Shown one piece after another: positions 1 through 64,000 of a DNA stretch of 64,000 nt. The DNA is from Halorussus litoreus. GTDB taxonomy: Archaea; Halobacteriota; Halobacteria; Halobacteriales; Haladaptataceae. Positions within the stretch are counted from its first letter, which is position 1, and each line of letters starts with the position of its first letter. A model generated the notes under the pieces. That model was not told the DNA's origin and did no database searches. It saw nothing but the letters and a program-made list of their open reading frames with translations. A program made the position numbers and the translations under genes. The stretch is taken from positions 96,181 to 160,180 of the forward strand of contig NZ_KZ859503.1 in NCBI RefSeq assembly GCF_003382685.1, written 5' to 3'.

Positions 1-40
1 TGCCGTCGGCCATACCGCCGTCCGGTGCCGCCACGTCCAT
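1..40 (-). CDS. Possible 5' end of a gene running off the left edge
   Basis: Read leftward, an ATG at 40 opens a frame that stays open to the window edge (13 codons, starting MDVAAPDGGM). A CTTTTGA-like box lies about 25-30 nt upstream on that strand, near 62-72, which suits a leaderless haloarchaeal start. Too little is visible to assign a product, and the frame could be fortuitous. Confidence 0.3.
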   Translation of the reverse strand, partial: MDVAAPDGGMADG

Positions 41-200
41 GGCCCCACGAACGAACGCGGTCGTCAAAAGGCTTCCCGCTTCACGGAACGGCCCCGTGCG
101 TCACGGAACGACTTCCAGCTTCGCGGGGTTCGTTGGCGGACCACTCGCGGCGACGAGACTCGCACTTTTTTCGCGCCGTCGTCCCTCGTACCCACCGGAA

Positions 201-208
201 TTTATATC
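201..208 (+). promoter_or_regulatory. TATA box of the acyl-CoA synthetase gene
   Basis: TTTATATC sits 25-32 nt before the ATG at 233, the spacing expected for an archaeal TATA box driving a leaderless or nearly leaderless transcript. No Shine-Dalgarno site precedes the ATG. Confidence 0.6.
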
Positions 209-232
209 ATCAAAGTCGATGAACGACGGGGT

Positions 233-1891
233 ATGCACAAACCCCTGCTCGTGACCGACTTCCTCGATAGAGCGCGGGAGTACTACGGCGACGAGGAGGC
301 AGTCGTGGCGACCACCGGCGAGCGATACACCTACGACGAGCTCGGCGACCGGGCCGACCGGCTCTCGGCGGCGCTGGCCGCGCGCGGGATCCGGAAGGGC
401 GACCGGGTGGCCGTGCTCGACCCGAACACCCACTATCACCTCGAAGCCGCCTACGCCATCTTCCAGCTCGGCGCGGTCCACACCCCGCTGAACTACCGAC
501 TCACGCCCGACGACTTCGAGTACATCCTGAGCGACGCCGGCGTGGACGCGGTAATCGCCGACCACGAGTACGCCGAGAAGATCGAGGCGGTCCGCGATTC
601 GGTGCCGACAGAGGTGTTCATCTCCAACGACGCCGAGCAGACCGAGAGCGAGGCGCGACGCGCCTCGGACGCGTCGAGCGGGCAACCGCGAGACGGCGAC
701 TGGGAGGACTTCGAGGCGGTGATCGCGGAGAGCGACCCGGACTACCACCGCCCGGAGATGGCCGAGGACGAGGTGATCACCATCAACTACACGTCGGGAA
801 CCACCGGCGACCCGAAGGGCGTGATGCGAACCCACCGGACCGAGACGCTCCACGCCTACCTCATCTCCATCCATCAGGAACTCCGCGACGACGACGTCTA
901 CCTCTGGACCCTGCCGATGTTCCACGTCAACGGCTGGGGCCACCTCTACGCCGTCACGGGGATGGGTGCGACCCACGTCTGCACGCGCGGGGTGGACGCC
1001 GCCGAGATTTTCGAGACGGTCGCCGCCGAAGACGTGTCGTACCTCTGCTGTGCGCCAACGGTGCTGAACCGACTGGTCGACTACTTCGACGAGCACGGCC
1101 CCGAGACGCGAGGCGACAACGACGTGCGGGTCGCGACCGCGGGGTCGGCCCCACCGGAGGCCACCATCCGTGCGGTCGAAGAGGAGTTCGGCTGGTACCT
1201 CAAGCACGTGTACGGCGCGACCGAGACCGGACCGCTCATCACGACCTCGGACGCTCGCAGGCTCCTACCTAAGGGAGAGGAGCGATTCGCCCTCAAGAAG
1301 CGACAGGGCATCCCGTACCTCGGCACCGAGGTCGCGGTGGTCGACGAGGACGGCGAGGCGGTCCCGCGTGACGATTCGACCATCGGCGAGATCGTGGTCC
1401 GGGGCAATCAGGTGATGGAAGGCTACTGGGAGAAGCCCGACGCGACCGACGAGGCGTTCTCGGACCGACGAGAGGGCTGGTACCACACCGGCGACCTCGC
1501 GGTCGTGGACGACAAGGGCATGCTCGCCATCCAGGACCGCAAGAAGGACATCATCGTCTCGGGCGGCGAGAACATCTCCAGCATCGAACTCGAAGACACC
1601 CTCTTCGAACACGAGAAGGTGGCCGACGTGGCCGTGATCCCCGCGCCGAGCGACGAGTGGGGCGAGACGCCCAAGGCGTTCGTCGTCCCGGATTCGGGCG
1701 ATTCGGACGCTGCCGGCGTCTCCACCGAGGAACTTCGGGAGTTCGTCCGCGACAGGGTGGCCTCCTACAAGGCGGTCCGGCGCGTCGAGTTCGTCGAGGA
1801 GTTGCCGACCACCGCGACCGGGAAGATCCAGAAGTACGAACTCCGCGAGGAGGAGTGGGACGAACAGGATCGGATGGTGGGAGAGGGATAA
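233..1891 (+). CDS. Acyl-CoA synthetase (AMP-forming, long/medium-chain type)
   Basis: 552 aa, full length for the ANL superfamily. It should activate a carboxylic acid, probably a fatty or aryl acid, to an acyl-adenylate and then an acyl-CoA in the cytoplasm. The P-loop-like motif YTSGTTGDPKG is near residue 185, the adenylate-binding YGATETGP near 335, the hinge motif with HTGDL and QDRKKDIIVSGGENI near 420-450, and the catalytic C-terminal lysine in TATGKIQKYE near 530. Between about residues 138 and 160 is a low-complexity acidic linker whose DNA contains a 9-bp inverted repeat. The start follows the TATA box at 201-208. Substrate range cannot be read from the sequence. Confidence 0.9.
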   Translation: MHKPLLVTDFLDRAREYYGDEEAVVATTGERYTYDELGDRADRLSAALAARGIRKGDRVAVLDPNTHYHLEAAYAIFQLGAVHTPLNYRLTPDDFEYILSDAGVDAVIADHEYAEKIEAVRDSVPTEVFISNDAEQTESEARRASDASSGQPRDGDWEDFEAVIAESDPDYHRPEMAEDEVITINYTSGTTGDPKGVMRTHRTETLHAYLISIHQELRDDDVYLWTLPMFHVNGWGHLYAVTGMGATHVCTRGVDAAEIFETVAAEDVSYLCCAPTVLNRLVDYFDEHGPETRGDNDVRVATAGSAPPEATIRAVEEEFGWYLKHVYGATETGPLITTSDARRLLPKGEERFALKKRQGIPYLGTEVAVVDEDGEAVPRDDSTIGEIVVRGNQVMEGYWEKPDATDEAFSDRREGWYHTGDLAVVDDKGMLAIQDRKKDIIVSGGENISSIELEDTLFEHEKVADVAVIPAPSDEWGETPKAFVVPDSGDSDAAGVSTEELREFVRDRVASYKAVRRVEFVEELPTTATGKIQKYELREEEWDEQDRMVGEG

Positions 1892-1953
1892 TCCGATGGT
1901 AGCAGAGGGATAACCCGATGGTGGGAGAGGGATAATCCGATGATGGGTGAGGG
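1871..1953 (+). repeat. 22-bp tandem repeat spanning the stop codon
   Basis: About 3.8 copies of a 22-bp unit (CCGATGGTGGGAGAGGGATA plus two bases) start inside the last codons of the acyl-CoA synthetase and continue past it. The TAA stop lies in the first copy, so the following copies repeat the terminal MVGEG-stop context in the 3' flank. Copies 1 and 3 differ by a single base (the second position); copy 2 has three differences from copy 3, and the partial fourth is degenerate. Confidence 0.85.
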
Positions 1954-1977
1954 TTGATCTCGGACGCGGTCGCCCCG

Positions 1978-2418
1978 CTACGCCATCGTGACGTGCTGGC
2001 AGTTGACTCCCAGTCGAATCTCCGGTGAGCCGTCCTGCCCGTTCTCGACCCACACCTCGATACCCGTCCAGTTCTCGCCCTCGCACGGGAGCCGTCGGTG
2101 CTCGAACCCCGGCCAGTCGCGCTCGAACCGCGTCCCGTCGACGGTCACGACGACGGTCTCCGGGTCGGTCGACTGGGGGAACGTCGCGTCCTCGTGGGCC
2201 TCGTTGCTGTCCGAGAGGCGATACTCCCGCTCGAAGAGGACCGTTCCGTCGTCGTTTTCGACGGTGACGGTCACGTCGTGAGTCTCGTCGCGGTCACCGA
2301 GATACACCGTCACCGTGTGAGCAGGGCGTGACGACGACCCCGGGACGGCGCATCCAGCGACTGCGACGAGTGCCGCGCTCGAACTGGCGAGAAACGTACG
2401 ACGGTTCGGGGAGGGCAT
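1978..2418 (-). CDS. Small Tat-exported lipoprotein, function unknown
   Basis: 146 aa from the ATG at 2418; an upstream in-frame start would add 13 residues ahead of the signal and is less likely. The N-terminus PSPNRRTFLASSSAALVAVAGC is a twin-arginine signal ending in a lipobox-like cysteine, so the protein should be exported folded and lipid-anchored. The mature part is a short beta-rich domain (HTVTVYLGDRDETHDVTV...) with cysteines near the C-terminus. I recognise no enzyme motif. It is convergent with the acyl-CoA synthetase and separated from it by the tandem repeat. Confidence 0.7.
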   Translation of the reverse strand: MPSPNRRTFLASSSAALVAVAGCAVPGSSSRPAHTVTVYLGDRDETHDVTVTVENDDGTVLFEREYRLSDSNEAHEDATFPQSTDPETVVVTVDGTRFERDWPGFEHRRLPCEGENWTGIEVWVENGQDGSPEIRLGVNCQHVTMA

Positions 2419-2833
2419 CGGTTCGGTACGTGACGACGCTCCGACTGTTAAGCCCATCTATGATGCCTATATAGAAATCCCGGACGTGGCGAGACCGGTC
2501 GTGACGTCTCTCGAAAGCCCCGCTCGCTCGCGGTCGCTGTGATTTCACCGGGCAGGTCCTGGCTACTGTCGAGCAGGGTGCTCGCCGGCGGTCGACCGGC
2601 AGCGCGTCAGCCGTGACGCCGACCTCACCGTCGCGTCGCTGGCCGAACTCGCCGTGTCGCTGTAACTGCCCGGAACGGCAGTTCTCGGAGCCGGGGCAGA
2701 GCGCGTCACGGCGCGAAATTATTGGAGAAAGAATATGACCGGGCTGGAAGTCGAGTACCGGTGGATTCACCGGTAACGCTTGGCTACCCGCGGGATTCAA
2801 CGATTTTTTACAGGTTCGAAGTCGGAAGCATCC
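2419..2833. other. Gene-poor intergenic region
   Basis: About 415 bp without a convincing gene. A CTATATAG sequence at 2469-2476 and a CTTAAC-like element nearer the start may serve the leftward lipoprotein gene. The GC-rich middle (about 2480-2700) has short open frames on both strands with no recognisable product; a decayed gene cannot be excluded. Confidence 0.4.
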
Positions 2834-2846
2834 CGTATAATTATTA
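2834..2846 (+). promoter_or_regulatory. TATA-like promoter of the ABC operon
   Basis: The AT-rich tract TATAATTATTAAT lies 25-37 nt before the ATG at 2871 in otherwise GC-rich DNA, matching an archaeal TATA box for a near-leaderless transcript of the binding-protein gene. Confidence 0.6.
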
Positions 2847-2870
2847 ATGATGTTCGCGTTCCCTGATAGC

Positions 2871-4199
2871 ATGGCACGGGGAGAGCAAAACGACGTGTCG
2901 CGCAGAGACGTGGTGAAGATGGCCGGAGCGACCGGTCTCGCGGGGGTCGCCGGAGTCGCCGGGAGCGCGAGTGCACAGGAGAATCCGCCGATAGGAAACT
3001 ACCCGATTCAAGGGGACACTGCGACGTTCGGCTTCAACGTACCGCAGTCGGGGCCGTACTCCTCGGAGGGGCAAGACGAACTCCGGGCGTACGAGTTGGC
3101 GGTCCAGCACCTCAACAACGGCGGTGGTTGGGTCGACAACTGGGAGGGCCTGTCGGGCAACGGGGTGCTCGACTACCAGCTCGACTCCGTGACGGGCGAC
3201 ACCGCGACCGACGCGGACACCGCCCGCCAGTCGGCCCGTCGGATGATCCAACGGGACAACGCCATCATGGTGTCGGGCGGGTCGTCGAGCGCGGTGGCGG
3301 TCGCGGTCCAAGAGCTCTGCCAGCGCGAGAAGGTGCAGTTCATGGCGTGTCTGACCCACGCCGACGACACCACGGGTGGCGACTGCGTCCGGTACTCGTT
3401 CCGGGAGATGTTCAACACGACCATGTCGGCCCAGGCGCTCGCACCGGTGGTGACCGAGGAGTACGGCGACGACCTCAACTTCTACCAGTTGTACGCCGAC
3501 TACAACTGGGGACAGTCCCAACAGGACTCGATGAACACGTACTTCAGCGACGCCGGCTGGTCGCAGGTCGAGAGCGTCGCCACGCCGCTGGGCACGTCGG
3601 ACTTCTCGTCGTACCTCTCGCAGGTACCCCGAGACGAGACCGACGTGCTGTTTCTCAACCACTACGGGCTCGACGGGGCGAACTCGCTGTCGCAGGCCAT
3701 CGACAGGGGCCTGAACGAGGACATGGAGATCGTCGTCCCGCTGTACAACCGGCCGATGGCGCAGGCCGCCAGCGGTGCCATCGAGGGCGTGTTCGGGACC
3801 GTGGCGTGGGACGCCCAGATCGACAACGAGCCGTCGAATGCGTTCACGGAGACGTTCCAGAACGAGTACGACCGCATCCCGTCGGGGCCGGCCCAGCTGG
3901 CGTACGCACAGACGCTGCAGTACGCAGCGGCGGTCGAGCGCGCGGGGACGTTCTACCCGCCGGAGGTCATCAGGCAACTCGAGGGCCACGAGTACGACAA
4001 CATCGGCATGGGGCCGGAGACGATGCGGGCGTGCGACCACCAGGCCCAGCGGGCAGTTCCCGTCGTGCGCGGACTGCCCGAGGGCGAGCAGGAGGAGGGG
4101 TCGTTCTTCGAGATCGTCAACCTCACGCCGCGCGAGGAGATCGGCTACGGCTGCGACGAGGGTCCGGCCGCGGAGTGCGAACTCGGACCGTACGAGTAG
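2871..4199 (+). CDS. livJ: ABC transporter substrate-binding protein, branched-chain amino acid/amide type
   Basis: 442 aa from the ATG at 2871, chosen because it begins just before the Tat signal (VSRRDVVKMAGATGLAGVAG, then AQ at the cleavage region) and fits the promoter; an in-frame ATG at 2847 lies inside the TATA tract. The mature part is a periplasmic-binding-protein fold of the LivJ/amide-urea class with the two-lobe pattern FGFNVPQSGPYSSEGQDELRAYELAV and an adjacent SGGSSSAV ligand-loop segment. Two permease and two ATPase genes follow, giving a complete HAAT-family importer. The ligand (branched-chain amino acid, amide or urea) is not determined. Confidence 0.9.
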   Translation: MARGEQNDVSRRDVVKMAGATGLAGVAGVAGSASAQENPPIGNYPIQGDTATFGFNVPQSGPYSSEGQDELRAYELAVQHLNNGGGWVDNWEGLSGNGVLDYQLDSVTGDTATDADTARQSARRMIQRDNAIMVSGGSSSAVAVAVQELCQREKVQFMACLTHADDTTGGDCVRYSFREMFNTTMSAQALAPVVTEEYGDDLNFYQLYADYNWGQSQQDSMNTYFSDAGWSQVESVATPLGTSDFSSYLSQVPRDETDVLFLNHYGLDGANSLSQAIDRGLNEDMEIVVPLYNRPMAQAASGAIEGVFGTVAWDAQIDNEPSNAFTETFQNEYDRIPSGPAQLAYAQTLQYAAAVERAGTFYPPEVIRQLEGHEYDNIGMGPETMRACDHQAQRAVPVVRGLPEGEQEEGSFFEIVNLTPREEIGYGCDEGPAAECELGPYE

Positions 4200-4237
4200 G
4201 TGGGTCCCCGACGGGACCCGGTCGACGACCGAACCAA

Positions 4238-4246
4238 ACTTTATGC
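4238..4246 (+). promoter_or_regulatory. Possible internal promoter ahead of the permease genes
   Basis: ACTTTATGC lies in the 186-bp gap after the binding-protein gene and 24-32 nt before an ATG at 4270. It could restart transcription for the permease/ATPase genes, letting them be expressed apart from the abundant binding protein. Confidence 0.4.
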
Positions 4247-4269
4247 TTGCGAGAGAATACCAAACGAAC

Positions 4270-4404
4270 ATGGTGGGGAGGGGAAGTTCACATCGAGAAT
4301 CGAGAGCGTCCGGTCCGGGGACGGCTCCCCCGGACGCGACTGCACGGACTCGGAAGACGACCGCAAGCGGCTCGGAGGTGATGGCGTGCTCGCCGAGGTG
4401 CTGA
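4270..4404 (+). CDS. Possible short upstream ORF overlapping livH
   Basis: A 44-codon frame begins at the ATG placed for a leaderless start behind the TTTATG box and ends 18 nt inside livH, in another frame. Composition is arginine/serine/threonine-rich and resembles no known protein. It could be translational coupling, an untranslated leader, or chance. Confidence 0.25.
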   Translation: MVGRGSSHRESRASGPGTAPPDATARTRKTTASGSEVMACSPRC

Positions 4405-5315
4405 CCGTCTTCATCAACGGGCTCCAGCAGGGCGCGATCTACGTGCTGGTCGCCATCGGGCTGTCGATCATCCTCGGCACGCTGAAGTTCGTCAACTTCG
4501 CGCACGGCGCGCTCTACCTCGTCGGCACGTACGTCGGGCTGCTCGTCACGCTGGAGATCCAGCTGACCGACGGCAAGCTCGCCGAGTGGGGGTTCACCTC
4601 GATCGGGCTCGGCTGGGGCTTTCTGGCCGCGCTGGTAATCGTCCCGATAGTGGTGTTCGCCGTCGGACTGCTGATGGAGCGGTTCGTCGCGCGCCCGTTC
4701 TACGACCGGCCCGACACCGACCAGATACTGCTCACGTTCGGGCTCGCCATCGTCGTCCAGGAGGTGTTCAAGATCCTGTTCGGCGGCCAGAGCTACAACT
4801 TCGCGCGCCCCGGCTGGGCCAGCGGCCCGGTCGACCTGCCGATAATCGGGGCGTTCCCCGAGTGGCGGCTGTACGTCATCGGTATCACGGCCGTGCTGGT
4901 CGCGGGGGTGTACGCGCTCGTGGAGTTCACCGACTTCGGGCTGGTGGTCCGGGCCGGCACCCGCGACGCCGAGATGGTCGAACTGTTGGGCATCAAGCTC
5001 TCGCGGCCGTACCTGATGGTGTTCGGCGTCGGCGCGGCGCTCGCGGGCGTCGCGGGCGTGGTCGGCGGCCCGCTGTACGCGGTCAACCCCAACATCGGCA
5101 CGGAGATTCTGGTGCCCGCGTTCCTCGTCGTGGTCATCGGCGGCGTGGGCTCGATCACCGGCGCGGTACTTGGTGGCATCCTCCTCGGCGAGACGCTGGC
5201 GATTCTCGTGGCAGTCGCGCCCCAGTGGTCGCAGGTCGGCATCTACGTACTGGCCGCGGTCGTCCTGCTCGCGCGGCCCCAGGGCCTGCTCGGCTCCGAG
5301 GAGGTGACGCCGTGA
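4386..5315 (+). CDS. livH: ABC transporter permease, LivH family
   Basis: 309 aa from the GTG at 4386, chosen because a strong Shine-Dalgarno GGAGGTGA lies at 4374-4381 and because the protein then starts, as LivH proteins do, just before the first membrane helix (FINGLQQGAIYVLVAIGLS). A GTG at 4200 would add 62 hydrophilic residues. About eight membrane segments, with the conserved permease-ATPase contact region around GLVVRAGTRDAEMVELLGI. It pairs with LivM to form the membrane channel. Its TGA overlaps the GTG of livM in a GTGA arrangement. Confidence 0.88.
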   Translation: MLAEVLTVFINGLQQGAIYVLVAIGLSIILGTLKFVNFAHGALYLVGTYVGLLVTLEIQLTDGKLAEWGFTSIGLGWGFLAALVIVPIVVFAVGLLMERFVARPFYDRPDTDQILLTFGLAIVVQEVFKILFGGQSYNFARPGWASGPVDLPIIGAFPEWRLYVIGITAVLVAGVYALVEFTDFGLVVRAGTRDAEMVELLGIKLSRPYLMVFGVGAALAGVAGVVGGPLYAVNPNIGTEILVPAFLVVVIGGVGSITGAVLGGILLGETLAILVAVAPQWSQVGIYVLAAVVLLARPQGLLGSEEVTP

Positions 5316-6502
5316 GCGACGAACCCACCGAGACGGCCGACGCGACCGAGGAGGGCGGCGCGGTCGTCGAGCGCGAGCGAACCGAACGGGAGTTCCCGTC
5401 GTGGGAGCGCGTCCGCGAGAGCGAACTGTTCGTTATCGCAATCACGACGGTCGCTCTCGCCGTCTTCCCGTGGCTGTTCGCCCGCGCACCGGTGATCAGC
5501 GGCGTCCTGCAGGGGTATCAGGACCTCGCGACGCTCATCGTCATCTGGGGGATCTTCGCGATGGGGTTCAACCTCCTGCTGGGCTACACGGGGCTGCTGT
5601 CGTTCGGCCACGCCGCGTTCTGGGGCGGTGCGGCGTACGCGGCGGGCGTGTTCAGTACCCACGTGTCGTCGAGCCCACTCCTCATCATCCTCGCCGGGAC
5701 CGCGTTCGCGGCCCTGCTCGCGTGGGCGCTGGGGTTCGTCGCGCTCAGGCGCGGGGGCATCTACTTCGCGATCCTCACACTGGCGTTCGGCCAGATGGCC
5801 TACTACATGGCGTTGTCCCCGCTCTCGGGGATCACCGGGGGCGAGAACGGCTACACGGGAGTCGAACTCGCTCCGCTGCTCGGGAGCTTCTTCCTCCAGT
5901 ACCCGGTGCCGGGGCTCGACTGGCTGGTCGGCACGTGGACCTACGTACTCGTCGGCGTCGTGGCGGTCGTCTGCGTGGCGGCCGCGAACCGGATCCTCCA
6001 CTCGCCGTACGGGATGGTGTTCCGGGCGATCAGGGAGAACGACCAGCGCGCGGAGTTCGTGGGCCTGAACGTCTGGCGGTACAAGCTGATGGCGTTCGTC
6101 ATCTCGGGGACGCTCGCGGGCGTCGCGGGGAGCCTGTTCACCATCTACAGCGCGTACGTACCGGTCCAGTCGCTGTACTGGACGACCAGCGGGGAAGTGG
6201 TCATCATGGCGGTGCTGGGCGGCGTGGGATCGCTGTTCGGCCCCATCCTCGGCGCGGGAATCTACCTCTACGTCGAGAACGTGATCAGCGGGGTCCAGCA
6301 GTTGACCCTGCCGTTCACCGGCCCCGGCGAGTACGTCACGCTGGTCCAGGAGCCGGTCGTCCTGCTCGAAGGGTTCGGGGCGTACTGGCACCTCATCCTC
6401 GGCCTCGTGTTCGTCGCGGTCATCGTCCTGTTCCCGCGGGGCATCTGGGGGCTGTTCGAGGACGCCGCAGGTGCCGTCCGGCGGCTGGGGAGTGATCACT
6501 GA
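5312..6502 (+). CDS. livM: ABC transporter permease, LivM family
   Basis: 396 aa from the GTG at 5312, which overlaps the livH stop and follows GAGGTGA at 5301-5307. A hydrophilic N-terminal tail of about 45 residues precedes the membrane part, with the LivM landmarks GFNLLLGYTGLLSFGHAAFWGGAAY, GGENGYTG and the cytoplasmic loop RAIRENDQRAEFVGLNVWRYK that contacts the ATPase. It ends in ATGA-type overlap with the next gene, so the four transport genes are translationally coupled. Confidence 0.88.
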   Translation: MSDEPTETADATEEGGAVVERERTEREFPSWERVRESELFVIAITTVALAVFPWLFARAPVISGVLQGYQDLATLIVIWGIFAMGFNLLLGYTGLLSFGHAAFWGGAAYAAGVFSTHVSSSPLLIILAGTAFAALLAWALGFVALRRGGIYFAILTLAFGQMAYYMALSPLSGITGGENGYTGVELAPLLGSFFLQYPVPGLDWLVGTWTYVLVGVVAVVCVAAANRILHSPYGMVFRAIRENDQRAEFVGLNVWRYKLMAFVISGTLAGVAGSLFTIYSAYVPVQSLYWTTSGEVVIMAVLGGVGSLFGPILGAGIYLYVENVISGVQQLTLPFTGPGEYVTLVQEPVVLLEGFGAYWHLILGLVFVAVIVLFPRGIWGLFEDAAGAVRRLGSDH

Positions 6503-7260
6503 TGGCCCTGCTCGAAACTCACGGACTCACCAAGTCGTTCGGCGGTCTCGTTGCGGTCGACGACGTGGACCTCGAAATCGAACGCGGCGAGAGCGTCGCG
6601 GTCATCGGCCCGAACGGCGCGGGCAAGTCCACGTTCATCAACCTCGTGACGCGGATGCTGGACGCGACCGCGGGCGACATCGAGTTCAAGGGCGAGTCCA
6701 TCGCGAGCGACGACCCCCATGAGGTGGTCCAGAAGGGGGTGAGCCGGTCGTTCCAGACCGCCTCTATCTTCCCGGAACTCTCGGTCGAGGAGAACGCCCA
6801 GATCGCGGCGCTGGCGGCCGAGCACGGCTCGTTCCGGTTCAACTTCCTCCGGCACCGCGACAACTACGGCGGGGTCGAACGGCTCGCCAGCCGGACGCTC
6901 GACGCCGTGGACCTGCTGGACCAGCGCGGCGTGACGGCCGAGGACCTGCCGTACGGCGACAAGCGTCGGCTGGAACTCGGCATCGCGCTGGCGAGCGATC
7001 CCGATCTGCTGTTGATGGACGAACCCACCGCGGGGATGTCGCCCGAGGAGACCGCCGACACGGTCGACCTCGTCGAACGGGTGAAGGCCGAGATGGGGCT
7101 GACCATCCTGCTGGTCGAGCACGACATGGAGGTCGTGTTCGACGTGGCCGACCGCATCGTGGTACTTCACCGCGGGGCCGTCATCGCCGAGGGATCGCCC
7201 GAGGCGGTGCAGGGCGACCCGGACGTCCAGGAGGCGTACCTCGGAGGTGTCGAGGCGTGA
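6502..7260 (+). CDS. livG: ABC transporter ATP-binding protein, LivG family
   Basis: 252 aa. Walker A GPNGAGKS near residue 40, Walker B LLLMDEP near residue 172, H-loop in LLVEHDMEVV near 205. The signature region before Walker B (YGDKRRLELGIALA) matches the relaxed ABC signature typical of LivG proteins. The ATG at 6502 shares one base with the livM stop. It powers import together with LivF. Confidence 0.88.
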   Translation: MALLETHGLTKSFGGLVAVDDVDLEIERGESVAVIGPNGAGKSTFINLVTRMLDATAGDIEFKGESIASDDPHEVVQKGVSRSFQTASIFPELSVEENAQIAALAAEHGSFRFNFLRHRDNYGGVERLASRTLDAVDLLDQRGVTAEDLPYGDKRRLELGIALASDPDLLLMDEPTAGMSPEETADTVDLVERVKAEMGLTILLVEHDMEVVFDVADRIVVLHRGAVIAEGSPEAVQGDPDVQEAYLGGVEA

Positions 7261-8021
7261 GCGACGACGACCGCCTGCTCGAACTCGACGACGTGGACGC
7301 CTACTACGGCGAGAGTCACATCCTCCGGGACGTGTCGCTCGGCGTGGCCGGCGGCGAGGTCTGCGCGCTGCTCGGCCGGAACGGCGCGGGCAAGACCACC
7401 ACGCTCCGCGCTGTCGCGGGCGCGCGGCCGCCCGAGGTCCGGGACGGTCGCATCTCGTTCAAGGGCGAGGACGTGACCGCGATGGAGCCGGAGGACATCT
7501 CCGCGCGGGGCATCTCGCTGGTGCCCGAGGAGCGGCGGGTGTTTCCGAACCTCTCGGTCGCGGAGAACCTCCACCTCGCGGAGGTCTCGGAGAACGCCTC
7601 GAACACCGTCGGGCGGTCGCTCGGGCAGGTGCAGGTCGAGCACGTCGGCATGACGACCGAGCAGGTGTACGAGGAGTTCCCGCGGCTCCGCGAGCGCAAT
7701 AGCCAGCAGGCCGGAACCCTCTCGGGCGGCGAACAACAGATGCTCGCCATCGCCCGCGCGCTCAAGCAGAACACCGACCTGCTCCTGCTCGACGAGCCGT
7801 ACGAGGGGTTGGCTCCCCAGATCATCGCTGACGTGGAGGACGCCATCCGGCGCATCAGCGAGTCGGGCACCACCATCCTGCTGGTCGAGCAGAACGCGGT
7901 CGCCGCGATGGACATCGCCGACCGGTGTTACGTCGTCGACCAAGGGAGCATCGTCTTCGAAGGAACCGCAACGGAGCTACGTGAAGATGACGAGACCAGA
8001 GAGCGATACCTCGGCGTCTGA
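7257..8021 (+). CDS. livF: ABC transporter ATP-binding protein, LivF family
   Basis: 254 aa from GTG at 7257, overlapping the livG stop by 4 nt and preceded by GGAGGTG at 7243-7249. Walker A GRNGAGKTT near residue 40, signature LSGGEQQM near 158, Walker B LLLLDEPYEGLAP near 178, H-loop region TILLVEQN near 205, all as in LivF. A short insertion after residue 110 is the main departure from bacterial LivF. The 3' end overlaps the next gene by about 40 nt. Confidence 0.88.
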   Translation: MSDDDRLLELDDVDAYYGESHILRDVSLGVAGGEVCALLGRNGAGKTTTLRAVAGARPPEVRDGRISFKGEDVTAMEPEDISARGISLVPEERRVFPNLSVAENLHLAEVSENASNTVGRSLGQVQVEHVGMTTEQVYEEFPRLRERNSQQAGTLSGGEQQMLAIARALKQNTDLLLLDEPYEGLAPQIIADVEDAIRRISESGTTILLVEQNAVAAMDIADRCYVVDQGSIVFEGTATELREDDETRERYLGV

Positions 8022-8793
8022 GGCAGAGAGCGACGAAACTATCGAAGCGGAGCGTTCGTCGGCGGCGGCCTCACGCGAGGCCGCCGCCGACGAACGCTCC
8101 GGCTCGGACAGCCAGCGTTCTGCCCCCGCAGATTCCACCGACCCCGACGCGCTGTTCGACGAACTCGTCGCGGCCGGCGTACTCGACGCGGGCGCGGGCA
8201 GCGTTCGGACCACCGACGAGTTCGAGCACACCCACGGCATCTACTACGACTCCTACGTCGGCGTGGACGACGCGGAGTTCCGGCGGGCGGTCGCCAGCGC
8301 GTTCGGGCTCCCGGACGACGCCACCGCCACGGAACTCGTCGACGCGGAGGCGGTCACCCGCGAGGACCTCGCGCGGTACCTCGCGGTCCGCTCGCACGCC
8401 CCGGACGACGTACCCCCGGTCGATCTGGCGGTCATGACCGAGATGGTCGGCGAGTTGGTGCCAGACACCCCCGTCCCGGCCGCGCTGGCCGACGTGACCG
8501 ACGACCCTGCGTCGTTCGTCGCCGAGCGCGACCGGGCGGTGGTCACCGTCTGGAAGCGCTTTTGCGACCCCTGCGAGTCGCTGAAGGCCGACCTCGACGC
8601 GGCACTGGACGCGATTCCGGACGAGGTGGCGGTCGGGGGAATCGACGGCGAGGTCGCCCGCGACTTCTGCGAGACCTACGGCGTCGACGCCGCACCGGGA
8701 GTCGTGCTCGTCCGCGACGGCGACCACCGGACGGTCACGGGCGGCGACGAAAGCGCGTGGACGGCCGCAGCCCGGGAGCTATTCGAGGGGTGA
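7981..8793 (+). CDS. Thioredoxin-domain protein with long N-terminal extension
   Basis: 270 aa from GTG 7981 (GGAG four bases upstream) or 268 aa from ATG 7987. The C-terminal ~100 residues are a thioredoxin fold with the redox motif RFCDPCESLK near residue 195 and the cis-proline region GVDAAPGVVLV. Residues 1-50 are a low-complexity serine/alanine/glutamate linker encoded by a perfect DNA palindrome; residues 50-170 form an acidic helical domain I do not recognise. It overlaps livF by 41 nt, so it is co-translated with the transporter, but the functional link is unknown. Confidence 0.75.
   Translation: MKMTRPESDTSASEAESDETIEAERSSAAASREAAADERSGSDSQRSAPADSTDPDALFDELVAAGVLDAGAGSVRTTDEFEHTHGIYYDSYVGVDDAEFRRAVASAFGLPDDATATELVDAEAVTREDLARYLAVRSHAPDDVPPVDLAVMTEMVGELVPDTPVPAALADVTDDPASFVAERDRAVVTVWKRFCDPCESLKADLDAALDAIPDEVAVGGIDGEVARDFCETYGVDAAPGVVLVRDGDHRTVTGGDESAWTAAARELFEG
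8048..8101. repeat. Perfect 25-bp inverted repeat inside the thioredoxin-domain gene
   Basis: Arms 8048-8072 and 8077-8101 are exact reverse complements around the four-base loop ACGC. The palindrome encodes near-mirror residues (ERSSAAAS then REAAADERS) in a linker, suggesting the DNA or RNA structure rather than the protein determines this sequence. Confidence 0.9.
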
Positions 8794-8828
8794 GAAGAGC
8801 GAGGTCGGAAGAACGCGAGGCGACGCAG

Positions 8829-9140
8829 CTACTCTTCGGCTTTCCCGGCGGTGGCGTCGTCCCATCGCGAGACGTACACCACCAGCGCGAGCGGGAGGCC
8901 GAGGGCGAGGCCTACGGTCACGACGCCGTACACCGCGAGTCCGAGCGCTGTCGGTTGGAGTTCGAGCACGCCGAGCAGGGCGACGGGGGTGAGGTCATCC
9001 GGGCCGAACGCGCCCAGCACCGCGCCCACGAGGCCCGTAAGGGCGACGATGACGGCGTACAGCACGACCACGAACGACTGTCCGCCGAACGTCCGGGACA
9101 CGTCCGAACGTCGGGACGGCGGAAGGATTAGCCTTTTCAT
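8829..9140 (-). CDS. Small membrane protein of the cytochrome oxidase cluster
   Basis: 103 aa from the ATG at 9140 (a GTG two codons earlier is possible). Two hydrophobic segments of about 25 residues (VVVLYAVIVALTGLVGAVLGA and GLAVYGVVTVGLALGLPLALVVYV) separated by a short acidic loop. Similar short proteins accompany cox genes in haloarchaea and are often labelled cox cluster proteins; function is unknown. It is divergent from the 28-codon peptide at 9162. Confidence 0.65.
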   Translation of the reverse strand: MKRLILPPSRRSDVSRTFGGQSFVVVLYAVIVALTGLVGAVLGAFGPDDLTPVALLGVLELQPTALGLAVYGVVTVGLALGLPLALVVYVSRWDDATAGKAEE

Positions 9141-9161
9141 TCGCACGGCCCAACGTCGAGT

Positions 9162-9248
9162 GTGTCCGACAAAGAGCTGTTCGCGGTGCTGCTCGGCGGC
9201 ATCGCGATCCTGATGTTCGTGATGGGAATCGTCCTCGTACTGACGTGA
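9162..9248 (+). CDS. 28-aa single-span membrane peptide beside coxA
   Basis: A GTG at 9162 starts SDKELFAVLLGGIAILMFVM and ends in a valine/leucine-rich stretch with TGA at 9246-9248. Nearly the whole peptide is one hydrophobic helix with a charged N-terminus, which is unusual for a random GC-rich frame. It lies between the small membrane protein and coxA. Single-span miniproteins are common accessory subunits of terminal oxidases, so a structural role there is plausible but inferred. Confidence 0.5.
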   Translation: MSDKELFAVLLGGIAILMFVMGIVLVLT

Positions 9249-9336
9249 GCAAGACGGGGTGAGAAAACGACCCGTCCGCGTTTCGCTTCGCCTCGTCGCA
9301 ATCTCGGTTTACGGTTCGTCTCGCCGCAGTCGCAGT

Positions 9337-11127
9337 TTACGTCTCGTCGCGGTCCGCGTCGGCGGAGTCGGCCTCACCGCCGTCGGTCGCGACCTCCTCA
9401 CCGCCGTCGGTGACGGTGATCGCGGTGTCGCGCTTGCGCTCGAACCACGCCCACTCCTTGGTCTTCATTCCGACGTCCTCGAGGTCCCACGGGTCGCCGC
9501 TCTGCACTTTGGGGCCTTCGAGCCACGAGGTGACGATGTTCCAGACGAAGATGAGTTGGCCGAAGCCCATGATGAACGCGCCGGCCGTGGCGATCAGATG
9601 CATGTTGGCGAACTCGGGCAGGTAGGTGGCGTAGCGCCGGGGCATCCCGCCGTAGCCCAGGATGAGCATCGCGATGAACGTCGCGTTGCTGCCGATCATC
9701 GACAGCCAGAAGTGCCACTTCGCGAGCGTCTTCTGGTACATGCGGCCGGTGTACAGCGGGAACCAGTAGTAGATGCCCGCGAACCCGGCCATGGCGATGG
9801 CTCCCATGACGATGAAGTGGAAGTGACCCACGACGTAGTAGGTGTCGTGGAGCACGAGGTCGACGGGGACCGACGCGAGGAACACGCCGGTCACGCCGCC
9901 GATGATGAAGTTCTGGACGAATCCGATGCAGAACAGCATCGGCGCGACCAGTCGTATGCGCCCGTTCCACATGGTGGTGATCCAGTTGAACGTCTTGACC
10001 GCCGACGGCACCGCGATGGCCAGCGAGACGGCCATGAACGACGCGCGGATGCGGGGGTCGATGCCCGTGCTGAACATGTGGTGGGCCCAGACGCCGAACG
10101 AAAGGACGCCGATGGCGAGTGTCGAATAGACGACGAACTTGAAGCCGAACAGTTTGCGGCCGGAGAATCTGGGCAGGATGAGGCTCACCAGCCCCATCGG
10201 CGGCAGCACGAGGATGTACACTTCGGGGTGGCCGAAGAACCAGAACAGGTGCTGCCAAAGCAGCGCCCCGCCGCCGTCGACAGCGAAGAACGTCGTGCCC
10301 AGATTGCGGTCGAGCAGCAACATTACGAGCGCGCTGCCGAGCAGCGGGAACGAGAACAGGATGATCCCCGACTGGGTCAGCATCGTCCACGAGAAGATGT
10401 CGAGGTTCGCCCAGTCGACGCTCTCGCCGCGCTCGCTGAAGATGGTCGCGATGAAGTTGATCGCACCCATCGTCGCCGAGACGCCCGAGAGGTGCAGTCC
10501 CAGCAGCATTAGGTCCACGCCGGGGTTCATCTGCTCGACCGACAGCGGCGTGTACATCGTCCAGGACGTCTCGGCGGCCGAGATGTCGCCGCCGGTCAGC
10601 GTCGCCAGCGGGAACCCGGCCCAGATGAGGACGGCGGCGGGCGGGAGCAGCCAGAACGCGATGGCGTTGATCCGCGGGAACGCCATGTCGTCCGCGCCGA
10701 TCAACAGCGGGACGAAGTAGTTCCCGAACGCCGCGAGGATGGGCGTGCCGAACAGGAACAGCATCGTGATCCCGTGGGTTGTCATCAGCGCGTTGTAGAA
10801 ATTCGCGCCGATGATCTGTGAGGTCGCCGTGGCGAGCTCCGCACGCATCAGCAGGACGGCGATGCCGCCCCACGCGAACGCGAACAGCCCAAACGCGCCG
10901 TATAGGATTCCGATGTCCTTGTGGTCGACGGTGGTCAACCACCGCACGATTCCGGCGGGCTTCTCCGAGTGGTGTGCCTGCCCGCTTCCTTCTCCGACGT
11001 ATCCACTCCCGCCGCTGGCGAGGGGGCTGTACGACCGCCAGTCCTCGTAACGCGAGAGGAACGTGGCGACCGCGACCAACAGCACCCCCATCACGACGGT
11101 GAGCGCGATCTGCCCGGCTTCTACCAT
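9337..11127 (-). CDS. coxA: Heme-copper terminal oxidase subunit I
   Basis: 596 aa. Catalytic core subunit reducing O2 to water and pumping protons across the membrane. Twelve or more membrane helices; the CuB/tyrosine motif HPEVYILVLPPMG is near residue 290, and the heme-ligand region with VVGHFHFIVMGAIAMAGFAG lies near 425. The N-terminus has an extra ~50 residues before the conserved VRWLTTVDHKDIG. The C-terminal 40 residues are an acidic hydrophilic tail. Subunits II and III are not in this window, so the complex must use genes elsewhere. Confidence 0.93.
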   Translation of the reverse strand: MVEAGQIALTVVMGVLLVAVATFLSRYEDWRSYSPLASGGSGYVGEGSGQAHHSEKPAGIVRWLTTVDHKDIGILYGAFGLFAFAWGGIAVLLMRAELATATSQIIGANFYNALMTTHGITMLFLFGTPILAAFGNYFVPLLIGADDMAFPRINAIAFWLLPPAAVLIWAGFPLATLTGGDISAAETSWTMYTPLSVEQMNPGVDLMLLGLHLSGVSATMGAINFIATIFSERGESVDWANLDIFSWTMLTQSGIILFSFPLLGSALVMLLLDRNLGTTFFAVDGGGALLWQHLFWFFGHPEVYILVLPPMGLVSLILPRFSGRKLFGFKFVVYSTLAIGVLSFGVWAHHMFSTGIDPRIRASFMAVSLAIAVPSAVKTFNWITTMWNGRIRLVAPMLFCIGFVQNFIIGGVTGVFLASVPVDLVLHDTYYVVGHFHFIVMGAIAMAGFAGIYYWFPLYTGRMYQKTLAKWHFWLSMIGSNATFIAMLILGYGGMPRRYATYLPEFANMHLIATAGAFIMGFGQLIFVWNIVTSWLEGPKVQSGDPWDLEDVGMKTKEWAWFERKRDTAITVTDGGEEVATDGGEADSADADRDET

Positions 11128-11321
11128 GCGCGTTGGTCAGGGCTACAGGGTAAAGAAAGGTTAGGATACGTCCCGCCGTCGTCTCGTGACTACCGTGTGA
11201 ACAAACCGCCTTCAGAAGGCCGAAATACCGCTTCGCCAAGAGGTAGAGTTCTTGGATGGTGACCGCGCAGAAAGGACCGATGAAAGGGAATCTCACGTCG
11301 CGGGACGCGACTAACGGGGCG

Positions 11322-11546
11322 TTACTCCCCGGCGTCCTCGATGAGTCCCGCCGCGACGTACGTCAGGTACGCCAGCAGGATGGTCGGGACGATGAGCAGC
11401 GCGAACGAGATGACGGACTCGATTCCCTCGAAGCCCCACGGCGCGAGCACGACGAACATCGCGACGAAGAACGCGACGATGCCCATCGGAATGATGTTGA
11501 CCGTGATGTCGAGCCACGTTTCCTTGTCGAAAACCGGGGTTGCCAT
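11322..11546 (-). CDS. Small two-span cox-cluster protein
   Basis: 74 aa from ATG 11546. The pattern FDKETWLDITVNIIPMGIV, a hydrophobic segment, then SVISFALLIVPTILLAYLTYVAAGLI gives two membrane helices with a short periplasmic loop. From memory it matches the haloarchaeal DUF6684 type found next to oxidase genes. Likely an accessory or assembly factor; no catalytic motif is visible. Confidence 0.65.
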   Translation of the reverse strand: MATPVFDKETWLDITVNIIPMGIVAFFVAMFVVLAPWGFEGIESVISFALLIVPTILLAYLTYVAAGLIEDAGE

Positions 11547-11686
11547 AACTGAGCGTAGAGACCCCGCCGACAAATAGGTTGGCGATTCTGCGGTGACGAA
11601 GATAGCATATCGAGATTCCGCAGTGACGATGATAGCTTTGCGATTGTGATGGCGAGGACAGCTTTGCGATTGTGATACCGTTCCGC

Positions 11687-12046
11687 CTACGCGTGCGTGG
11701 ACTCGAACAGGGAGCCGAAGACGCCCGCCGCGAGGACTACCACGCCGCCGACCAGTACGGCGAGGCCCCGCAGGTGGACCGATCCGGTGGTCGTGAGCGT
11801 GATGACCGCTCCGACTACGAGACAGAGCACCGACGCGGTGACCAACCCGTTCCACGGATTGGCGACGTAGCCGGATTCGCGCAGGATGCCCACGATGCTA
11901 CCCACGAACAGCAGTAGCCCTCCGACTGCCACGGGGAACAGCGGCCACACGATGCCGACCTCGAAGATGGCGAGGCCGAAGGCCACGAACACCGGCCACG
12001 GGCTCGCCTTGCGGTACTCGTCGCTCAAGCCCGGTTGCTCGTCCAT
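11687..12046 (-). CDS. Four-span membrane protein of the cox cluster
   Basis: 119 aa with about four hydrophobic segments after a hydrophilic start (DEQPGLSDEYRKASPWP). The region VGGLLLFVGSIVGILRESGYV is characteristic of a haloarchaeal family that accompanies terminal oxidase genes. Same strand and order as the two genes to its left; spacing of 140-200 bp suggests separate promoters. Function unknown. Confidence 0.6.
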   Translation of the reverse strand: MDEQPGLSDEYRKASPWPVFVAFGLAIFEVGIVWPLFPVAVGGLLLFVGSIVGILRESGYVANPWNGLVTASVLCLVVGAVITLTTTGSVHLRGLAVLVGGVVVLAAGVFGSLFESTHA

Positions 12047-12233
12047 GGTCGTGAATCGGAGTGGCGACGACTAAAGGCCACCGACTGCGACCCAACGGGG
12101 CGTCGAGTAACCGGCCTTTTGTGGGTTTCAGCGGTCCATCGAGGACTGAAAGCAACTTAGAACTGACCCCGAACGCTCGACTGGTGTTACCCCGAGCGAA
12201 GGCTTAACAGCGCGGGCGCTCACAGTCGGAGGT

Positions 12234-12269
12234 ATGCAGTTCATCGAGGTGACCGCGATTGGCCGATAG
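12234..12269 (+). CDS. Possible 11-aa leader ORF overlapping sppA
   Basis: ATG 12234 lies about 27-30 nt behind GGCTTAAC, the position for a leaderless start. The frame (MQFIEVTAIGR) ends at 12269, overlapping the TTG start of sppA at 12259 and containing its GAGGTGA. It may couple translation; there is no direct evidence of a product. Confidence 0.3.
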   Translation: MQFIEVTAIGR

Positions 12270-13278
12270 CTCCCGGGTCGTGCAGATCACAGTCGTGCTG
12301 GTCGGGATCGCCGCGGCGGTCGCGGTCGGCTGGCTTCTGTTCGTCGAGGTACCCGAAGGCAACCTCGCGCGACTGGTCGGGGTCGTGCTGGCGGTCGTCA
12401 CCGGCGTGGTCGGCGCGCGAGCGGCCGGGCGAGTCGCGTCGTCGCAGTTCGCGGCCTACGACGTGGCGGAGGTCGGCGTCGAGGGGCCGATCAGCCGCGA
12501 CGGCGGCAGTGGCCGTCTGCCGACCAGTCCGGGCGGGACGCCAGCCGACGAGGTGGTCGAGCAGATCGAGGCGGCCGACGAGGACCCCAGCGCGCGAGCG
12601 CTCCTCCTGCGGCTCAACACGCCCGGCGGCGAGGTGGTTCCGAGCGACGACATCCGGCTGGCGGCCGAGCGCTTCGACGGGCCGACCGTGGCCTACGCGA
12701 CGGACGTCTGTGCCAGCGGCGGCTACTGGATCGCCAGCGGCTGCGACGCCATCTACGCCCGCGAGGGGAGCATCGTCGGGAGCATCGGCGTCATCGGCTC
12801 GCGGGTCAACGCCGCGGGGCTGGCCGACAAGCTCGGCCTCGACTACGAGCGCCTCGCGGCGGGCGAGTACAAGGACGCGGGCACGCCGCTCAAGGAGATG
12901 TCCGACGAGGAGCGCGAGTACCTCCAGGGGCTCATCGACGGCTACTACGAGGAGTTCGTCGACCGCGTCACGGACGGCCGGGACCTCAGCGACGAGCAGG
13001 TCCGGGACACCGAGGCCAGAGTGTACCTCGGCGGGGACGCCCAATCCATCGGGCTCGTGGACCACCTCGCCACGAAGAAGGAAGTGAAAGAGCGACTCGC
13101 CACGGACCTCGGGCAGGACGAAGTGGAGGTCCGGGAGTTCGAACCAGAGCGCAACGTGATGGCGCGACTGCGGGGCGGCTCGCAGGCGGTCGCGTATGCG
13201 TTCGGCGCGGGCGTCGCGAGCGCGGTCGCGGGCGAGGACGCGGGAAGCGTGGACGGGTTCGAGTTCGAACTGCGGTGA
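12259..13278 (+). CDS. sppA: Signal peptide peptidase A-like membrane serine protease (S49 family)
   Basis: 339 aa from TTG 12259, six bases after GAGGTGA. Two N-terminal hydrophobic segments (VVQITVVLVGIAAAVAVGWLL and ARLVGVVLAVVTGVVG) precede the S49 core. The nucleophile serine lies in DVCASGGYWIASGCD near residue 153 and the general-base lysine in AAGEYKDAGTPLKEMS near 204, the Ser-Lys dyad of archaeal SppA. It probably clears remnant signal peptides and membrane fragments. Length is typical of the short archaeal/Bacillus form. Confidence 0.85.
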   Translation: MADSSRVVQITVVLVGIAAAVAVGWLLFVEVPEGNLARLVGVVLAVVTGVVGARAAGRVASSQFAAYDVAEVGVEGPISRDGGSGRLPTSPGGTPADEVVEQIEAADEDPSARALLLRLNTPGGEVVPSDDIRLAAERFDGPTVAYATDVCASGGYWIASGCDAIYAREGSIVGSIGVIGSRVNAAGLADKLGLDYERLAAGEYKDAGTPLKEMSDEEREYLQGLIDGYYEEFVDRVTDGRDLSDEQVRDTEARVYLGGDAQSIGLVDHLATKKEVKERLATDLGQDEVEVREFEPERNVMARLRGGSQAVAYAFGAGVASAVAGEDAGSVDGFEFELR

Positions 13279-13330
13279 CCCACGAACTGATACCCGAAAC
13301 GACGACGGGTGACCAGGAGCCGACCGGTGG

Positions 13331-14389
13331 TCACGCCCCCTGAATCAGGTTGGTGACGCCGGCCGTCTCGCTGACGATCCAGGCGATGAACAGGAGATAC
13401 GCCGTCAGTAACGCGTACGACTCGACACCAGTCAGCGACAGGCCCGTCCGCAGGACGACGAATAGCAGGATGGTCGCGAGCGTCAGCACTCCCATCATCG
13501 GGACGGCGACGGCGAAGTCGACCGGCGCGCTACCCACGATGAGCACCCCGAGCGGGATTGCGACCAGCAGGTCGAACGTGTTCGACCCGAGGACGTTCCC
13601 GAGGCTCGTCGAGCCCTTGCCCGTCCGTGCCGCGCGGACGCTGACGAGCGTGTCCGGCAGACTCGTCGCCGCGGCGATGATGGTGACGCCCGCGAGGAAC
13701 TCCGGAATCCCGAAGGCGTGGTTCAGCCCCTCGACCGCGCTCACGAGCTGTTCCACCGCCACCAGGATGACGAGGAGTCCGACCGCCAGTTTTCCCCACT
13801 GTCGGAGAACTGGGATATCGCCGGCTTCATCGTCGCTCTCGTAGTCGCGCACGTCCTGCCACTGGATGAACAGGTACAGCCCGTACAGCACCAGCGGGAT
13901 GAACGCCAGCGGTCGCGTTAGCCGCCCGCCGAGCGCCGCGCCGCCCGTCGTCGGGTAGTAGATGACCGCCAGCGCGAACGTGATCAAAAGTGCCGAGACG
14001 GCGATCATGTAGAACTGCGCCTCCTTGTAGACGATGGTGCGACTCGACTCGACGGAATCGCCGGTCGTAACACCGGACAGACCGGGGATGACGAGGATGT
14101 TGAATATCGCCGAACCCACCACGGCTCCGACGCCCATGTCGAACGAACCCGCGAGCGCGGTGAATACCACGCTCGCCAGTTCGGGGAAACTCGATCCGAA
14201 CGCGACGACTATCGACCCCTGAATCACTCCCGGAAGTCCGTAGTGCGCCGAGAGGTGGTCAGCGGAACTCTCGAGCCACCCGCTACCGAACCAGATGAGC
14301 ACCGTCGCGACGGCGACGACGGCCGCGTACACGACTGGCGTGTTCGGGAGGACCCCTCCAAGCACCATCGGGCGGAACGACTCAATCAA
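13331..14389 (-). CDS. Sodium/calcium exchanger family cation antiporter (CaCA)
   Basis: 352 aa with ten or so membrane segments. Both CaCA alpha repeats are visible: GSIVVAFGSSFPELASVVFTAL near residue 60 and GVTIIAAATSLPDTLVSVRAA near 220, the latter followed by GNVLGSNTFDLLVAIPLG. The paired acidic residues (E and D) in these repeats bind the cation. The central cytoplasmic loop is short and acidic (DYESDDEAGD). Likely exports Ca2+ in exchange for Na+ or H+. Confidence 0.85.
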   Translation of the reverse strand: MIESFRPMVLGGVLPNTPVVYAAVVAVATVLIWFGSGWLESSADHLSAHYGLPGVIQGSIVVAFGSSFPELASVVFTALAGSFDMGVGAVVGSAIFNILVIPGLSGVTTGDSVESSRTIVYKEAQFYMIAVSALLITFALAVIYYPTTGGAALGGRLTRPLAFIPLVLYGLYLFIQWQDVRDYESDDEAGDIPVLRQWGKLAVGLLVILVAVEQLVSAVEGLNHAFGIPEFLAGVTIIAAATSLPDTLVSVRAARTGKGSTSLGNVLGSNTFDLLVAIPLGVLIVGSAPVDFAVAVPMMGVLTLATILLFVVLRTGLSLTGVESYALLTAYLLFIAWIVSETAGVTNLIQGA

Positions 14390-14479
14390 CGAGTAAATAG
14401 GTTCACGTCTCGGCTCGTCGCGTCCCGGTGTGTACTGGTAGGTCGACTGAAGAGGCTAGCTCCACGCCGCAACTGGCCG

Positions 14480-16402
14480 CTATTTAAACCGGAACGTCTC
14501 CAGATTCTTCGGCGCGAACGTCCGCATGTTGTACTCGTGGTACAGCGCCGACGAGAGGTCCTGCACGCTCGACTCGTCGCCGTGGACGCACAGCACCTTC
14601 TCTGGCCGGGGACTCATCGTCTTCACGAAGTTCATCAGGCCCTGTCGGTCGGCGTGGCCGGAGAAGCCGTCGACCGTCTCGACGTCGACCTCCAGCTTCA
14701 GGGTGTTGTTCCGGCCGCGGCCGCGGTCGTTCATCGGGATCTCGTCCCAGCCGTTCTGGATGCGGCGGCCGAGCGTTCCCTGGGCCTGATAGCCGACGAA
14801 CGTCAGCGTGGAGTCGGGGTCGCCACCGACGTGTTCGAGCCACGACATAATCGGGCCGCCCGTTACCATACCGGAGGTCGAGAGGACGATGCACGGACCG
14901 CCGTCGGCGACCTCCTGGCGCTCCTCCTCGCCGCCGTCGATGTGGTTGAACTGGTCGGCGAGGAACGGGTTCTCGTCCTCGTGGAAGATGCGGTCCCGCA
15001 GATCGTCCCGGAGGTACTCCGGATACGTCGTGTGGATGGCGGTCGCCTCCCAGATCATGCCGTCGAGGTGGACCGGCATCTCGGGGATGTCGCCGTTGCG
15101 CATCGCCTCCTCGATGACGAGCATCATCTCCTGGGAGCGACCCACCGCGAACGCGGGAATGAGGACCTTCCCGCCCTGGTCGTACGTGTCGTTGATGACG
15201 TCTTTGAGCCTGCTCTCGGAATCCTCCTGGTCGGTCTGGTAGTCGTTGCGACCGCCGTAGGTGGACTCGAGGATGAGCGTCTCGACCCGCGGGAAGTCGT
15301 TGACCGCGCCGTTGAACAGGCGGGTGTCGTCGTAGTGGATGTCGCCCGAGAACGCGACGTTGTAGAGGCCGTCACCGATGTGGAAGTGCGCGACGGCGGA
15401 CCCGAGGATGTGGCCTGCGTTGTGGAGGGTGAGCTTCACGTCGGGCGCGATGTCGGTCACGTCGCCGTACTCCAGCGGGATGGTGTGTTTGATGGTCTCC
15501 CGGACCATCTCGGACTCGTACGGCGGCGCGCGGCCCTCCTTGGCGGCCACGTCGAGGTAGTCGAGTTGAAGCAGGCCCATCAGGTCGCGGGACGGCTCGG
15601 TGGTGTAGATGGGGCCGTCGTAGCCGTACTTGAACAGCAGCGGGAGCAGCGCCGAGTGGTCGAGGTGGGCGTGGGTCAGCACCACCGCGTCGATGGTGTT
15701 CGCGCCGGCACCGAGCGCTTCCTCGACCTGCAGGTACGGCACCTCGTCCTCGGCACCGGGCTTGTCGCCGCAGTCGATGAGAACGCGCGTCTCGGGCGTC
15801 GAGAGGATGAACGAGGCTCGGCCGACCTCTCGACAGCAGCCCAGCGTGGTCACGCGGACGTACTCGTCGTTGGACATCTCCTCGCGGTGGATCTGTCGGC
15901 CCACCTTCTCGAGGATGTCGCGGCGCTCGTCGCGCTCCTGCTTGAGGAAGTTCCGGACGTTCGAGACGGTCGACGACTCGATGGGCGGCGTCCGGACCAC
16001 CTCGGGGGTCCAGCCGACCTCCTGAGTGATCTCCCGGAGTGTGGAGCCGTGCTTGCCGATGACCATCCCGGGCTTCTCGGCTTCGATGACGACCTCGCCG
16101 GTGTCGACGTGGAAGTCGAGGTCGGTCACGCCCGCCTCGTCGGGGATGACCCGCATGATGTCCTCGCGCGCGTCGTTCGGTCGCGACAGCACGTCGGGGT
16201 CGGGCCGAACGGTGATGCGCTTGCGGAGCTGGCTCGCCAACTGCCGGATGAGGTCGCCGTTCCGGGCGAACTTCTTGGGGTCGCGCGTGTACACGACCAG
16301 TTCCGGGCCTTCGTACTTCACGTCCGACACCGAGATGTCGCTCGGTAGCTCGCTCGTGATCTCTGCTCGCAGGTCCTCGAGTTGCTGGTCTACGTTACTC
16401 AT
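14480..16402 (-). CDS. KH-domain beta-CASP ribonuclease, archaeal CPSF1 (aCPSF1)
   Basis: 640 aa, the standard length. Tandem KH-like domains occupy residues 1-140, with the loop GKHG at 116-119. The metallo-beta-lactamase motif HAHLDH is at 244-249, and the beta-CASP domain with the remaining zinc ligands follows, ending in CVHGDESS near 612. This family provides endo- and 5'-3' exonuclease activity and acts as the general archaeal transcription terminator, cleaving at U-rich tracts. A dimerising C-terminal tail is present. Confidence 0.93.
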   Translation of the reverse strand: MSNVDQQLEDLRAEITSELPSDISVSDVKYEGPELVVYTRDPKKFARNGDLIRQLASQLRKRITVRPDPDVLSRPNDAREDIMRVIPDEAGVTDLDFHVDTGEVVIEAEKPGMVIGKHGSTLREITQEVGWTPEVVRTPPIESSTVSNVRNFLKQERDERRDILEKVGRQIHREEMSNDEYVRVTTLGCCREVGRASFILSTPETRVLIDCGDKPGAEDEVPYLQVEEALGAGANTIDAVVLTHAHLDHSALLPLLFKYGYDGPIYTTEPSRDLMGLLQLDYLDVAAKEGRAPPYESEMVRETIKHTIPLEYGDVTDIAPDVKLTLHNAGHILGSAVAHFHIGDGLYNVAFSGDIHYDDTRLFNGAVNDFPRVETLILESTYGGRNDYQTDQEDSESRLKDVINDTYDQGGKVLIPAFAVGRSQEMMLVIEEAMRNGDIPEMPVHLDGMIWEATAIHTTYPEYLRDDLRDRIFHEDENPFLADQFNHIDGGEEERQEVADGGPCIVLSTSGMVTGGPIMSWLEHVGGDPDSTLTFVGYQAQGTLGRRIQNGWDEIPMNDRGRGRNNTLKLEVDVETVDGFSGHADRQGLMNFVKTMSPRPEKVLCVHGDESSVQDLSSALYHEYNMRTFAPKNLETFRFK

Positions 16403-16785
16403 AGTGAAAAAGTGGTTTCGGCTGTCTCGCGTGTGCCTGAGTCGAATCTGCCTGTGTCGGGTCTCCGTCCGCCGTCCGGACGCTCGGACCGAGCGGAACG
16501 GCGGGCTACCCCGCCGTATGCGCTCGAATCGGCCGTGTCGCCGTGACTACGGTACAGAGTACAGCACAGCATAGATTTTCCGCGGGATTGTCGATTACTC
16601 GCGCGTCGGCGAGTCGTCCGCGCCCCCGGGACAACCGGGGAGGACCGGACGCTCGCTCGGGGACGCAGGAAAACCCGCTTAGTCGGCATTAGTCGCCGAT
16701 GTTATAAAAGCCTTCTCAAAACTGGCCCGCACGAGCCCCCCAGAAAACGGCCACACACAAGCCCCCGGAACTCGTCGACCCACGC
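16403..16785. other. Intergenic region between aCPSF1 and an unknown gene
   Basis: About 380 bp with no gene. GTTATAAAAG at 16700-16709 is the clearest promoter-like element and reads as CTTTTATAAC toward aCPSF1, which would give a leader of roughly 270 nt; on the other strand it would lie too far (about 80 nt) from the rightward ATG for a leaderless start. No repeat family seen elsewhere in the window is present. Confidence 0.4.
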
Positions 16786-17280
16786 ATGCGCGTGACACCG
16801 GAGCGAGTCGCCGCGGAGTACGAGTGGGTCCGGAACCGTGCCGACGCGGTGGTCCCACTGCTGAACGAGGTCAGGTCCGAGTTGGGCGACCTGTTCGACG
16901 CCGAAGTCGACCCGGTGACGGCCGACCAGTACCGCGAGGCGGTCGACGCCGTCTTCGCGGACGGCGACCTCGCGGTCAACGTCGCCGCGATGGTAGGCAT
17001 CCTCCGCGAACTCGATGTCCAGGACGACTACCCCGGGTTCGTGGTGGACGAACTCGTCGGCCGCGAACTCGCCGGTGCCATCGCTGGGAACCAGCCACTG
17101 CGGCTGCTCGGCGAGGCGACGTTCCACTTCGCGGACGTGACGACGCACGGCGACCCTGCTGAGGAAACTGCGGGCGCGGACGACCTCGATGCCGCGCTCG
17201 CCGCGGGGTTCCAGACCCGACTGCCGGGATGGGGCTGGACCGAGAGCGAGAGCCCGTTCGCCGTGGCGTCCCGGAAGTAG
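16786..17280 (+). CDS. Conserved haloarchaeal-type protein of unknown function
   Basis: 164 aa, acidic and soluble, predicted mostly helical (TPERVAAEYEWVRNRADAVVPLLNEVRSELG). No cysteine pairs, nucleotide-binding motif or membrane span. Codon use matches the neighbours and the frame is fully open, so it is a real gene. It is convergent with the phosphatase gene, which ends 9 bp away. I do not recognise the family. Confidence 0.65.
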   Translation: MRVTPERVAAEYEWVRNRADAVVPLLNEVRSELGDLFDAEVDPVTADQYREAVDAVFADGDLAVNVAAMVGILRELDVQDDYPGFVVDELVGRELAGAIAGNQPLRLLGEATFHFADVTTHGDPAEETAGADDLDAALAAGFQTRLPGWGWTESESPFAVASRK

Positions 17281-17289
17281 CCCGACGAG

Positions 17290-17712
17290 TTACCCGAGCG
17301 CGTGGACCGCCGCCTCGGCGCGGTCCACCAACACGGGGTGCGGGTCGGCTTCGGGCCGCGACGCCCGAACCTCGGCGAGCGCGGCCTCGACCGGACAGCC
17401 CCGGCGAACAGCGAGCGCGGCGGCCGCGACCGCCGGACTGCGAGAACCGCCCCGCGAGCAGTGGACCAACACCGTCTCGTCGGCGTCGCGCGCGGCGACG
17501 ACTGCATCGACTGCCTGCCTGAAGGCTTCGGGGTCGTTGCGCGGCCCGTCCATCATCGGGACGTGGACGACCGAGACGGCGTCCGGGTATCCGCCGGTTG
17601 GCGGATCGTGCGTGAGCGCACAGACGGTGGAGATACCGACCGTCTGCTGCCGGGACGCGTCGGCCGCCGACTCGGCGCTCCCGACGAACAGCCCTGGCGC
17701 GATTCGGTCCAT
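17290..17712 (-). CDS. Dual-specificity-type protein phosphatase
   Basis: 140 aa from ATG 17712 ([18 protein letters not shown], the usual DUSP opening). The catalytic P-loop [14 protein letters not shown] near residue 88 has the C-x5-R signature of cysteine-dependent phosphatases, and the upstream [19 protein letters not shown] contains an acidic residue placed as the general acid. It probably dephosphorylates phosphoserine/threonine/tyrosine or a small phosphorylated molecule. An in-frame start 20 codons upstream is less likely. Confidence 0.8.
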
Positions 17713-17780
17713 GCGCGGCCGTTTCTCCGTCGCGTCGAATAAACCCCGGTTTTTTGTCCCGTTCGGACCCACGCCCCCAC

Positions 17781-18268
17781 ATGCAACCCGCGACGCTGTG
17801 TTACCTCCTGCGGCCCGGCGACGAGGAGGTGCTCCTCATCCGGAAGAAGCGCGGCCTCGGCGAGGGGAAGTTCGTCGGCCCCGGCGGCAAGGTCGAGGAC
17901 GGCGAGACGCCCGCGAGTGCGTCGTACGCGAGGTCGAGGAGGAGATCGGCGTGACCCCGCGCGACCCCGAGAAGGTCGGCGAGTTCGAGTTCGTGTTCGG
18001 CGACGAGCCGGAGATGTTCGTCCACGTGTTCCGCGCGGAGGAATTTTCGGGCACGCCCGAGGAGAGCCCGGAGGCAGACCCCGAGTGGTTCGACTACGAC
18101 GCGGTGCCCTACGACGAGATGTGGGAGGACGACCGCTACTGGATGCCCCATCTGTTCGACGGCGAGACGTTTGCTGGGGAGTTCGTGTTCGACGCGGACG
18201 GCGATGAGTTGCGCGAGTGGGCGGTCGAGACCGACGTGGAGGGGATAGAAGGTGGCACGGATCGCTGA
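17781..18268 (+). pseudogene. MTH1-like Nudix hydrolase broken by a one-base frameshift
   Basis: The first ~45 codons read [20 protein letters not shown] with [12 protein letters not shown] in frame with ATG 17781; the rest ([12 protein letters not shown] ... EEFSGTPEESPEADPEWFDY) is in the frame one base back. Restoring one base between 17914 and 17915 rebuilds the Nudix box G-x5-E-x7-REVEEEIG exactly, with seven residues between E and RE. The intact protein would be about 162 aa, close to the 8-oxo-dGTP-cleaving MTH1/NUDT1 type, including the DDRYWMPHLFDG region. Either a recent inactivation or a sequence error at a GC-rich site. Confidence 0.85.
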
Positions 18269-18331
18269 CTGAGCCGCCCTTGAGAGACTTTGGCGTGGGT
18301 CAGCTCCGAACCACTACCACAGCTTCATCGC

Positions 18332-18338
18332 ATTTAAG
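18332..18338 (+). promoter_or_regulatory. TATA-like box of proS
   Basis: ATTTAAG lies 26-32 nt before the ATG at 18364, the usual spacing for a leaderless haloarchaeal transcript. Confidence 0.5.
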
Positions 18339-18363
18339 ACCACATCGAAGAAACTCCTACCCA

Positions 18364-19821
18364 ATGAGCGACGACGCACAGGAACTCGGTATCACCGAGT
18401 CCAAAGAGCACAGCCCCGGCGACTGGTACGCCGAAGTCGTGACGAAGGCCAAACTCGCCGACTACGCGCCCATGGGCGGATTCATCGTCACCCGGCCCCG
18501 CGGGTACGCCCTCTGGGAGGGCATCCAAGACAACCTCGATTCGTGGTTCAAGCAGACCGGCTCGCAGAACACGTACTTCCCCGCGCTCATCCCGGAGAGC
18601 TATCTGGAGCGCGAGAGCGACATCGTCGAGGGGTTCGACCCCGAGGTGGCGTGGGTCACCCACGGCGGCCACGACGAACTGGAAGAGCGACTCGCCTTCC
18701 GGCCCACTAGCGAGTCGATTATCACGCCGTTCATGAGCCAGTGGATCCGGAGCCATCGGGACCTGCCGCTGCGGCTCAACCAGTGGTGCAGCGTCATCCG
18801 GTGGGAGGCCACAGAGACCAAGCCGTTCTTCCGCACGAAAGAGTTCCTCTGGCAGGAGGGCCACACCGCTCACGAGACCGAAGACGAGGCGTGGGACGAG
18901 ACGATGCTCCGGCTCGACCAGTACGAGAAGCTGTACGACGACGTGCTCGCCATCCCCGTGCTGCGCGGCCGCAAGCCGCCCCACGACAAGTTCCCCGGCG
19001 CGCACACCACCACGACGGTCGAGGCGCTGATGCCCGACGGCAAGTCCGTGCAGGGTGGCACCTCCCACTACCTCGGGCAGGGCTTCGCGGAGGCGTACGA
19101 CCTCACGTTCACCGACGCCGACGAAGAGGAGCAGGTGGCCCACACCACCTCGTGGGGCCTCTCGTGGCGCGCGCTCGGCGCGCTCATCATGACCCACTCC
19201 GACGATCAGGGGCTGGTCCTGCCCCCGACCATCGCGCCCGAGCAGGTCGTCATCGTCCCCATCTGGCAGGAGGAGAATCGCGAGGAAGTCCTCGACTACG
19301 CGGAGGGCGTGGCCGACGACCTCGAAGCGGCGGGCGTCCGCGTGGAACTCGACGACCGCGACGAGCGCAACCCCGGCTTCAAGTTCAACGAGTGGGAGCT
19401 GAAGGGCGTCCCCGTCCGGTTCGAGATCGGCCCGAACGAGGTCGAGGACGAGGAGGTCACGGTGGTCCACCGCCCCGACGGCGAGGACTCGGTCGAGGAC
19501 CGCGAGGGGATCGCCGAGACCGTCGAGGACCACTTCGACGCGGTGTACGAGACGCTGTACGACGACGCCGAAGAGAACCTCGAAGAGAACGTCCGCGAGG
19601 CCTACGAGACCAGCGAGATACTGGGCACCATCGGCCGCTACGGCGGCTACGTCAAGACGCCGTGGTGCGGCGACGAGGCCTGCGAGCAGGTCATCAAGGA
19701 GGAGATCGCCGCAGAGATCGTGATGGTGCCGATGGACCGCGACGAGGAGCCCATCGGCGACGAGTGTGGCGTCTGCGGCGACGAGGCTGTCGAGACGGCG
19801 TACTTCGCGAAGTCGTACTGA
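18364..19821 (+). CDS. proS: Prolyl-tRNA synthetase, archaeal/eukaryotic type
   Basis: 485 aa. Class II synthetase charging tRNA-Pro. Motif 2 region VIRWEATETKPFFRTKEFLWQEGHTAH is near residue 145, motif 3 region TTSWGLSWRALGALIMTHSDDQG near 265, then the anticodon-binding domain and the C-terminal zinc-binding-type extension (CGDEACEQ ... CGVCGDEAVETAYFAKSY) typical of the archaeal form. The ATG at 18364 gives the usual N-terminus ITESKEHSPGDWYAEVV. MITE A1 starts 16 bp after its stop. Confidence 0.95.
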   Translation: MSDDAQELGITESKEHSPGDWYAEVVTKAKLADYAPMGGFIVTRPRGYALWEGIQDNLDSWFKQTGSQNTYFPALIPESYLERESDIVEGFDPEVAWVTHGGHDELEERLAFRPTSESIITPFMSQWIRSHRDLPLRLNQWCSVIRWEATETKPFFRTKEFLWQEGHTAHETEDEAWDETMLRLDQYEKLYDDVLAIPVLRGRKPPHDKFPGAHTTTTVEALMPDGKSVQGGTSHYLGQGFAEAYDLTFTDADEEEQVAHTTSWGLSWRALGALIMTHSDDQGLVLPPTIAPEQVVIVPIWQEENREEVLDYAEGVADDLEAAGVRVELDDRDERNPGFKFNEWELKGVPVRFEIGPNEVEDEEVTVVHRPDGEDSVEDREGIAETVEDHFDAVYETLYDDAEENLEENVREAYETSEILGTIGRYGGYVKTPWCGDEACEQVIKEEIAAEIVMVPMDRDEEPIGDECGVCGDEAVETAYFAKSY

Positions 19822-19837
19822 CGCCTCGGCGTTCTTC

Positions 19838-20063
19838 GCACTGTTCAGATAAGCGTGACCGTCTTCTCAGCTTCGGCCGGTTAATCAATCACCATTCCTG
19901 GCGGACTGAAAGGGCGAGGCGCGCTCGCGTTCACTGCAGTCGTCTCAGCGACCCCTATCCGAGCGAGCGGCAGCGAGTGAGGATATGTCGCTGAGCGACC
20001 GCGAGCGCGCCGAGGGCTTTCGAAGACGCGGTTCCAAGTCTGACTGCGTATCTGAACACTACC
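19838..20063. mobile_element. MITE-like element A1 with 8-bp target duplication
   Basis: Ends carry inverted TGTTCAGATA (left, from 19842) and TATCTGAACA (right, from 20050). The direct repeat CGTTCTTC flanks it exactly (19830-19837 and 20064-20071), as expected for a target-site duplication. Inside, GACTGAAAG (19904-19912) and GAGGGCTTTCGA (20012-20023) bracket a 12-bp stem (19918-19929 with 20000-20011) and an inner 8-bp stem (19945-19952 with 19987-19994). No transposase ORF, so it is non-autonomous. From memory the ends resemble haloarchaeal IS6-family termini. Confidence 0.8.
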
Positions 20064-20163
20064 CGTTCTTCAATCCCAACGTTCTGCGGTGCGGGCCAGT
20101 TTCACCACCTTCCGTCGCGAACGCGCCGACAACACTCAAGGGCGGACCCGTCGTACCCCCGCC

Positions 20164-20421
20164 ATGGGACGAGAGGTCAAACTCAGCCGGATCGAGACGG
20201 TGCTCGGCGAACTCTCCTACCCGGTCGACAAGGAGATTGCTTCGCGGGAGTTCGACGACGTGACCGTTCTCTACGCAAACGGGGAACTGAACTTGGGGGA
20301 CCTGATAGCCGACACGTCGGCCGAACAGTTCGGCTCGGTCGACGACGTGGTCTCGGAACTGGAGAACGTCCTGCCGCGGGACGCGGTGGGCGAGCCGTTC
20401 CAGTCGGAGGGCGAGGGATAA
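20164..20421 (+). CDS. Small conserved haloarchaeal protein (DUF5789/DUF2795-like)
   Basis: 85 aa starting GREVKLSRIETVLGELSYPV. The layout of short helices with a central beta-rich SREFDDVTVLYANGELNLGDLI and the ending VGEPFQSEGEG matches, from memory, a haloarchaeal family of unknown function called DUF5789. No catalytic residues are evident; possibly a small DNA- or protein-binding domain. It lies 70 bp upstream of tfs on the same strand. Confidence 0.7.
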   Translation: MGREVKLSRIETVLGELSYPVDKEIASREFDDVTVLYANGELNLGDLIADTSAEQFGSVDDVVSELENVLPRDAVGEPFQSEGEG

Positions 20422-20492
20422 ATCGCGGCCGTTTCGGCAGTCAAACATAAAACGGGGGGCTTAACTTGGCGGGTCGGCTACCTCGCGGTACA

Positions 20493-20810
20493 ATGGAGTT
20501 TTGCGACGAGTGCGGTTCGATGATGAAAGCCGAGGACGGCCTGTGGGTCTGCGGGAGCTGCGGCCACGAAGAGCCCAAGGACGAGGGCCAGAACTACACC
20601 GTCACCGAGGGCCAGGAGGACAGCGAGGTCATCGAGACGAGTCAGGGCGGCGAGGAGAGCGCGCTCCCGACCACCGAGGCTCACTGCCCGGAGTGCGGCA
20701 ACGACCGCGCGCGCTGGTACATGCAGCAGATCCGGGCGGCCGACGAGAGCGAGACCCGATTCTTCATCTGCACCGAGTGCGAGCACAAGTGGCGCGAAGA
20801 CGACAATTAA
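20493..20810 (+). CDS. tfs: Transcription factor S (TFIIS/RPA12-like)
   Basis: 105 aa from ATG 20493. N-terminal zinc ribbon C-x2-C ... C-x2-C (FCDECGS and CGSCGHE), a flexible acidic linker, then a C-terminal TFIIS-type ribbon (CPECGNDRARWYMQQIRAADE ... FICTECEHKW). The adjacent acidic pair D-E in AADESETRFF is the conserved tip inserted into the RNA polymerase active site to stimulate RNA cleavage of backtracked complexes. Repeat B1 begins two bases after the stop. Confidence 0.92.
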   Translation: MEFCDECGSMMKAEDGLWVCGSCGHEEPKDEGQNYTVTEGQEDSEVIETSQGGEESALPTTEAHCPECGNDRARWYMQQIRAADESETRFFICTECEHKWREDDN

Positions 20811-20812
20811 CT

Positions 20813-21000
20813 ACGACCTTTTGCTGCGGTCGCTGTGCGAGCGGTCGCTTCGCGACACGCTCGCACGACTCCCTGGCAAACGCTCGACCAAAAACACGGC
20901 GTCACCTCCTCGCCCTCGTCTCGCTTCGCTCGGCGAGGCTTCGAGGGTTCCTTGGTCCGCTCGCTCGTCGCTACGCTCGCGGTTTCACCGCTCGCGTGGC
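20813..21000 (+). repeat. Dispersed intergenic element B, copy B1
   Basis: Begins ACGACCTTTTGCTGCG directly after the tfs stop, followed by a hairpin with variable sequence, then TGGCAAACGCTCGACCAAAA at 20874-20893, then TTCGAGGGTTCCTTGG and CCGCTCGCTCG near 20939-20972. The same blocks recur at 23979-24225 and, in part, at 42793-43035 and 57309-57387. CTTTTGC and GCAAA-type blocks can pair, closing the element. Confidence 0.75.
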
Positions 21001-21183
21001 CGCGGCGCTTCGCGCCGCGCTATCGCTCCTCACTCGCGGTGAAACGGCGCTTCGCGCCGTACGCTGGTGCGACCGTTGTAGGTGACACGAGCGACTAGCT
21101 GGTGGGATGTCGGGGTAGCGCCCGCTCCGTCGCTTCGCTCAGTCGCTCGCTAGGAGTAAGAGTCGAGAATCGGGAAGATCTGC
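21001..21183. other. Hairpin-rich intergenic tail
   Basis: Follows element B1. Contains the perfect hairpin GCGGCGCTTCGCGCCGC and a second GGCGCTTCGCGCC, enclosed by complementary GCGGTTTCACCGC / GCGGTGAAAC-type blocks. No gene. It lies between convergent tfs and trmI and could act as a bidirectional barrier or terminator. Confidence 0.5.
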
Positions 21184-21921
21184 TTACGACCGCCGGGCGA
21201 ACGTCAGATAGCCGGTGTGACCCACGCCCGCGGTCGAGGGGCGCGAGCCCCGGTCGTCGAAGTCCATCCGGCGCTGGATGGTCTCGAAGGTCTCCACGTC
21301 CGCGAGTCCGGCCTCGCGTGCCGCGGCCACGATCTCGCGGGTCTGCTCGACGAACGGCGAGTACACCGCGAGGAACCCGCCGCCGACGAGCAGGTCCGGC
21401 GCGCGGGCGACCACGGCCGGCGCGTCCCCGGTGTCGAGCGTGAGCACGTCGAACGGACTCTCGTCGTCGAGGTCGCCCTCGTCGAGCGCCTCGGTCACGT
21501 CGCCGGCGCGCACGTCCACGCGGTCGGTCACGTCCGCCAGTTCCATGTTCCCGCGGGCGACCTCGGCGAAGTCGGGGTCGCGCTCGAACGTCGTCACGTC
21601 TGCGCCCATCCGACCGAGGTACGCCGCGAGCACGCCCGTTCCGGTGCCGGCGTCGAGCACTCGGTCGCCGCGGCCGACGCCGGTGTGGCCCGCGACCAGC
21701 CCTACGTCGCGGGGCATCATCGGCGCGCCGGTGCGCTCGAAGTGGTTGAACAGGTCGGGGCCGCGCAGCGGTCGGACCTCGAACGGTTCGCCGAGATGCG
21801 TCTCCAGCGTCGTACCGGGTTCGACGTCTTCGGGCACGTCGAGCACGCCGAGGTCCGTCTGCAGTTCCTCGCCAGGGTCGCGCAGGTACTCCCGGTCGTC
21901 GTGGACCAGCAGGACCGTCAC
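21184..21921 (-). CDS. trmI: tRNA (adenine-N1)-methyltransferase TrmI family
   Basis: 245 aa. The SAM-binding motif [19 protein letters not shown] is near residue 90 and the adjacent acidic motif [12 protein letters not shown] near 112. The upstream [27 protein letters not shown] is the N-terminal signature of TrmI enzymes, which methylate A57/A58 in the T loop of tRNA in archaea. The ATG overlaps the nac stop by 4 nt, so the two are co-translated. Confidence 0.9.
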
Positions 21922-22343
21922 TCTAGGTGCTGGATCGCGGTCGCGAGGTCGCCGCCGGTGTCTTCGAGCGCCTCGCGGGCCTCGTCCTCGCTCGCGCCGG
22001 TTCGCTGGGCCACGATCTCGACGTCCTCGTCGGGGATCCCCGCGTCGCCGCTCGACCCCGCGTCGCCGCTCGACCCCGCGTCGCCGGACTCGACCGCGCT
22101 GGCACCGTCAGTGCCGCCCGTACTGCCGGCCTCGCGGCTCTGGGCTTCGCCGACGACCTGATACGTCTCCTGCCCGCGGGCGTCCATCACGGTGATGTCG
22201 GGGTCGTCGAAGTACAGTTCCTCGCCGTCGCTCTTGCGGATGATCACTTCCTCGGCGTCGAGTTCGTCGACGTCGATGCCCATCTGCTTCATCATCTGCT
22301 TCATCTTGCGGGGATCGAGACCCCCGCCGCCTCCTCCGAACAT
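21918..22343 (-). CDS. nac: Nascent polypeptide-associated complex protein (archaeal NAC)
   Basis: 141 aa from ATG 22343 ([21 protein letters not shown], the archaeal NAC opening). The NAC beta-barrel covers about residues 25-65 ([28 protein letters not shown]), followed by a variable linker with a three-copy SSGDAG repeat, and a C-terminal UBA domain ([21 protein letters not shown]). It binds ribosome-emerging chains as a homodimer. A longer in-frame start would add 21 residues with no family support. Confidence 0.92.
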
Positions 22344-22439
22344 ACTCGAACCGTCGGAACGGGACGGGATAAGCGTGACGCAAGCGTTCGCCGTGAAGCC
22401 GTCCACCCCGTTCGCCGCGATGCTGATCTTCCGACCGAC

Positions 22440-22964
22440 CTACGCTTCGCCAGCGCCTTCGCGGATCATCACGGCCATTCCGGTGTCGAAGTCGGCCATC
22501 CCCGCTGCTGAAAGCTCTGCGCGGCCCACCCCGAGAAGCTCGCCATCTTCGTGAACCACCGCCACCTCGTCGCCGGGCCGGATCTCGGGACCGACCGCCG
22601 AGACGAACTTGGCGAACACGTTCTTGTCGTCCCGGACGAACGGCGCGCTCTCGTCGCCGACGACCACGCGGCCCGCGGGCGCGTCGAGCGCGCTCGCGAC
22701 CCGGCGACCGCCTTCGAGGCCGAGCGTGAACCGGCCGTCGGTCCCGTAGGTCACGAGCCGCCCCGCGTCGGCGACGACCTGCTGGGGCCGACCCGACGAG
22801 GAGCGGATGACCTCCAGCGACTCACCCTCGGAGAACAGCGCCGCGCCGACGCCCGCACCGAACTGGTAGTCGGCGACGACCCGGAGCCGCGGGATGCCGG
22901 CTGCCGACTCGTGGTCGTCGCTTCTGTGGTCGGACGCGCCACCGTCAGTGTCCGTGCCAGTCAT
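22440..22964 (-). CDS. PUA-domain protein
   Basis: 174 aa from ATG 22964; upstream in-frame starts would add a 51-residue non-conserved tail. Residues 1-25 are a disordered acidic tail; the central part (LRVVADYQFGAGVGAALFSEG) resembles the pre-PUA region, and the C-terminal 80 residues (GRLVTYGTDGRFTLGLEGGRRVA ... EIRPGDEVAVVHEDGELLGVGRA) form a PUA RNA-binding domain. The gene stands upstream of nac and trmI, consistent with a role in tRNA or ribosome function, but the substrate is unknown. Confidence 0.8.
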   Translation of the reverse strand: MTGTDTDGGASDHRSDDHESAAGIPRLRVVADYQFGAGVGAALFSEGESLEVIRSSSGRPQQVVADAGRLVTYGTDGRFTLGLEGGRRVASALDAPAGRVVVGDESAPFVRDDKNVFAKFVSAVGPEIRPGDEVAVVHEDGELLGVGRAELSAAGMADFDTGMAVMIREGAGEA

Positions 22965-23141
22965 TTTCCGGCAGTTCGCGCCGCCCGGCGAAAAGGCTTC
23001 GCTCTCGGTTCGCGAGGCGGCAAAAGCGGATACGAGCAGTCCGTATGAGGGCTCCACAGACATTGTTACTTGGTATCGTATCCCGAGACATGGCGGAACA
23101 ATTTCACGATTCTTCACGCCGCAGTCCCGCGGTTTCGGATT

Positions 23142-23150
23142 GATTTATTA
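23142..23150 (+). promoter_or_regulatory. TATA box of the 56-aa membrane protein gene
   Basis: GATTTATTA lies 27-35 nt before ATG 23177, in a locally AT-rich stretch, at leaderless spacing. It supports the small downstream ORF as a real gene. Confidence 0.5.
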
Positions 23151-23176
23151 GCGTGGAGTGAGTATGAACGACCGCA

Positions 23177-23347
23177 ATGAAACAACAAATCGGTGTCGCG
23201 TTGCTGCTCGTGTTCGGCGCCGTCAGCTTCGCCGTGGCGACCCAGCAGACGTTGACCACGTACATCATCTCGTCGCTCGCCGTGCTCGGCCTCGCGGCCG
23301 GCGCGCTCCTGAGCGGCACGGCCGGCGAAGACGGTCGCCCGGTCTGA
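23177..23347 (+). CDS. 56-aa two-span membrane protein
   Basis: ATG 23177 opens KQQIGVALLLVFGAVSFAVA, a first hydrophobic helix, followed by TYIISSLAVLGLAAGALL as the second, and a short charged tail ending EDGRPV. The two-helix hairpin layout and the TATA box upstream argue for a genuine gene. I do not know its function. It is convergent with the NYN-domain gene. Confidence 0.6.
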   Translation: MKQQIGVALLLVFGAVSFAVATQQTLTTYIISSLAVLGLAAGALLSGTAGEDGRPV

Positions 23348-23425
23348 TAGGCACTCGCCCGCGTTTCGGAACCACGTTCGGAACGACGTTTTCAGTCCCC
23401 GAGTTTCACAGTCGGCGCGCGAGTT

Positions 23426-23923
23426 TCATAGCAGGAAGGTGTCCGGCCGCTCGGACATGTCGATGAACGAGTCGGCCGCCTCGAGCAGTTCGTCGGAGGT
23501 CGACTCCTCGAAGCTCGTGACCTCGGTGCGCACGCCCTCGTGGCGGAGGTGCGAGCAGAGCCGCGAGAAGTCCCCGTCGCCGGTACAGAGGATGACGGTG
23601 TCGACGTGGTTGGCCAGCGTCACCGCGTCGAGGCTCATCCCCACGTCCCAGTCGGCCTTCTTCGAGCCGTCGCCGAACGTCTTGAGTTCCTTGATCTTCG
23701 TCTCGAAGCCGATGTTCGCCAGCGCTTCGAAGAACCGCTCTTCGTCCGGGCTGTCGGCCTGGATGACGTACGCGATAGCCCTGGTGAGTTCTCGGTCCTG
23801 AACCGACTTCTCGAGGAGCGCGGAGTAGTCGATGTTCCGGCTGTACACGCTCTGGGCCGTGTGATAGAGGTTCTGGGCGTCTGCGAGGACCGCGACTCGC
23901 TGGTTCGGGTGTATTTCGGTCAT
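23426..23923 (-). CDS. LabA/NYN-domain (PIN-like) putative ribonuclease
   Basis: 165 aa from ATG 23923 (a TTTTTATC box lies about 25-30 nt upstream). PIN-like acidic residues appear in order: VLADAQNLYH near residue 15, KKADWDVGMSLDAV near 90, and CTGDGDFSRL near 117, the arrangement of NYN/LabA proteins that bind Mg2+ and cleave RNA. It is a single-domain protein without the C-terminal OST-HTH seen in some homologues. Confidence 0.85.
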   Translation of the reverse strand: MTEIHPNQRVAVLADAQNLYHTAQSVYSRNIDYSALLEKSVQDRELTRAIAYVIQADSPDEERFFEALANIGFETKIKELKTFGDGSKKADWDVGMSLDAVTLANHVDTVILCTGDGDFSRLCSHLRHEGVRTEVTSFEESTSDELLEAADSFIDMSERPDTFLL

Positions 23924-23978
23924 AGAACACGTTTGGAACCCCTTCCGATAAAAACCCACGCACCGCGACCTTTATATC

Positions 23979-24225
23979 ACGACCGTTTGCTGTCTTGGCG
24001 AACGAAGTGAGCCAAGGCTCGGAAGACGCGGTTTGTCTTCCGGTGCGCTCGGTCGGCGGACGCCTTCGGCGGCCGCCTCCTTCGCTGGCAAACGCTCGAC
24101 CAAAACCACGGCATCACCCCCCTCGCTTGGAGATGCGCTGCGCGCATCTCCGGCGCTCGGTCGAGGGTTCCTTGGGCCGCTCGCTCGTTGCTACGCTCCT
24201 CGCTCGCGGTTCAACCGCTTGAACT
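23979..24225 (+). repeat. Dispersed intergenic element B, copy B2
   Basis: Begins ACGACCGTTTGCTG; contains the hairpin GGAAGAC-loop-GTCTTCC (24022-24042) in a module shared with 42891-42930 and 61451-61480; then TGGCAAACGCTCGACCAAAA near 24082-24101, a variable hairpin GAGATGCGCTGCGCGCATCTC, and TCGAGGGTTCCTTGG near 24160. Lies between the NYN gene promoter and the 3' end of the phosphoesterase gene. About 130 bp of further intergenic DNA follows, with no gene. Confidence 0.75.
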
Positions 24226-24357
24226 CGTTCAGAAGTCCACCTGCTCCTGCACGGCCGAGCAGTCGCGTGTACGCGACTGCTCGGCCGCGTGACCGTCTCA
24301 ATTTTCGGCCGCGCGACCACCCGAGTCGTCCGCTACGCGGCCTCGCCGTCCTCGGCG

Positions 24358-24990
24358 TCATTCCGCGGGCGTGGCGTGGTCGGTCAGTTCCAGCGTCTCG
24401 GGGTCGAGTTCGTAGTATCGCTCCCACGCGGGCGCGAGGCTCAGGACCCGAGTGTCGCCGCGGGTCGTCTCGGCGTGGCGCTCGTGGTGGCCGACCAGAC
24501 AGAGAGCCGGTTCCAGCGCGTCGACGAGTTCGTCGATGCGCTCGCAGCCGGCGTCGTAGCCGTAGTAGATCAGGCCGTGAGGAGCCTCGTGGGCGAGAAG
24601 CACGTCCACGTCGTCCAGTCGCTTCAGGTGCTCGACGTCCTCGCGGACGAAGTGTCGCCGGCGGTCGCCAGAGAGGTCGGCGCGGTCCGCGTCGTACTTC
24701 GTCGGCGCGTAGTTGCCCGTGAGGCCCGCGACCCGCAGGCCCGCGACCTCCGCTGCGCTGCTGGCGAGCAGGTGAACGTTCGTCGTGGCCGCGTCTTCTC
24801 CGGCACGGAGTGCGTCGATCACGTCGAACTCCTCGTTGTTGCCGCCGATGAAGTAGGTCGGAGTCGGCAGGTCGTAGGACAGCAGGTCGCCGGTCTGGAG
24901 CGCCACCTCGGCGTCGACCTCGCGGTAGGCCGCCAGCAGGGCGCGTCGATTGTCCGGGTCGTCGGCGTGCGCGTCGCCGAGAACGAGCAT
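24358..24990 (-). CDS. Calcineurin-like metallophosphoesterase
   Basis: 210 aa from ATG 24990. Metal-binding motifs in order: VLGDAHADDPDN (D-x-H) at the N-terminus, LQTGDLL (GD) near residue 33, FIGGNNEEF (GN-E type) near 48, LLAHEAPHG near 134 and GHHERH near 168. This is the archaeal metallophosphoesterase fold acting on phosphodiesters or monoesters; the substrate is unknown. A start seven codons upstream (25011) is possible. Confidence 0.82.
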   Translation of the reverse strand: MLVLGDAHADDPDNRRALLAAYREVDAEVALQTGDLLSYDLPTPTYFIGGNNEEFDVIDALRAGEDAATTNVHLLASSAAEVAGLRVAGLTGNYAPTKYDADRADLSGDRRRHFVREDVEHLKRLDDVDVLLAHEAPHGLIYYGYDAGCERIDELVDALEPALCLVGHHERHAETTRGDTRVLSLAPAWERYYELDPETLELTDHATPAE

Positions 24991-25152
24991 TCTCGGATGG
25001 TCGGCGAGCACGGGCCTAAACGCTTGGGCTCTCCTCGCCGGAAACTAAGCGACCGGACTCGGAAAATTGAACGACCGGCCGCCAGTGTGTCGTTCGCCGA
25101 CGAGCGCGCCTGTAAACCGTTAAGTGGGCACGCCACCCAATCCCGAATCGGT

Positions 25153-25866
25153 ATGAGCGAACTCCCCGACGAGTTCAAGTGCACGATAACGAACTGGGAC
25201 TACATCTACGGGCTCTGCCGGGACGTCAGCGATCAGGTCAAGCGCGACTCCTTCGAGCCGGACGTGGTGGTCGCGCTGGCCCGGGGCGGGTGGTTCGCCG
25301 GGCGATGTATCTGTGACTTCCTCGGGATGGACGACCTCACGAGCCTCAAGATGGAGCACTACGTCGGGACCGCCCAGAAGACCGGCGAGCCCGAGGTCCG
25401 GTATCCGATGCCGGAGGGGAGCGTCGAGGGCAAGGACGTGCTCATCATCGACGACATCGCCGACACCGGCGGGTCCATCGAGCGCGCGTACGAGTACGTG
25501 GACGACCGCGACGCCGGGGAGGTCCGGACCGCCACGCTCCAGCTGCTCCAGACCAGCGATTTCGAGCCCGACTACATCGGCGAGCGCCTCGACGAGTGGG
25601 CGTGGATCGTGTATCCGTGGAACTTCATCGAGGACATGATCGACCTCACCTCCTCGGTGATGGAGAAGGCCGACGACGACGCGTTCACCACCGAGGGTAT
25701 CCGGCACCTTCTGAGCGAGTATCACGACGTCGATCGCATCCAGATGGAGATCGCCCAGCCCGACCGGATGGAGGAGGTGCTCGACGAGATGGTCCGCCGG
25801 GGAGTGCTCGACAACGAGGGCGAGCAGTGGCGGCTGGTCGAGACCGACGACGGCGTGCAGGCCTGA
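25153..25866 (+). CDS. Purine-type phosphoribosyltransferase with C-terminal extension
   Basis: 237 aa. The PRPP-binding loop VLIIDDIADTGGS is near residue 96, and the preceding VVVALARGGWFAGRCICDFLG forms the pyrophosphate loop. This matches the hypoxanthine/xanthine/guanine transferase branch (COG2236-like), which salvages bases to nucleotides. The last ~90 residues add a helical winged-helix-like region (MEEVLDEMVRRGVLDNEGEQWRLVE) not needed for catalysis. The ATG follows a TTAAG box at leaderless distance. MTA phosphorylase lies 110 bp downstream, suggesting a shared purine salvage role. Confidence 0.85.
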   Translation: MSELPDEFKCTITNWDYIYGLCRDVSDQVKRDSFEPDVVVALARGGWFAGRCICDFLGMDDLTSLKMEHYVGTAQKTGEPEVRYPMPEGSVEGKDVLIIDDIADTGGSIERAYEYVDDRDAGEVRTATLQLLQTSDFEPDYIGERLDEWAWIVYPWNFIEDMIDLTSSVMEKADDDAFTTEGIRHLLSEYHDVDRIQMEIAQPDRMEEVLDEMVRRGVLDNEGEQWRLVETDDGVQA

Positions 25867-25976
25867 GCGGGACTCTCCATTCTTCTCGACCCGGCCCGAC
25901 GAGTTCGGGACGCCTACGGTTGCGATGGGCTGCCGAAAGGGTAGCTGTTTAGTAGCCGCCGACTCGACTCTGTTTC

Positions 25977-26831
25977 ATGACGATTGGCTTCATCGGCGGA
26001 AGCGGCATCTACGACGCGCTCCCGCTCGAAGACACCCGCGAAGAAGAGGTCTCGACCCCGTTCGGCGATCCGAGCGCGCCAATCACCATCGGCGAACTCG
26101 CCGGGAAGGAGGTCGCCTTCCTGCCGCGCCACGGCCCGGACCACCAGCACACGCCGACGAACGCGCCGTACAAGGCGAACATCCACGCGCTCAAGCAGGT
26201 CGGCGTCGAGCGCGTGCTGTCGAGTAACGCGGTCGGCACCCTGCGCGGAGACCTCCCGCCCCAGACGCTCGTGGTTCCCGACCAGACGTTCGACCGGACG
26301 AAGCACCGCGACTCGACGTTCTTCGGCGACGGCGTCGTGGTCCACATGGAGTTCGCGGAGCCGTACTGCCCCCACATGGTCGACCACCTCGCCGGCTCGT
26401 GTGCGGACGCGACCGACGCGGACGCCGAGAAGGGCGGCACCTACGTCTGCATCGAGGGGCCACAGTACTCGACCCGCGCCGAGAGCGAGTTCTACCGCCA
26501 GCAGGGCTGGGACGTCATCGGGATGACCACCATCCCGGAGGCGAAACTCGCCCGCGAGGCCGAACTCTGCTACGCGACGGTGGCGGGCGTCACCGACTGG
26601 GGCGTCTGGCACGGCGAGAACGAGGACCGACTGAACGAGGTGCTGGAGAACGCCGCCGCCAACGAGGAGGCGATCAAGGAGGTCGTCGAGCACGCCATCC
26701 GGAACATGCCCGACGAGCGCGAGTGTGACTGCGAGCACGCGCTCGAGGGGACCATCAACACGCCGACCGAAGCGATTCCGCAGGAGACCCGCGAGCGCGT
26801 CGACCTGTTCCTCGACGACTATCTGAACTGA
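25977..26831 (+). CDS. mtnP: S-methyl-5'-thioadenosine phosphorylase
   Basis: 284 aa. Opens GFIGGSGIYDALPLED, the phosphate-binding start of the PNP/MTAP family, with LPRHGPDHQHTPTNAPYKAN near residue 50, the purine-site region YVCIEGPQYSTRAESEFYR near 157, and MTTIPEAKLAREAELCYATV near 183. It splits methylthioadenosine to adenine and 5-methylthioribose-1-phosphate. The C-terminal DEREC/CEH residues may form a disulfide. Its TTTAG box lies about 25 nt upstream. Confidence 0.92.
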   Translation: MTIGFIGGSGIYDALPLEDTREEEVSTPFGDPSAPITIGELAGKEVAFLPRHGPDHQHTPTNAPYKANIHALKQVGVERVLSSNAVGTLRGDLPPQTLVVPDQTFDRTKHRDSTFFGDGVVVHMEFAEPYCPHMVDHLAGSCADATDADAEKGGTYVCIEGPQYSTRAESEFYRQQGWDVIGMTTIPEAKLAREAELCYATVAGVTDWGVWHGENEDRLNEVLENAAANEEAIKEVVEHAIRNMPDERECDCEHALEGTINTPTEAIPQETRERVDLFLDDYLN

Positions 26832-26918
26832 AACGGTCGAAAGGACGCGAATATTTCTGAGCCGGAAGAGGCGGTGTGAAATTCGATTAGAACTGGTGAC
26901 GTGGGGTTAACCCTCCAG

Positions 26919-27310
26919 TCCGGCGCGTGCGAGCAACGCGCGCGAGGGACGAGCATCGCAGGGCGAAGCCCGAGAAGCGCAGGAGGCTGGGGAGGTTTGA
27001 GGCTGGGGAGGTTTGAGGCTGGGGAGGTTTGAGGCTGGGGAGGTTTGAGGCTGGGGAGGTTTGAGGCTGGGGAGGTTTGAGGCTGCGGTGTCTGCGCGAG
27101 TGAAACGAGCGCAGCCTCGGCAGAGCTCTGCTCTGCCGGTGCTGTGCGGTTGCGGTCACGCCGAGGCTCAAGCAGTAGCTAGCCCGACCTGTCCCGACAG
27201 AGTTTGACGAGAGTACGAAGCTAGCTACTGCCGAGGCATTGGAGAATCCGTACCGCAACCGCACAGCACGGTCCTCAGACCTCCCCAGCCTCCTGCGGTC
27301 CTCACTTCGT
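26919..27310. repeat. Element D in head-to-head inverted pair (D1)
   Basis: The blocks GAGGCTGGGGAGGT and TGCTGTGCGGTTGCGGT occur in order at 26983-27156 and again, reversed, at 27248-27296. Between them a perfect 12-bp inverted repeat GCAGTAGCTAGC (27172-27183) / GCTAGCTACTGC (27220-27231) marks the centre. A related single copy (D2) lies at 39778-39930. Confidence 0.7.
26983..27085 (+). repeat. Six-copy 16-bp tandem repeat
   Basis: Six exact copies of GAGGCTGGGGAGGTTT (26983-27078) and a partial seventh. The unit occurs once in copy D2 and once in the reversed arm of D1, so it is an expansion inside element D, most likely by replication slippage. Confidence 0.95.
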
Positions 27311-27316
27311 TGTCTC

Positions 27317-27475
27317 CGAAAATCGCAGATTTTCGGGATGACGAGAGAGCTTCGCTCTCTCGAACCACGCTACTCGTCCCTCGCACGGCATGGCGCGAGA
27401 TGAACTCGCGCCGTGGGAGCAGAGCTCCCACGAGCCTGCGCTCGGTTCCCTCGCGCAGACGCCAGCGCGCGACGG
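27317..27475. repeat. Element C, copy C1: train of hairpins
   Basis: Successive perfect hairpins: CCGAAAATC/GATTTTCGG (27317-27337), GAGAGAG/CTCTCTC, GGCGCGAG/CTCGCGCC and GTGGGAGC/GCTCCCAC (27413-27431), then a conserved block CGAGCCTGCGCTCGGT followed by CCCTCGCGCAGACGCCAGC. The last ~60 nt recur at 63054-63112 with a different hairpin before them. Confidence 0.75.
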
Positions 27476-27545
27476 GAGGGCCAGTTACTCCTGCTCGAAA
27501 ATCGAATCGGAACTGAGTAGAACTCCAAAAAACGCCAGTCCACCC

Positions 27546-28610
27546 CTAGTCCGCGATTGCAGGTGCCTCAACGTCGTCCTCCGCTTCGGCTTCGATGACC
27601 CACAGGTCGCCGAACAGGTCGTCCTGATCGAGCGTCACGACCTCACGGTGAGACAGGAACAACACTGCGAGGAACGTCTCGATGCGCGACCCGCCGGCGC
27701 GCTCGATTTCGGCGTACAGCACCTCGTCGCGGCCCGCGTCGTAGTGGGTCCGAAGCTCCGTGCGCACGTCCTCGATGACCGCCTCGATGTCCTCGTCGTG
27801 GGCGTTGCCCAGCGTCTCGTCGGCGGTCGGCTCGTCGTCGACGCGCATGTCGTCGTCCATCCGGTAGTCGAGCGTCTGGGTGCCGCGCTCGAACCCGCTG
27901 GGCGAGTCGCTGGTGTCGTAGCTACGGGAGTCTTTCCACCACGAGCCGCGCTCGCGCTCGCGAAGTTCGCGGACGAGTTCGTCGAGGGTCTCCGGCGTGC
28001 CGCGGGCAGTCTTGCGCTCCAACCGGCGGTCCATCTCTTGTTCGAGTTGCGCCACGGGGTCGTACGCCGGGAAGTCCTCACCATCCGCTCCCTCCGGCAT
28101 CGGCGCGTCCATCCCCGGACCCCACTCGTCCCACGGATCCTCGGGCTCTTCCTCTTCGTCGTCGTCGGCCAGCATGGCGTCGCTCTTCATCCGGAGCAAC
28201 ACGCTGGCGTAGAACAGCGCCCGGCCGGAGGTCCGGAGGTCGGCCTCGTCGAGCCGGTCGAGGAACTTGTCGGTGACCTGCACGATGTCGATGTCCCACG
28301 GCTCGATCTCGCCCTCCTCTGCGAGCTGGACGAGGAGTTCGACCGGCTCGGCGTCGTCGTCTTCCGGGTCGGGGTTCACGTCGAGCTCCTCGGCGATGAT
28401 TGACTCGTCGTCCGACGATTCGGACTCCTCGTCGGTGGCGGTGCCGAACGCGCCCGAGGCCTCGGATTCGGCTTCCCGCTTGCGTTTCTCTTCTTCGTGG
28501 CCCGCGATGTTCAGCGAGAAGTCCTCGTCGCTCTCGTCGCCGGCTCGCGGGTCGTCGCTTCGCTTCTCCCCGCTCGCATCTCGAGACTCCTCCGGAGTCT
28601 CGCTAGTCAT
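27546..28610 (-). CDS. scpA: Segregation and condensation protein A (kleisin)
   Basis: 354 aa. Residues 1-80 are a disordered acidic tail; the kleisin N-domain begins at PVELLVQLAEEGEIEPWDIDIVQVTDKFL, which binds the SMC neck, and the C-terminal winged helix (EIERAGGSRIETFLAVLFLSHREVVTLDQDDLFGDLWV) binds the SMC head. Its ATG overlaps the smc stop by 8 nt. Together they form the condensin-like complex that organises the chromosome. Confidence 0.92.
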   Translation of the reverse strand: MTSETPEESRDASGEKRSDDPRAGDESDEDFSLNIAGHEEEKRKREAESEASGAFGTATDEESESSDDESIIAEELDVNPDPEDDDAEPVELLVQLAEEGEIEPWDIDIVQVTDKFLDRLDEADLRTSGRALFYASVLLRMKSDAMLADDDEEEEPEDPWDEWGPGMDAPMPEGADGEDFPAYDPVAQLEQEMDRRLERKTARGTPETLDELVRELRERERGSWWKDSRSYDTSDSPSGFERGTQTLDYRMDDDMRVDDEPTADETLGNAHDEDIEAVIEDVRTELRTHYDAGRDEVLYAEIERAGGSRIETFLAVLFLSHREVVTLDQDDLFGDLWVIEAEAEDDVEAPAIAD

Positions 28611-31600
28611 CCGCGGGCACCTCCTCGTCCCCGTCGCCGTCGCCCAACTGGATGCCCGTCACGGTGCTCACGTTGTCGCCCTGCATCGTGACGCCGATGG
28701 CGCGCTCGGAGCGTTCCATCATCGCCGAGCGGTGGCTGACCACGACGAACTGGGCGTCGCCCGCGAGTTCGTCGACCATCTCGCCGACGCGCTCTGCGTT
28801 GGCGGCGTCGAGGAACGCGTCGACCTCGTCGAGCGCGTAGAACGGCGCGGGGTTGTACCGCTGGATGGCGAAGATGAAGGCGAGTGCGGTCAGGCTCTTC
28901 TCGCCGCCCGACATCGCGTCGAGGCGCTGGATGGGCTTGTCGCCCGGCTGGGCCTTCATCGTCAGGCCGCCCTCGAAGGGGTCCTGTTCGTCTTCGAGGT
29001 GGAGCGTCCCAGTGCCGTTCGAGAGCCGCTCGAAGATCTCCTCGAACTGGTCGTCGATGGCCTCGAAGGCGTCCATGAAGGTGGCCCTTTTCTGGCTCTC
29101 GTAGGAGTCGATGCGCTCGCGGATGCCCTCGCGCTCCTCGACGAGGACGGACCGGCGCTCCTCCAGATCGTCGAGGTCCGACTTCACGTCGTCGTACTCC
29201 TCGATTGCGAGCATGTTCACCGGTTCGAGTTCCTCCATCTGGCGTTCGAGCCGCGCGATGTTGTCCTCGACCTCGTCGAGGTCCGGCACGTCGTCGGCCT
29301 CGTACTCGCCGACCTGTTCGTCGAGTTCGGCGACCTCCTGCTCCAGTCGGCTTTCGGCCCGCCGCAAGCTCTCCATCCGGTTTTCGACCGACTCGACCTC
29401 GGACTGTTTCTCGTCGCGGGCCTGCCGGGCCTCCCGGAGGTCGTCTTTCACGTCGCTGCGCTCGTCTTTGAGGTCGGCGAGTTCGTCTTCGAGTTCGGCG
29501 ACCGCCTCGCGCTTCTCCTCTAAAAGCGCCTCCTGGTCGTCGATCTTGCTCTCTAACTCGTCGATCTTCTCCTCCTGCTCGGCTTTGCGGTTCTGGGCCT
29601 GCTCGATGTCGTCGTGGAGGTCCTCGATGGCCTCCTCGGCGTACTGCTTTTCGAGTTGCAGCTCGTTGAGTTCGGCGTCGAGGTCGTCGACTCTGTCTTC
29701 CAGTTCGTCGATCTCGCCCTCGATCTCCTCGGCTTGGGAGGTGAGTTCGGGAATCCGGGAGTCCGCCAGTTCGGACTCCAGCTCCGCGATCTCGCTCTCG
29801 ACCGCCGCGATTTCGTCTTTGCGGTCGTCGATGTCGGCCTCGACTTCCTGCATCCGGTCGTCGACCTCCTCGCGCTCGGCTGCGAGTTCCTCGAGTTCGT
29901 CTTCGAGGTCGTCGATGCGGTCTCTCACGTCCGCGAGGTCCGACTCCCGGCTCTCGACGTTACTCTCGATGGAGCGGACCTGATCGGCGGCGTCGCTCCG
30001 GCGGTCGCGGGCGTCGTCGAGCCGGTCGTCCACGTCGCGGACGTCCTCGCGGACCGACCGGCGCTCGTCTTCGAGTTCGTTGATGCGCTGGGCGACTCGT
30101 TCGAGTTGGCCCTTGCCCGACTTCGAGAACGAGTAGCGCGAGCCGGACTTCGAGCCGCCGGTCATCGCGCCGCTCTTCTCGACCAGTTCGCCGTCGAGAG
30201 TCACCAACCGGTAGTCGCCCATGAAGTCCCGCGCGGTGTCGAGATCCTCGACGACCAGCGTATCGCCGAGCACGTACGAGAAGATGCCCGAGTACTGCGA
30301 GTCGAAGTCCACGAGGTTGAACGCGAAGTCGACGACTCCCGGGGCGTTGGGCGCGCTCGGGAGGCTCCGGTCGTGCATCTCGGTGAGCGGTAGGAAGGTG
30401 GCGCGGCCGGCGTTCCGGGACTTGAGGTACTCGATGCAGTCCTGGCCCACGCCGTCGTCGTCGACCACCACGTTCGCCAGCCGTCCGCCCGCGGCCGTCT
30501 CGCACGCGGTGGCGTACTGCTTGGACACGCCGCCGAGCTGGCCAACCGTGCCGTGGACGCCCGGCTTCTCGGCGTTCAGGATGGTCGAGACCGCCCGGCC
30601 GTACGAGGAGTCGCCGCCCTGGTCGGCCTTGGCTTCGAGCTCGGCGTACTCCTGCTGTCTGGCCTGGAGCTCGTCCTCCACGTCGTCGAGGTCGTCCTGT
30701 AGCTCGCGCTTGCGCTCCTTGAGGTCCTCGACCACCTCGTCGATCTGGGCGCGGTTGCGCTCGGCCTTGGCGAGTTCGTCCGCGAGGTCGTCGAGTTCGG
30801 CCTCGATCTCCGGAATGTGCTCGCGGGCCTCGTCGAGTTCGGCCTCCGTCTCGTTCTCGGCGTTCGAGCGCCGGCGGGCCTCGTCGAGCAGCCGGTCCTG
30901 CTCGCGCTGGAGGTCGTTGCGCTCGCTCTTGAGCTGCTCCAGTTCGTCGCGCTTTGCCGCGAGGTCGGCCTTCACCTCGTCGTACTCGGTGTCGATGGCC
31001 TCTATCTCGGCCTCGACCTCCTCGAGCTCGGCCTGCTTCTCCTGCACGTCGGCCTTCACCGAGGACTTCTCGATCTTGACGTCCCGGACGTCGCTCTCGA
31101 ACTCCTCGACGTCCTCCTGCTTGCGGTCGATCTCTACGAACGCCTGCCGGCGGGCGTTCTCGGCGTCCTCGATCTTCTCCTCGGCCGACTCGATGGCGTC
31201 TTCGAGCCGCGAGATCTCGCCTTTGACCTCCTCGATCTCGCTCTTGATGCGGAGCTGTTCGTCCTCGCCCTTGCGCTCGATCTCGGCGTTCAGCTCCTCC
31301 AGTTCGTCTTCGAGTCGGATGACCTTGCCCTGCCGCTCGTCGAGTTCGGTCTGGAGGTCGGCCAGCTCGTCTTCGCGGTCGTCGATGTCCTCGCGCGTGT
31401 GGGCGAGGTCCTCGCGCTTCTCCTCCAACTCGGCGGCCTTCAGGTAGCCCTCGTACTCCTCTTTCTCCTCGCGCAGGCCCTGATATTCGAGGGCGGTCTC
31501 GCGCTCGTCGGCCAACTGGTCGAGCCGATCCTGCTTCTCCTCGATGCGGAGTTCGGCCTCCTCGATGCGCTCTTTGACCGTCTCGAGTTCCTCCAGGGCG

Positions 31601-32190
31601 TCTTCCTTCTTGGCGTCGAACTCCGCCACGCCCGCGATCTCGTCGATAATCTGGCGGCGCTCGTACGGCGTCATGTTGATGATCTCGGTCACGTCGCCCT
31701 GCATGACGACGTTGTACCCCTCTGGGGTGACGCCCGCCTGCGCGAGCAGGTCCTGGATGTCCGAGAGGTTGACCGAGCGGCCGTTGAGGTAGTAGTACGA
31801 GTAGTAGTTGTCGTCGGTCTCCTTCACCCGGCGCTTGATGGTGATCTCGTCGACGTCGCCGACGTTGTCCGACCCCGCGGCGTTGACGACCTGCGTCCGG
31901 TCGAGGGTGCCGTCGGCGTTGTCCAGTACGACCTCGACGCTGGCCTCCCGCGGGCCGCTGGACTCGTCGCTACCGTCGACGTGACCGGGGTTGTAGATGA
32001 GGTCGGTCAGCTTCTCGGCGCGGATGCCTCGGGTCCGCGCGAGTCCCAGCGCGAACAGCACGCTGTCGATGATGTTGCTCTTCCCCGAGCCGTTCGGACC
32101 CGAAACCGTCGTGAAGTCCTCGTAGAACGGGATCTCGGTCCTGCGTCCGAAGCTCTTGAAGTTGTCCAAGACGAGCTTTTTGATGTGCAT
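28603..32190 (-). CDS. smc: Chromosome segregation protein SMC
   Basis: 1195 aa. Walker A GPNGSGKSNIIDS near residue 32; two long acidic coiled coils (about 170-500 and 680-1030) flanking the hinge (GRAVSTILNAEKPGVHGTVGQL ... about 510-660); signature MSGGEKSLTALAF near 1100 and Walker B FYALDEVDAFLDAANAE near 1122. Q-loop MQGDVTEIINM near 163. Standard archaeal length. It is the ATPase of the condensin-like complex and is translationally coupled to scpA. Confidence 0.96.
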   Translation of the reverse strand: MHIKKLVLDNFKSFGRRTEIPFYEDFTTVSGPNGSGKSNIIDSVLFALGLARTRGIRAEKLTDLIYNPGHVDGSDESSGPREASVEVVLDNADGTLDRTQVVNAAGSDNVGDVDEITIKRRVKETDDNYYSYYYLNGRSVNLSDIQDLLAQAGVTPEGYNVVMQGDVTEIINMTPYERRQIIDEIAGVAEFDAKKEDALEELETVKERIEEAELRIEEKQDRLDQLADERETALEYQGLREEKEEYEGYLKAAELEEKREDLAHTREDIDDREDELADLQTELDERQGKVIRLEDELEELNAEIERKGEDEQLRIKSEIEEVKGEISRLEDAIESAEEKIEDAENARRQAFVEIDRKQEDVEEFESDVRDVKIEKSSVKADVQEKQAELEEVEAEIEAIDTEYDEVKADLAAKRDELEQLKSERNDLQREQDRLLDEARRRSNAENETEAELDEAREHIPEIEAELDDLADELAKAERNRAQIDEVVEDLKERKRELQDDLDDVEDELQARQQEYAELEAKADQGGDSSYGRAVSTILNAEKPGVHGTVGQLGGVSKQYATACETAAGGRLANVVVDDDGVGQDCIEYLKSRNAGRATFLPLTEMHDRSLPSAPNAPGVVDFAFNLVDFDSQYSGIFSYVLGDTLVVEDLDTARDFMGDYRLVTLDGELVEKSGAMTGGSKSGSRYSFSKSGKGQLERVAQRINELEDERRSVREDVRDVDDRLDDARDRRSDAADQVRSIESNVESRESDLADVRDRIDDLEDELEELAAEREEVDDRMQEVEADIDDRKDEIAAVESEIAELESELADSRIPELTSQAEEIEGEIDELEDRVDDLDAELNELQLEKQYAEEAIEDLHDDIEQAQNRKAEQEEKIDELESKIDDQEALLEEKREAVAELEDELADLKDERSDVKDDLREARQARDEKQSEVESVENRMESLRRAESRLEQEVAELDEQVGEYEADDVPDLDEVEDNIARLERQMEELEPVNMLAIEEYDDVKSDLDDLEERRSVLVEEREGIRERIDSYESQKRATFMDAFEAIDDQFEEIFERLSNGTGTLHLEDEQDPFEGGLTMKAQPGDKPIQRLDAMSGGEKSLTALAFIFAIQRYNPAPFYALDEVDAFLDAANAERVGEMVDELAGDAQFVVVSHRSAMMERSERAIGVTMQGDNVSTVTGIQLGDGDGDEEVPADD

Positions 32191-32211
32191 GGGTGCTCGT
32201 ACGCGGGGTCC

Positions 32212-32550
32212 CTAAGCGACGATGATGTCGTCGCCCGAGTCGGAATCGCCCCCCGTCTCGTCTTCCGAGTTGGTCTCGTCGCCTTTAGCCTCGTCGTTTT
32301 CCGCATTTTCTCTGCGCGTACGCGAGGCTTGCTCGGCCGATCCGTCGAGGTCGGCCGACTCGTCGACCGCGTCGGAGCGGTCGGGAGTGCCCGCCGACCG
32401 GTCGCGGGCCCCCGCGGCCGTCGACTCGCCCTCCAGCGTTTCGAGTCGGTCGTGAACCTCTACGAGTTCCTCGGTCAGTCCCTGTACGGTGGCTTCGAGC
32501 CGCTCGACCTGCGATTCGAGTTCCTCGATGCGCTCGTCCTGGTCGCTCAT
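32212..32550 (-). CDS. Small coiled-coil protein upstream of smc
   Basis: 112 aa. The first ~42 residues form a heptad-patterned coiled coil (RIEELESQVERLEATVQGL), and the rest is a disordered acidic serine/aspartate tail ending GDDIIVA. It lies 21 bp upstream of smc on the same strand and is therefore probably the first gene of the smc-scpA operon. A haloarchaeal family of this shape (DUF7518, from memory) has no assigned function. Confidence 0.65.
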   Translation of the reverse strand: MSDQDERIEELESQVERLEATVQGLTEELVEVHDRLETLEGESTAAGARDRSAGTPDRSDAVDESADLDGSAEQASRTRRENAENDEAKGDETNSEDETGGDSDSGDDIIVA

Positions 32551-32703
32551 GTCCGTGTAGGGCCGCGGGGAGACCTTAAACGTACGTCAGACAGGTGTCA
32601 AAATTCCGTCTATACTGCCGGGCTCGTGAGACACACACTCGCCCGGCTGTTTTTCCAGAGAGTATAAGTATCTACCTTTGAAGTAGTGACTTGTTAAAGA
32701 AAA

Positions 32704-34764
32704 ATGGCTGGGGGTAGCGAAGGGGAGTCAAGACGGGCGCAACTCCAGCGAATCGGGGCGGTCGCCGCGGTCGTCGTCCTCGTCGCGGCCGGGGTCGGCC
32801 CGTCGGTGGCCGTCGCGTTCGACGTCGGCGACTCGTCCAACGGTTCGCTCGCTCTACCGATTCCCGGCCCGACCAGCGGGAACGACGATGTCGACCACGG
32901 CGACGAGGAGACGACCATTCTTCCGACGATCTCCACCCCGAACGCGACGTCCGTCCCGGCAACCCCCGACCGGACGACCCGAGAGACCCACCCGTCCACG
33001 ACCGCGGAAACCACGGATTCCACGAGCGGCGAGCGGCCCTCTACGACGGACGAACCCGCAGCCACGACGGACGAGCCACCGTCCACGACCGCCGAATCCC
33101 TAGCCTCGACCACCGACGAGTCAGTTCCGACGACCAGTGACGAAGGAGACGCCGAGAAGCCGTCAGCCGGCCCACCCGAGCGCCCCTCCGACCCGAGCGG
33201 ACCGCCCGACGTCGGTCCCCCGGGATCCGGAAACGGTGGTCCCCCGGGCGTCGGTACCGGCGGCCCTCCCGACGTGGGTAACGACCGACCACCCGGCGTC
33301 GGTAACGTCGAGGTTCCCGGCCGGGGGAACGAGAACGCGAGTCGGCCTGAATCCGCAGCGAACCGCACCGGACCTCCACTGAACCGGACTGGACCACCGA
33401 CGAATCACACTGGATTGCCCGGCAACCGGGCCGAACGCCCGGGCAACTGGACCGAACGACCCGGTAACGCGACCGAGCGACCTGGTAACGCGACCGAGCG
33501 ACCTGGTAACGCGACCGAGCGACCTGGTAACGCGACCGACCGACCCGGGAACGGAACAGAGCGACCCGGAAACGGAACGGACCGACCCGGGAACGGAACA
33601 GAGCGACCCGGAAACGGAACAGAGCGACCCGGAAACGGAACAGAGCGACCCGGAAACGGAACAGAGCGACCCGGGAATAGGGCGGGAATACCCGGGAACG
33701 GAACGGAGCGCTTCGGCAACCGAACCGGCGGGGGGAACGCGACCGACTTACCCGACCCGGCCGAGCGCGAGGTGAACGTCACGGTCGAGAACGCCAGCGC
33801 GAACGCGTCGGTGTCGGTCGACGTCTCCGAGTCCGCCGACCCCGACGACGGCGTGTCGTTCTCGTCGGTGAACGTGACCCCGGCGAACGACGGGAGCTTC
33901 AGCCTGAACGTGACCGCCAGCGGGGATGCCATCCGGGGCAAGACCCCGTCGACGGCGCTCCCGAACGGGAGCCAGCCCCTCGGCTACCTGAGCGTCGACC
34001 ACTCCATCCGGGACGAGAACATCAGCGAGGTCGGGTTCCGGTTCCGGGTCCGGGCCGACCGGGTGAACGGCTCCGAGCGCGAGGCGATCTCGCTCTACCG
34101 GTTCCACGGCGGGACGTGGAACGAGCTTCCGACGACGCTGGTCCGGACCACCGACAGCCACTACGTCTACCGGGTGCGCTCGCCCGGACTCTCGGAGTTC
34201 GCCGCCGGGAAGAAGCGCCCGGACTTCGAGATCACCGACGCCGCGGCGACCGACGAGACGCTGTCGACCGGCGACGACCTGCGAGTCCGAGTCCGTGTCG
34301 CAAACCGAGGCGGAGCCCACGGAACGTTCACCGCGCGGCTCGTCATCGACGGCGAACAGGTCGCCCAGCACCGCGTCTCCATCGCGGCCGACGGGATGCG
34401 CCAGACCACTTTCGAGCGGGAACTGACCGAGCCGGGGGCGTACGAGGTGTACGTCAACGACCATCGGGTGAGCGAGGTGGCGGTGGACGACGGTGCGACC
34501 GCTGACGGCGATGGAGCCGACGGCGACGCGACCACCGCTGCGTCGGCGGGCACGGAGTCGACTGACGAAGAGTCGGCGGAGAGAGATGACGACGCCTCCA
34601 GTCCCCGATCGACGGACTCGGTCGGTCGGGACGTGACCGAGTCGGCCACGACGTATCTCCCGAACGGCATCGCAGCGACCGATCGAACGTCCGCCTTAGG
34701 ACTCGGGGCGGTCACGGCCGCGCTGGTCGTTGCGTGCGTCGCCGGGCGGTGCTGGCGCGAGTAA
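32704..34764 (+). CDS. Surface protein with N-glycosylation-sequon repeat stalk and PGF-pre-PGF-like domain
   Basis: 686 aa. N-terminal hydrophobic signal (RIGAVAAVVVLVAAGVGPSVAVA), a Thr/Ser/Pro-rich stretch, then residues ~210-345 with eleven units of RPGN-x-T(E/D) plus degenerate ones, giving about 17 N-x-T sequons. A PGF-pre-PGF-type domain follows (ENISEVGFRFRVRADRVN ... SPGLSEFAAGKK, ~435-505), then a CARDB-like beta domain, an acidic linker and a C-terminal membrane helix (SALGLGAVTAALVVACVAG). It lacks a PGF-CTERM motif. Probably an S-layer-associated glycoprotein projecting from the envelope. Confidence 0.8.
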   Translation: MAGGSEGESRRAQLQRIGAVAAVVVLVAAGVGPSVAVAFDVGDSSNGSLALPIPGPTSGNDDVDHGDEETTILPTISTPNATSVPATPDRTTRETHPSTTAETTDSTSGERPSTTDEPAATTDEPPSTTAESLASTTDESVPTTSDEGDAEKPSAGPPERPSDPSGPPDVGPPGSGNGGPPGVGTGGPPDVGNDRPPGVGNVEVPGRGNENASRPESAANRTGPPLNRTGPPTNHTGLPGNRAERPGNWTERPGNATERPGNATERPGNATERPGNATDRPGNGTERPGNGTDRPGNGTERPGNGTERPGNGTERPGNGTERPGNRAGIPGNGTERFGNRTGGGNATDLPDPAEREVNVTVENASANASVSVDVSESADPDDGVSFSSVNVTPANDGSFSLNVTASGDAIRGKTPSTALPNGSQPLGYLSVDHSIRDENISEVGFRFRVRADRVNGSEREAISLYRFHGGTWNELPTTLVRTTDSHYVYRVRSPGLSEFAAGKKRPDFEITDAAATDETLSTGDDLRVRVRVANRGGAHGTFTARLVIDGEQVAQHRVSIAADGMRQTTFERELTEPGAYEVYVNDHRVSEVAVDDGATADGDGADGDATTAASAGTESTDEESAERDDDASSPRSTDSVGRDVTESATTYLPNGIAATDRTSALGLGAVTAALVVACVAGRCWRE
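33421..33720 (+). repeat. 21-bp coding tandem repeat (RPGN-x-T)
   Basis: DNA copies of the unit CGACCCGGAAACGGAACAGAG (written here as 20 + 1: CGACCCGGAAACGGAACAGA, G) are identical or nearly so near 33600-33670, while the 5' copies use GGTAACGCGACC. Recent expansion by slippage or unequal recombination, so copy number probably varies between strains. Confidence 0.85.
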
Positions 34765-34774
34765 CCCCGGTTCG

Positions 34775-36433
34775 TCAGGCCCGACCGTAATCTCCGTGCT
34801 CGACGGGCCTGAGGTCGATCCTGACGATGGATCCCCGCGGTTCGTTCTCGGTGAACGACAGGCGGCCGCCGGACCGCTCGACCACCCAGTGGACCAGCCA
34901 GAGGCCGAGCCCGCTGCCGTGTTCGAGGTCGGTCTCCTCGCCTTCGGTCAAGACAGTGCGTTCGTGAGCCGGAATGCCGGGGCCGTCGTCGGCGACCGCG
35001 ATCCGGATCCACTCCTCGCCGTCCTCGACCACGGTGTCGACCGACACCGACACGGTCGGCTCCGCGTTGTCGTTGTGTTCGACTCCGTTTTCGCAGAGGT
35101 TCTCGACGGCAGCCGGGAACGCCGGAATCGCGCGCCCGTACAGCCCGTCGGGGCAGTCGGTCGACACGTCGGCGTCCGGGAACGACGATCGGACCTCGGC
35201 CGCGGCCTCCGTCGCCACGGCCGACACGTCCACCGGGGTCGGCCCCGGCTCTTCGTCCCGCATCGAGTTCTCGATTCGGCTGGCCTTCTCGCTCGTGTGG
35301 ACGAGGTCCCAGCCGTGGGACGCGATCTTCTCGGCCGCGTCACAGATGGCCGGGTCGTCGGACTGTTCGGCCACGAACTCGGCGTAGTTGACCACCACCG
35401 TCAGGTCGTTTCTGAGGTTGTGGCGGAGCACCCGATTGAACACCTGCAGCCGCTGTTGGCTCTCTTCGAGTTCGGCCTCGCGGTCGCTCAGCGCGGTTGC
35501 GAGTTCCTCGAACCCCTCGCGGATCTGGTGCCACTCCTCGCCCGACGACAGGTTAGGGGTGTAGTCGTAGTCGCCGTTCCGGAGCGCGCGGAAGCCGTCG
35601 AGCAGCTTCTCGGCCTGCCGGATGTTCGCATTGTACTCCCAGACCGCCATTGCCACGATGAGCGACAGCACCAGGGCGAGACTGGCGATCTGGACGACGG
35701 CCATCTCCCGCAGCCGGGCGTCCAACGCCGACCGGTCCCTGCTGACCCGAACGGTCCACCCCGTCGATTCGACAGTCGCGGTGCTGGCGACGGCGTCGGT
35801 GAACGCCCGCGCCGGGTCGTGGAGTACCCGGCCGTCGGCGGTGACCGACACGGTTCGTCGCTCGGTCTCCAGCGACTGGGCCATCGGCAGGAACGTGAAC
35901 TCGTTGACCGGGAGGTCGGCGACGAGGACGCCGACGATCTCGCCGTCCTCGAAGATAGGCGCACTGATTATCACGGCGTACCTGTCGGTCCCGCTCACGC
36001 GCTCGGGGTCGGTCACGGATATCTCGCCCGTTCGCGTAGTCCGGCGGACGTAGCTCCGGTCGCCGAAGTCCTCGCCGATAGTGTCACGCCGGGCCTCCTT
36101 GGTGACGTTGCCGCGAAACGCCACGACGGTGCCGTTCGACGCTATCACCTTCCCCGCGTGCACGTGGGGATTGCTCAGGAATCGCCGGAGGAACTCGTCG
36201 CTCCGGCTGAAGTTGCTGGCGTCGGGGCGCGAAGCGTAGAAGCCGACGTAGTTCTTCTCGTGTCCGATCTGGGCGTCGATCTGCTCGGCGGTCCGGGCTG
36301 CGGTCTGGTCGACGTTCTCCTGCATCCGCTCGACCGACCGATCTTTCGCCAACTCGAGCTGGCCGTACACGACGCCGCCCAGTACGAGCGTAACGACCAG
36401 CATCAACACCGCGAACCGGGTCCGAGCCTTCAC
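34775..36433 (-). CDS. Membrane sensor histidine kinase with extracellular Cache-like domain
   Basis: 552 aa. First membrane helix at residues 6-24; an extracellular sensor of ~230 residues resembling a double Cache fold (HEKNYVGFYASRPDASNFSRSDEFL ... GTDRYAVIISAPIFEDGEIVGVLVADL); second helix near 270-290 (VVQIASLALVLSLIVAMAVW); a HAMP-like linker; H-box FNRVLRHNLRNDLTVVVNYAE near 345; HATPase with ENLCENGVEHN, DDGPGIP and GSGLGLWLVHWV. No response regulator is adjacent. It ends 10 bp from the convergent surface protein gene. Confidence 0.88.
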   Translation of the reverse strand: MKARTRFAVLMLVVTLVLGGVVYGQLELAKDRSVERMQENVDQTAARTAEQIDAQIGHEKNYVGFYASRPDASNFSRSDEFLRRFLSNPHVHAGKVIASNGTVVAFRGNVTKEARRDTIGEDFGDRSYVRRTTRTGEISVTDPERVSGTDRYAVIISAPIFEDGEIVGVLVADLPVNEFTFLPMAQSLETERRTVSVTADGRVLHDPARAFTDAVASTATVESTGWTVRVSRDRSALDARLREMAVVQIASLALVLSLIVAMAVWEYNANIRQAEKLLDGFRALRNGDYDYTPNLSSGEEWHQIREGFEELATALSDREAELEESQQRLQVFNRVLRHNLRNDLTVVVNYAEFVAEQSDDPAICDAAEKIASHGWDLVHTSEKASRIENSMRDEEPGPTPVDVSAVATEAAAEVRSSFPDADVSTDCPDGLYGRAIPAFPAAVENLCENGVEHNDNAEPTVSVSVDTVVEDGEEWIRIAVADDGPGIPAHERTVLTEGEETDLEHGSGLGLWLVHWVVERSGGRLSFTENEPRGSIVRIDLRPVEHGDYGRA

Positions 36434-36522
36434 GTTTCCTCAACGTCCACACCCGGGGGTAATGAACCCTGCTGAACTGGCGTTCGTTAGCCTTTAGCGC
36501 CCCCACGGACAACTTGGGCGTA

Positions 36523-38010
36523 ATGACTGCACAGGCTGTCCAGCAGGAGGATCTCGCGGTCGTCATCGGACTCGAGGTCCACGTGCAACTGGAGACGGAC
36601 ACGAAGATCTTCTGCGGCTGTTCGACCGACGTGGCCGACGCCAAACCCAACAGCCACACGTGCCCGGTGTGTCTCGGCCTGCCGGGCGCACTCCCAGTGT
36701 TGAACGAGGCGGCCGTCGAATCGGCGGTCGAAGTCGGGAAGGCCATCGACGCCGACGTTCCCGAGGAGACGACGTTCCACCGGAAGAACTACTTCTACCC
36801 CGACCTCCCGAAGGGGTTCCAGATCACCCAGTACGACGCGCCAATCTGTCAGGACGGGGAGCTCGCCGTCGAGGTCGGCGGGCAGCGCAGGTCGGTCGGC
36901 ATCCGGCGGGCCCACCTCGAAGAGGACCCCGGCAGCCTCCAGCACGCGGGCGGGAGCATCGACAGCGCCGACTACACGCTGATCGACTACAATCGGGCGG
37001 GCGTCCCGTTGATGGAGATCGTGACCGAACCGGACTTCCGCGACGCCGACGAGGTCCGGGCGTTCCTCGCCAAGCTGGAGGAGGTCCTGGAGTACCTCGG
37101 CGTGTTCGACAGCGGGCGCGACGGGAGCCTCCGCATCGACGCCAACCTCAGCGTTATCGACGCCGGGGAGATCGGCGACGACGGCGAGATAAGCGAGGAA
37201 GCCCTCGACGCGGCGAATCGGACCGAGGTCAAGAACATCTCCAGCCACAAGGGCGCACAGAAGGCGCTGGCCTACGAGGCGACCCGCCAGAAGAACGCGG
37301 TCCAGCGCGGCCGCGAGGTCGAACAGGAGACCCGCCACTGGGACGAGTCCCGCGGTATCACCGTCTCGATGCGCTCGAAGGAAGCCGAGAAGGACTACCG
37401 CTACTTCCGCGAGGCCGACCTGCCGCCACTGCAGGTCAGCGACTGGAAGGAGCGACTGGAGATTCCCGAGTTACCGGACGCCCGCCGCGAGCGCTTCCGC
37501 GAGGAGTACGGCCTGAGCGCGGAGGCCGCGAGCAAGCTCACCTCGACCCGGCAGGTCGCGGACTTCTACGAGGACGTGGCGAGCGAGTACGACCCCGACC
37601 TCGCCGCCACGTGGGTCGCGGACAACCTGCTCGGCGAACTCAACTACCGCGACAAGGCGATCACGGACGTGGCGGACCGCCTCGACGAGTTCACGCGACT
37701 CGTCGAGCTCGTCGCTTCCGGGGAGATCACCACGAAGAACGCCGAGGAGACCGTCCTCCGCGAGATGCTCGACGAGAGCGAGGACCCCGAGACCATCATC
37801 GAGCGCGAGGGGCTGGGCAAGGCCGACGAGGGCGAGGTCGAGGGTGCCGTGACCGACGCCATCGAGGAGAATCCGGACGCGGTCGAGGACTACCACGCCG
37901 GCGAGGACGGTGCGCTCAACTTCCTCGTCGGGCAGGTGATGGCCAAGACCGGCGGGAGCGCCGACCCCGGGTCGGTGAACGGGCTCCTGCGCGACCGGCT
38001 GGACGAGTAG
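36523..38010 (+). CDS. gatB: Aspartyl/glutamyl-tRNA amidotransferase subunit B
   Basis: 495 aa from ATG 36523, behind a CCTTTAG box at leaderless spacing. Family signatures include VIGLEVHVQLETDTKIFCGC, the zinc ligands in CGC and CPVCLGLPGALP, the kinase-like region YFYPDLPKGFQITQYD, and YNRAGVPLMEIVTEPD; the C-terminal YqeY-like tail is present. It phosphorylates and transamidates mischarged Asp-tRNA-Asn (or Glu-tRNA-Gln) with GatA and GatC. It complements the nondiscriminating-type AspRS at 57431. Confidence 0.95.
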   Translation: MTAQAVQQEDLAVVIGLEVHVQLETDTKIFCGCSTDVADAKPNSHTCPVCLGLPGALPVLNEAAVESAVEVGKAIDADVPEETTFHRKNYFYPDLPKGFQITQYDAPICQDGELAVEVGGQRRSVGIRRAHLEEDPGSLQHAGGSIDSADYTLIDYNRAGVPLMEIVTEPDFRDADEVRAFLAKLEEVLEYLGVFDSGRDGSLRIDANLSVIDAGEIGDDGEISEEALDAANRTEVKNISSHKGAQKALAYEATRQKNAVQRGREVEQETRHWDESRGITVSMRSKEAEKDYRYFREADLPPLQVSDWKERLEIPELPDARRERFREEYGLSAEAASKLTSTRQVADFYEDVASEYDPDLAATWVADNLLGELNYRDKAITDVADRLDEFTRLVELVASGEITTKNAEETVLREMLDESEDPETIIEREGLGKADEGEVEGAVTDAIEENPDAVEDYHAGEDGALNFLVGQVMAKTGGSADPGSVNGLLRDRLDE

Positions 38011-38199
38011 CTCTCGTAACTCCCGAGAGCCGGAACAGGGCGAACAGACGGTGCGTGAGGTCGCGTGCTGTCCACCGCGAGGGGCGCACCGCGCTCCCGC
38101 CTCGACGCCCTCGCGGCAGTCGTCACGTCACGGGGACCTTTCGTCCCGCCTTCGCATTTAAAATCTTGCGCGTCCTCCCCGATATCGCGTCTCTCGGAG

Positions 38200-39627
38200 C
38201 TAATCCCCCGGAGTCGCCGCCGGCTCCTCCTCGACGACGCCCTCGCACCACGTGCCGAGGTTGAACCAGAGTACCCCGAGGACGAACGAGCCGAGCGCCG
38301 CCGCCGACCACGCCCACCAGAGCCCCTCGACGCCCCACGCGTATCCGGTGATCGAGACGCCGGCGAGCGTGACTGTCCCCTGGAACGCCAGGAGGAGCGC
38401 GAGCGGAATCCTGAGCAGCCAGCGCGAGAGTATCGAGAGCACCATCGCGACCCGGGTGTCGCCCGCACCGCGGAACCCGCCCTGAATCACCATCAGCCCG
38501 CCGAAGAAGGCGAGGAACGGCCCGATGATCCGGAGGAAGGTCACGCCCTCGGCGACGACCGCGGGGTCCGGGATGAACACGCGGATGGCAACCGCGGGGA
38601 ACGCGAACAGGAGCGCGCCCGCACCGAACAGCACGGCCATCGTGCCGGCGGTCCCCTTCCACGTCACCTCGGCGGCGCGGTCGGGCGTGTCGGCACCGAG
38701 GTTCTGCCCGACGCCGGTCGCGGTGGCCTGTCCGACCGCGCCCGAGACGGTCCACGACACCGACATCAGCCGGAGGCCCACGCCGTAGGCCGCGGTCGCG
38801 ATGGGGCCGAATCGGGCGACCAGCGCGGCCAGCGCCACCGAGGCCAAACTGCGGGCCAGTCCGTCGAGCGTCCCCGGGTATCCCACGTCGACGATCCTCC
38901 GGAGGACCGGCCAGTCGGGACGCAGGTCGGCGACCCGGAGCTGGATGCCCCAGTCGCCCCGCAGCAGGACGTAGATGCCAACTGCGGCCGCGAACACCCG
39001 CGCGATCAGTGTGGCGACCGCCGCGCCGCGGACGCCCCACGCAGGGAAGGGGCCGTAGCCGAGCACGAAGAACGGGTCGAGCACGACGTTGATGGCGACC
39101 GAGACTACGACCAGCCACATCGCGGTCCGGGTGTCGCCCGCGCCCCGGAGACACGCCCGGAACACGAAGAACAGGAACGTGAACGGGATGGAGACGAACA
39201 GCACTTCGAGGTAGTCCAGCGACATGGCGTACACCGCGCCGTCCGCGCCGAGCGCGACGAGTAAGGGGTGGCGGAACACGTACCCGAGGACCGCGAGCAC
39301 GAGCGCGACGACGATAGTGAGCAGGAGGGTCTGGGCGACCACGTTGTCGGCCTCGCGGTCCTCGCCCGCGCCCACGTGCTGGGAGACGAGCGCGACCGAG
39401 GCCGCGGTCAGCCCCATCGCAACCGAGACGAACATCCACGCGGTCGGGAACATCAGCGAGACGGCCGCCACCGCGTTCGACCCGACCCGGCCGACCCAGA
39501 ACATGTCCGCGAGGTTGTAGAACGTCTGGAGCAGGTTGCCCGCCACGAGGGGCCACGCGAGGCTCACGAGTCTGGGCGTGATGGCCCCGGTGGTCATGTC
39601 GACGCGGCTGTCGTCTGCTCCGGACAC
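38200..39627 (-). CDS. MATE family multidrug/Na+ efflux transporter
   Basis: 475 aa with twelve membrane helices in two symmetrical bundles. Landmarks: PLVAGNLLQTFYNLADMFWVGRVGSNAVAAVSL in helices 1-2 and the matching second half beginning RRIVDVGYPGTLDGLARSLASVAL. It exports organic cations using an ion gradient. An alternative start lies ten codons in. The 189 bp between it and gatB hold no gene. Confidence 0.88.
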   Translation of the reverse strand: MSGADDSRVDMTTGAITPRLVSLAWPLVAGNLLQTFYNLADMFWVGRVGSNAVAAVSLMFPTAWMFVSVAMGLTAASVALVSQHVGAGEDREADNVVAQTLLLTIVVALVLAVLGYVFRHPLLVALGADGAVYAMSLDYLEVLFVSIPFTFLFFVFRACLRGAGDTRTAMWLVVVSVAINVVLDPFFVLGYGPFPAWGVRGAAVATLIARVFAAAVGIYVLLRGDWGIQLRVADLRPDWPVLRRIVDVGYPGTLDGLARSLASVALAALVARFGPIATAAYGVGLRLMSVSWTVSGAVGQATATGVGQNLGADTPDRAAEVTWKGTAGTMAVLFGAGALLFAFPAVAIRVFIPDPAVVAEGVTFLRIIGPFLAFFGGLMVIQGGFRGAGDTRVAMVLSILSRWLLRIPLALLLAFQGTVTLAGVSITGYAWGVEGLWWAWSAAALGSFVLGVLWFNLGTWCEGVVEEEPAATPGD

Positions 39628-39777
39628 GGCTCTCGCTGGGAAGTCGCCCGAGTGGTCCTTAAACCCGTCCGTTCCGTTCGTGGTTGCTGGATTCGAGGTC
39701 GTGCGGTTCCCCCGTTAAGTAGCTCGGCCGACGGACGAGGACCCTATTTTCGAGAATCTTCGTTTTCGACCTCGGCG

Positions 39778-39930
39778 TGCGCTGCGCGGCGCGTTTATGC
39801 GCCGCGCAAAGCGCGCGAGGGATGAGTAGCGCAGGCCGGAGTGAAACGGAGGCCGAGCAACGCAAGAGGCTGGGGAGGTATGAGGCTCGCGGTCGCTGTT
39901 GCGGTGCGGTCCCTCCTGTGCCTCGGCGAT
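39778..39930 (+). repeat. Element D, copy D2
   Basis: A perfect hairpin GCGCGGCGC-GTTTAT-GCGCCGCGC (39785-39808) is followed by GCGCGCGAGGGATGAGTAGCG, then AGAGGCTGGGGAGGTATGAGG and a GCTGTTGCGGTGCGGTC block. Order matches D1, whose hairpin at the same place is the different GCGCGT/ACGCGC, so stem sequence varies while pairing is kept. Confidence 0.65.
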
Positions 39931-40159
39931 AGCAGCGAGTTCAGTTCAGACAGCCACATCGAATCTCGTACAACGAAATGCACGGACTGCTGCTGTTCTC
40001 ACAACTATCCACTATTCCCTTACACGCACCTACGCGCACTCGCTTACACGCACCTACGCGCACTCGCTCACACGCACTCACGCGCGCCTTGGACCGCCGC
40101 CCTCCTGCGATTTCCCGCGGCGAAAGCTTTACCCCGACAGTTGTCCTACCGAGGACACG
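39931..40159. other. Intergenic region upstream of topA with a 24-bp tandem repeat
   Basis: Two copies of ACACGCACCTACGCGCACTC plus GCT(T/C) at 40022-40045 and 40046-40069 differ only at the last base, with a degenerate third to about 40089. GCTTTACC at 40126-40133 is a possible TATA element for the topA transcript. No gene. Confidence 0.6.
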
Positions 40160-40255
40160 ATGACCGACCAGCGACCCCCGGAGCAACACCTGAACTCCGG
40201 ACGCGCCCGGGCGTCCGGACGAATCTTCCCTCACGGAGGTGAGCCATGGAACTGA
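40160..40255 (+). CDS. Possible 31-aa leader ORF overlapping topA
   Basis: ATG 40160 is placed about 27-34 nt behind GCTTTACC. The frame (TDQRPPEQHLNSGRARASG ...) runs over the GGAGGTGA ribosome-binding site of topA and stops 10 nt inside topA in another frame. It may couple topA translation; a functional peptide is unproven. Confidence 0.3.
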   Translation: MTDQRPPEQHLNSGRARASGRIFPHGGEPWN

Positions 40256-42792
40256 TAATCACCGAGAAGGACAACGCTGCTCGTCGCATCGCCGACATCC
40301 TGAGCGGCGAGTCCGCCGAGGCCGACCGTCAGAACGGCGTCAACGTGTACAAGTGGGGCGGCCGCCGGTGCATCGGCCTGTCGGGCCACGTCGTCGGCGT
40401 GGACTTCCCGGACGAGTACAACGACTGGCGCGACGTCGAACCGGTCGAACTCATCGACGCGCCCATCGAGAAGAAGCCCACGAAGGAGAACATCGTCCGG
40501 ACGCTGCGGCTGCTCGCCCGGAAAGCCGACACCGTCAGCATCGCGACCGACTACGACCGCGAAGGCGAACTCATCGGCAAGGAGGCGTGGGAACTCGTCC
40601 GCGAGGTCAACGACGAGGTTCCCATCCAGCGGGTGCGATTTTCCTCCATCACGCAGAACGAAGTCACCGAAGCGTTCGAGAACCCCGACGAACTGGACTT
40701 CGATCTGGCCGCTGCTGGGGAGGCTCGACAGGAGATCGACCTCATCTGGGGCGCGGCGCTGACGCGATTCCTCTCGCTGTCGGCGCGGCAGTTGGGCGAG
40801 GACTTCATCTCGGTCGGTCGGGTCCAGTCGCCGACCCTCAAGCTCATCGTGGACCGCGAGCGCGAAATCGAGGCGTTCGACCCCGAGGACTACTGGGAAC
40901 TGTTCGCCGACCTCCAGAAGGCGGCCGAGGCGGCAGCGGACGCGAATCGAGTCGACGAGGACGCCTCGGCGGCGTTCGAGGCACAGTACTTCTACCGCGA
41001 CGACGACGATAACGAGGCCGAGCGCGTCTGGGACGAGGACGCGGCGTCGGCCGTCTTCGAAGCGCTCGAATCGGCGAGCGAGGCCGTGGTCGAGCGCGTC
41101 TCGCGGCGAACCCGGACCGACGACCCACCGGCTCCGTTCAACACCACGCAGTTCATCCGCGCGGCGGGGAGTCTGGGCTACTCGGCCCAGCAGGCCATGA
41201 GCATCGCGGAGGACCTCTACACCGCGGGCTACATGACGTATCCGCGGACCGACAACACGGTGTACCCCGACGATCTCGACCCCGAGGAACTGCTCGACAC
41301 CTTCGCTGGCGACCACCGGTTCAACGAGGACGCCGAGAGCCTGCTGGAGCTGGACGAGATCACGCCCACCGAGGGCGACGAGGAGACAACCGACCACCCG
41401 CCGATCCACCCGACCGAGGACGTGCCGAATCCGGGCGACCTGAGCGACGACGAATGGGAGATCTACGAACTCGTCGTCCGGCGGTTCTTCGCCACGGTGG
41501 CCGAGTCCGCGAAGTGGGAGCACCTCAAGGTCGTCGCGGGCGTGGACGCTGGGGCAGACGATGAAACCCATCGGCTCAAGTCCAACGGCAAGCGCCTCGT
41601 GCGCGAGGGCTACCACGCGGTCTACCCCTACTACAACACCAGCGAGAACTACGTCCCCGACGTGACCGAGGGCGAGGAACTGGCGCTCTCGGACGCCCGC
41701 ATCGAGGACAAGCAGACCCAGCCGCCCCGGAGATACGGCCAGTCGCGGCTCATCGAGACCATGGAGAAGATGGGAGTGGGGACGAAGAGCACGAGACACA
41801 ATACCATCGAAAAGCTGTACGACCGCGGCTACGTCGAGAGCGACCCGCCGCGACCGACCCAGCTGGCGAAAGCGGTCGTGACGGCGGCCGAGGAGTTCGC
41901 GGAGCTGGTCGTCAGCGAGGAGATGACCAGCGATCTCGAGCAGGACATGACCGCCATCGCGGAGGGCGAGGCCGACCTCTCGGCGGTCGCCGACGAGTCC
42001 CGCGAGTACCTCGAACGCGTCTTCGAGGAGCTGCGGGACTCGCGCGAGGAGGTCGCCGACCTGCTGCAGGAGTCACTGAAGGCCGACAAGGAACTCGGCC
42101 CCTGTCCGGAGTCGGGCCACGAACTGCTCGTCCGCCAGAGCCGAAACGGCTCGTACTTCGTCGGCTGCGACGGCTATCCCGATTGTGAGTACACCCTGCC
42201 GCTGCCGAACACGGGCAAGCCGCTCATCCTCGACGAGGAGTGCGAGGACCACGGCCTCCGCCACGTCAAGATGCTGGCCGGTCGGCAGACGTTCGTCCAC
42301 GGCTGCCCGCTCTGCAAGGCCGAGGAGGCCGACGAGCAGGAGGACGAAGTCATCGGGGTCTGTCCCGAGTGTGGAGAGGAGGAAGGCGGCGAACTCGCGA
42401 TCAAGCACCTCCAGAACGGCTCGCGGCTCGTCGGCTGCACGCGGTATCCCGACTGCGACTACTCGCTGCCGCTCCCGCGCCGGGGCGACATCGAGATCAC
42501 CGACGAGCGCTGCGAGGAGCACGACCTGCCGGAGCTGGTCATCCACAGCGGCGACGAACCGTGGGAACTGGGCTGCCCCATCTGCAACTATCGGGAGTAT
42601 CAGGCCCGCGAGAGCGAGTCTGGCAGCGACCTCGAAGCGCTCGACGGCATCGGTGCGAAGACCGCCGAGAAGCTGGCCGACGCAGGCATCGAGAGCGTCG
42701 ACGACCTGAAAGACGCCGAGGTCGAGACGGTGGCCTCGGAGGTGCAGGGCGTCAGCGAGGATCGACTGCGGGGCTGGCAGGCGAAGACCTGA
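40246..42792 (+). CDS. topA: DNA topoisomerase I (type IA)
   Basis: 848 aa. TOPRIM domain at the N-terminus (ELIITEKDNAARRIADIL, DYDREGELIG), catalytic tyrosine at about residue 332 in GYMTYPRTDN, and a MGVGTKSTRHNTIEKLYDRGYV motif. Three C-terminal zinc-ribbon-like modules (GYPDCEYTLPLP, RYPDCDYSLPLP and a CPIC module) precede a helix-hairpin-helix domain (LDGIGAKTAEKLADAGIESV) fused at the C-terminus. It relaxes negative supercoils. GGAGGTGA at 40236-40243 defines the start. Confidence 0.95.
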   Translation: MELIITEKDNAARRIADILSGESAEADRQNGVNVYKWGGRRCIGLSGHVVGVDFPDEYNDWRDVEPVELIDAPIEKKPTKENIVRTLRLLARKADTVSIATDYDREGELIGKEAWELVREVNDEVPIQRVRFSSITQNEVTEAFENPDELDFDLAAAGEARQEIDLIWGAALTRFLSLSARQLGEDFISVGRVQSPTLKLIVDREREIEAFDPEDYWELFADLQKAAEAAADANRVDEDASAAFEAQYFYRDDDDNEAERVWDEDAASAVFEALESASEAVVERVSRRTRTDDPPAPFNTTQFIRAAGSLGYSAQQAMSIAEDLYTAGYMTYPRTDNTVYPDDLDPEELLDTFAGDHRFNEDAESLLELDEITPTEGDEETTDHPPIHPTEDVPNPGDLSDDEWEIYELVVRRFFATVAESAKWEHLKVVAGVDAGADDETHRLKSNGKRLVREGYHAVYPYYNTSENYVPDVTEGEELALSDARIEDKQTQPPRRYGQSRLIETMEKMGVGTKSTRHNTIEKLYDRGYVESDPPRPTQLAKAVVTAAEEFAELVVSEEMTSDLEQDMTAIAEGEADLSAVADESREYLERVFEELRDSREEVADLLQESLKADKELGPCPESGHELLVRQSRNGSYFVGCDGYPDCEYTLPLPNTGKPLILDEECEDHGLRHVKMLAGRQTFVHGCPLCKAEEADEQEDEVIGVCPECGEEEGGELAIKHLQNGSRLVGCTRYPDCDYSLPLPRRGDIEITDERCEEHDLPELVIHSGDEPWELGCPICNYREYQARESESGSDLEALDGIGAKTAEKLADAGIESVDDLKDAEVETVASEVQGVSEDRLRGWQAKT

Positions 42793-43035
42793 CGCGACCA
42801 CTTTTTGCTGCGTTCTCACGAGCAACGCGAGTGAGGGCTCGAAACGGTGAAGCCGTTTCGGCGGTCGGCGTCTCGCCGAGCGCAGCGAAGCGAGGCTCGG
42901 AAGACGCGAGTTGTCTTCCGGCACACGAGAGCGCCTCCCTTACAAAAACGTGGGGAAAAGCCTGCGCTCCTCCCTCCGGTCGTCACTTGGCCCGCTCGCT
43001 CACGTTCGTTCGCTCGCGGTGGATCGCAGGTGTAC
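42793..43035 (+). repeat. Dispersed intergenic element B, divergent copy B3
   Basis: GCGACCACTTTTTGCTGCG follows the topA stop directly. Then the hairpin CGAAACGG/CCGTTTCG (42839-42860), the module GGCTCGGAAGACGC-GTCTTCCGG (42894-42920) shared with B2 and MITE A2, ACAAAAACGTGGGGAAAAGC where other copies have GACCAAAAACACGG, and CACTTGGCCCGCTCGCTC. The following ~225 bp to 43263 has no gene. Confidence 0.6.
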
Positions 43036-43263
43036 CGGTGGAAGGTCGGTCGTGGCGAGAGTAGCCTGTTGTCACTGTCGTCCGAGAGTGAGAGTATACC
43101 CGCACTTGAGGCGCAGTTCCCGCCGCTCTCCCGGACGATCCAGATTCGTACCAGCCGCGAATCGACCCAGTGACCGGCCGCGTTCGTCATCCCGCGCAGG
43201 TAACAAATTCTACAGACGAATCGCAACACAAACTATTTGGGTCTACTTGCCAAAAAGTTGGGT

Positions 43264-43455
43264 ATGGCAATGGCGTCGGCCACGCGGGAAGAGAAAGCCC
43301 GTATCTACCGCAAGTACCAGCAGGGGGACGCGACGATGGACGACGTCCGCGAGGTGTTCGGCGACGATATCGACGAGTTCGAGGAGTTCGACGCGCTGAT
43401 GGACGTCGTTAGCGAATCCGCCACGAACGAACCGTCCGACGATCTCTTCTGCTAG
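43264..43455 (+). CDS. UPF0175-like antitoxin candidate
   Basis: 63 aa. The core REEKARIYRKYQQGDATMDDV followed by REVFGDDIDEFEEFDALMDVV has the pattern of UPF0175 antitoxins (helix, short turn with G, then an A/G-x-S/D-x-x-E-F helix), though shorter than usual and lacking the standard N-terminus. ATG 43264 lies behind an AACTATTTGG box. The PIN-domain gene starts 63 bp downstream on the same strand. Assignment rests on this context and a weak motif match. Confidence 0.6.
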   Translation: MAMASATREEKARIYRKYQQGDATMDDVREVFGDDIDEFEEFDALMDVVSESATNEPSDDLFC

Positions 43456-43485
43456 CGTTTCCCTAATTTATAGCCGAATGCAGAA

Positions 43486-43494
43486 TTTTTATCC
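43486..43494 (+). promoter_or_regulatory. TATA box of the PIN toxin gene
   Basis: TTTTTATCC lies 25-33 nt before ATG 43519; a second AT-rich box TAATTTATAG is at 43464-43473. The toxin may therefore be transcribed separately as well as from the antitoxin promoter. Confidence 0.5.
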
Positions 43495-43518
43495 ACGGAT
43501 AGTGCAACCCGAACCGTA

Positions 43519-44064
43519 ATGGCAGGTCTGACGAAGATTCTCGTTGACACCTCCACTCTCGAAGCGGTCTGCAAAACCGAACATTCGACGCCCGTCTTCG
43601 AACATCTCCCGCTCTCGACGACGGATATCTGTTTCGAGGAGATCAAACGCAACAGGTCGTCGAACGTCGACCGGACCCGAAAGGAAGCTCTTCGCACGGT
43701 CCTCGAACAGTATCGGACCCACGACAACCCGAACATCGTCCGAACGAGTGTCACGTACGAGCCGTACGTCGAAGATCAAGGTGAAGAATCCATCATCGAC
43801 CTTCTGGAATCGAGAGACACCCAAGCGACGCGATACATCCTCCTGTTCGACGTCACTGCGAGCGACGAAATTCGAGACGTCGTCGACCTCGACGCGGTCG
43901 AAGTCAACACGCCAGGTCGGGCGTTCGAACTGCTGTGGCAAGGCGGGTACATTGCGGAGCGAACCCACTACCAAGCACTGCGGCAGATCGCGAACGAAGA
44001 GGGGTGGAAAGGCGAGGCGCTCGTCGAAGCCCTGCCGAAGACGCGGTATCAGGACGTTTTCTAG
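43519..44064 (+). CDS. PIN-domain (DUF3368-like) putative toxin ribonuclease
   Basis: 181 aa. PIN acidic positions are visible: D10 in KILVDTSTLEAV, E40/E41 in DICFEEIKR, E89/E90 in GEESIIDLLESR and D111/D116 in LLFDVTASDEIRDVV. The following DAVEVNTPGRAFELLWQGGYI parallels the G-T-x-x-x-L-x-x-A-x-x-x-G-x-I segment of DUF3368 PIN proteins, which pair with UPF0175 antitoxins. Lower GC than neighbouring housekeeping genes suggests acquisition. It probably cleaves RNA when free of its partner. Confidence 0.65.
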   Translation: MAGLTKILVDTSTLEAVCKTEHSTPVFEHLPLSTTDICFEEIKRNRSSNVDRTRKEALRTVLEQYRTHDNPNIVRTSVTYEPYVEDQGEESIIDLLESRDTQATRYILLFDVTASDEIRDVVDLDAVEVNTPGRAFELLWQGGYIAERTHYQALRQIANEEGWKGEALVEALPKTRYQDVF

Positions 44065-44179
44065 CCGTTCACTCGGCCGCTACCAGCCACCCGAATGCTA
44101 CATCCGCGCCGGATGCAGACGCAACTGCGCGCCAGCAGAGCGGGCCGGTCCGATTCCACGACCGTCCAGTGGCCGCTCC

Positions 44180-47100
44180 TCACTCCCCCACGGCGTCCTC
44201 GACGATTGCGATCTCGTCGTCGGTCAGCCCGTACAGTTCGTAGACGATCTCGTCGATGAGGTCGTCGGTGCGCTCGATCTTCGCGTCGAGTTCTTCGGCG
44301 CGTTCTTTCGTCTCGACGTAGCTCTCCAGCCCGCCCGCCACGTCTGCGACGGTGGGCAGCGTGAGCTTCTCCAGTCGGTCCACCAGCGAGTTCGTCTTGG
44401 TGGCGTTGTCCCGGAACCCCGCGAAGCCGCCGGCCTCCGCGACCGCGACGGGGACGAACGCCTCCACGAGGTCGGCCTCGGTCTCGGAGAGGTCGGTGAT
44501 CCGGAGCGCGGGCAGGAACTCCGTCTCGGTGTAGCCGTACTGGTCGAGGTCGTGGCCGCTTCCGCGGGCTTCGCCCGCTCCAGTCCGAGACCCTCCCGCT
44601 GGTCGCGTCTCGCTGTCTTCATCATCGGGTTTGTACCGCGCCGTGAGGTGGATGGTGACGGTGGCGGAATCCTCGCGCTCGACGTTCGCGCGCTCGATCT
44701 GGAGTTTGGTCCGCGTCTCGGTGGTCTCGTTGAGGATGGAGTCCGCGCTGTTCGTCGGGGGTTGGCTGAAGCCGATTTCGGTGATGGTGGGGCCTTCCGA
44801 ATAGTTGCCGAGGTGGTCGAGAAGGGAGAGGTTGAGAGTTCGGAGTTCTTTCTCTTTGTCCTGACATTCGACAGCAGACTCACGAAGTGTTTCCAACTTT
44901 TCGCGAGGGATGTTATCTTGCGAGAGTATCGGCAAATCACCGACATATGTTGAGCTATTCATGTAATACCCACCACGCATCATGGAGGCGATATTGTGCA
45001 GGTACATCTCTAAGAGATTTGAATTAAGGACTGCAACGAGGTAGGGGTCATCTTGAGTGAAAAAGAAAACCGTCTTGTTCAAGAAATAACCCTCAGTATC
45101 GAGAGTGAATTTTGTGTTTTTCGATACCTCGGGGAAAATTATCTTGTCCTTCGAAAACTCGGAGTAGTAGTCACAAGGTCGAAGATGATACCACTTTTCA
45201 CCACGCTCGGTCCGCTCTTCTAAAGATTCTCGGTACTGTTCCAGATATGACTGAATGCCGGGGTAGTTCTCAATCTTCACACCCCCATGCAACCACAGAA
45301 GGTATTCATTGTCAAAGTTAATCGAATGGTTCTCAATATTTTGGCCGGAGATGAATTCTTTGATCAATTCTTCAGAACCGCGATCTGAACGAATTATATC
45401 TTCCTTTTCATATTCGTCAATAATCAAAGCTTCATTGAAGCCCGTCATTATACCACGACGAATACCAGTATCGATTATGTCAGAGAGTTTTTCTCCCCTT
45501 GAGTCCATCTTGTTCATGATTTGCGTCTGTTCTGGACTCCCGAAAGTCCAACTTTCACCTTGGAAATGGTCACTCGGAACTAAAGCGGAGTTCGAGTCAA
45601 TAATAGATTGCAAGTCTGAGAAATCCAAATGTGGAATCTTAGCGAACTCCGTTTTACTTTGCTTGACCCCCTTTTTCAGTATAAAGATAGCAGGATAGGT
45701 GGTTGCACCATCAAAGACTGGCAAGTCGCCAAAGTCACAAACAGAATCGATTTGGTGATTGTTTGAAAGGAATTTGCGGAGTCCCTTTCCATAGTCAGCA
45801 GTAACAAATCGATTCGTGACAATGAGACCAAGCATTCCCTGCTGGCGCAGAACTTGAGTTGACTGCTCAAAGAAATACGTGTAGAGATCAGCAGTGCTAT
45901 CGTAGGTTTCGAATTTTGTCTGGAAAAACTTCTTGAATCTGCTGATAGACTCCTGCCGCACATACGGCGGATTCCCGACCACAGCATCGAACCCGGCATC
46001 CGACGATAACTCACCGCTCCCGTCGAAGAACACCTCGGGGAACTCCAGTTCCCAGTGGAAGAACTGCTCGGTCGCCGCCATCGCCTGCGCACTTGTGAAC
46101 CAGTCGGACTCGGCCACCTCGTCCCACGAGTCGTCGCGGAGCGCCCTCGCCATCTGCTCGTCGGCGTCGTCGGGCACGTCGAGGCCGAACTGTCCGGCGG
46201 TGTGGACCGAACACATCTCCAGCAGGTGGCGGAACTGCGGGTCGTCCCGGATCTCGTCGTAGGTGCGCTCCATCTGCTTGATGTCCGCGAGTTCGTCGTT
46301 CTCGATTGCCAGCAGGTCCGCCATCAGGTCCATCACGTGGTCGAGCGCCTCCTGACGGGTCTGCTCCATCCAGTCCGAGAGCGTCGTCTGACCGGACAGG
46401 TCGTCGTCACCGTCGTCGGTCGACAGTATCCGGCTGATGTCCGACCCCACCAGCGAGTTGCCGGTCTTGAGATGGTGGTCGAGGAAGGCCAGCGGCTGGT
46501 CGGCCGCCAGCGTTTCGAGCCACATCGACAGCTTCGACAGTTCGACCGCCATGTCGTTGAGGTCCACGCCGTAGATGCACTCCTTGGCGATCTTGCGCCG
46601 GATCTCCTGCTCGTCGTACGACTGGAGTTCCTGCTCGCGCACCACCGCCATCACGCGCTCGGTGAGATACCCCGTCGCCTTCGTGAGGAAGTGCCCGCTC
46701 CCCATCGCCGGGTCGAGGATCTTCAGCCCCCGAACTCGCTGCCAGAAGCGTGCGAAGTACTCCCGGTCGCTCGGCTCCAGCCCGTCGTCCCGGAGGTCCT
46801 CGTCGATCTCGGCGACCAGCGGGTCGACCGTCTCCTCGACGATGTAGGTCACCACGTAGTCGGGCGTGTAGTACGCGCCGGTCGCCTTGCGCTCGCCCTC
46901 GTCGTTGACGACGTACAGGCTTCCCCCGGGGACCGTTTCGACCGCGTCGGCCACCGACACCTCGGTCGCGGGCTTCCACACCTGCCCGCCGTCCTCGGCG
47001 ACCGCGGCGTACTGCTCGGGCGCGATGCGGAACTCGTGTTCGAGCAGCCCCTCGTAGATGGAGCCGAGGTGGCGCGTGTCGAGGTCGGCGTAGTCGGCGA

Positions 47101-48331
47101 GCACGAACTCGCCCTCGTCGGTCTCGGTGGTCGAGAGCCGGTAGATGACCTCCGCGATGTACCGGTCAGAGACGCTGTTCTCGGTGAGGAACCCGTGCTC
47201 GTCGGCATCGAACAGCCCGCCGTTGTACGCCGTGACCCCGAGCGCCGCGTTGCCCTCGTCGATCAGCCCGAACAGGTCCCGCAGTCGCTGCCAGATGGAC
47301 GTGGAGAACTCGCTGTACGCCTCGTCGAACGTCTCGCCGTCGTCTCTCGTCCGGAGGATGTCGAGTCGCTTCTGGTCGAGGCTGAAGTTGTCCCGGTACT
47401 CGTCCTTCGCGTCCGGGTCGTCGGGGTTGATGAGTTGGCGCGACTCGGCGTACAGGATGAACATCAGGCGGTACAGCAAGACGAGCGACTGCTCTTTGAG
47501 TTCGTCGAGCGCCTCCTCGTCGTCGGGGTCGATGTCGAGGTCGTTCGTCTCGACGAACCCCTTCCCGAGCACTCGAAGCGCGGTGAAGACGTTGTCCTGC
47601 AGGTCCTCGCCGAGTTCCTTGGCCGCGGTCTCGCTCTCGGTCCACACCGTGTCGAGGAAGCTGGTTCCGGCCACGCTCCGGAACGCCTGGGGCCGGAAGA
47701 ACAGGTAGAAGTACTTGAAATCCTCGACGTTGCCGGTTTCGAGCAGTTCCGGCAGGTCGACCTCGTAGAACGTCTGGGTCTCGTAGTCCTTGGTCCCGTA
47801 CAGTCGCCACTTCTTCCCATCGGTCAGGATGCCCCACTGGACCGACTCGGGCGTTCGTTCGAGGTAGAACTTCACCTGATGGGACGCGTCGCGGTACTGT
47901 CGCTCCTCGCTGAACCGCTCGGTGAAGCTCGACCCCCACTGCTTGGCCTCCAGCACCGCGGACGCTCGCTTGAACAGTACCTCGGCGTCGCCCTCCATCC
48001 CCTGCATCTCGGCCTCCCGGCGGGCGTCCGCGGACTCGAACAGGAGCCGGTCGACGTACCCGCCGCCGTCGGGAAGCGTCGCTTCCGGCCGCGCGCCGTA
48101 CCCCAGTACGTCCAGCACCGGGTCGATCCACGCGTCTATCAGGGCGTCCTCGTTCTGGCCCGCCGCCAGTCCGCTCTCCTTCTCGTACAGCGACTGCAGT
48201 TGCTCGAACACCGCTTCGACGCCCTCGGCCGACTCCCACTCGTCGAGTTCGTCGATCCGCTCCTTGAGATAATGGTCGGTGAAGAGATTGGAGTTCCGGT
48301 ATGGTTTCCGGGACAGCGTCGATTGACTCAT
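44180..48331 (-). CDS. Type IIG restriction-modification enzyme (N6-adenine methylase with nuclease domain)
   Basis: 1383 aa from ATG 48331 (alternatives at 48349 and 48364; the frame open to 49291 is not used because it would cover GGGP synthase). N-terminal PD-(D/E)xK-like nuclease with D94 and E128-x-K130 (VLEAKQW); helical connector; methylase motif I DPAMGSGHF near 539 and motif IV NPPYVRQ near 787; then a target-recognition region and a helical C-terminus. Residues ~790-1167 are encoded by clearly AT-rich DNA (44830-45960) between GC-rich flanks. PglX-like methylase of a defence system is the alternative, but no other BREX gene is nearby. Confidence 0.85.
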   Translation of the reverse strand: MSQSTLSRKPYRNSNLFTDHYLKERIDELDEWESAEGVEAVFEQLQSLYEKESGLAAGQNEDALIDAWIDPVLDVLGYGARPEATLPDGGGYVDRLLFESADARREAEMQGMEGDAEVLFKRASAVLEAKQWGSSFTERFSEERQYRDASHQVKFYLERTPESVQWGILTDGKKWRLYGTKDYETQTFYEVDLPELLETGNVEDFKYFYLFFRPQAFRSVAGTSFLDTVWTESETAAKELGEDLQDNVFTALRVLGKGFVETNDLDIDPDDEEALDELKEQSLVLLYRLMFILYAESRQLINPDDPDAKDEYRDNFSLDQKRLDILRTRDDGETFDEAYSEFSTSIWQRLRDLFGLIDEGNAALGVTAYNGGLFDADEHGFLTENSVSDRYIAEVIYRLSTTETDEGEFVLADYADLDTRHLGSIYEGLLEHEFRIAPEQYAAVAEDGGQVWKPATEVSVADAVETVPGGSLYVVNDEGERKATGAYYTPDYVVTYIVEETVDPLVAEIDEDLRDDGLEPSDREYFARFWQRVRGLKILDPAMGSGHFLTKATGYLTERVMAVVREQELQSYDEQEIRRKIAKECIYGVDLNDMAVELSKLSMWLETLAADQPLAFLDHHLKTGNSLVGSDISRILSTDDGDDDLSGQTTLSDWMEQTRQEALDHVMDLMADLLAIENDELADIKQMERTYDEIRDDPQFRHLLEMCSVHTAGQFGLDVPDDADEQMARALRDDSWDEVAESDWFTSAQAMAATEQFFHWELEFPEVFFDGSGELSSDAGFDAVVGNPPYVRQESISRFKKFFQTKFETYDSTADLYTYFFEQSTQVLRQQGMLGLIVTNRFVTADYGKGLRKFLSNNHQIDSVCDFGDLPVFDGATTYPAIFILKKGVKQSKTEFAKIPHLDFSDLQSIIDSNSALVPSDHFQGESWTFGSPEQTQIMNKMDSRGEKLSDIIDTGIRRGIMTGFNEALIIDEYEKEDIIRSDRGSEELIKEFISGQNIENHSINFDNEYLLWLHGGVKIENYPGIQSYLEQYRESLEERTERGEKWYHLRPCDYYSEFSKDKIIFPEVSKNTKFTLDTEGYFLNKTVFFFTQDDPYLVAVLNSNLLEMYLHNIASMMRGGYYMNSSTYVGDLPILSQDNIPREKLETLRESAVECQDKEKELRTLNLSLLDHLGNYSEGPTITEIGFSQPPTNSADSILNETTETRTKLQIERANVEREDSATVTIHLTARYKPDDEDSETRPAGGSRTGAGEARGSGHDLDQYGYTETEFLPALRITDLSETEADLVEAFVPVAVAEAGGFAGFRDNATKTNSLVDRLEKLTLPTVADVAGGLESYVETKERAEELDAKIERTDDLIDEIVYELYGLTDDEIAIVEDAVGE

Positions 48332-48450
48332 CTGAATATTCGGTGTCATGGACACCATCGACATGAAACTACTGCATATCCGTCCGGACAGGCCCGACGA
48401 GAGTGACTGGTGGGTCCGTTGTTCCCCGCGTAGCTCCCCGATTCGAAGAC

Positions 48451-48458
48451 GTTTTAGT
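48451..48458 (+). promoter_or_regulatory. TATA-like box of the GGGP synthase gene
   Basis: TTTTAGTC lies 24-31 nt before ATG 48482, within the 150-bp divergent gap to the restriction enzyme gene. Confidence 0.45.
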
Positions 48459-48481
48459 CGCTCCTTTTGATTACACAGGTA

Positions 48482-49204
48482 ATGACCGCACCGTGGGACG
48501 ACTGGGACCACGTCGTCAAGCTGGACCCAGACAAGAGCCTCGCGCCGGGCGAGAGCTTCGAGGACGTCTGCGAGACCGGCACCGACGCGCTCGAAATCGG
48601 CGGGACGACCGGCATGACAGAGGAGAAGATGGAGAAGGTCATCGCGGCCTGCGGCAAGTACGACGTGCCGATCTATCAGGAGCCGTCGAACCCCGCCGTC
48701 GTGGTCGAGCGCGAGGAACTCGACGGCTACCTCGTCCCCACCGTGCTGAACGCCGGCGACCCGTTCTGGATCACCGGCGCGCACAAGGAGTGGGCGCGCA
48801 TAGAGGACGTCGACTGGTCGCGCAGCCACGCCGAGGGGTACGTCGTGCTCAACCCCGACTCCAGCGTGGCCGAGTACACCGAGGCCGACTGCGACCTGAC
48901 CGCGGAGGACGTCGCGGCCTACGCCGAGGTCGCGGAGCACCAGCTCGGCCAGCCCATCCTGTACGTCGAGTACTCGGGCACGTTCGGCGACCCCGAGGTG
49001 GTCGCGGCCGCGGCCGACGCGCTCGACGACGCGGCGCTGTTCTACGGCGGCGGCGTCCACGACTACGACACCGCTCACACGATGGCCGAGCACGCCGACA
49101 CCGTGATCGTCGGCGACCTCGTCCACGACGAGGGCTGTGAGGCCGTGCGCGAGACGGTCGAGGGTGCGAAGGACGCGGCGAAGACCGCAGCCGAGTCGGT
49201 GTAA
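48482..49204 (+). CDS. Geranylgeranylglyceryl phosphate synthase
   Basis: 240 aa TIM barrel that joins geranylgeranyl diphosphate to sn-glycerol-1-phosphate, the first committed step of archaeal ether lipids. Signature segments: [13 protein letters not shown] at the N-terminus, [16 protein letters not shown] near 32, [16 protein letters not shown] near 160 and [33 protein letters not shown] near 185, the phosphate-binding loops of the family. Short form, without the longer bacterial N-terminus. Confidence 0.92.
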
Positions 49205-49350
49205 CCCGCCAACCCCCGATTCGGCCGCCAATCCCAGCTTCGCCCGCCAACCCCGATTCGCCCGCCGCTTCTCGTCTTCGTTCCGCTCCACGTCAACTAC
49301 TCTCTATCCGCCCTCTGCTCCCAATCCTCGGACAGAACGCCCTCTTGCCA

Positions 49351-49360
49351 AATATTTATC
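49351..49360 (+). promoter_or_regulatory. TATA box of the ATP-grasp/metalloprotease pair
   Basis: AATATTTATC lies 25-34 nt before ATG 49385. It is the only evident promoter for the two-gene unit. Confidence 0.55.
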
Positions 49361-49384
49361 TCCCACCGATGAAACCATACCCGT

Positions 49385-50320
49385 ATGGTCGTGATATTAA
49401 TGGGGAACGTTCAGGGACACGAGTTCGACTTGCTCGGCGACGAGATACGGTCGCGGGGGAGCGAGGTTACGATCGTCGATCTCGACGAGTGGCCGAGCGA
49501 GAAGCCGGTGGCCCAGAACGTCGACGAGAAGTCCGTCCGGATCGGCTCCGAGACCATCCCGATGGCGGACGTGGAGGGCGTGTTCGCTAGGCCCAACACC
49601 CTGTTCATCCCGGCGGTCGAGGACCGACTCCACGGCAGTCTGAGCGACGCCGATAACCCGTACGCCGCGCTGACCCAGATACGGGAGTACCGCGGCCTGT
49701 TCGAGAGTGTCCTCCAGTCGCTGGAGTACCACGGGGCGACCGTGATACCGGCGGTCGACGCGCTCGTCTGGGAGGAGATGAACCCCTACGGCTGCGACCT
49801 GTTCGACTCGATGGGCATCGACGTGCCCGAGACGCTCGCGACGAACGACTCGGCGGCCGCGAAGCAGTTCCTCGAATCCCACGGTAAAGTCGTGTACAAA
49901 CCGGTCGCCGGGGTCGGCGGCGCGCACGTCATGACCGACGACGAGACCGAGGAACTCGAGAACCTGACCACGCCGGTGCTGTTCCAGGAGTTCCTCCCCG
50001 GCGACGACGTTCGCGCGTACGTGCTGGACGGCGAGTTCCTCGGTGCCTTCCAGTACAGCTACGACGACGAGTCGTTCTCGTTCAAGTGGACCGACAGCGA
50101 GATCGCCGCCGAAGCGGTCGAACTGCCGGCGTCGGCGAAGCAGGACGTACTCCGCGCCGTCGAGGCGACGCCCGCGGACTACGCCACCGCGGACCTGCGA
50201 CTCGGGGACGACGGCTCGTACTCGCTCATCGAGGTCAACGCCGGCGGCCGGTTCATGCTGTCGGACTCGAGCGGGATAACGAACGTCGCCGACGCGCTCG
50301 TCACCCACCTCCTCGACTAA
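49385..50320 (+). CDS. RimK-like ATP-grasp ligase, candidate peptide-modifying enzyme
   Basis: 311 aa. N-terminal Rossmann-like lobe (VILMGNVQGHEFDLLGDEI), ATP-grasp lysine loop VVYKPVAGVGGAHVM at 169-183, adenine region LFQEFLPGDDVRAYVLDG at 199-216 with R210, and metal ligands in SLIEVNAGGRF (E283, N285). This matches RimK/MvdD-type ligases that form amide or ester bonds on peptides, glutathione or ribosomal proteins. A PqqD-fused membrane protease begins four bases after the stop, which favours a ribosomal-peptide maturation role. Lysine-biosynthesis LysX or coenzyme gamma-F420 ligase are alternatives, but their partner genes are absent. Confidence 0.8.
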   Translation: MVVILMGNVQGHEFDLLGDEIRSRGSEVTIVDLDEWPSEKPVAQNVDEKSVRIGSETIPMADVEGVFARPNTLFIPAVEDRLHGSLSDADNPYAALTQIREYRGLFESVLQSLEYHGATVIPAVDALVWEEMNPYGCDLFDSMGIDVPETLATNDSAAAKQFLESHGKVVYKPVAGVGGAHVMTDDETEELENLTTPVLFQEFLPGDDVRAYVLDGEFLGAFQYSYDDESFSFKWTDSEIAAEAVELPASAKQDVLRAVEATPADYATADLRLGDDGSYSLIEVNAGGRFMLSDSSGITNVADALVTHLLD

Positions 50321-50324
50321 CCCG

Positions 50325-51284
50325 ATGACGGAGCACGTCGTCGTCGACGACGCCCGATACGGGTTCACGTGGTACCGCGTGGACGGCCAGTACTTCCTCG
50401 AATCCGAGGACGGCTATCGGCGGGTGAACGACTCGGTCGTCGACCTGCTGAACAAACTCGCGCGGGGAACGCTGACCGTCGAAGAGCTACGAGCGCAGGC
50501 GAACGGCGGCCCTGCGGTCGTCGAGGGGTCGGGGACGAACCCGGAGGAGGTGCTCTCGCTCGTCGAGACCTACCTCGAACGGGGCATCCTCCGAGAGGAC
50601 GAACCGGTCGTCCGCGTCACGCCGCCCGACGACGTGAGACTGTGGCCTCGCGTGGCGGTCTTCCTCCTCGTCCTCTCGGCGTTCGGAGCCGTGGTCGCAC
50701 CGATCGCGTCGAGCGTGTCGCCTGCGCTGCTCTCGCGGCTGTCCGTCGGTCAGATCGCGTCGATAGCGGTGCTGTCGGCCGGCTTCGTCGCGATCCACGA
50801 GTACGGCCACTACGCGGTCAGCGCCCGCCACTTCGATCCCTCGGTTCGGCTCGACGTCGTGAACGGCGTCGTCCCGGCGGTCGTCACGGACACCACCGGA
50901 TCGTGGACGCTGCCCCGCAACCAGCGCATCTGGATCAATCTCGCCGGGCCGCTGTTGGAACTCGGCGCGGCCGTTCCGTTGGTTGCCCTCCACTACGTCT
51001 TTCCGAACCACCTCGTCGTCCAACTCCTGCTCCTCGCCGTGTTCGGGCACGTGGTGTTCGCGTTGAACCCGTTGATACACGGCGACGGCTTCTGGATCCT
51101 GTGTGACTACTTCGGTCTGCGGGACGTGCGCCAGCGCGGATTCGAGGACCTGCGAGCGCTCCGGCCCTCCTGGACGGCAGCGTACGTGGTGGTGTCGTAC
51201 GGCCTCGGAGCGGTTCTCGTGGTCTGGATGACCGTCACGTTGGCCGCGCTCCTCGGACTGGTCGAGTTTCACGTCCCGGTCTGA
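50325..51284 (+). CDS. PqqD-like domain fused to membrane M50-type metalloprotease
   Basis: 319 aa. Residues ~12-92 resemble PqqD/RRE peptide-binding domains: YFLESEDGYRRVNDSVVDLL, the turn ARGTLTVEELRAQ, then a helix EEVLSLVETYLERGILRED. Membrane segments follow, with the zinc motif HEYGH at 158-162, NLAGPLLEL, and NPLIHGDGFWILCDYFGL at 248-265, where D254 is placed as the third ligand. This resembles YydH-type RiPP proteases rather than sterol-type S2P, as there is no PDZ domain. It should bind and cleave a peptide in or at the membrane. Co-transcribed with the ATP-grasp gene. Confidence 0.75.
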   Translation: MTEHVVVDDARYGFTWYRVDGQYFLESEDGYRRVNDSVVDLLNKLARGTLTVEELRAQANGGPAVVEGSGTNPEEVLSLVETYLERGILREDEPVVRVTPPDDVRLWPRVAVFLLVLSAFGAVVAPIASSVSPALLSRLSVGQIASIAVLSAGFVAIHEYGHYAVSARHFDPSVRLDVVNGVVPAVVTDTTGSWTLPRNQRIWINLAGPLLELGAAVPLVALHYVFPNHLVVQLLLLAVFGHVVFALNPLIHGDGFWILCDYFGLRDVRQRGFEDLRALRPSWTAAYVVVSYGLGAVLVVWMTVTLAALLGLVEFHVPV

Positions 51285-51359
51285 GCCGTTCGTTCGCGTC
51301 GGCGGAGTCCGAGCGATAGACGCGAGCGCAGATCGTCGAGGTACGATGGGCGTCGAAAC

Positions 51360-51373
51360 CCGAAAAAGGGTGT
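51360..51373 (-). terminator. Possible T-rich terminator after the 34-aa peptide gene
   Basis: Reading leftward, CACCCTTTTTCGGG follows the peptide stop by about 50 nt. Archaeal termination uses T-rich tracts, so this is a plausible end for the leftward transcript. Confidence 0.35.
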
Positions 51374-51421
51374 TTTATCGCCGTCGTGCAGTGGGCAGAT
51401 CGGTGCCTGCGTCGGAACGCT

Positions 51422-51526
51422 TTACAGCATCTCGACGGAGATGCACGAGGGGAGTGCGGTACTTTCTCGCTCGGTCACTTGGCTATCTTCGAGTTCGCCG
51501 ATCAGGTGCTTGCTATCGTCGTTCAT
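51422..51526 (-). CDS. 34-aa peptide, candidate RiPP precursor
   Basis: ATG 51526 with GGAG five bases upstream; an in-frame ATG at 51541 would add MQWST. The N-terminal half is acidic and helical (NDDSKHLIGELEDSQ), the C-terminal part TERESTALPSCISVEML has acidic, hydroxyl and one cysteine side chains of the kind cross-linked by ATP-grasp enzymes. It is convergent with the ATP-grasp/PqqD-protease pair, 137 bp away, and has its own AT-rich promoter. No similarity recognised; identity as a precursor is inference. Confidence 0.45.
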   Translation of the reverse strand: MNDDSKHLIGELEDSQVTERESTALPSCISVEML

Positions 51527-51555
51527 GGTACTCCATTGCATCCGTGGAACCGGAA

Positions 51556-51567
51556 CCTAATTAATTC
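51556..51567 (-). promoter_or_regulatory. AT-rich promoter of the 34-aa peptide gene
   Basis: On the minus strand the box reads GAATTAATTAGG, about 30 nt upstream of the peptide ATG. The surrounding 51540-51620 is by far the most AT-rich intergenic DNA in this part of the window, with a second box CCTATAAAACC at 51605-51615. Confidence 0.5.
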
Positions 51568-51626
51568 TTTGTTTAAGTTCTATTAAACTAATTGAAGTGA
51601 TTTTGGTTTTATAGGATTACAGTCCA

Positions 51627-51746
51627 AGACCTCTCTCGAAGTACTGCTGAGTCCTACATCCCGGCGACGAAACAGCGACATCGTGTGAAATTCGAAATAC
51701 GAGGCGAACTCACCATCGTCGCCCCGAATCGGAATCGAACGGTGGT
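51627..51746. other. Intergenic, no gene seen
   Basis: Ordinary-composition DNA between the AT-rich promoter and the end of the APC transporter gene. A TTCGATTCC-like string near 51730 (minus strand) looks like a tRNA T-loop but no cloverleaf can be formed around it. Confidence 0.4.
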
Positions 51747-53981
51747 TCAGAACGCCAGCCGTTCGACCAACCGACCGAACAGTCCCGGCCGCGCAGAGCC
51801 GTGCGGATGGACCTGTATCGTAGAGGTCTGGGCCTCATCGGCGAGCCGGTCCTGCGAGCGACGCCACAGCGTCCGATGGACCCGCCCGCCGTCGTCGCCC
51901 ACCACGACGAGGTCGACCGTCCCGGTCGCGTCGGTCAACTCCTCGAACCGGTCGCCCTCGGACTCGACGAGGACGGACTCGACGGGCACCGAACACACCG
52001 ACGCGAGCTCGTCGTGGTAGTCCGCCAGCGTCTCCCGGCGCTGCGTGGTGGCCTCGGGCGACACCGGATAGAGGAGTTGGATGGTGGCATCGCCCTCGCG
52101 TGCGAGTGCGTCGGCCACTGCGACCTTCAGTGGGTCGTACGGCCCCCGGTCGGTGACCAGCGCGATCACGTTCGCGGCGTCGAAGTCGTACTCCTCGGCC
52201 GGAACCACGTCGTCGCCGACCGCGACCACGTCACAGGGCGCGTGGTCGACGATCCACTCGAAGTCGTTGCGGAACAGGCCGAACCGCAGCGGGGTCGAGT
52301 TCCGTTCGAGGACCATCATATCCGAGTCGTGGTGGTCGGCGAAGTTGACGATGGCGTGTTTGGTGTCGTGGCTCACGATCTCACCGTACTCGACCGGCAC
52401 GTCGACCTCGGCCGCGAGCCTGTCCGTACGCTCCTCGAACGCCACGTCGGCGGGCGACTGCTCGGCCGACGCGCCTTCGAGCGGCGTCTGGTCGGGCACC
52501 TCGTCGAACTGGACCACGCGGACCCGGCCGTCGCGCTGGCCCACGAGGCCGGCCGCGATGCCGAGCAGCGCGGCCTCCCGTCGTTCGGTCGTCTCCTCGG
52601 TGACCGGGACCAGCACCTCGTAGTCGTTCGACTCCGAGACGGTCGAGCGGGTCTCCTCGACGACGCGGCGACCGACCGAGCGACGGACGGCGTCTCTGGC
52701 GACGCCCTCGCGGTCGATCTTCCCGTGGGCGTAGACGTAGTACCACGCGACCGACGCGAGCGTGATTCCGGCCGCGCTGAGTATCGGAATCCACCCCATC
52801 TGAGTCAGCAGCGCGAGGCCGCCGACCGCGCCGAACCCCTGCGTCCACGGGTACAGCGGCGACTCGAACGCGGGGTCGTACCCCTCCACGTCGCCCTCGC
52901 GGAACGCGACGACCGCAATGTTGACCAGCACGAACACGAGAATCTGGAACGCGCTGGCGAGCTTCGCGATGTCGAGGATGGGGACGAACGCGATGAGCAG
53001 CAGCATCACGCCACCGGTGAGCGAGATGGCTAGCGACGGCGTGTTGAATCGCTGGCTCACGGTCGAGAGCGATTCGGGCATCAGGCCGTCGCGGCTCATC
53101 GCGAACGGGTACCGCGACGACGAGAGCAGCCCCGCGTTCGCAGTGCTCACGAGCGCGAGGATGGCCGCGAACACCACGACGATGACGCCCGGTCGTGCGA
53201 GCGCGACCTGCGCGGCGTCGGCCATCGGTGTCAGCGACCCCGAAAGCTCCTCTCCGGGGACCACCCCGACCACGACCGTCACGAGCAGGACGTACAGGAT
53301 CGTGGTGAACCCCAGCGAACCGAGGATTCCCAACGGGATGTTCCGACTAGGGTTCTCTATCTCCTCGGCGACGCTAGCGATCTTTGTCACGCCCGCGTAC
53401 GAGACGAACACCAGCCCGGTCGCCGCGAACAGTCCGCCGGCACCCTTCTCGAAAAAGCCCTCGTACTGGACGGACTGGATAGCGCCGCTGCCGCCCGCGA
53501 CGAACCAGACCAGCGCCGCGAGCATGGCGATAACGATGCCGACCTGCAGGCGGCCGGTCTGCTTCGCGCCGAGCAGGTTCACGCCGATGAGGAACACGGC
53601 GAGCCCGAGCGCCACGGGCTTGATCGGCAGGTCGAACAGCACGACGAGATACGGGACCCCGCCGACCAGCGCGAGCGCGCCCTTGAACGACAGCGAGAAC
53701 CACGTGCCGAGTCCGGCGACGGTGCCGAGCAGGGGGCCCATCCCTCGCTCGATGTAGATGTACGTCCCGCCGGCTTCGGGCATCGCGGTCGCCATCTCGG
53801 CCTTGCTCAGCGCGGCGGGCAGGACGAGCACGCCCGCGATCAGGTACGCGAGGATGACGGCCGGTCCAGCGATCTCGAGCGCCAGCGCGGGCAGGATGAA
53901 GATGCCACTGCCGATCATCGCGCCGAGGCTGATGGCGATCACCGCGAACAGACCGAGGTCGCGTTCGAGTTCCTTCCCCAT
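51747..53981 (-). CDS. APC family amino acid transporter with C-terminal UspA domains
   Basis: 744 aa from ATG 53981; the longer frame to 54485 overlaps the TrkA-N gene and is rejected. Residues 1-430 carry about twelve membrane helices with APC motifs GLFAVIAISLGAMIGSGIFILPA and the substrate loop. Residues ~465-600 and ~605-744 are two cytoplasmic UspA-like domains (YEVLVPVTEETTERREAALLGIAAGLV; ANVIALVTDRGPYDPLKVAVADALA). The UspA part probably binds nucleotide and regulates uptake. The upstream TrkA-N gene ends 2 bp before its start. Confidence 0.88.
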   Translation of the reverse strand: MGKELERDLGLFAVIAISLGAMIGSGIFILPALALEIAGPAVILAYLIAGVLVLPAALSKAEMATAMPEAGGTYIYIERGMGPLLGTVAGLGTWFSLSFKGALALVGGVPYLVVLFDLPIKPVALGLAVFLIGVNLLGAKQTGRLQVGIVIAMLAALVWFVAGGSGAIQSVQYEGFFEKGAGGLFAATGLVFVSYAGVTKIASVAEEIENPSRNIPLGILGSLGFTTILYVLLVTVVVGVVPGEELSGSLTPMADAAQVALARPGVIVVVFAAILALVSTANAGLLSSSRYPFAMSRDGLMPESLSTVSQRFNTPSLAISLTGGVMLLLIAFVPILDIAKLASAFQILVFVLVNIAVVAFREGDVEGYDPAFESPLYPWTQGFGAVGGLALLTQMGWIPILSAAGITLASVAWYYVYAHGKIDREGVARDAVRRSVGRRVVEETRSTVSESNDYEVLVPVTEETTERREAALLGIAAGLVGQRDGRVRVVQFDEVPDQTPLEGASAEQSPADVAFEERTDRLAAEVDVPVEYGEIVSHDTKHAIVNFADHHDSDMMVLERNSTPLRFGLFRNDFEWIVDHAPCDVVAVGDDVVPAEEYDFDAANVIALVTDRGPYDPLKVAVADALAREGDATIQLLYPVSPEATTQRRETLADYHDELASVCSVPVESVLVESEGDRFEELTDATGTVDLVVVGDDGGRVHRTLWRRSQDRLADEAQTSTIQVHPHGSARPGLFGRLVERLAF

Positions 53982-53983
53982 GA

Positions 53984-54475
53984 TTACCCGTCCGCGACCT
54001 CGTCGGCTATGGGTTCGAGACGCTCGGCCACCTCGTCGACGACCAGGTCCGGGACCAACACGGTCTCGACGTCGAGCCCGTCGAACGAGTCGACCTTCTC
54101 GCCGTCGTCGACCCTGATGACGACCCGGGGAACGTCGAACCGCGTCCGGAGCAACTGGACGACGAGAAGCGTCGTGGCCGCGTCTTCGACGGCGACGACG
54201 ACGAGCGACGCGTCGGTCGCGTCCGCGTCGTCGAGAGCCCTCGCGTCGATCTCCTCGGCGTGGTGGGCGGCGACGCCCTCGCGCGCCGTGCGCTCGACGA
54301 CCCCCCGGTGGCGACCGAGAAACGCCGCGTCGTACGTCTCGTTCAGGTGCGACGCGACCGCACGGCCCACGTGCCCGCCGCCGACGACCAGCGCGCGCTC
54401 GCGCCGACCGAAACTGGGGCCGGTGGCCGATCCGACGACCGAGATTATCCCGGCGGCCGATCCGTTTCGGACCAT
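53984..54475 (-). CDS. TrkA-N-like nucleotide-binding regulatory protein
   Basis: 163 aa. Rossmann motif ALVVGGGHVGRAVASHLN near residue 30, as in RCK/TrkA-N domains, followed by alternating strands (DASLVVVAVEDAATTLLVVQLLRTRFDVPRVVIRVDD). The acidic end of the second strand is replaced (FLGRHRG), so cofactor choice is unclear. No TrkA-C domain. Its stop is 2 bp from the transporter start, indicating a co-regulated pair, most likely a gating subunit of that transporter. Confidence 0.75.
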   Translation of the reverse strand: MVRNGSAAGIISVVGSATGPSFGRRERALVVGGGHVGRAVASHLNETYDAAFLGRHRGVVERTAREGVAAHHAEEIDARALDDADATDASLVVVAVEDAATTLLVVQLLRTRFDVPRVVIRVDDGEKVDSFDGLDVETVLVPDLVVDEVAERLEPIADEVADG

Positions 54476-54714
54476 CCGGAATCACCTCCGTTGGAGCGTC
54501 CGTCGTCCACTCGTCTCCGTGCGGTGCAGTCGTGGCGTCCGCGAACAGCCGTTCGTAAGTGAGCGTTTCGTGAACTCATGCGTCCATCGCCGAGTCGTAG
54601 TCCCCGGACAACAATAAATTGCGTGTTTTTCCCCGATGCGGTAATATATCTAGAGTAAATTTCCGGAACGTGAATGCCTGGCCCGCATCACGGATTGCCG
54701 AGAAGTATCCATCG
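54476..54714. other. Intergenic upstream of the TrkA-N gene
   Basis: About 240 bp without a gene. AT-rich stretches near 54605-54660 (AACAATAAATTGCGTG and GTAATATATC) are likely promoter DNA for the leftward TrkA-N/transporter operon, although they are 130-180 nt from its start. Confidence 0.35.
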
Positions 54715-54826
54715 CGAACGACCGAGAACTCACCACCACGAACGATCCAGAACTCACCACCACGAACGATCCAGAACTCACCACCACGAACGATCCAGAA
54801 CTCACCACCACGAACGACCGAGTGGC
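54715..54826 (+). repeat. 24-bp tandem repeat beyond lrp
   Basis: Copies 54739-54762, 54763-54786 and 54787-54810 of CGAACGATCCAGAACTCACC plus ACCA are identical; the flanking first and last copies have GACCGAG in place of GATCCAG. In the leftward frame the repeat reads as VRGGEFWI, but no gene is supported. Confidence 0.9.
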
Positions 54827-54866
54827 ATCGCCGCGCTCGACGCGTCGAGCGCAGCGATGCCACTCG
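54819..54866. terminator. 23-bp near-perfect hairpin downstream of lrp
   Basis: Arms 54819-54841 and 54844-54866 are reverse complements with one mismatch around two bases. It lies about 30 bp past the end of the leftward lrp gene, where it may stabilise or end the transcript. It lacks a clear T-tract. Confidence 0.5.
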
Positions 54867-54896
54867 GAAGTCGGCCACCGGGGACAGCAAGAGCGC

Positions 54897-55376
54897 TCAG
54901 GAGTCGTCGGCGTCGAACGTCCGGAACCCCTCGTAGGGGTTCTCGTACTCGTCGCGGATGAGATCCTCGTCCTCGATCTCGAGTCCGAGCGCGTCGAGTT
55001 CCTGGCCGATGCGGCTCAGGTCGTCGCCGTCGGTACCGATGACCTCGACGTGGATGTTGTCGTGGCCGGTCATCACCTCGCGGACGGCGACCACGCCCTC
55101 GACCTCCCGTGCGCGCCGAGCCAGTTCCCCGCGCTCGGGAATCGGCGCGCTACAGATGATGAGCGTCTGGAGCTGGAACCCCGCCTTCTCGTAGTCGATG
55201 GAGGGGTGATACCCCTCGATGATACCCTCCTCCTCCAGCTTCCGGATGCGGTGGCGGACGGTGCTGGCCGACACGTCGGCGTGTTCGGCGATGGTGCTCG
55301 TCGACGTCTTCCGGGCGTCCTGCTGGAGACAGTGGATGATGTACTTGTCGAGGTCGTCGAGGCGTTCGTCGCCCAT
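54897..55376 (-). CDS. lrp: Lrp/AsnC family transcription regulator
   Basis: 159 aa. N-terminal winged helix (LDDLDKYIIHCLQQDARKTSTSTIAEHADVSASTVRHRIRKLEEEGII) and C-terminal RAM domain (LQTLIICSAPIPERGELARRAREVEGVVAVREVMTGHDNIHVEVIG) for ligand binding and oligomerisation. The ABC exporter operon is divergent from it across 130 bp, so it may control that operon. Confidence 0.9.
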   Translation of the reverse strand: MGDERLDDLDKYIIHCLQQDARKTSTSTIAEHADVSASTVRHRIRKLEEEGIIEGYHPSIDYEKAGFQLQTLIICSAPIPERGELARRAREVEGVVAVREVMTGHDNIHVEVIGTDGDDLSRIGQELDALGLEIEDEDLIRDEYENPYEGFRTFDADDS

Positions 55377-55506
55377 ACCCCTCCGTTGTGACCCCCGGTG
55401 AAAGAACCCTTCCGCTTTTGGGACCGGTGTCGCGTTCCGCGGACTCCCACGGACGCCTCACCGGAACGTTCATGCGCTCCGGACGACAAATTTCGGAGAT
55501 ACACCC

Positions 55507-56472
55507 ATGAGCGCCATCGAGACGACCGGGCTGACGAAGTACTACGGCGACACCCTCGGCATCGAGGACCTCTCGCTGTCGGTTCGGGAGGGCGAGGTCT
55601 TCGGCTTCCTCGGCCCGAACGGCGCGGGCAAGACCACGGCCATCCGGACGCTGCTGGGCTTCATCTCGCCGACCGACGGGACCGCGACGGTGCTCGGCCG
55701 CGACGCGACCGACGAGGCCGAACTCATCGAGGCCAAGCGCCGGGTGGGCTACCTGCCGAGCAACCCCGGGTTCGACGAGGGCGTGACCGGCCGGCGGCTG
55801 ATCCGCTATCACGCCGCGCTCAAGAGCGACGAGCGCAGCGACGAACTGCTCGACCTGTTCGACCCGCCCGTCGAGCGCGAGATCGGCGAGTACTCGACCG
55901 GAAACCGCCAGAAGCTCGCGCTCGTGCTGACGTTCATGCACGATCCGGACCTCGTCGTCATGGACGAGCCCACCTCGGGGCTGGACCCCCTGATGCAGGA
56001 GCGCCTCTACGAGTTCGTCGACGAGGAATGCGACCGGGGCACCACCTTCTTCTTCTCCAGCCACGTCCTGAGCGAGGTCCGCCGCATCTGTGACCGCGTG
56101 GGCATCATCCGGGACGGCCGGCTCGTGACGGTAGAGGGCGTCGAGGAACTGCTCGACCGGAGCGGCAAGCGCGTTCGGGTGGGCGTCGAGGGGTGGCTCG
56201 ACCCCGCGGAGTTCGATCTCCCGGGCGTCCACGACCTCGACGTCGACTCCGAACGGGGCGACGCCTCGTTCATGTTCACCGGCGAGTACGACGACCTGCT
56301 CGACCACCTCCGGGCGTACAGCGTTCGGGACCTCGACGTCGAGGAAGCGCCGCTCGAAGACGTGTTCATGAAGTTCTACGACGGCGAGGCTGCGTCCGAA
56401 TCCGACGACACTGACCCTGCCACCGGGACGCCACCGAAGGCGTCCTCGACCGGCGGTGAGAACGATGCTTGA
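55507..56472 (+). CDS. ABC-2 type exporter ATPase
   Basis: 321 aa. Walker A GPNGAGKTT near residue 38, signature region EYSTGNRQKLALVLTFM near 130, Walker B LVVMDEPTSGLDP near 152, and SSHVLSEV as H-loop. The last 100 residues are a regulatory extension (DUF4162-like) with an acidic disordered end. The usual LSGGQ is replaced by YSTGNRQ, as in many ABC-2 ATPases. It pairs with the overlapping permease gene to export an unknown substrate. Confidence 0.88.
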   Translation: MSAIETTGLTKYYGDTLGIEDLSLSVREGEVFGFLGPNGAGKTTAIRTLLGFISPTDGTATVLGRDATDEAELIEAKRRVGYLPSNPGFDEGVTGRRLIRYHAALKSDERSDELLDLFDPPVEREIGEYSTGNRQKLALVLTFMHDPDLVVMDEPTSGLDPLMQERLYEFVDEECDRGTTFFFSSHVLSEVRRICDRVGIIRDGRLVTVEGVEELLDRSGKRVRVGVEGWLDPAEFDLPGVHDLDVDSERGDASFMFTGEYDDLLDHLRAYSVRDLDVEEAPLEDVFMKFYDGEAASESDDTDPATGTPPKASSTGGENDA

Positions 56473-57265
56473 TATCGCGACCTACGAGTCCGAGCGCCGC
56501 ATCACGGGCGCGCTCGTGCTGGCGGTCCTGCTCGCGGTGATGTCGCTGCTGTTCGTCGCGCTGTTCCCCTCCATCGCCTCGTCGGGCGCGGACCTCGACG
56601 CCTACATGAAGAGTCTGCCGCCCGCGCTGCAGACCGCGTTCGGTGCGTCGGGCGCGTTCTCCATCGCGACCATCGAGGGATTCCTCGCGGTCGAACTCTA
56701 CCAGTTCTTCTGGGTGCTGATGCTCGGCATCTACGCCGCGTATCTCGCGGGCGGCCTGATCGCCGGCGACGTGGAGCGCGACCGGATGGACGTGCTGCTG
56801 GCCGCACCCATCACCCGACACCGGGTGGTCGTCGAGAAGTTCCTCTCGCTGGTGCCGGTCGTAATCGCGCTCAACATCGTCGTCGCCGCGGCGGTGTACG
56901 CCGGCGTGCTCGCCATCGGCGAGTCGGTCCCGCTAGCCGACCTCGCGGTGGCTCACCTGCTGTCGATCCCGTACCTGCTCGCGTGCGGCGCAATCGGCCT
57001 CGTGCTCTCGGTCGTCTTCGACACCTCTGACGTGGCCAAGCGCGGCGGCCTCGGTGCGATCTTCGGCCTGTTCCTGCTGGAGACCGTCAGCGCGTCGGCC
57101 GACCTCGACTGGCTGGGCGCGGTCAGCCCGACTCGGTACTACGACCCCACCGCGATCCTGGTCCGAAGCGAGTACGACTGGACCGGCGGACTGATCCTGC
57201 TTGCCGGCACCGTGGTCCTCGTCGCGGCCAGCGCGTGGTGGTTCCGCCGGAAGGACATCGCGTGA
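56465..57265 (+). CDS. ABC-2 type exporter permease
   Basis: 266 aa from ATG 56465, which overlaps the ATPase stop; a GTG three codons earlier is possible. Six membrane helices with a large external loop between the first and second (SSGADLDAYMKSLPPALQTAFG), and the cytoplasmic segment GDVERDRMDVLLAAPITRHRVVVEKFL typical of NosY/ABC-2 permeases. Confidence 0.85.
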   Translation: MLDIATYESERRITGALVLAVLLAVMSLLFVALFPSIASSGADLDAYMKSLPPALQTAFGASGAFSIATIEGFLAVELYQFFWVLMLGIYAAYLAGGLIAGDVERDRMDVLLAAPITRHRVVVEKFLSLVPVVIALNIVVAAAVYAGVLAIGESVPLADLAVAHLLSIPYLLACGAIGLVLSVVFDTSDVAKRGGLGAIFGLFLLETVSASADLDWLGAVSPTRYYDPTAILVRSEYDWTGGLILLAGTVVLVAASAWWFRRKDIA

Positions 57266-57308
57266 TTCGAGACGCCGGCAGTCATCCGGCAACGTCCACC
57301 GTCTTCCT

Positions 57309-57387
57309 GTGGTTTTGGTCGAGCTTTTGCCAGCGAGGGAGGCGGTCGCCGAAGGCATCCGCCGACCGAGCGCAGCAAAAGGTCGTA
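57309..57387 (-). repeat. Dispersed intergenic element B, short copy B4
   Basis: On the minus strand: ATACGACCTTTTGCTGCG, then CTCGGTCGGCGGATGCCTTC and a hairpin, then GGCAAAAGCTCGACCAAAAC. It matches the 5' half of B2 closely and lacks the TTCGAGGGTTCC part. It fills most of the gap between the ABC permease and aspS, ending about 45 nt before the aspS ATG. Confidence 0.7.
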
Positions 57388-57430
57388 TCGAATGAGGGCG
57401 TTTAAGACTGCCCCACCACAAACCGAGACC

Positions 57431-58732
57431 ATGGAAGAGAGAACGTACACCGCGGACGCCGAACCCGGCGACACGGTCACCGTAGCCGGGTGGGCACACG
57501 AGATCCGCGACCTCGGCGGCATCGCCTTCCTCATCGTGCGGGACACCACCGGTAAGATACAGGTCAAGTTCGAGAAAGACGAGATGGACGACGACCTCGT
57601 GGACGCGGGCACGAACGTCAACCGCGAGAGCGTCGTGACGGTCTCGGGCGACGTGGAGGAAGAAGAGCGCGCCCCGACCGGCGTCGAGATCGTCCCCGAG
57701 TCGGTGGAGGTCGTCGCCGAAGCCGACCCCGAACTCCCGCTCGACCCCTCGGGCAAGGTCGACGCCGACCTGTCGACGCGGCTCGACAACCGCACCCTCG
57801 ACCTCCGAAAAGACGAGACCAAGGCCATCTTCGAGATCCGCGCGGAGGTCCTGCGGTCGGTCCGCGAGGCGTTCCGCGAGCTGGACTGTACCGAGATCAA
57901 CACGCCGAAGATCGTCGCGACCGGGACCGAGGGCGGCACCGAGCTGTTCCCCATCACCTACTTCGGCCAGGAGGCGTTCATGAACCAGTCGCCCCAGCTG
58001 TTCAAGCAACTGATGGTCGGCTCCGGACTGGAGCGCGTGTTCGAGATCGGCCCCATCTTCCGCGCCGAGGAGCACAACACGCCGCGCCACCTCAACGAGG
58101 CGACCTCCATCGACTTCGAGAGCGCGTTCTACGACCACCACGACGCGATGGACGCCTGCGAGACCGTCGTGAAGGCCGCCTACGAAGGCGTCGCCGAAAA
58201 CTGCGAGGACGAACTCGAAGCGCTCGGCTACGAGGACTTCGAAGCGCCGTCGGGCGAGTTCCCGCGGCTCTCCTACGAGGAGGTCATCGAGCGCATCAAC
58301 GCCACGGGCGAACTCGACGAACAGCTCGTCTGGGGCGACGACCTCCCGACCGAGGGCGAGAAGGCGCTCGGCGAGGACGTCGGGAGCCATTACTTCGTCA
58401 CCGACTGGCCCAGCGAGATCAAGCCGTTCTACATCAAGGACCGCGATGACGACTCCGAGCTCTCGACCGGCTTCGACCTGATGGCTCCGAACATGGAGCT
58501 CGTCTCCGGCGGCCAGCGCGAGCACCGCTACGACCATCTCGTCGAGGGCTTCGAGCAGCAGGGCCTCGAACCCGAGGCGTTCGAATACTACACCAAGATG
58601 TTCAAGTACGGTATGCCGCCCCACGCCGGCTGGGGCCTCGGCGGCGAGCGCCTCGTCATGACGATGCTCGGGCTGGACAACATCCGTGAAGCCGTGCTGT
58701 TCCCGCGGGACCGCCAGCGGCTGAGTCCGTAG
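57431..58732 (+). CDS. aspS: Aspartyl-tRNA synthetase, archaeal nondiscriminating type
   Basis: 433 aa from ATG 57431. OB-fold anticodon domain ([21 protein letters not shown]) and class II core: motif 2 region [25 protein letters not shown] near 210 and motif 3 [32 protein letters not shown] at the C-terminus. Histidine at the position of W26 and the A-P-T-G segment in place of the P-K pair correspond, from memory, to haloarchaeal enzymes that also charge tRNA-Asn. The product would then need GatCAB; gatB lies at 36523. Confidence 0.93.
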
Positions 58733-58908
58733 AATCGCGCCACGGTCGATACTCCTCGTTTTTCACCACGCCTCAGTTTCGACTGCCAAACTTCGTCCGG
58801 GAAACTCCAGACTCAAGGAATCGGTTCGGTCTTCCTCGCCAGTCGTCGGTCGTCGGTACCACAAAAATCGCAGTTCTGACTGTCGTCCGTTACGACGTGT
58901 TTTCCGAC

Positions 58909-59103
58909 TTACGCGCGGACGACGTTCGTCGCGCGCGGGCCCTTGGGAGCCTGTTCGATGTCGAATTCGATGTCCGTTCCCTCGTCGAGGTCGGGGCCGC
59001 CAACGTCCTCCATGTGGAAGAACACGTCGTCGTCCGCGTCGTCCGTCGAGATGAAACCGTAGCCGCCTGTGTCGTTGAAGAAATCAACAGTTCCGTTTGC
59101 CAT
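58909..59103 (-). CDS. cspA: Cold-shock domain protein
   Basis: 64 aa OB fold. RNP1-type segment GGYGFISTDD (usually KGFGFI) and RNP2-type DVFFHMEDV are present, followed by the acidic ending QAPKGPRATNVV. Binds single-stranded nucleic acid. The first aromatic motif has Y for the usual F. ATG 59103 starts the family's normal N-terminus ANGTVDFFND. Confidence 0.92.
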   Translation of the reverse strand: MANGTVDFFNDTGGYGFISTDDADDDVFFHMEDVGGPDLDEGTDIEFDIEQAPKGPRATNVVRA

Positions 59104-59273
59104 TGCAGCCAAAGAGAGACCCCCACTGCGGATAACCCTTCCGAGGGTCGCGGTATCACGGGGTTCGACGGTGTCACTCGGCGAATTTCCGCATTTTCTC
59201 TTCCATCGGCACCCGCGGAAGGGGGCTCTGAAGACCCAAATCCCTTTCAAGACCCGACCCAAAGACCCACCCA

Positions 59274-60218
59274 ATGGCGAACTGCGACGTCTGTGGCGAG
59301 GACGAGAACATGCCGTACAAGTGCCAACGCTGCGGCGGCACGTTCTGTTCGTCCCATCGGCTCCCCGAGAGTCACGACTGTCCGGGGCTGAACGAGTGGA
59401 ACGACCCGGACGGGGTGTTCGACAGCGGCTTCGACGACAGCGTGAACGACCGCGATCAGAGCTCGGGCGGCGTGACGGACCGCTTCTCCGTCAACACCGG
59501 ACCGGGCGGCCCGCTGGGCTACTTCCGGGGCAACATGACCTACGTGTTCCTCGGACTGATGTGGATCACGTTCGCGATACAGTGGGGCCTCGCTCCGCTC
59601 GTGGGTATCACACCGGGGTCGTTGACGTGGTACAACATCTTCACGATAAACACGGCCAATCCGCTGTACGTCTGGACGTGGATCACCTCCATCTTCTCGC
59701 ACGGCGGATTCGGTCACATTGCGATTAACAGCATCGTGCTGTACTTCTTCGGCACCGTGGTCGAGCGTCGCATCGGGTGGAAGAAGTTCACCGTGCTGTT
59801 CCTCGTCAGCGGCGCGTTCGCGGGACTCGCACAGGTCGGCGCGTCGCTACTCGCGTCCCCGGGCATGTTCGCCTCAGTACTGGGAGCCAGTGGTGCGATC
59901 ATGGCCATCATGGGCCTGTTGACCGTCCTGAACCCGAACCTGACCATCTATCTCTACTTCATCCTTCCCATGCCTCTCTGGGTCGCAACCGGACTGTTCG
60001 TCGCCTACTCGGTGTTCATGGGTGCGTCGGGTGGCATCGGTGCAGGCGGCGTGGCTCAGTTGGCCCACCTCGCGGGCGTCGCCATCGGGCTGGCCTACGG
60101 CGCGAAGCTCAAACGCGACGGTGAGCGCGCCCCACAGCAGCTCCAGTTCGGCGGCGGGCGCGGACCCGGCGGTCCCGGTGGCCCCGGCGGACCGGGCGGC
60201 CCCGGCGGTCGGTTCTAA
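59274..60218 (+). CDS. Rhomboid-family intramembrane protease with AN1-type zinc finger
   Basis: 314 aa. N-terminal AN1-like zinc finger (CDVCGEDENMPYKCQRCGGTFCSSHRLPESHDC), a disordered linker, then six or seven membrane helices. The rhomboid nucleophile is in GASGAIMAIMG near residue 204; the histidine of the dyad is in VAQLAHLAGVAIG near 266, and the usual HGGFGHIAINSIVLYFFG near 140 forms the catalytic surround. The C-terminal 25 residues are a GPGG repeat. It cleaves membrane proteins within the bilayer. Confidence 0.9.
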   Translation: MANCDVCGEDENMPYKCQRCGGTFCSSHRLPESHDCPGLNEWNDPDGVFDSGFDDSVNDRDQSSGGVTDRFSVNTGPGGPLGYFRGNMTYVFLGLMWITFAIQWGLAPLVGITPGSLTWYNIFTINTANPLYVWTWITSIFSHGGFGHIAINSIVLYFFGTVVERRIGWKKFTVLFLVSGAFAGLAQVGASLLASPGMFASVLGASGAIMAIMGLLTVLNPNLTIYLYFILPMPLWVATGLFVAYSVFMGASGGIGAGGVAQLAHLAGVAIGLAYGAKLKRDGERAPQQLQFGGGRGPGGPGGPGGPGGPGGRF

Positions 60219-60414
60219 GCGCACGGTCGGTTCCGAGTGCCCAGCCGATTCCGGACTACCGATTCTCGACACCTGGTTCCAGTGGGGCCTCGCTCACTAC
60301 GCCTGCGCGAAAAATGACGCCGATGGTTGATGATACGACGCGACCGTCAGCGAGAAGTGGTCGAGCGACCAATCGGGGACCGACCTCGGTGCTACGTCCC
60401 GTGGTCGCTCTCGC

Positions 60415-61296
60415 ATGACTCCGATTCATCCCGAGTTCGTCCCAAACGCCTCGCTCTCCCGCGAGGAGATGGAGCACCTCCAGCACGACATCGCCGAGCG
60501 CGCCGTCTTCGCCGACGACTTCGGCTTCGACCCCGCCGCAGTCGGTGGAGAGTCGGCGGACGCCGTCCAGACGCAACTCGGCGATTCGACCTCGACCGAG
60601 GACGATTCGACCGCTCACGACGAAGACGGTTCGGCCGCTCACGACGAGGCCGATTCGAAGTCCACCGGCGACGACCCGCCGCTGGTCGCCGGCGTCGACC
60701 AGGCGTTCAGTGGCGACGGTGAGCGGGCCATCAGCGCCATCGTCGTGACTCGCGGCGGGAAAGTCGTCGAGCGCGCATATGCGGTCGAGTCGGCCGACAT
60801 CCCCTACATTCCGGGGCTGCTCTCGTTCCGCGAGGGCAACGCCATCCTGTCGGCCTTCGCCGAACTCTCGGTCGAACCGGACCTCGCCGTCCTCGACGGG
60901 AGCGGTCGCATCCACTTCCGGCAGGCGGGCATCGCGACCCACGTCGGCGTCACGCTCGATATCCCCGCCATCGGCGTGGCCAAGAACCTGCTGTGCGGTC
61001 GCCCGCGCGAGGCACTCGACGGCCACCTACCGCGGGGCGCGCGCGTCGCCATCGAGGCTGACGATAGCGTGACCGCGCCGCCGGGCACCGTCATCGGCTA
61101 CGCCTACCAGTCGCGCCAGTACGACGACCCGGAGACCCGCCACGTCAACCCGCTGTACGTCAGCCCCGGTCACCGCGTGAGCGCCGAGACGACGACGGAC
61201 CTCGTAGAACAGCTCTGCGCGGGCTACAAGCTCCCGGAGCCGACTCGGCTGGCCGACAGCTACGCCGACGAGGTGAAGGCCGAAGTCGAGGGGTGA
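60415..61296 (+). CDS. nfi: Endonuclease V
   Basis: 293 aa. The catalytic aspartate lies in VAGVDQAFSGDG near residue 98, then ADIPYIPGLLSFREGNAIL near 128 (PYIPG-x-x-x-FRE motif with the glutamate), DLAVLDGSGRIHFRQAGIATHVGV near 160, and IGVAKNLLCGRP near 190. It nicks DNA or RNA at inosine. Residues ~45-90 are an acidic insertion not found in standard EndoV, carrying two copies of the DNA string GCTCACGACGA. Confidence 0.9.
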   Translation: MTPIHPEFVPNASLSREEMEHLQHDIAERAVFADDFGFDPAAVGGESADAVQTQLGDSTSTEDDSTAHDEDGSAAHDEADSKSTGDDPPLVAGVDQAFSGDGERAISAIVVTRGGKVVERAYAVESADIPYIPGLLSFREGNAILSAFAELSVEPDLAVLDGSGRIHFRQAGIATHVGVTLDIPAIGVAKNLLCGRPREALDGHLPRGARVAIEADDSVTAPPGTVIGYAYQSRQYDDPETRHVNPLYVSPGHRVSAETTTDLVEQLCAGYKLPEPTRLADSYADEVKAEVEG

Positions 61297-61338
61297 GAAC
61301 CAGAGTCGTTCGATTCAAGGCGACCCGGAGCGATTCGG

Positions 61339-61606
61339 GTCGTGTTCAGATAGCCGCGACTAATTCTCGACTTCGCTCGGGGAAGTAACTGGTACCCTGG
61401 TCGACTGAAAGAACGAGGTCGTTCGGGGTCTTGGCGAGCGAAGCGAGCCACGGCTCGGAAGACGCAGGTTGTCTTCCGGTGAACCCCGGCGACACAAGCA
61501 CTGCAGCGGCCGAAAGGTGCAAAGCACGCAGCGAGTCACGGGAGCCGAACGACCGAGGGCTTTCGAGGATATCTCGCCAGTTCTACTGGCTTATCTCAAC
61601 ACTACT
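61339..61606. mobile_element. MITE-like element A2
   Basis: Left TGTTCAGATA (61343-61352) and right TATCTCAACA match A1 ends. Flanks CGATTCGG (61331-61338) and CGACTCGG (61608-61615) are a 7/8 target duplication. GACTGAAAG (61403-61411) and GAGGGCTTTCGA (61555-61566) bracket a stem GTCGTTCGG (61418-61426) / CCGAACGAC (61545-61553) that pairs like the A1 stem but with a different sequence. The interior includes the GGAAGAC/GTCTTCC hairpin also found in B2 and B3. Confidence 0.75.
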
Positions 61607-61653
61607 GCGACTCGGACCCCGACCTTTATCCCCGATAGCGACCCAGTGCCGGC

Positions 61654-62940
61654 ATGGAGCGGTACGACCAACTCTATCGGCTCTACGACGAGTTCGACGC
61701 CGCCACCCTCCGAGCGATGCAGGACTTCGTCGACCTGTTCCCGCCGGTCGACTCCCGGGTCGCTCTCGAACACTGGCAGGAGGCCAGCGACGAGCTGGCC
61801 GAGCGCAAGGGGGAAGTGCGTGAGGCGTTCCCCGCGACCGGCGAGACCTTCTCGGAGCTCGCGGCGCGCGCGACCCGCGAGCAGGCGTTCACCGCGCTCG
61901 ACCTCCACGCCAAGTACGGCCGAGGCGTCAACGTCCTCGTGCTCGACGTGGACGAGACCCTGCGCTCGGCCGGCGGCACGGACAACGAGATCCCCCGCGA
62001 GACGCTCCACCTACTGACCGAGTTCCACGAGGCGGGCGTCCCCATCGTGGTCTGCACCGGTCAGACGCTGGAGAACGTGAAGGGGTTCGCCATCCAGGGC
62101 TTTGGCAACGAGATGGTCCACTCCGGCACCCTCAGCATCGTCTACGAGGCCGGAACGGGCGTGTTCACGCCCGGCCACGGCGCGGACACCAAGCGTCTGC
62201 TGTACGAAGACCTCGATTCGGACGTGCGGGCGGTCTTCGACGCGGTGCGCTCGCGCGTGCTCTCGGACGCCCCGGAGGAAATCCGGCGGGGCTGTCACCT
62301 CCAGGGCAACGAGTTCAACGTCACGCTCAAGCCCAACTTCGAGACCGGGAGCGACGACGCCCGGGAGATCGTCGACCGCGCGCTGGTCTACGAACTCGAC
62401 CTGCTCGGCGAGGCGGTCGCCGAGGAAATCGGTGAGGGTGGCGGGAAAGGCGAGGATGACAGCGAAGATGCCGCCGACCCGGAGACGGCACGCGACTGGG
62501 CGCGGGCCTACTACGCCGACGAGGACCCCGAGATTCGCGCGGTGCTGGAGTCCCGCGGCGAGACGCCGAATGCGGAAACCGACGCGATTCCGACCGCGGT
62601 CCGGGAGTTCTTCGAGCGCATCGACGTGGCCTACTACGAGGCCGACGCTGCCGAGATCGGGAGCCTCGAACTCAACAAGGTCGTGGGCGTCGAGGCCGCC
62701 TTCGAGGTGCTGGGCGTCGACTTCCCCTTCGCGGCCGTGCTCGGTGACTCCAAGAGCGACCTGCGCGTGATGGAGTGGGTCGCGGAGAACGAGGCGGGCA
62801 TCGCGGCCGCGCCCGAGCACGCCTCGCGGGACGTGCTCGACCACGTGATTCGGACCGACGAGCTGGTGTTCGACCGCGGGAAGGCCGGGGACGTGTTGCG
62901 GACTATCTTCGCGTTGAACCGGCTGGCCAAACTGGGATGA
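61654..62940 (+). CDS. HAD-superfamily phosphatase with N-terminal helical domain
   Basis: 428 aa. Residues 1-85 are helical (YDQLYRLYDEFDAATLRAMQDFV). The HAD nucleophile motif VLVLDVDETLR is near residue 93, motif II VVCTGQTLENV near 130, and motif III/IV AAVLGDSKSDLRVME near 368. A long cap domain, partly acidic (GEGGGKGEDDSEDAADPE), separates them. The CCTTTATCC box is at leaderless distance. Resembles sucrose-phosphate or phosphoglycolate phosphatase-like HADs; the substrate is unknown. Confidence 0.78.
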   Translation: MERYDQLYRLYDEFDAATLRAMQDFVDLFPPVDSRVALEHWQEASDELAERKGEVREAFPATGETFSELAARATREQAFTALDLHAKYGRGVNVLVLDVDETLRSAGGTDNEIPRETLHLLTEFHEAGVPIVVCTGQTLENVKGFAIQGFGNEMVHSGTLSIVYEAGTGVFTPGHGADTKRLLYEDLDSDVRAVFDAVRSRVLSDAPEEIRRGCHLQGNEFNVTLKPNFETGSDDAREIVDRALVYELDLLGEAVAEEIGEGGGKGEDDSEDAADPETARDWARAYYADEDPEIRAVLESRGETPNAETDAIPTAVREFFERIDVAYYEADAAEIGSLELNKVVGVEAAFEVLGVDFPFAAVLGDSKSDLRVMEWVAENEAGIAAAPEHASRDVLDHVIRTDELVFDRGKAGDVLRTIFALNRLAKLG

Positions 62941-63008
62941 GGTACGGTTTCTGAAGATTTCTAAACGGGCTGTGTTCTGAATCCGCGAAGTTCTACAATC
63001 TTCGACCG

Positions 63009-63118
63009 GCGCGCGAGTAACGCGCACGTTTTGGCGCGGCACTGAGACCGCGCCGTGGGAGCGAAGCTCCCACGAGCCTGCGCTCGGTGCCCTCGCGCAG
63101 ACGCCAGCACGCGCCGGA
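63009..63118. repeat. Element C, copy C2
   Basis: Hairpins GCGCG/CGCGC (63010-63024), GGCGCGG/CCGCGCC (63033-63054) and GTGGGAGC/GCTCCCAC (63055-63072) precede CGAGCCTGCGCTCGGT and CCCTCGCGCAGACGCCAGC. The second stem differs from that of C1 but keeps full pairing. The gap 62941-63235 has no gene otherwise. Confidence 0.7.
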
Positions 63119-63235
63119 TGGAAGGGCGAGCCAGTTCACGCAAGGAAGGAGGCTCCAGAGGGAACTCTGTGGACAGACGTGCGAAGAGTCGAGAAACAAC
63201 GATGTCAGCGGACAGCGAATCGGATCTAGACGATT

Positions 63236-63508
63236 TCAGACGTTCAGACTGAATCGGACCGTGTCGCCGTTCTCCAGCGAGTCGCCGGTCGAGAGCGTCT
63301 CCGTGGCGTCCACGGACTCACGGACGACCACGGTGTCCGAGCGCAGGCGCTGGCCGTCCAGCACGCCCGCGCTGACCTGCGGGCCGTACTCGGCGGCGAG
63401 TTCCTCGATCACGTCGGCGACCGTCGCGTCCTCGGGCACCGCGACGCGGGCCTCGCGGGTGCCGGTGCGCGCGACGAGGGTGCCCGTGAGTTCGACTGTG
63501 ACGTTCAT
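63236..63508 (-). CDS. MoaD/ThiS-like beta-grasp protein lacking C-terminal diglycine
   Basis: 90 aa. Ubiquitin-like fold pattern: VTVELTGTLVARTGTREARVAVPED, then DVIEELAAEYGPQV, ending LENGDTVRFSLNV. MoaD, ThiS and SAMP proteins end in GG for thiocarboxylation or conjugation; this one ends in NV, so it cannot act as a standard sulfur carrier or modifier. It may be a structural paralogue. Confidence 0.75.
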   Translation of the reverse strand: MNVTVELTGTLVARTGTREARVAVPEDATVADVIEELAAEYGPQVSAGVLDGQRLRSDTVVVRESVDATETLSTGDSLENGDTVRFSLNV

Positions 63509-63607
63509 GTCACCTCCTCGCGGCCCCAGTGACTAAAAGTTTACTCAGTCTCGAAAAAGAGTGCCGGAACGCCATCGCTTAAGGACGCCGCCCTCGACGG
63601 GTTGCGT

Positions 63608-64000
63608 ATGGTAGAGGACGCACCAGAGCCCGGCGCGAACGACCCGCTCGACCTCCACGGCGTCGTTCCGCCGACCATCACCGCGTTCGACGACGACGAA
63701 TCGGTCGACTACGAGGCGACGGCGGCCCACGCGCGGTTCGTCGCGGACAGGGGTGCCCACGGCGTGTTCCCGCTGGGGACCAACGGCGAGTTCCCGCTGT
63801 TGACGCCCGAGGAGCGCGACGACGTGGTCGAGGCGGTCGTCGAGACGATCGGCGGCGACGTGCCGGTCATCGCTGGCGTGGGCGCGCCGTCCACCCGCGA
63901 GACGGTCGCGCGCGCCGAGCGCGCCGAGATGGCGGGCGCGGACGGCGTGGTCGTGGTGACGCCGTACTACTACCCGCTCGACCACGACGGCGCTCTCTCT
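63608..64000 (+). CDS. DapA/KdgA-family aldolase, 5' part
   Basis: 131 codons visible, running off the right edge. HGVVPPTITAFDDDESVDYE, GVFPLGTNGEFPLLTPEERDDV (phosphate/substrate loop GTNGE) and VVVVTPYYYPLDHDGA are the N-terminal signatures of class I dihydrodipicolinate synthase/2-keto-3-deoxygluconate aldolase enzymes. The Schiff-base lysine lies beyond the window. GCTTAAGG at 63576-63583 is the probable promoter box. DapA and KdgA cannot be distinguished here. Confidence 0.85.
   Translation, partial: MVEDAPEPGANDPLDLHGVVPPTITAFDDDESVDYEATAAHARFVADRGAHGVFPLGTNGEFPLLTPEERDDVVEAVVETIGGDVPVIAGVGAPSTRETVARAERAEMAGADGVVVVTPYYYPLDHDGALS

Follow-up and report, generated by a model that had tools for sequence, protein, structure and literature searches.

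The window that we analysed, a 64,000 nt stretch of the Halorussus litoreus genome, contains a compact locus of three genes. A gene for a 311 aa ATP-grasp ligase (49385-50320, plus strand) is followed after 4 bp by a gene for a 319 aa fusion of an RRE domain with a site-2 protease (50325-51284, plus strand). The stop codon of a 34-codon ORF on the minus strand (51422-51526) lies 137 bp beyond the end of the protease ORF, facing the pair. This arrangement is the one given by an earlier sequence-only reading of the DNA, and its coordinates hold. An AT-rich, promoter-like element (aaatatttat, approximately 49351-49360, plus strand), recognized solely by reading the sequence, lies 5′ of the ATP-grasp start. 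The neighbours of the pair encode a PcrB-family enzyme, an amino-acid permease/Usp protein, TrkA-N and Lrp/AsnC proteins, and an ABC transporter. No Rfam match was found between positions 48000 and 53000, and PADLOC returned no match for the ATP-grasp/M50 pair. Elsewhere, the window carries a large restriction-methyltransferase-like gene (44183-48328, minus strand; DrmMI/type IIG, PADLOC 2.7e-108) and a 24 bp tandem repeat of CGAACGACCCAGAACTCACCACCA in 4.4 copies (54715-54819), flanked on one side by an Lrp/AsnC-type regulator and on the other by a TrkA-N gene.

The identity of the ligase was assigned from family models, profile matches to the PDB and invariant residues. In a single-sequence search, the TIGR04187 model (ATP-grasp ribosomal peptide maturase) matched the window ligase over its full length at 8.6e-20, ahead of the RimK-type families, and all 22 members of the ligase family matched the same model; the NCBIfam scores of both the window ligase and the window protease were below the curated cut-offs. 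When a profile of the 22 relatives was compared with all PDB sequences, the top match, again full length, was 7drm (E 1.8e-72), a record labelled only as an ATP-grasp domain-containing protein, which we take to be PsnB, the plesiocin synthetase. The microviridin-type synthetases MdnB, MdnC and CdnC came next at about 1e-24, and RimK-type ligases matched at about 1e-16 to 1e-18. Because the PsnB match was better by more than 50 orders of magnitude, a RimK-like glutamate ligase was rejected as the closest relation. The earlier description of the enzyme as a RimK-like ATP-grasp protein was thus right as to the ATP-grasp fold family, but not as to its nearest kin, which are the graspetide synthetases, PsnB above all; by its full-length match to PsnB, set against that of the RimK-type enzymes, the ligase qualifies as a member of the graspetide synthetase family. 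Residues E283, N285, D270 and R210 are invariant in the 22 family members, and the window ligase keeps the residues aligned with the YKPV, DVR, D and ExN positions of PsnB. Three Halorussus loci (L020, L021 and L022) contain two ATP-grasp genes each, one copy having Gln where YKPV has Lys, and this copy is therefore possibly a partner or a changed enzyme.

The second protein was assigned from an AlphaFold2 (AF2) model, Foldseek, the NF041824 family model and invariant residues. The full-length model, built from 19 relatives, reached a pLDDT of 91.7, with the RRE part at about residues 1-100 and the M50 membrane part at about residues 105-310. Modelled alone, residues 1-101 (50325-50627, plus strand) gave a pLDDT of 90.0 and a bbbb-aaa order of secondary structure. 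The ten best Foldseek matches of this domain among 350,542 PDB chains were all RRE-bearing proteins, namely PbtF, LynD (four chains), ThcOx, lasso B1, CteB, TruD and PqqD. Each match was weak individually (E 0.03-0.3, none below 0.03), and it is the agreement of all ten that serves as evidence. Judged by the predicted structure, the N-terminal domain is an RRE, with the winged helix and three-stranded sheet followed by three helices that define this fold, as had been anticipated when it was called PqqD-like; that it binds a leader is an inference.

Both motifs previously picked out in the protease, HEYGH and NPLIHGDGFW, are present in the 50325-51284 product, and H158, E159, H162 and D254 (the Asp of the HGDG motif) are invariant in the 19 protease members. 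The protein therefore has what defines an M50 site-2 protease, an HExxH motif and, distal to it, a DG zinc-ligand motif, carried by membrane helices. The best Foldseek match of the membrane part was 3b4r, the Methanocaldococcus jannaschii S2P, with a probability of 0.99 but an E value of only 0.054. In sequence comparisons, NF041824 (daptide_HExxH) was the nearest named family; it matched the window protease at 1.1e-13 and all 19 members, the best at 2.8e-20. The proposal that the M50 enzyme is YydH-type was set aside as the weaker one, since the YydH/LiaK model reached only 0.021; its classification as an M50 membrane protease stands. A search of viral contigs with the protease gave no match.

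The 34-codon ORF encodes MNDDSKHLIGELEDSQVTERESTALPSCISVEML, which we divide into a leader, MNDDSKHLIGELEDSQVTERES, and a putative core, TALPSCISVEML; the peptide is acidic and has no membrane span. Its reading frame opens five codons earlier, at an in-frame ATG at 51541. In the closest relative, L014, whose peptide was found beside the closest pair by tblastn (4e-10), the start corresponds to position 51526. Across 19 peptides the leader is bipartite, with the motifs HF(I/V)E(E/D)L and (D/E)(L/V)EERx(N/S); these run together in the distant genera and are set apart in Halorussus. Comparison of the window and L014 codons gave a pN of 0.11 against a pS of 0.49 for the leader, and a pN of 0.57 against a pS of 0.28 for the core, a pattern that, within the limits of small counts, points to a constrained leader and a fast-changing core. 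A profile of the peptides found no meaningful match in the PDB. The suggestion that the ORF has a promoter of its own was confirmed to the extent that a TATA-like element (51558-51565, minus strand) with A or T at eight of eight positions lies 32-39 nt upstream of the peptide ATG, and that an element with at least seven of eight A/T occurs at -45 to -25 in all 19 family peptides, compared with 25 of 501 ATGs in the window.

A search for the pair and its surroundings, which had been proposed as a check on the locus, located 19 loci in 17 haloarchaeal genomes, each with an ATP-grasp gene, an RRE-M50 gene and a short ORF of leader/core type; the peptides were identified by inspection of the short ORFs near every pair. 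All 19 loci thus show the hallmarks of a RiPP cluster, an encoded precursor with a conserved leader and a variable core and an adjacent modifying enzyme. Neither outcome that the earlier reading had named as refuting it was seen, given the RRE fold of the N-terminal domain and the constant company of a conserved short ORF. To avoid circularity, a profile was made from the ten peptides of the genus Halorussus only and run blind against 4035 stop-to-stop frames taken from control DNA and from the nine loci that belong to other genera. The nine peptides of those genera, one per locus and 0-208 bp from the pair, took the first nine places (E 2e-8 to 0.08), and the next match was a control at E 2.1. 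With relatives beside every homologous pair and nine of nine recovered blind, the peptide ORF is far beyond chance.

In a scan of 391 Halobacteria genomes (peptide E < 1e-6, ATP-grasp E < 1e-100, and the M50 profile), the three profiles marked the identical 13 genomes, a result that is supportive only because the profiles share training sequences. Weaker peptide matches elsewhere were L086 and, within long frames, matches that are probably due to chance. The M50 and ATP-grasp proteins diverge together (Mantel r 0.92, 0 of 5000 permutations), as also follows from shared descent. A separate contig scan returned only four loci, all of which match loci of the genome search. Distant M50 matches outside Halobacteria (G610 and G521) had neither the ATP-grasp gene nor the peptide, and two Halobacteria genomes (G399 and G299) had remote ATP-grasps with no M50 or family peptide.

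Several variants of the cluster deserve description. The genome from which the window comes holds a second, paralogous cluster (L017, contig C12, 6977-9184) with the precursor MSKHYIEALDESDEIDLEERTNALYKTGPNGDIFV, an ATP-grasp gene and an RRE-M50 gene. H. amylolyticus has an extra copy (L086, 6192-7335) consisting of an ATP-grasp gene and a precursor that retains the leader start and the C-terminus (TPITWFGG) but differs in the middle; with no M50 gene and an altered middle, it is possibly decaying or served in trans. In Halorussus salilacus (L093) and Halocatena salina (L094) the cluster is on large plasmids, a location that fits its patchy spread over 13 of 391 genomes. A distant PqqD-like/M50 fusion (L095, 7305-8570) comes from a genome outside Halobacteria but within the phylum, and neither an ATP-grasp gene nor a family peptide adjoins it.

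The gene family, the conserved leader and variable core, the RRE-like fold, the intact catalytic residues and the strict linkage are all observed, and on this basis we consider it probable that the locus is a three-gene RiPP cluster, comprising a precursor with its own promoter, a graspetide-type ligase that makes rings, and an RRE-guided site-2 protease that matures and releases the peptide. In the pathway that we envisage, the 34 aa precursor would be expressed from its own promoter and its HFIEEL-type N-terminal segment would dock on the ligase. The ligase would then use ATP to activate an Asp or Glu carboxylate and join it to Thr, Ser or Lys, yielding one ring or a few between side chains, within the core or adjoining it. 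The RRE domain of the protease could recognize the modified peptide, probably by way of (D/E)LEERxN in the leader; this pairing of motifs with enzymes is inferred, as are the chemistry and the connectivity of the rings. Finally, the site-2 protease would remove the leader in or at the membrane, much as MpaP is described for daptides and EpeP for epipeptides, leaving a peptide of some 10-25 residues that carries the ring or rings. By analogy with EpeP, we propose that the same M50 enzyme might perform both cleavage and export; the cleavage site and the export are again inferences. As to biological role, we can only infer candidates, a signal, an enzyme inhibitor or an archaeocin. Neither a conserved dedicated exporter nor a conserved immunity gene was seen beside the pair, and the lack of an obvious immunity gene weakly favours a signal or enzyme inhibitor over a membrane toxin.

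The composition of the putative cores bears directly on which ring the ligase makes, with the caveat that the leader/core boundary is an assumption in all of these counts. Thr, Ser or Lys is present in all 19 cores, Asp or Glu in 15 and Cys in 11, often near the C-terminus. The remaining four (L015, L016, L018 and L019) have no Asp or Glu after the leader motif, so standard rings between core side chains cannot be universal; here the conserved ExR segment or the C-terminus would have to supply the donor acid, and the ring pattern may be new. The acidic residue that precedes the invariant Arg by one or two positions in 19 of 19 precursors could be that donor. These cores lend some support to a variant in which the cluster is still a RiPP cluster and the ATP-grasp enzyme activates the C-terminal carboxylate, forming a lactone or thiolactone, or attaches a free amino acid or an amine to the peptide. 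C-terminal lactones or thiolactones with a side chain occur in some signalling peptides, the Thr, Ser, Lys and Cys residues just counted are compatible with such a product, and ATP-grasp enzymes, with RimK-type matches here at about 1e-16 to 1e-18, can ligate other partners. We nevertheless regard this variant as rather improbable: graspetide synthetases, by a wide margin over amino-acid-adding ligases, are the nearest kin of the enzyme, and the acid before the invariant Arg could itself be the donor. We also raise, as a tentative idea about which we have clear reservations, that the clusters define a new haloarchaeal RiPP class, in which a PsnB-like ligase forms non-graspetide rings (with an ExR donor or as a C-terminal lactone or thiolactone) and the RRE-guided protease both matures and releases the peptide, possibly an archaeal pheromone.

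A different explanation is that the pair forms a processing or regulatory module and that the short ORF encodes an intracellular substrate, for example a regulator, degraded by the protease, with nothing modified being secreted. Site-2 proteases commonly act in signalling, and the lack of a visibly conserved exporter or immunity gene, together with an acidic peptide that does not span the membrane, could be read in this way. Against this, a conserved leader is attached to a fast-changing core, the ligase is of graspetide type and RRE domains are typical of RiPP pathways, and the M50 enzymes of daptides and epipeptides are known leader peptidases (PMC10036551, PMC10885120); we therefore consider a purely regulatory module very improbable. 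That the short ORF is spurious, leaving the pair with no encoded peptide partner, can hardly be sustained: the gene is unannotated in the RefSeq-derived record tables of two annotated relatives (tables that are incomplete by design) and open frames overlap it on the other strand, but conservation at 19 of 19 loci already contradicts this notion, as do the blind test, the protein-level constraint on the leader and the promoter element.

To our knowledge, graspetides form a large class of RiPPs, for most of which no leader peptidase is known. As far as we could find, archaeal graspetides are uncharacterized, and the minimal three-gene set described here pairs a ligase with its own RRE-guided protease. 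The text of two graspetide surveys (PMC8939145, PMC13097080) reports no haloarchaeal graspetides and no M50 partner, their supplementary tables being outside our scope, and the text of a survey of archaeal RiPPs (PMC12144867) makes no mention of ATP-grasp enzymes, graspetides or an M50 partner. Full-text literature searches for graspetides of Halobacteria, and for ATP-grasp enzymes in connection with RiPPs of haloarchaea or archaea, found nothing. One of these surveys does describe a graspetide group confined to Thermoprotea (PMC13097080), so archaeal graspetide clusters as such have already been predicted, and a prior listing of these haloarchaeal synthetases in supplementary tables or subscription papers cannot be excluded. 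The claim that the pathway was undescribed thus needs dividing: the fusion of an RRE with an M50 protease is known from MpaP (PMC10036551), whereas no earlier description of its union with a graspetide-type ligase in one archaeal cluster was found in the literature searched. Haloferax volcanii has expressed archaeal RiPP clusters (PMC12144867), and rebuilding the cluster in this host would make modification, leader removal and release directly testable.

Among known systems, the archaeal lanthipeptides archalan, sallan and larlan, from a study in which Halorussus salinus is one lanthipeptide producer (PMC12144867), share a haloarchaeal host with the present clusters but are made by LanM chemistry. 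Epipeptides resemble them in combining a small precursor with an M50 membrane protease, and the epipeptide enzyme EpeP (YydH) has been proposed both to cleave and to export its precursor, YydF/EpeX (PMC10885120); unlike epipeptide loci, the window has no radical SAM epimerase adjacent, and its M50 protein fits the daptide model better. With plesiocin and other graspetides, the clusters have in common an ATP-grasp ligase family, matching PsnB over the full length, and a precursor divided into leader and core, and a short hydrophobic or aromatic leader segment is typical of graspetides (PMC8939145). They differ in their haloarchaeal host, in the lack of a Pro-hydrophobic (Phh) motif in the Halorussus leaders, in cores that are short, single and free of repeats, four of the 19 also lacking Asp and Glu, and in a leader that is probably removed by the RRE-M50 protease rather than by a C39/PCAT transporter. 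The closest parallel to the protease is the daptide peptidase MpaP, an RRE-site-2-protease fusion of the same layout, and the daptide leader motif ELExMEAP resembles the haloarchaeal ELEERENA/T (PMC10036551). Membership of the daptides was rejected, however: the invariant C-terminal Thr is found in 0 of 19 precursors, the modifier is an ATP-grasp ligase rather than the oxidative decarboxylase, aminotransferase and methyltransferase set, and the host is archaeal. No oxidative decarboxylase (MpaB/C) or aminotransferase adjoins the pair in the window or in two annotated relatives, the other loci having been assessed by ORF list only. The present clusters extend the RRE-site-2-protease fusion of daptides to a second modification type and into the Archaea, and RRE-M50 proteins may accordingly serve as a handle in the search for more such clusters.

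Follow-up and report, generated by a model that had tools for sequence, protein, structure and literature searches.

A short gene missed beside an ATP-grasp ligase and an M50 protease with a predicted RRE in Halorussus litoreus is probably the precursor gene of a graspetide-like RiPP cassette

The window analysed here is a 64-kb stretch (64,000 nucleotides) of Halorussus litoreus DNA, and all positions refer to it. On the plus strand, a PsnB-like ATP-grasp ligase gene of graspetide synthetase type (49385 to 50320) is followed after only four bases by a gene for an M50, site-2-type intramembrane metalloprotease (50325 to 51284). Converging on the latter from the minus strand, with 137 bp between the two stop codons, is an ORF of 34 codons plus stop at 51422 to 51526 (ATG at 51526, TAA at 51422 to 51424). 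The preliminary description had singled out this ORF as a missed short gene tied to the ATP-grasp/protease pair; it is present as described, and homologues were found in frame at 27 other loci. The 34-aa product, MNDDSKHLIGELEDSQVTERESTALPSCISVEML, is divided into a leader region (residues 1 to 22, MNDDSKHLIGELEDSQVTERES; 51461 to 51526) that is kept in homologues, and a predicted core (residues 23 to 34, TALPSCISVEML; 51425 to 51460) in which T23, S27, and an acidic residue at position 32 are conserved; the boundary between leader and core is a putative one. An alternative in-frame ATG upstream, at 51541, would yield 39 aa, but the closest homologue (locus L025) begins where the ATG at 51526 lies, and the shorter product is thus favored.

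On the sequence evidence, the 34-codon ORF is a real gene. A profile of the relatives' peptides that left out the window peptide was scanned over the 1,188 stop-to-stop frames of the window, and it picked this frame at E 8.6e-9, the runner-up frame being at 2.2. After L025 was also left out, the frame still came top (E 7.1e-5; next frame, 0.89), and with L025, L104, and L026 all removed it was not recovered among the 1,188 frames. The antisense frame at 51386 to 51586 (plus strand) was dismissed as a by-product of the sense frame, eight of 12 leader differences falling on sense third positions. Neither the peptide nor its homologues matched any Pfam or NCBIfam family.

The region upstream of the gene is among the very lowest in GC content of the whole window (0.33-0.34 in 100-bp windows starting at 51521 to 51561, versus 0.658 overall), and it includes a TATA-like element, TTAATTA, at 51558 to 51564 on the minus strand, i.e., -38 to -32 from the ATG. 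Upstream GC is at or below the locus mean in all 28 homologous loci, and TATA-like words are concentrated at -36 to -31, occurring there in 15 of the 28 against 1.8 expected from shuffles; the AT-rich promoter reported previously therefore recurs across the family. With the usual archaeal TATA spacing, transcription would begin about 8-10 nt ahead of the ATG, and a TATA-like element at -36 to -31 would thus imply near-leaderless transcripts. The GGAG proposed as a ribosome-binding site does lie 4 nt before the ATG (51531 to 51534, minus strand), but motifs like it precede the start in only about five of 28 homologues; because of this rarity and the near-leaderless transcripts implied, its function is doubtful, the motif is probably incidental, and it fails as supporting evidence for the gene. 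The T-tract claimed after the stop did not hold up: the first minus-strand run of five Ts (51363 to 51367) is about 55 nt downstream, where it is a weak candidate for a 3' region shared by the convergent genes, and no terminator was called on the minus strand, the one terminator-like site being a plus-strand one within the ORF. A scan of the region for bacterial-type promoters found no site, and Rfam gave no match in the window.

Homologous precursors were recovered at 27 further haloarchaeal loci, 28 with the window. The family was collected by an M50 search across the order, followed by reading the flanks for short ORFs; a locus search with a single M50 sequence found no related loci, and it was the M50 alignment that succeeded. 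A short ORF was found at every strong M50 locus having an ATP-grasp gene. The family pattern is H-[FYLV]-[IV]-E-x-L and, further on, E-x-R-x-[NSQ]-[TAP], after which the sequences differ completely. The precursor gene may lie 3' of the M50 gene in convergent orientation, ahead of the ATP-grasp gene in either orientation, or in the gap separating the two enzyme genes, and the likeness among precursors is therefore not due to position. M50 matches in other members of the phylum (L106-L109) and in Symbiothrix (L052) had neither an ATP-grasp gene nor a precursor. Clustering of neighboring ORFs gave no dedicated exporter or other common gene beyond the ATP-grasp and M50 genes for window-type loci. 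An HFX_2341_N/DUF7776 gene, either a regulator or mere synteny, lies 3' of the M50 gene in nine Natrialbaceae-type loci only (L034, L036, L037, L039, and L099-L103).

The precursor gene was shown to pair one-to-one with the ATP-grasp gene in searches of 18 Halorussus genomes. An ATP-grasp alignment search yielded 16 genes in 13 loci at E<1e-115, three loci having two, and a precursor was present in 13/13. With the precursor profile, all matches at E<1e-10 were the 10 M50 loci, and three weaker matches (E 1.8e-4, 7.3e-4, and 0.13) each adjoined an ATP-grasp gene whose product is 55-75% identical to that of L027. The ten strong loci belonged to the training set of the profile; the real test is provided by the three new ones, which were found before their adjoining ATP-grasp genes were seen. 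Three ATP-grasp/precursor pairs have no M50 gene nearby.

Several loci have unusual arrangements. In L031, L033, and L035 (Halorussus), two distinct ATP-grasp genes in tandem accompany a single precursor, and the M50 gene points the other way; microviridin clusters can also have two ligases. In two Halorussus genomes (L114, 2005-3100; L115, 1934-3050), the precursor and ATP-grasp genes are inserted on the opposite strand within an A-type ATPase operon, where they separate the subunit B gene from the subunit D gene, and L113, which has no M50 gene, has a TnpB-like ORF alongside. Another, diverged cassette (C12) is present in the genome of the window, and it too has a convergent peptide, MSKHYIEALDESDEIDLEERTNALYKTGPNGDIFV.

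Leader and core appear to have evolved in different ways. Between the window peptide and that of L025, the leader has dN 0.12 and dS 0.78 (dN/dS about 0.15) and the core has dN 1.07 and dS 0.36 (dN/dS about 3, from few sites); Fisher's test gives the contrast marginal significance (p 0.03-0.10, again with few sites), and it is in the direction expected for a RiPP precursor. The N-terminal leader and distinct C-terminal part suggested earlier are thus both recognizable, and the comparison then proposed, of whether relatives retaining the enzyme pair conserve one half and vary the other, gave a conserved leader and a variable core. As a short gene with these two parts, lying beside a modifying enzyme in several lineages, the ORF classes from its sequence as a RiPP precursor gene. 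The window core reads T-x3-S-C-x3-E. Its group (the window, L025, L104, and L026) keeps the leader type together with the Thr, a pair of residues drawn from Ser, Thr, and Cys, and a single acidic residue close to the C-terminus, and T23, S27, and E/D32 are all maintained within it. In the L027-L030 precursors, acidic residues are missing from the part that follows the leader, so that a canonical side-chain ester is impossible inside their cores as drawn. L027 and L113 have different mid-regions but end in an identical TPITWFGG, against otherwise variable cores.

The top NCBIfam model for the ATP-grasp protein, which is predicted to crosslink the precursor, is TIGR04187 (ATP-grasp ribosomal peptide maturase), at E 8.6e-20 and below its cut-off; the protein falls under the curated cut-offs of every graspetide model, and it also scores with the MptN and RimK models (E 2.3e-16 and 1.3e-13). 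By sequence, its closest solved relative is PsnB (7drm; E 3.4e-26, 27% identity), followed by CdnC and MdnB. Using its predicted structure (pLDDT 88), Foldseek placed all PsnB entries first (E 1e-24), then MdnC, AMdnB, CdnC, and PruB, above RimK and LysX. The catalytic positions E283, N285, D270, and R210 are invariant in 22 sequences. Sequence and structural model together place the enzyme in the macrocyclase lineage, related to the plesiocin synthetase PsnB.

The M50 protein (predicted structure, pLDDT 92) has HExxH at residues 158-162 and NPxxxGDG at 248-255, both kept, apart from listed positions, in 19 homologues, and in fold comparison its residues 139-312 match RseP, SpoIVFB, and the Methanocaldococcus protease MjS2P (Z 11.1, 9.9, and 8.4, respectively). 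With HExxH and NPxxGD-type motifs and a predicted membrane-embedded fold, it classes as a site-2 protease. Residues of about 10-92 resemble the RREs of lasso, sactipeptide, and PqqD systems by fold only (Z 4-5.7), and this N-terminal domain gave no Pfam PqqD match; the model predicts an RRE-like, leader-binding fold. Against the daptide protease model NF041824 the protein scored E 1.1e-13 and 51 bits, the cut-off being 300, and matches to LiaK and YydH were weak; no daptide gene partners were seen in the neighborhood within the window.

A relationship to plesiocin is also suggested by the precursors. Those of Natrialbaceae type (12 loci) have cores ending in TTxxxxGE or TTxxxxGEE, that of L103 being TTLALGEEG, and their profile, run against the PDB, ranked PsnA2(14-38) first of 177,635. 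The E-value (0.26) is not significant alone but gains weight from the enzyme, which points to PsnB independently. The alignment sets FIEDLGKVTGGKGGPYTTLAIGEE against FVEDLEERSNAttlgvTTLAVGEE, leader on leader and core on core; phmmer with one Natrialbaceae-type precursor found nothing in the PDB, and only the profile matched. The leader motif is LIGEL in the window and HFVEDL or HFIEEL in relatives, which align to FIEDL of PsnA2; linking the leaders of the window group to those of the Natrialbaceae group needs intermediates.

We consider it likely that the ORF encodes the precursor in a haloarchaeal cassette for a graspetide-like RiPP, the other members being the ATP-grasp synthetase and the RRE-fused M50 protease. 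The predicted macrocyclase lineage of the ATP-grasp enzyme and its being encoded with a precursor qualify the system as graspetide-like, with the cut-offs of the NCBIfam maturase models unreached. The gene's own AT-rich promoter would give a near-leaderless transcript encoding the peptide, whose leader (KHLIGELED..ER) would dock on the ATP-grasp enzyme; with ATP, this enzyme would activate E32, the acidic residue of the core. Joining of E32 to the hydroxyl of T23 or S27 would then give one ring with the loss of 18 Da, i.e., a single Thr/Ser-Glu ring is predicted for the window core. Subsequently, the leader may be bound by the predicted RRE domain of the membrane protease, whose site-2 protease domain would cut at or near the ERES-T boundary, so that the cyclic core is freed at the membrane. 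One guess, drawn from known graspetides, is that the product acts as an inhibitor of a serine protease. The weak points of this ring mechanism are the L027-L030 cores with no acidic residues and the three pairs with no M50 gene. More tentatively, and with considerable doubt, the cassettes could represent a haloarchaea-specific branch of plesiocin-type macrocyclases whose maturation relies on a membrane protease, an RRE fused to a site-2 protease, to recognize the leader, part of the branch having changed its chemistry, e.g., to a ring on the C-terminal carboxylate.

A reaction at that carboxylate is also the core of the main rival explanation, which retains the peptide as RiPP precursor or scaffold but has the ATP-grasp enzyme activate its C-terminal carboxylate; either an amino acid would be added, as in RimK-, MptN-, or pheganomycin-type reactions, or a lactone or thiolactone formed with a core Ser, Thr, or Cys, and the M50 protease would free the product. 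Cutting of C-terminal residues by TglG/TmoG is known from pearlin pathways (PMC10885120). PsnB and other macrocyclases outrank RimK and LysX by sequence and fold, even though the MptN and RimK models also score; the plesiocin-type TTxxxxGE(E) core of Natrialbaceae-type precursors, and the E/D that the window group keeps though its surroundings change, likewise stand against this chemistry, whereas the L027-L030 cores and the fixed TPITWFGG of L027 and L113 fit it. On balance, we judge it unlikely.

It is less probable still that the peptide is an unmodified small protein that serves the ATP-grasp/protease pair as a regulator, chaperone-like partner, or inhibitor rather than as a substrate. Its being short, acidic, and presumably transcribed separately, and encoded on either strand and either side of the enzymes, would suit such a role, but a conserved N-terminal half followed by a fast-evolving C-terminal half is the pattern of a RiPP precursor and not of a regulator, and pairing with a macrocyclase-type ligase is likewise that of RiPP precursors. 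That a mere 34 codons within a convergent intergenic gap are a chance ORF is already contradicted by the in-frame homologues at 27 other loci and by the bias of leader changes to third positions, and this explanation can be given almost no weight.

The graspetide-like cassette differs from its known counterparts in several respects. Its ATP-grasp enzyme is nearest to PsnB by sequence and fold, its family leader motif F/L-[IV]-E-[DE]-L may correspond to FIEDL of PsnA2, and its Natrialbaceae-type relatives retain TTxxxxGE(E), as in plesiocin (PsnA-PsnB, group 2); unlike plesiocin, the host is haloarchaeal, the 34-aa precursor has one short core rather than several repeats, and the window core lacks the group 2 motif TTxxxxEE. 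Group 2 graspetides co-occur with an NHLM-type peptidase transporter, according to the text of PMC13097080, in contrast to the M50 protease with its predicted RRE here. Microviridin-type systems (MdnA-MdnB/MdnC) share the leader-guided ATP-grasp ligase, MdnB and MdnC being next in the structure search, but have a leader with Phhx(1,2)h and GG motifs (as set out in the text of PMC8939145). The window peptide has no PFFARFL, no Pro before the core, thus no Phhx(1,2)h proline motif, and no GG cleavage motif, and the window has no MdnC/MdnB pair, although some Halorussus loci have two ATP-grasps. Daptide, epipeptide, and pearlin clusters also contain an intramembrane M50 protease (DapP-like NF041824, EpeP/YydH, and TglG), whereas that of the window is below the NF041824 cut-off, has the N-terminal RRE-like domain, and is partnered by a macrocyclase-type ATP-grasp with no daptide or rSAM enzymes.

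To our knowledge, archaeal peptide natural products of known structure are almost only lanthipeptides. The three-gene cassette, present across several haloarchaeal families, would if true be a second class, in which the protease itself carries a leader-binding domain and the precursor is too small to be picked up by gene callers; haloarchaeal annotations are overlooking short conserved genes such as this one. A single leader family whose cores differ widely, from the plesiocin motif to no acidic residues, would also be a test set for the limits of ATP-grasp macrocyclization. The archaeal peptide study PMC12144867 treats lanthipeptides, with Haloferax volcanii as host; these are likewise ribosomal, with Halorussus a main genus, but rely on haloarchaeal LanM, which is absent from the window cassette, and on another precursor and another chemistry. 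In their text, the graspetide surveys PMC8939145 and PMC13097080 cover bacterial groups and one Thermoprotea group; the latter, group 36 in PMC13097080, comprises archaeal graspetide-type clusters but, as described there, is set apart by another archaeal class and another accompanying gene. Our literature search, which covered the text of PMC13097080 and PMC8939145, found no account coupling graspetides with haloarchaea, although the supplementary tables of the two may list some. Relative to the text of these sources, the graspetide-type enzyme is known, the precursor family and host group are new, and the predicted RRE-protease is unusual.

Other features were noted in passing. An Eco57I/TaqI-type restriction-modification protein (type IIG-like) is encoded at 44180 to 48400, with a low-GC block at about 45000 to 45600 in its target-recognition part. 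At 54715 to 54819, a 24-bp unit is tandemly repeated in 4.4 copies (96% match) that read as GGEFWIVR repeats, and similar repeats lie beside the C12 cassette (L002, 1278-1505). Finally, L125 (62-2466, genome G108) encodes an ATP-grasp protein strongly matching TIGR04187/MvdC (E 1.7e-72) directly 3' of a subtilase that carries 18-bp repeats (DKHPII) at its C-terminus and may be a protease containing its own core repeats; the locus would be a second kind of graspetide-like one.
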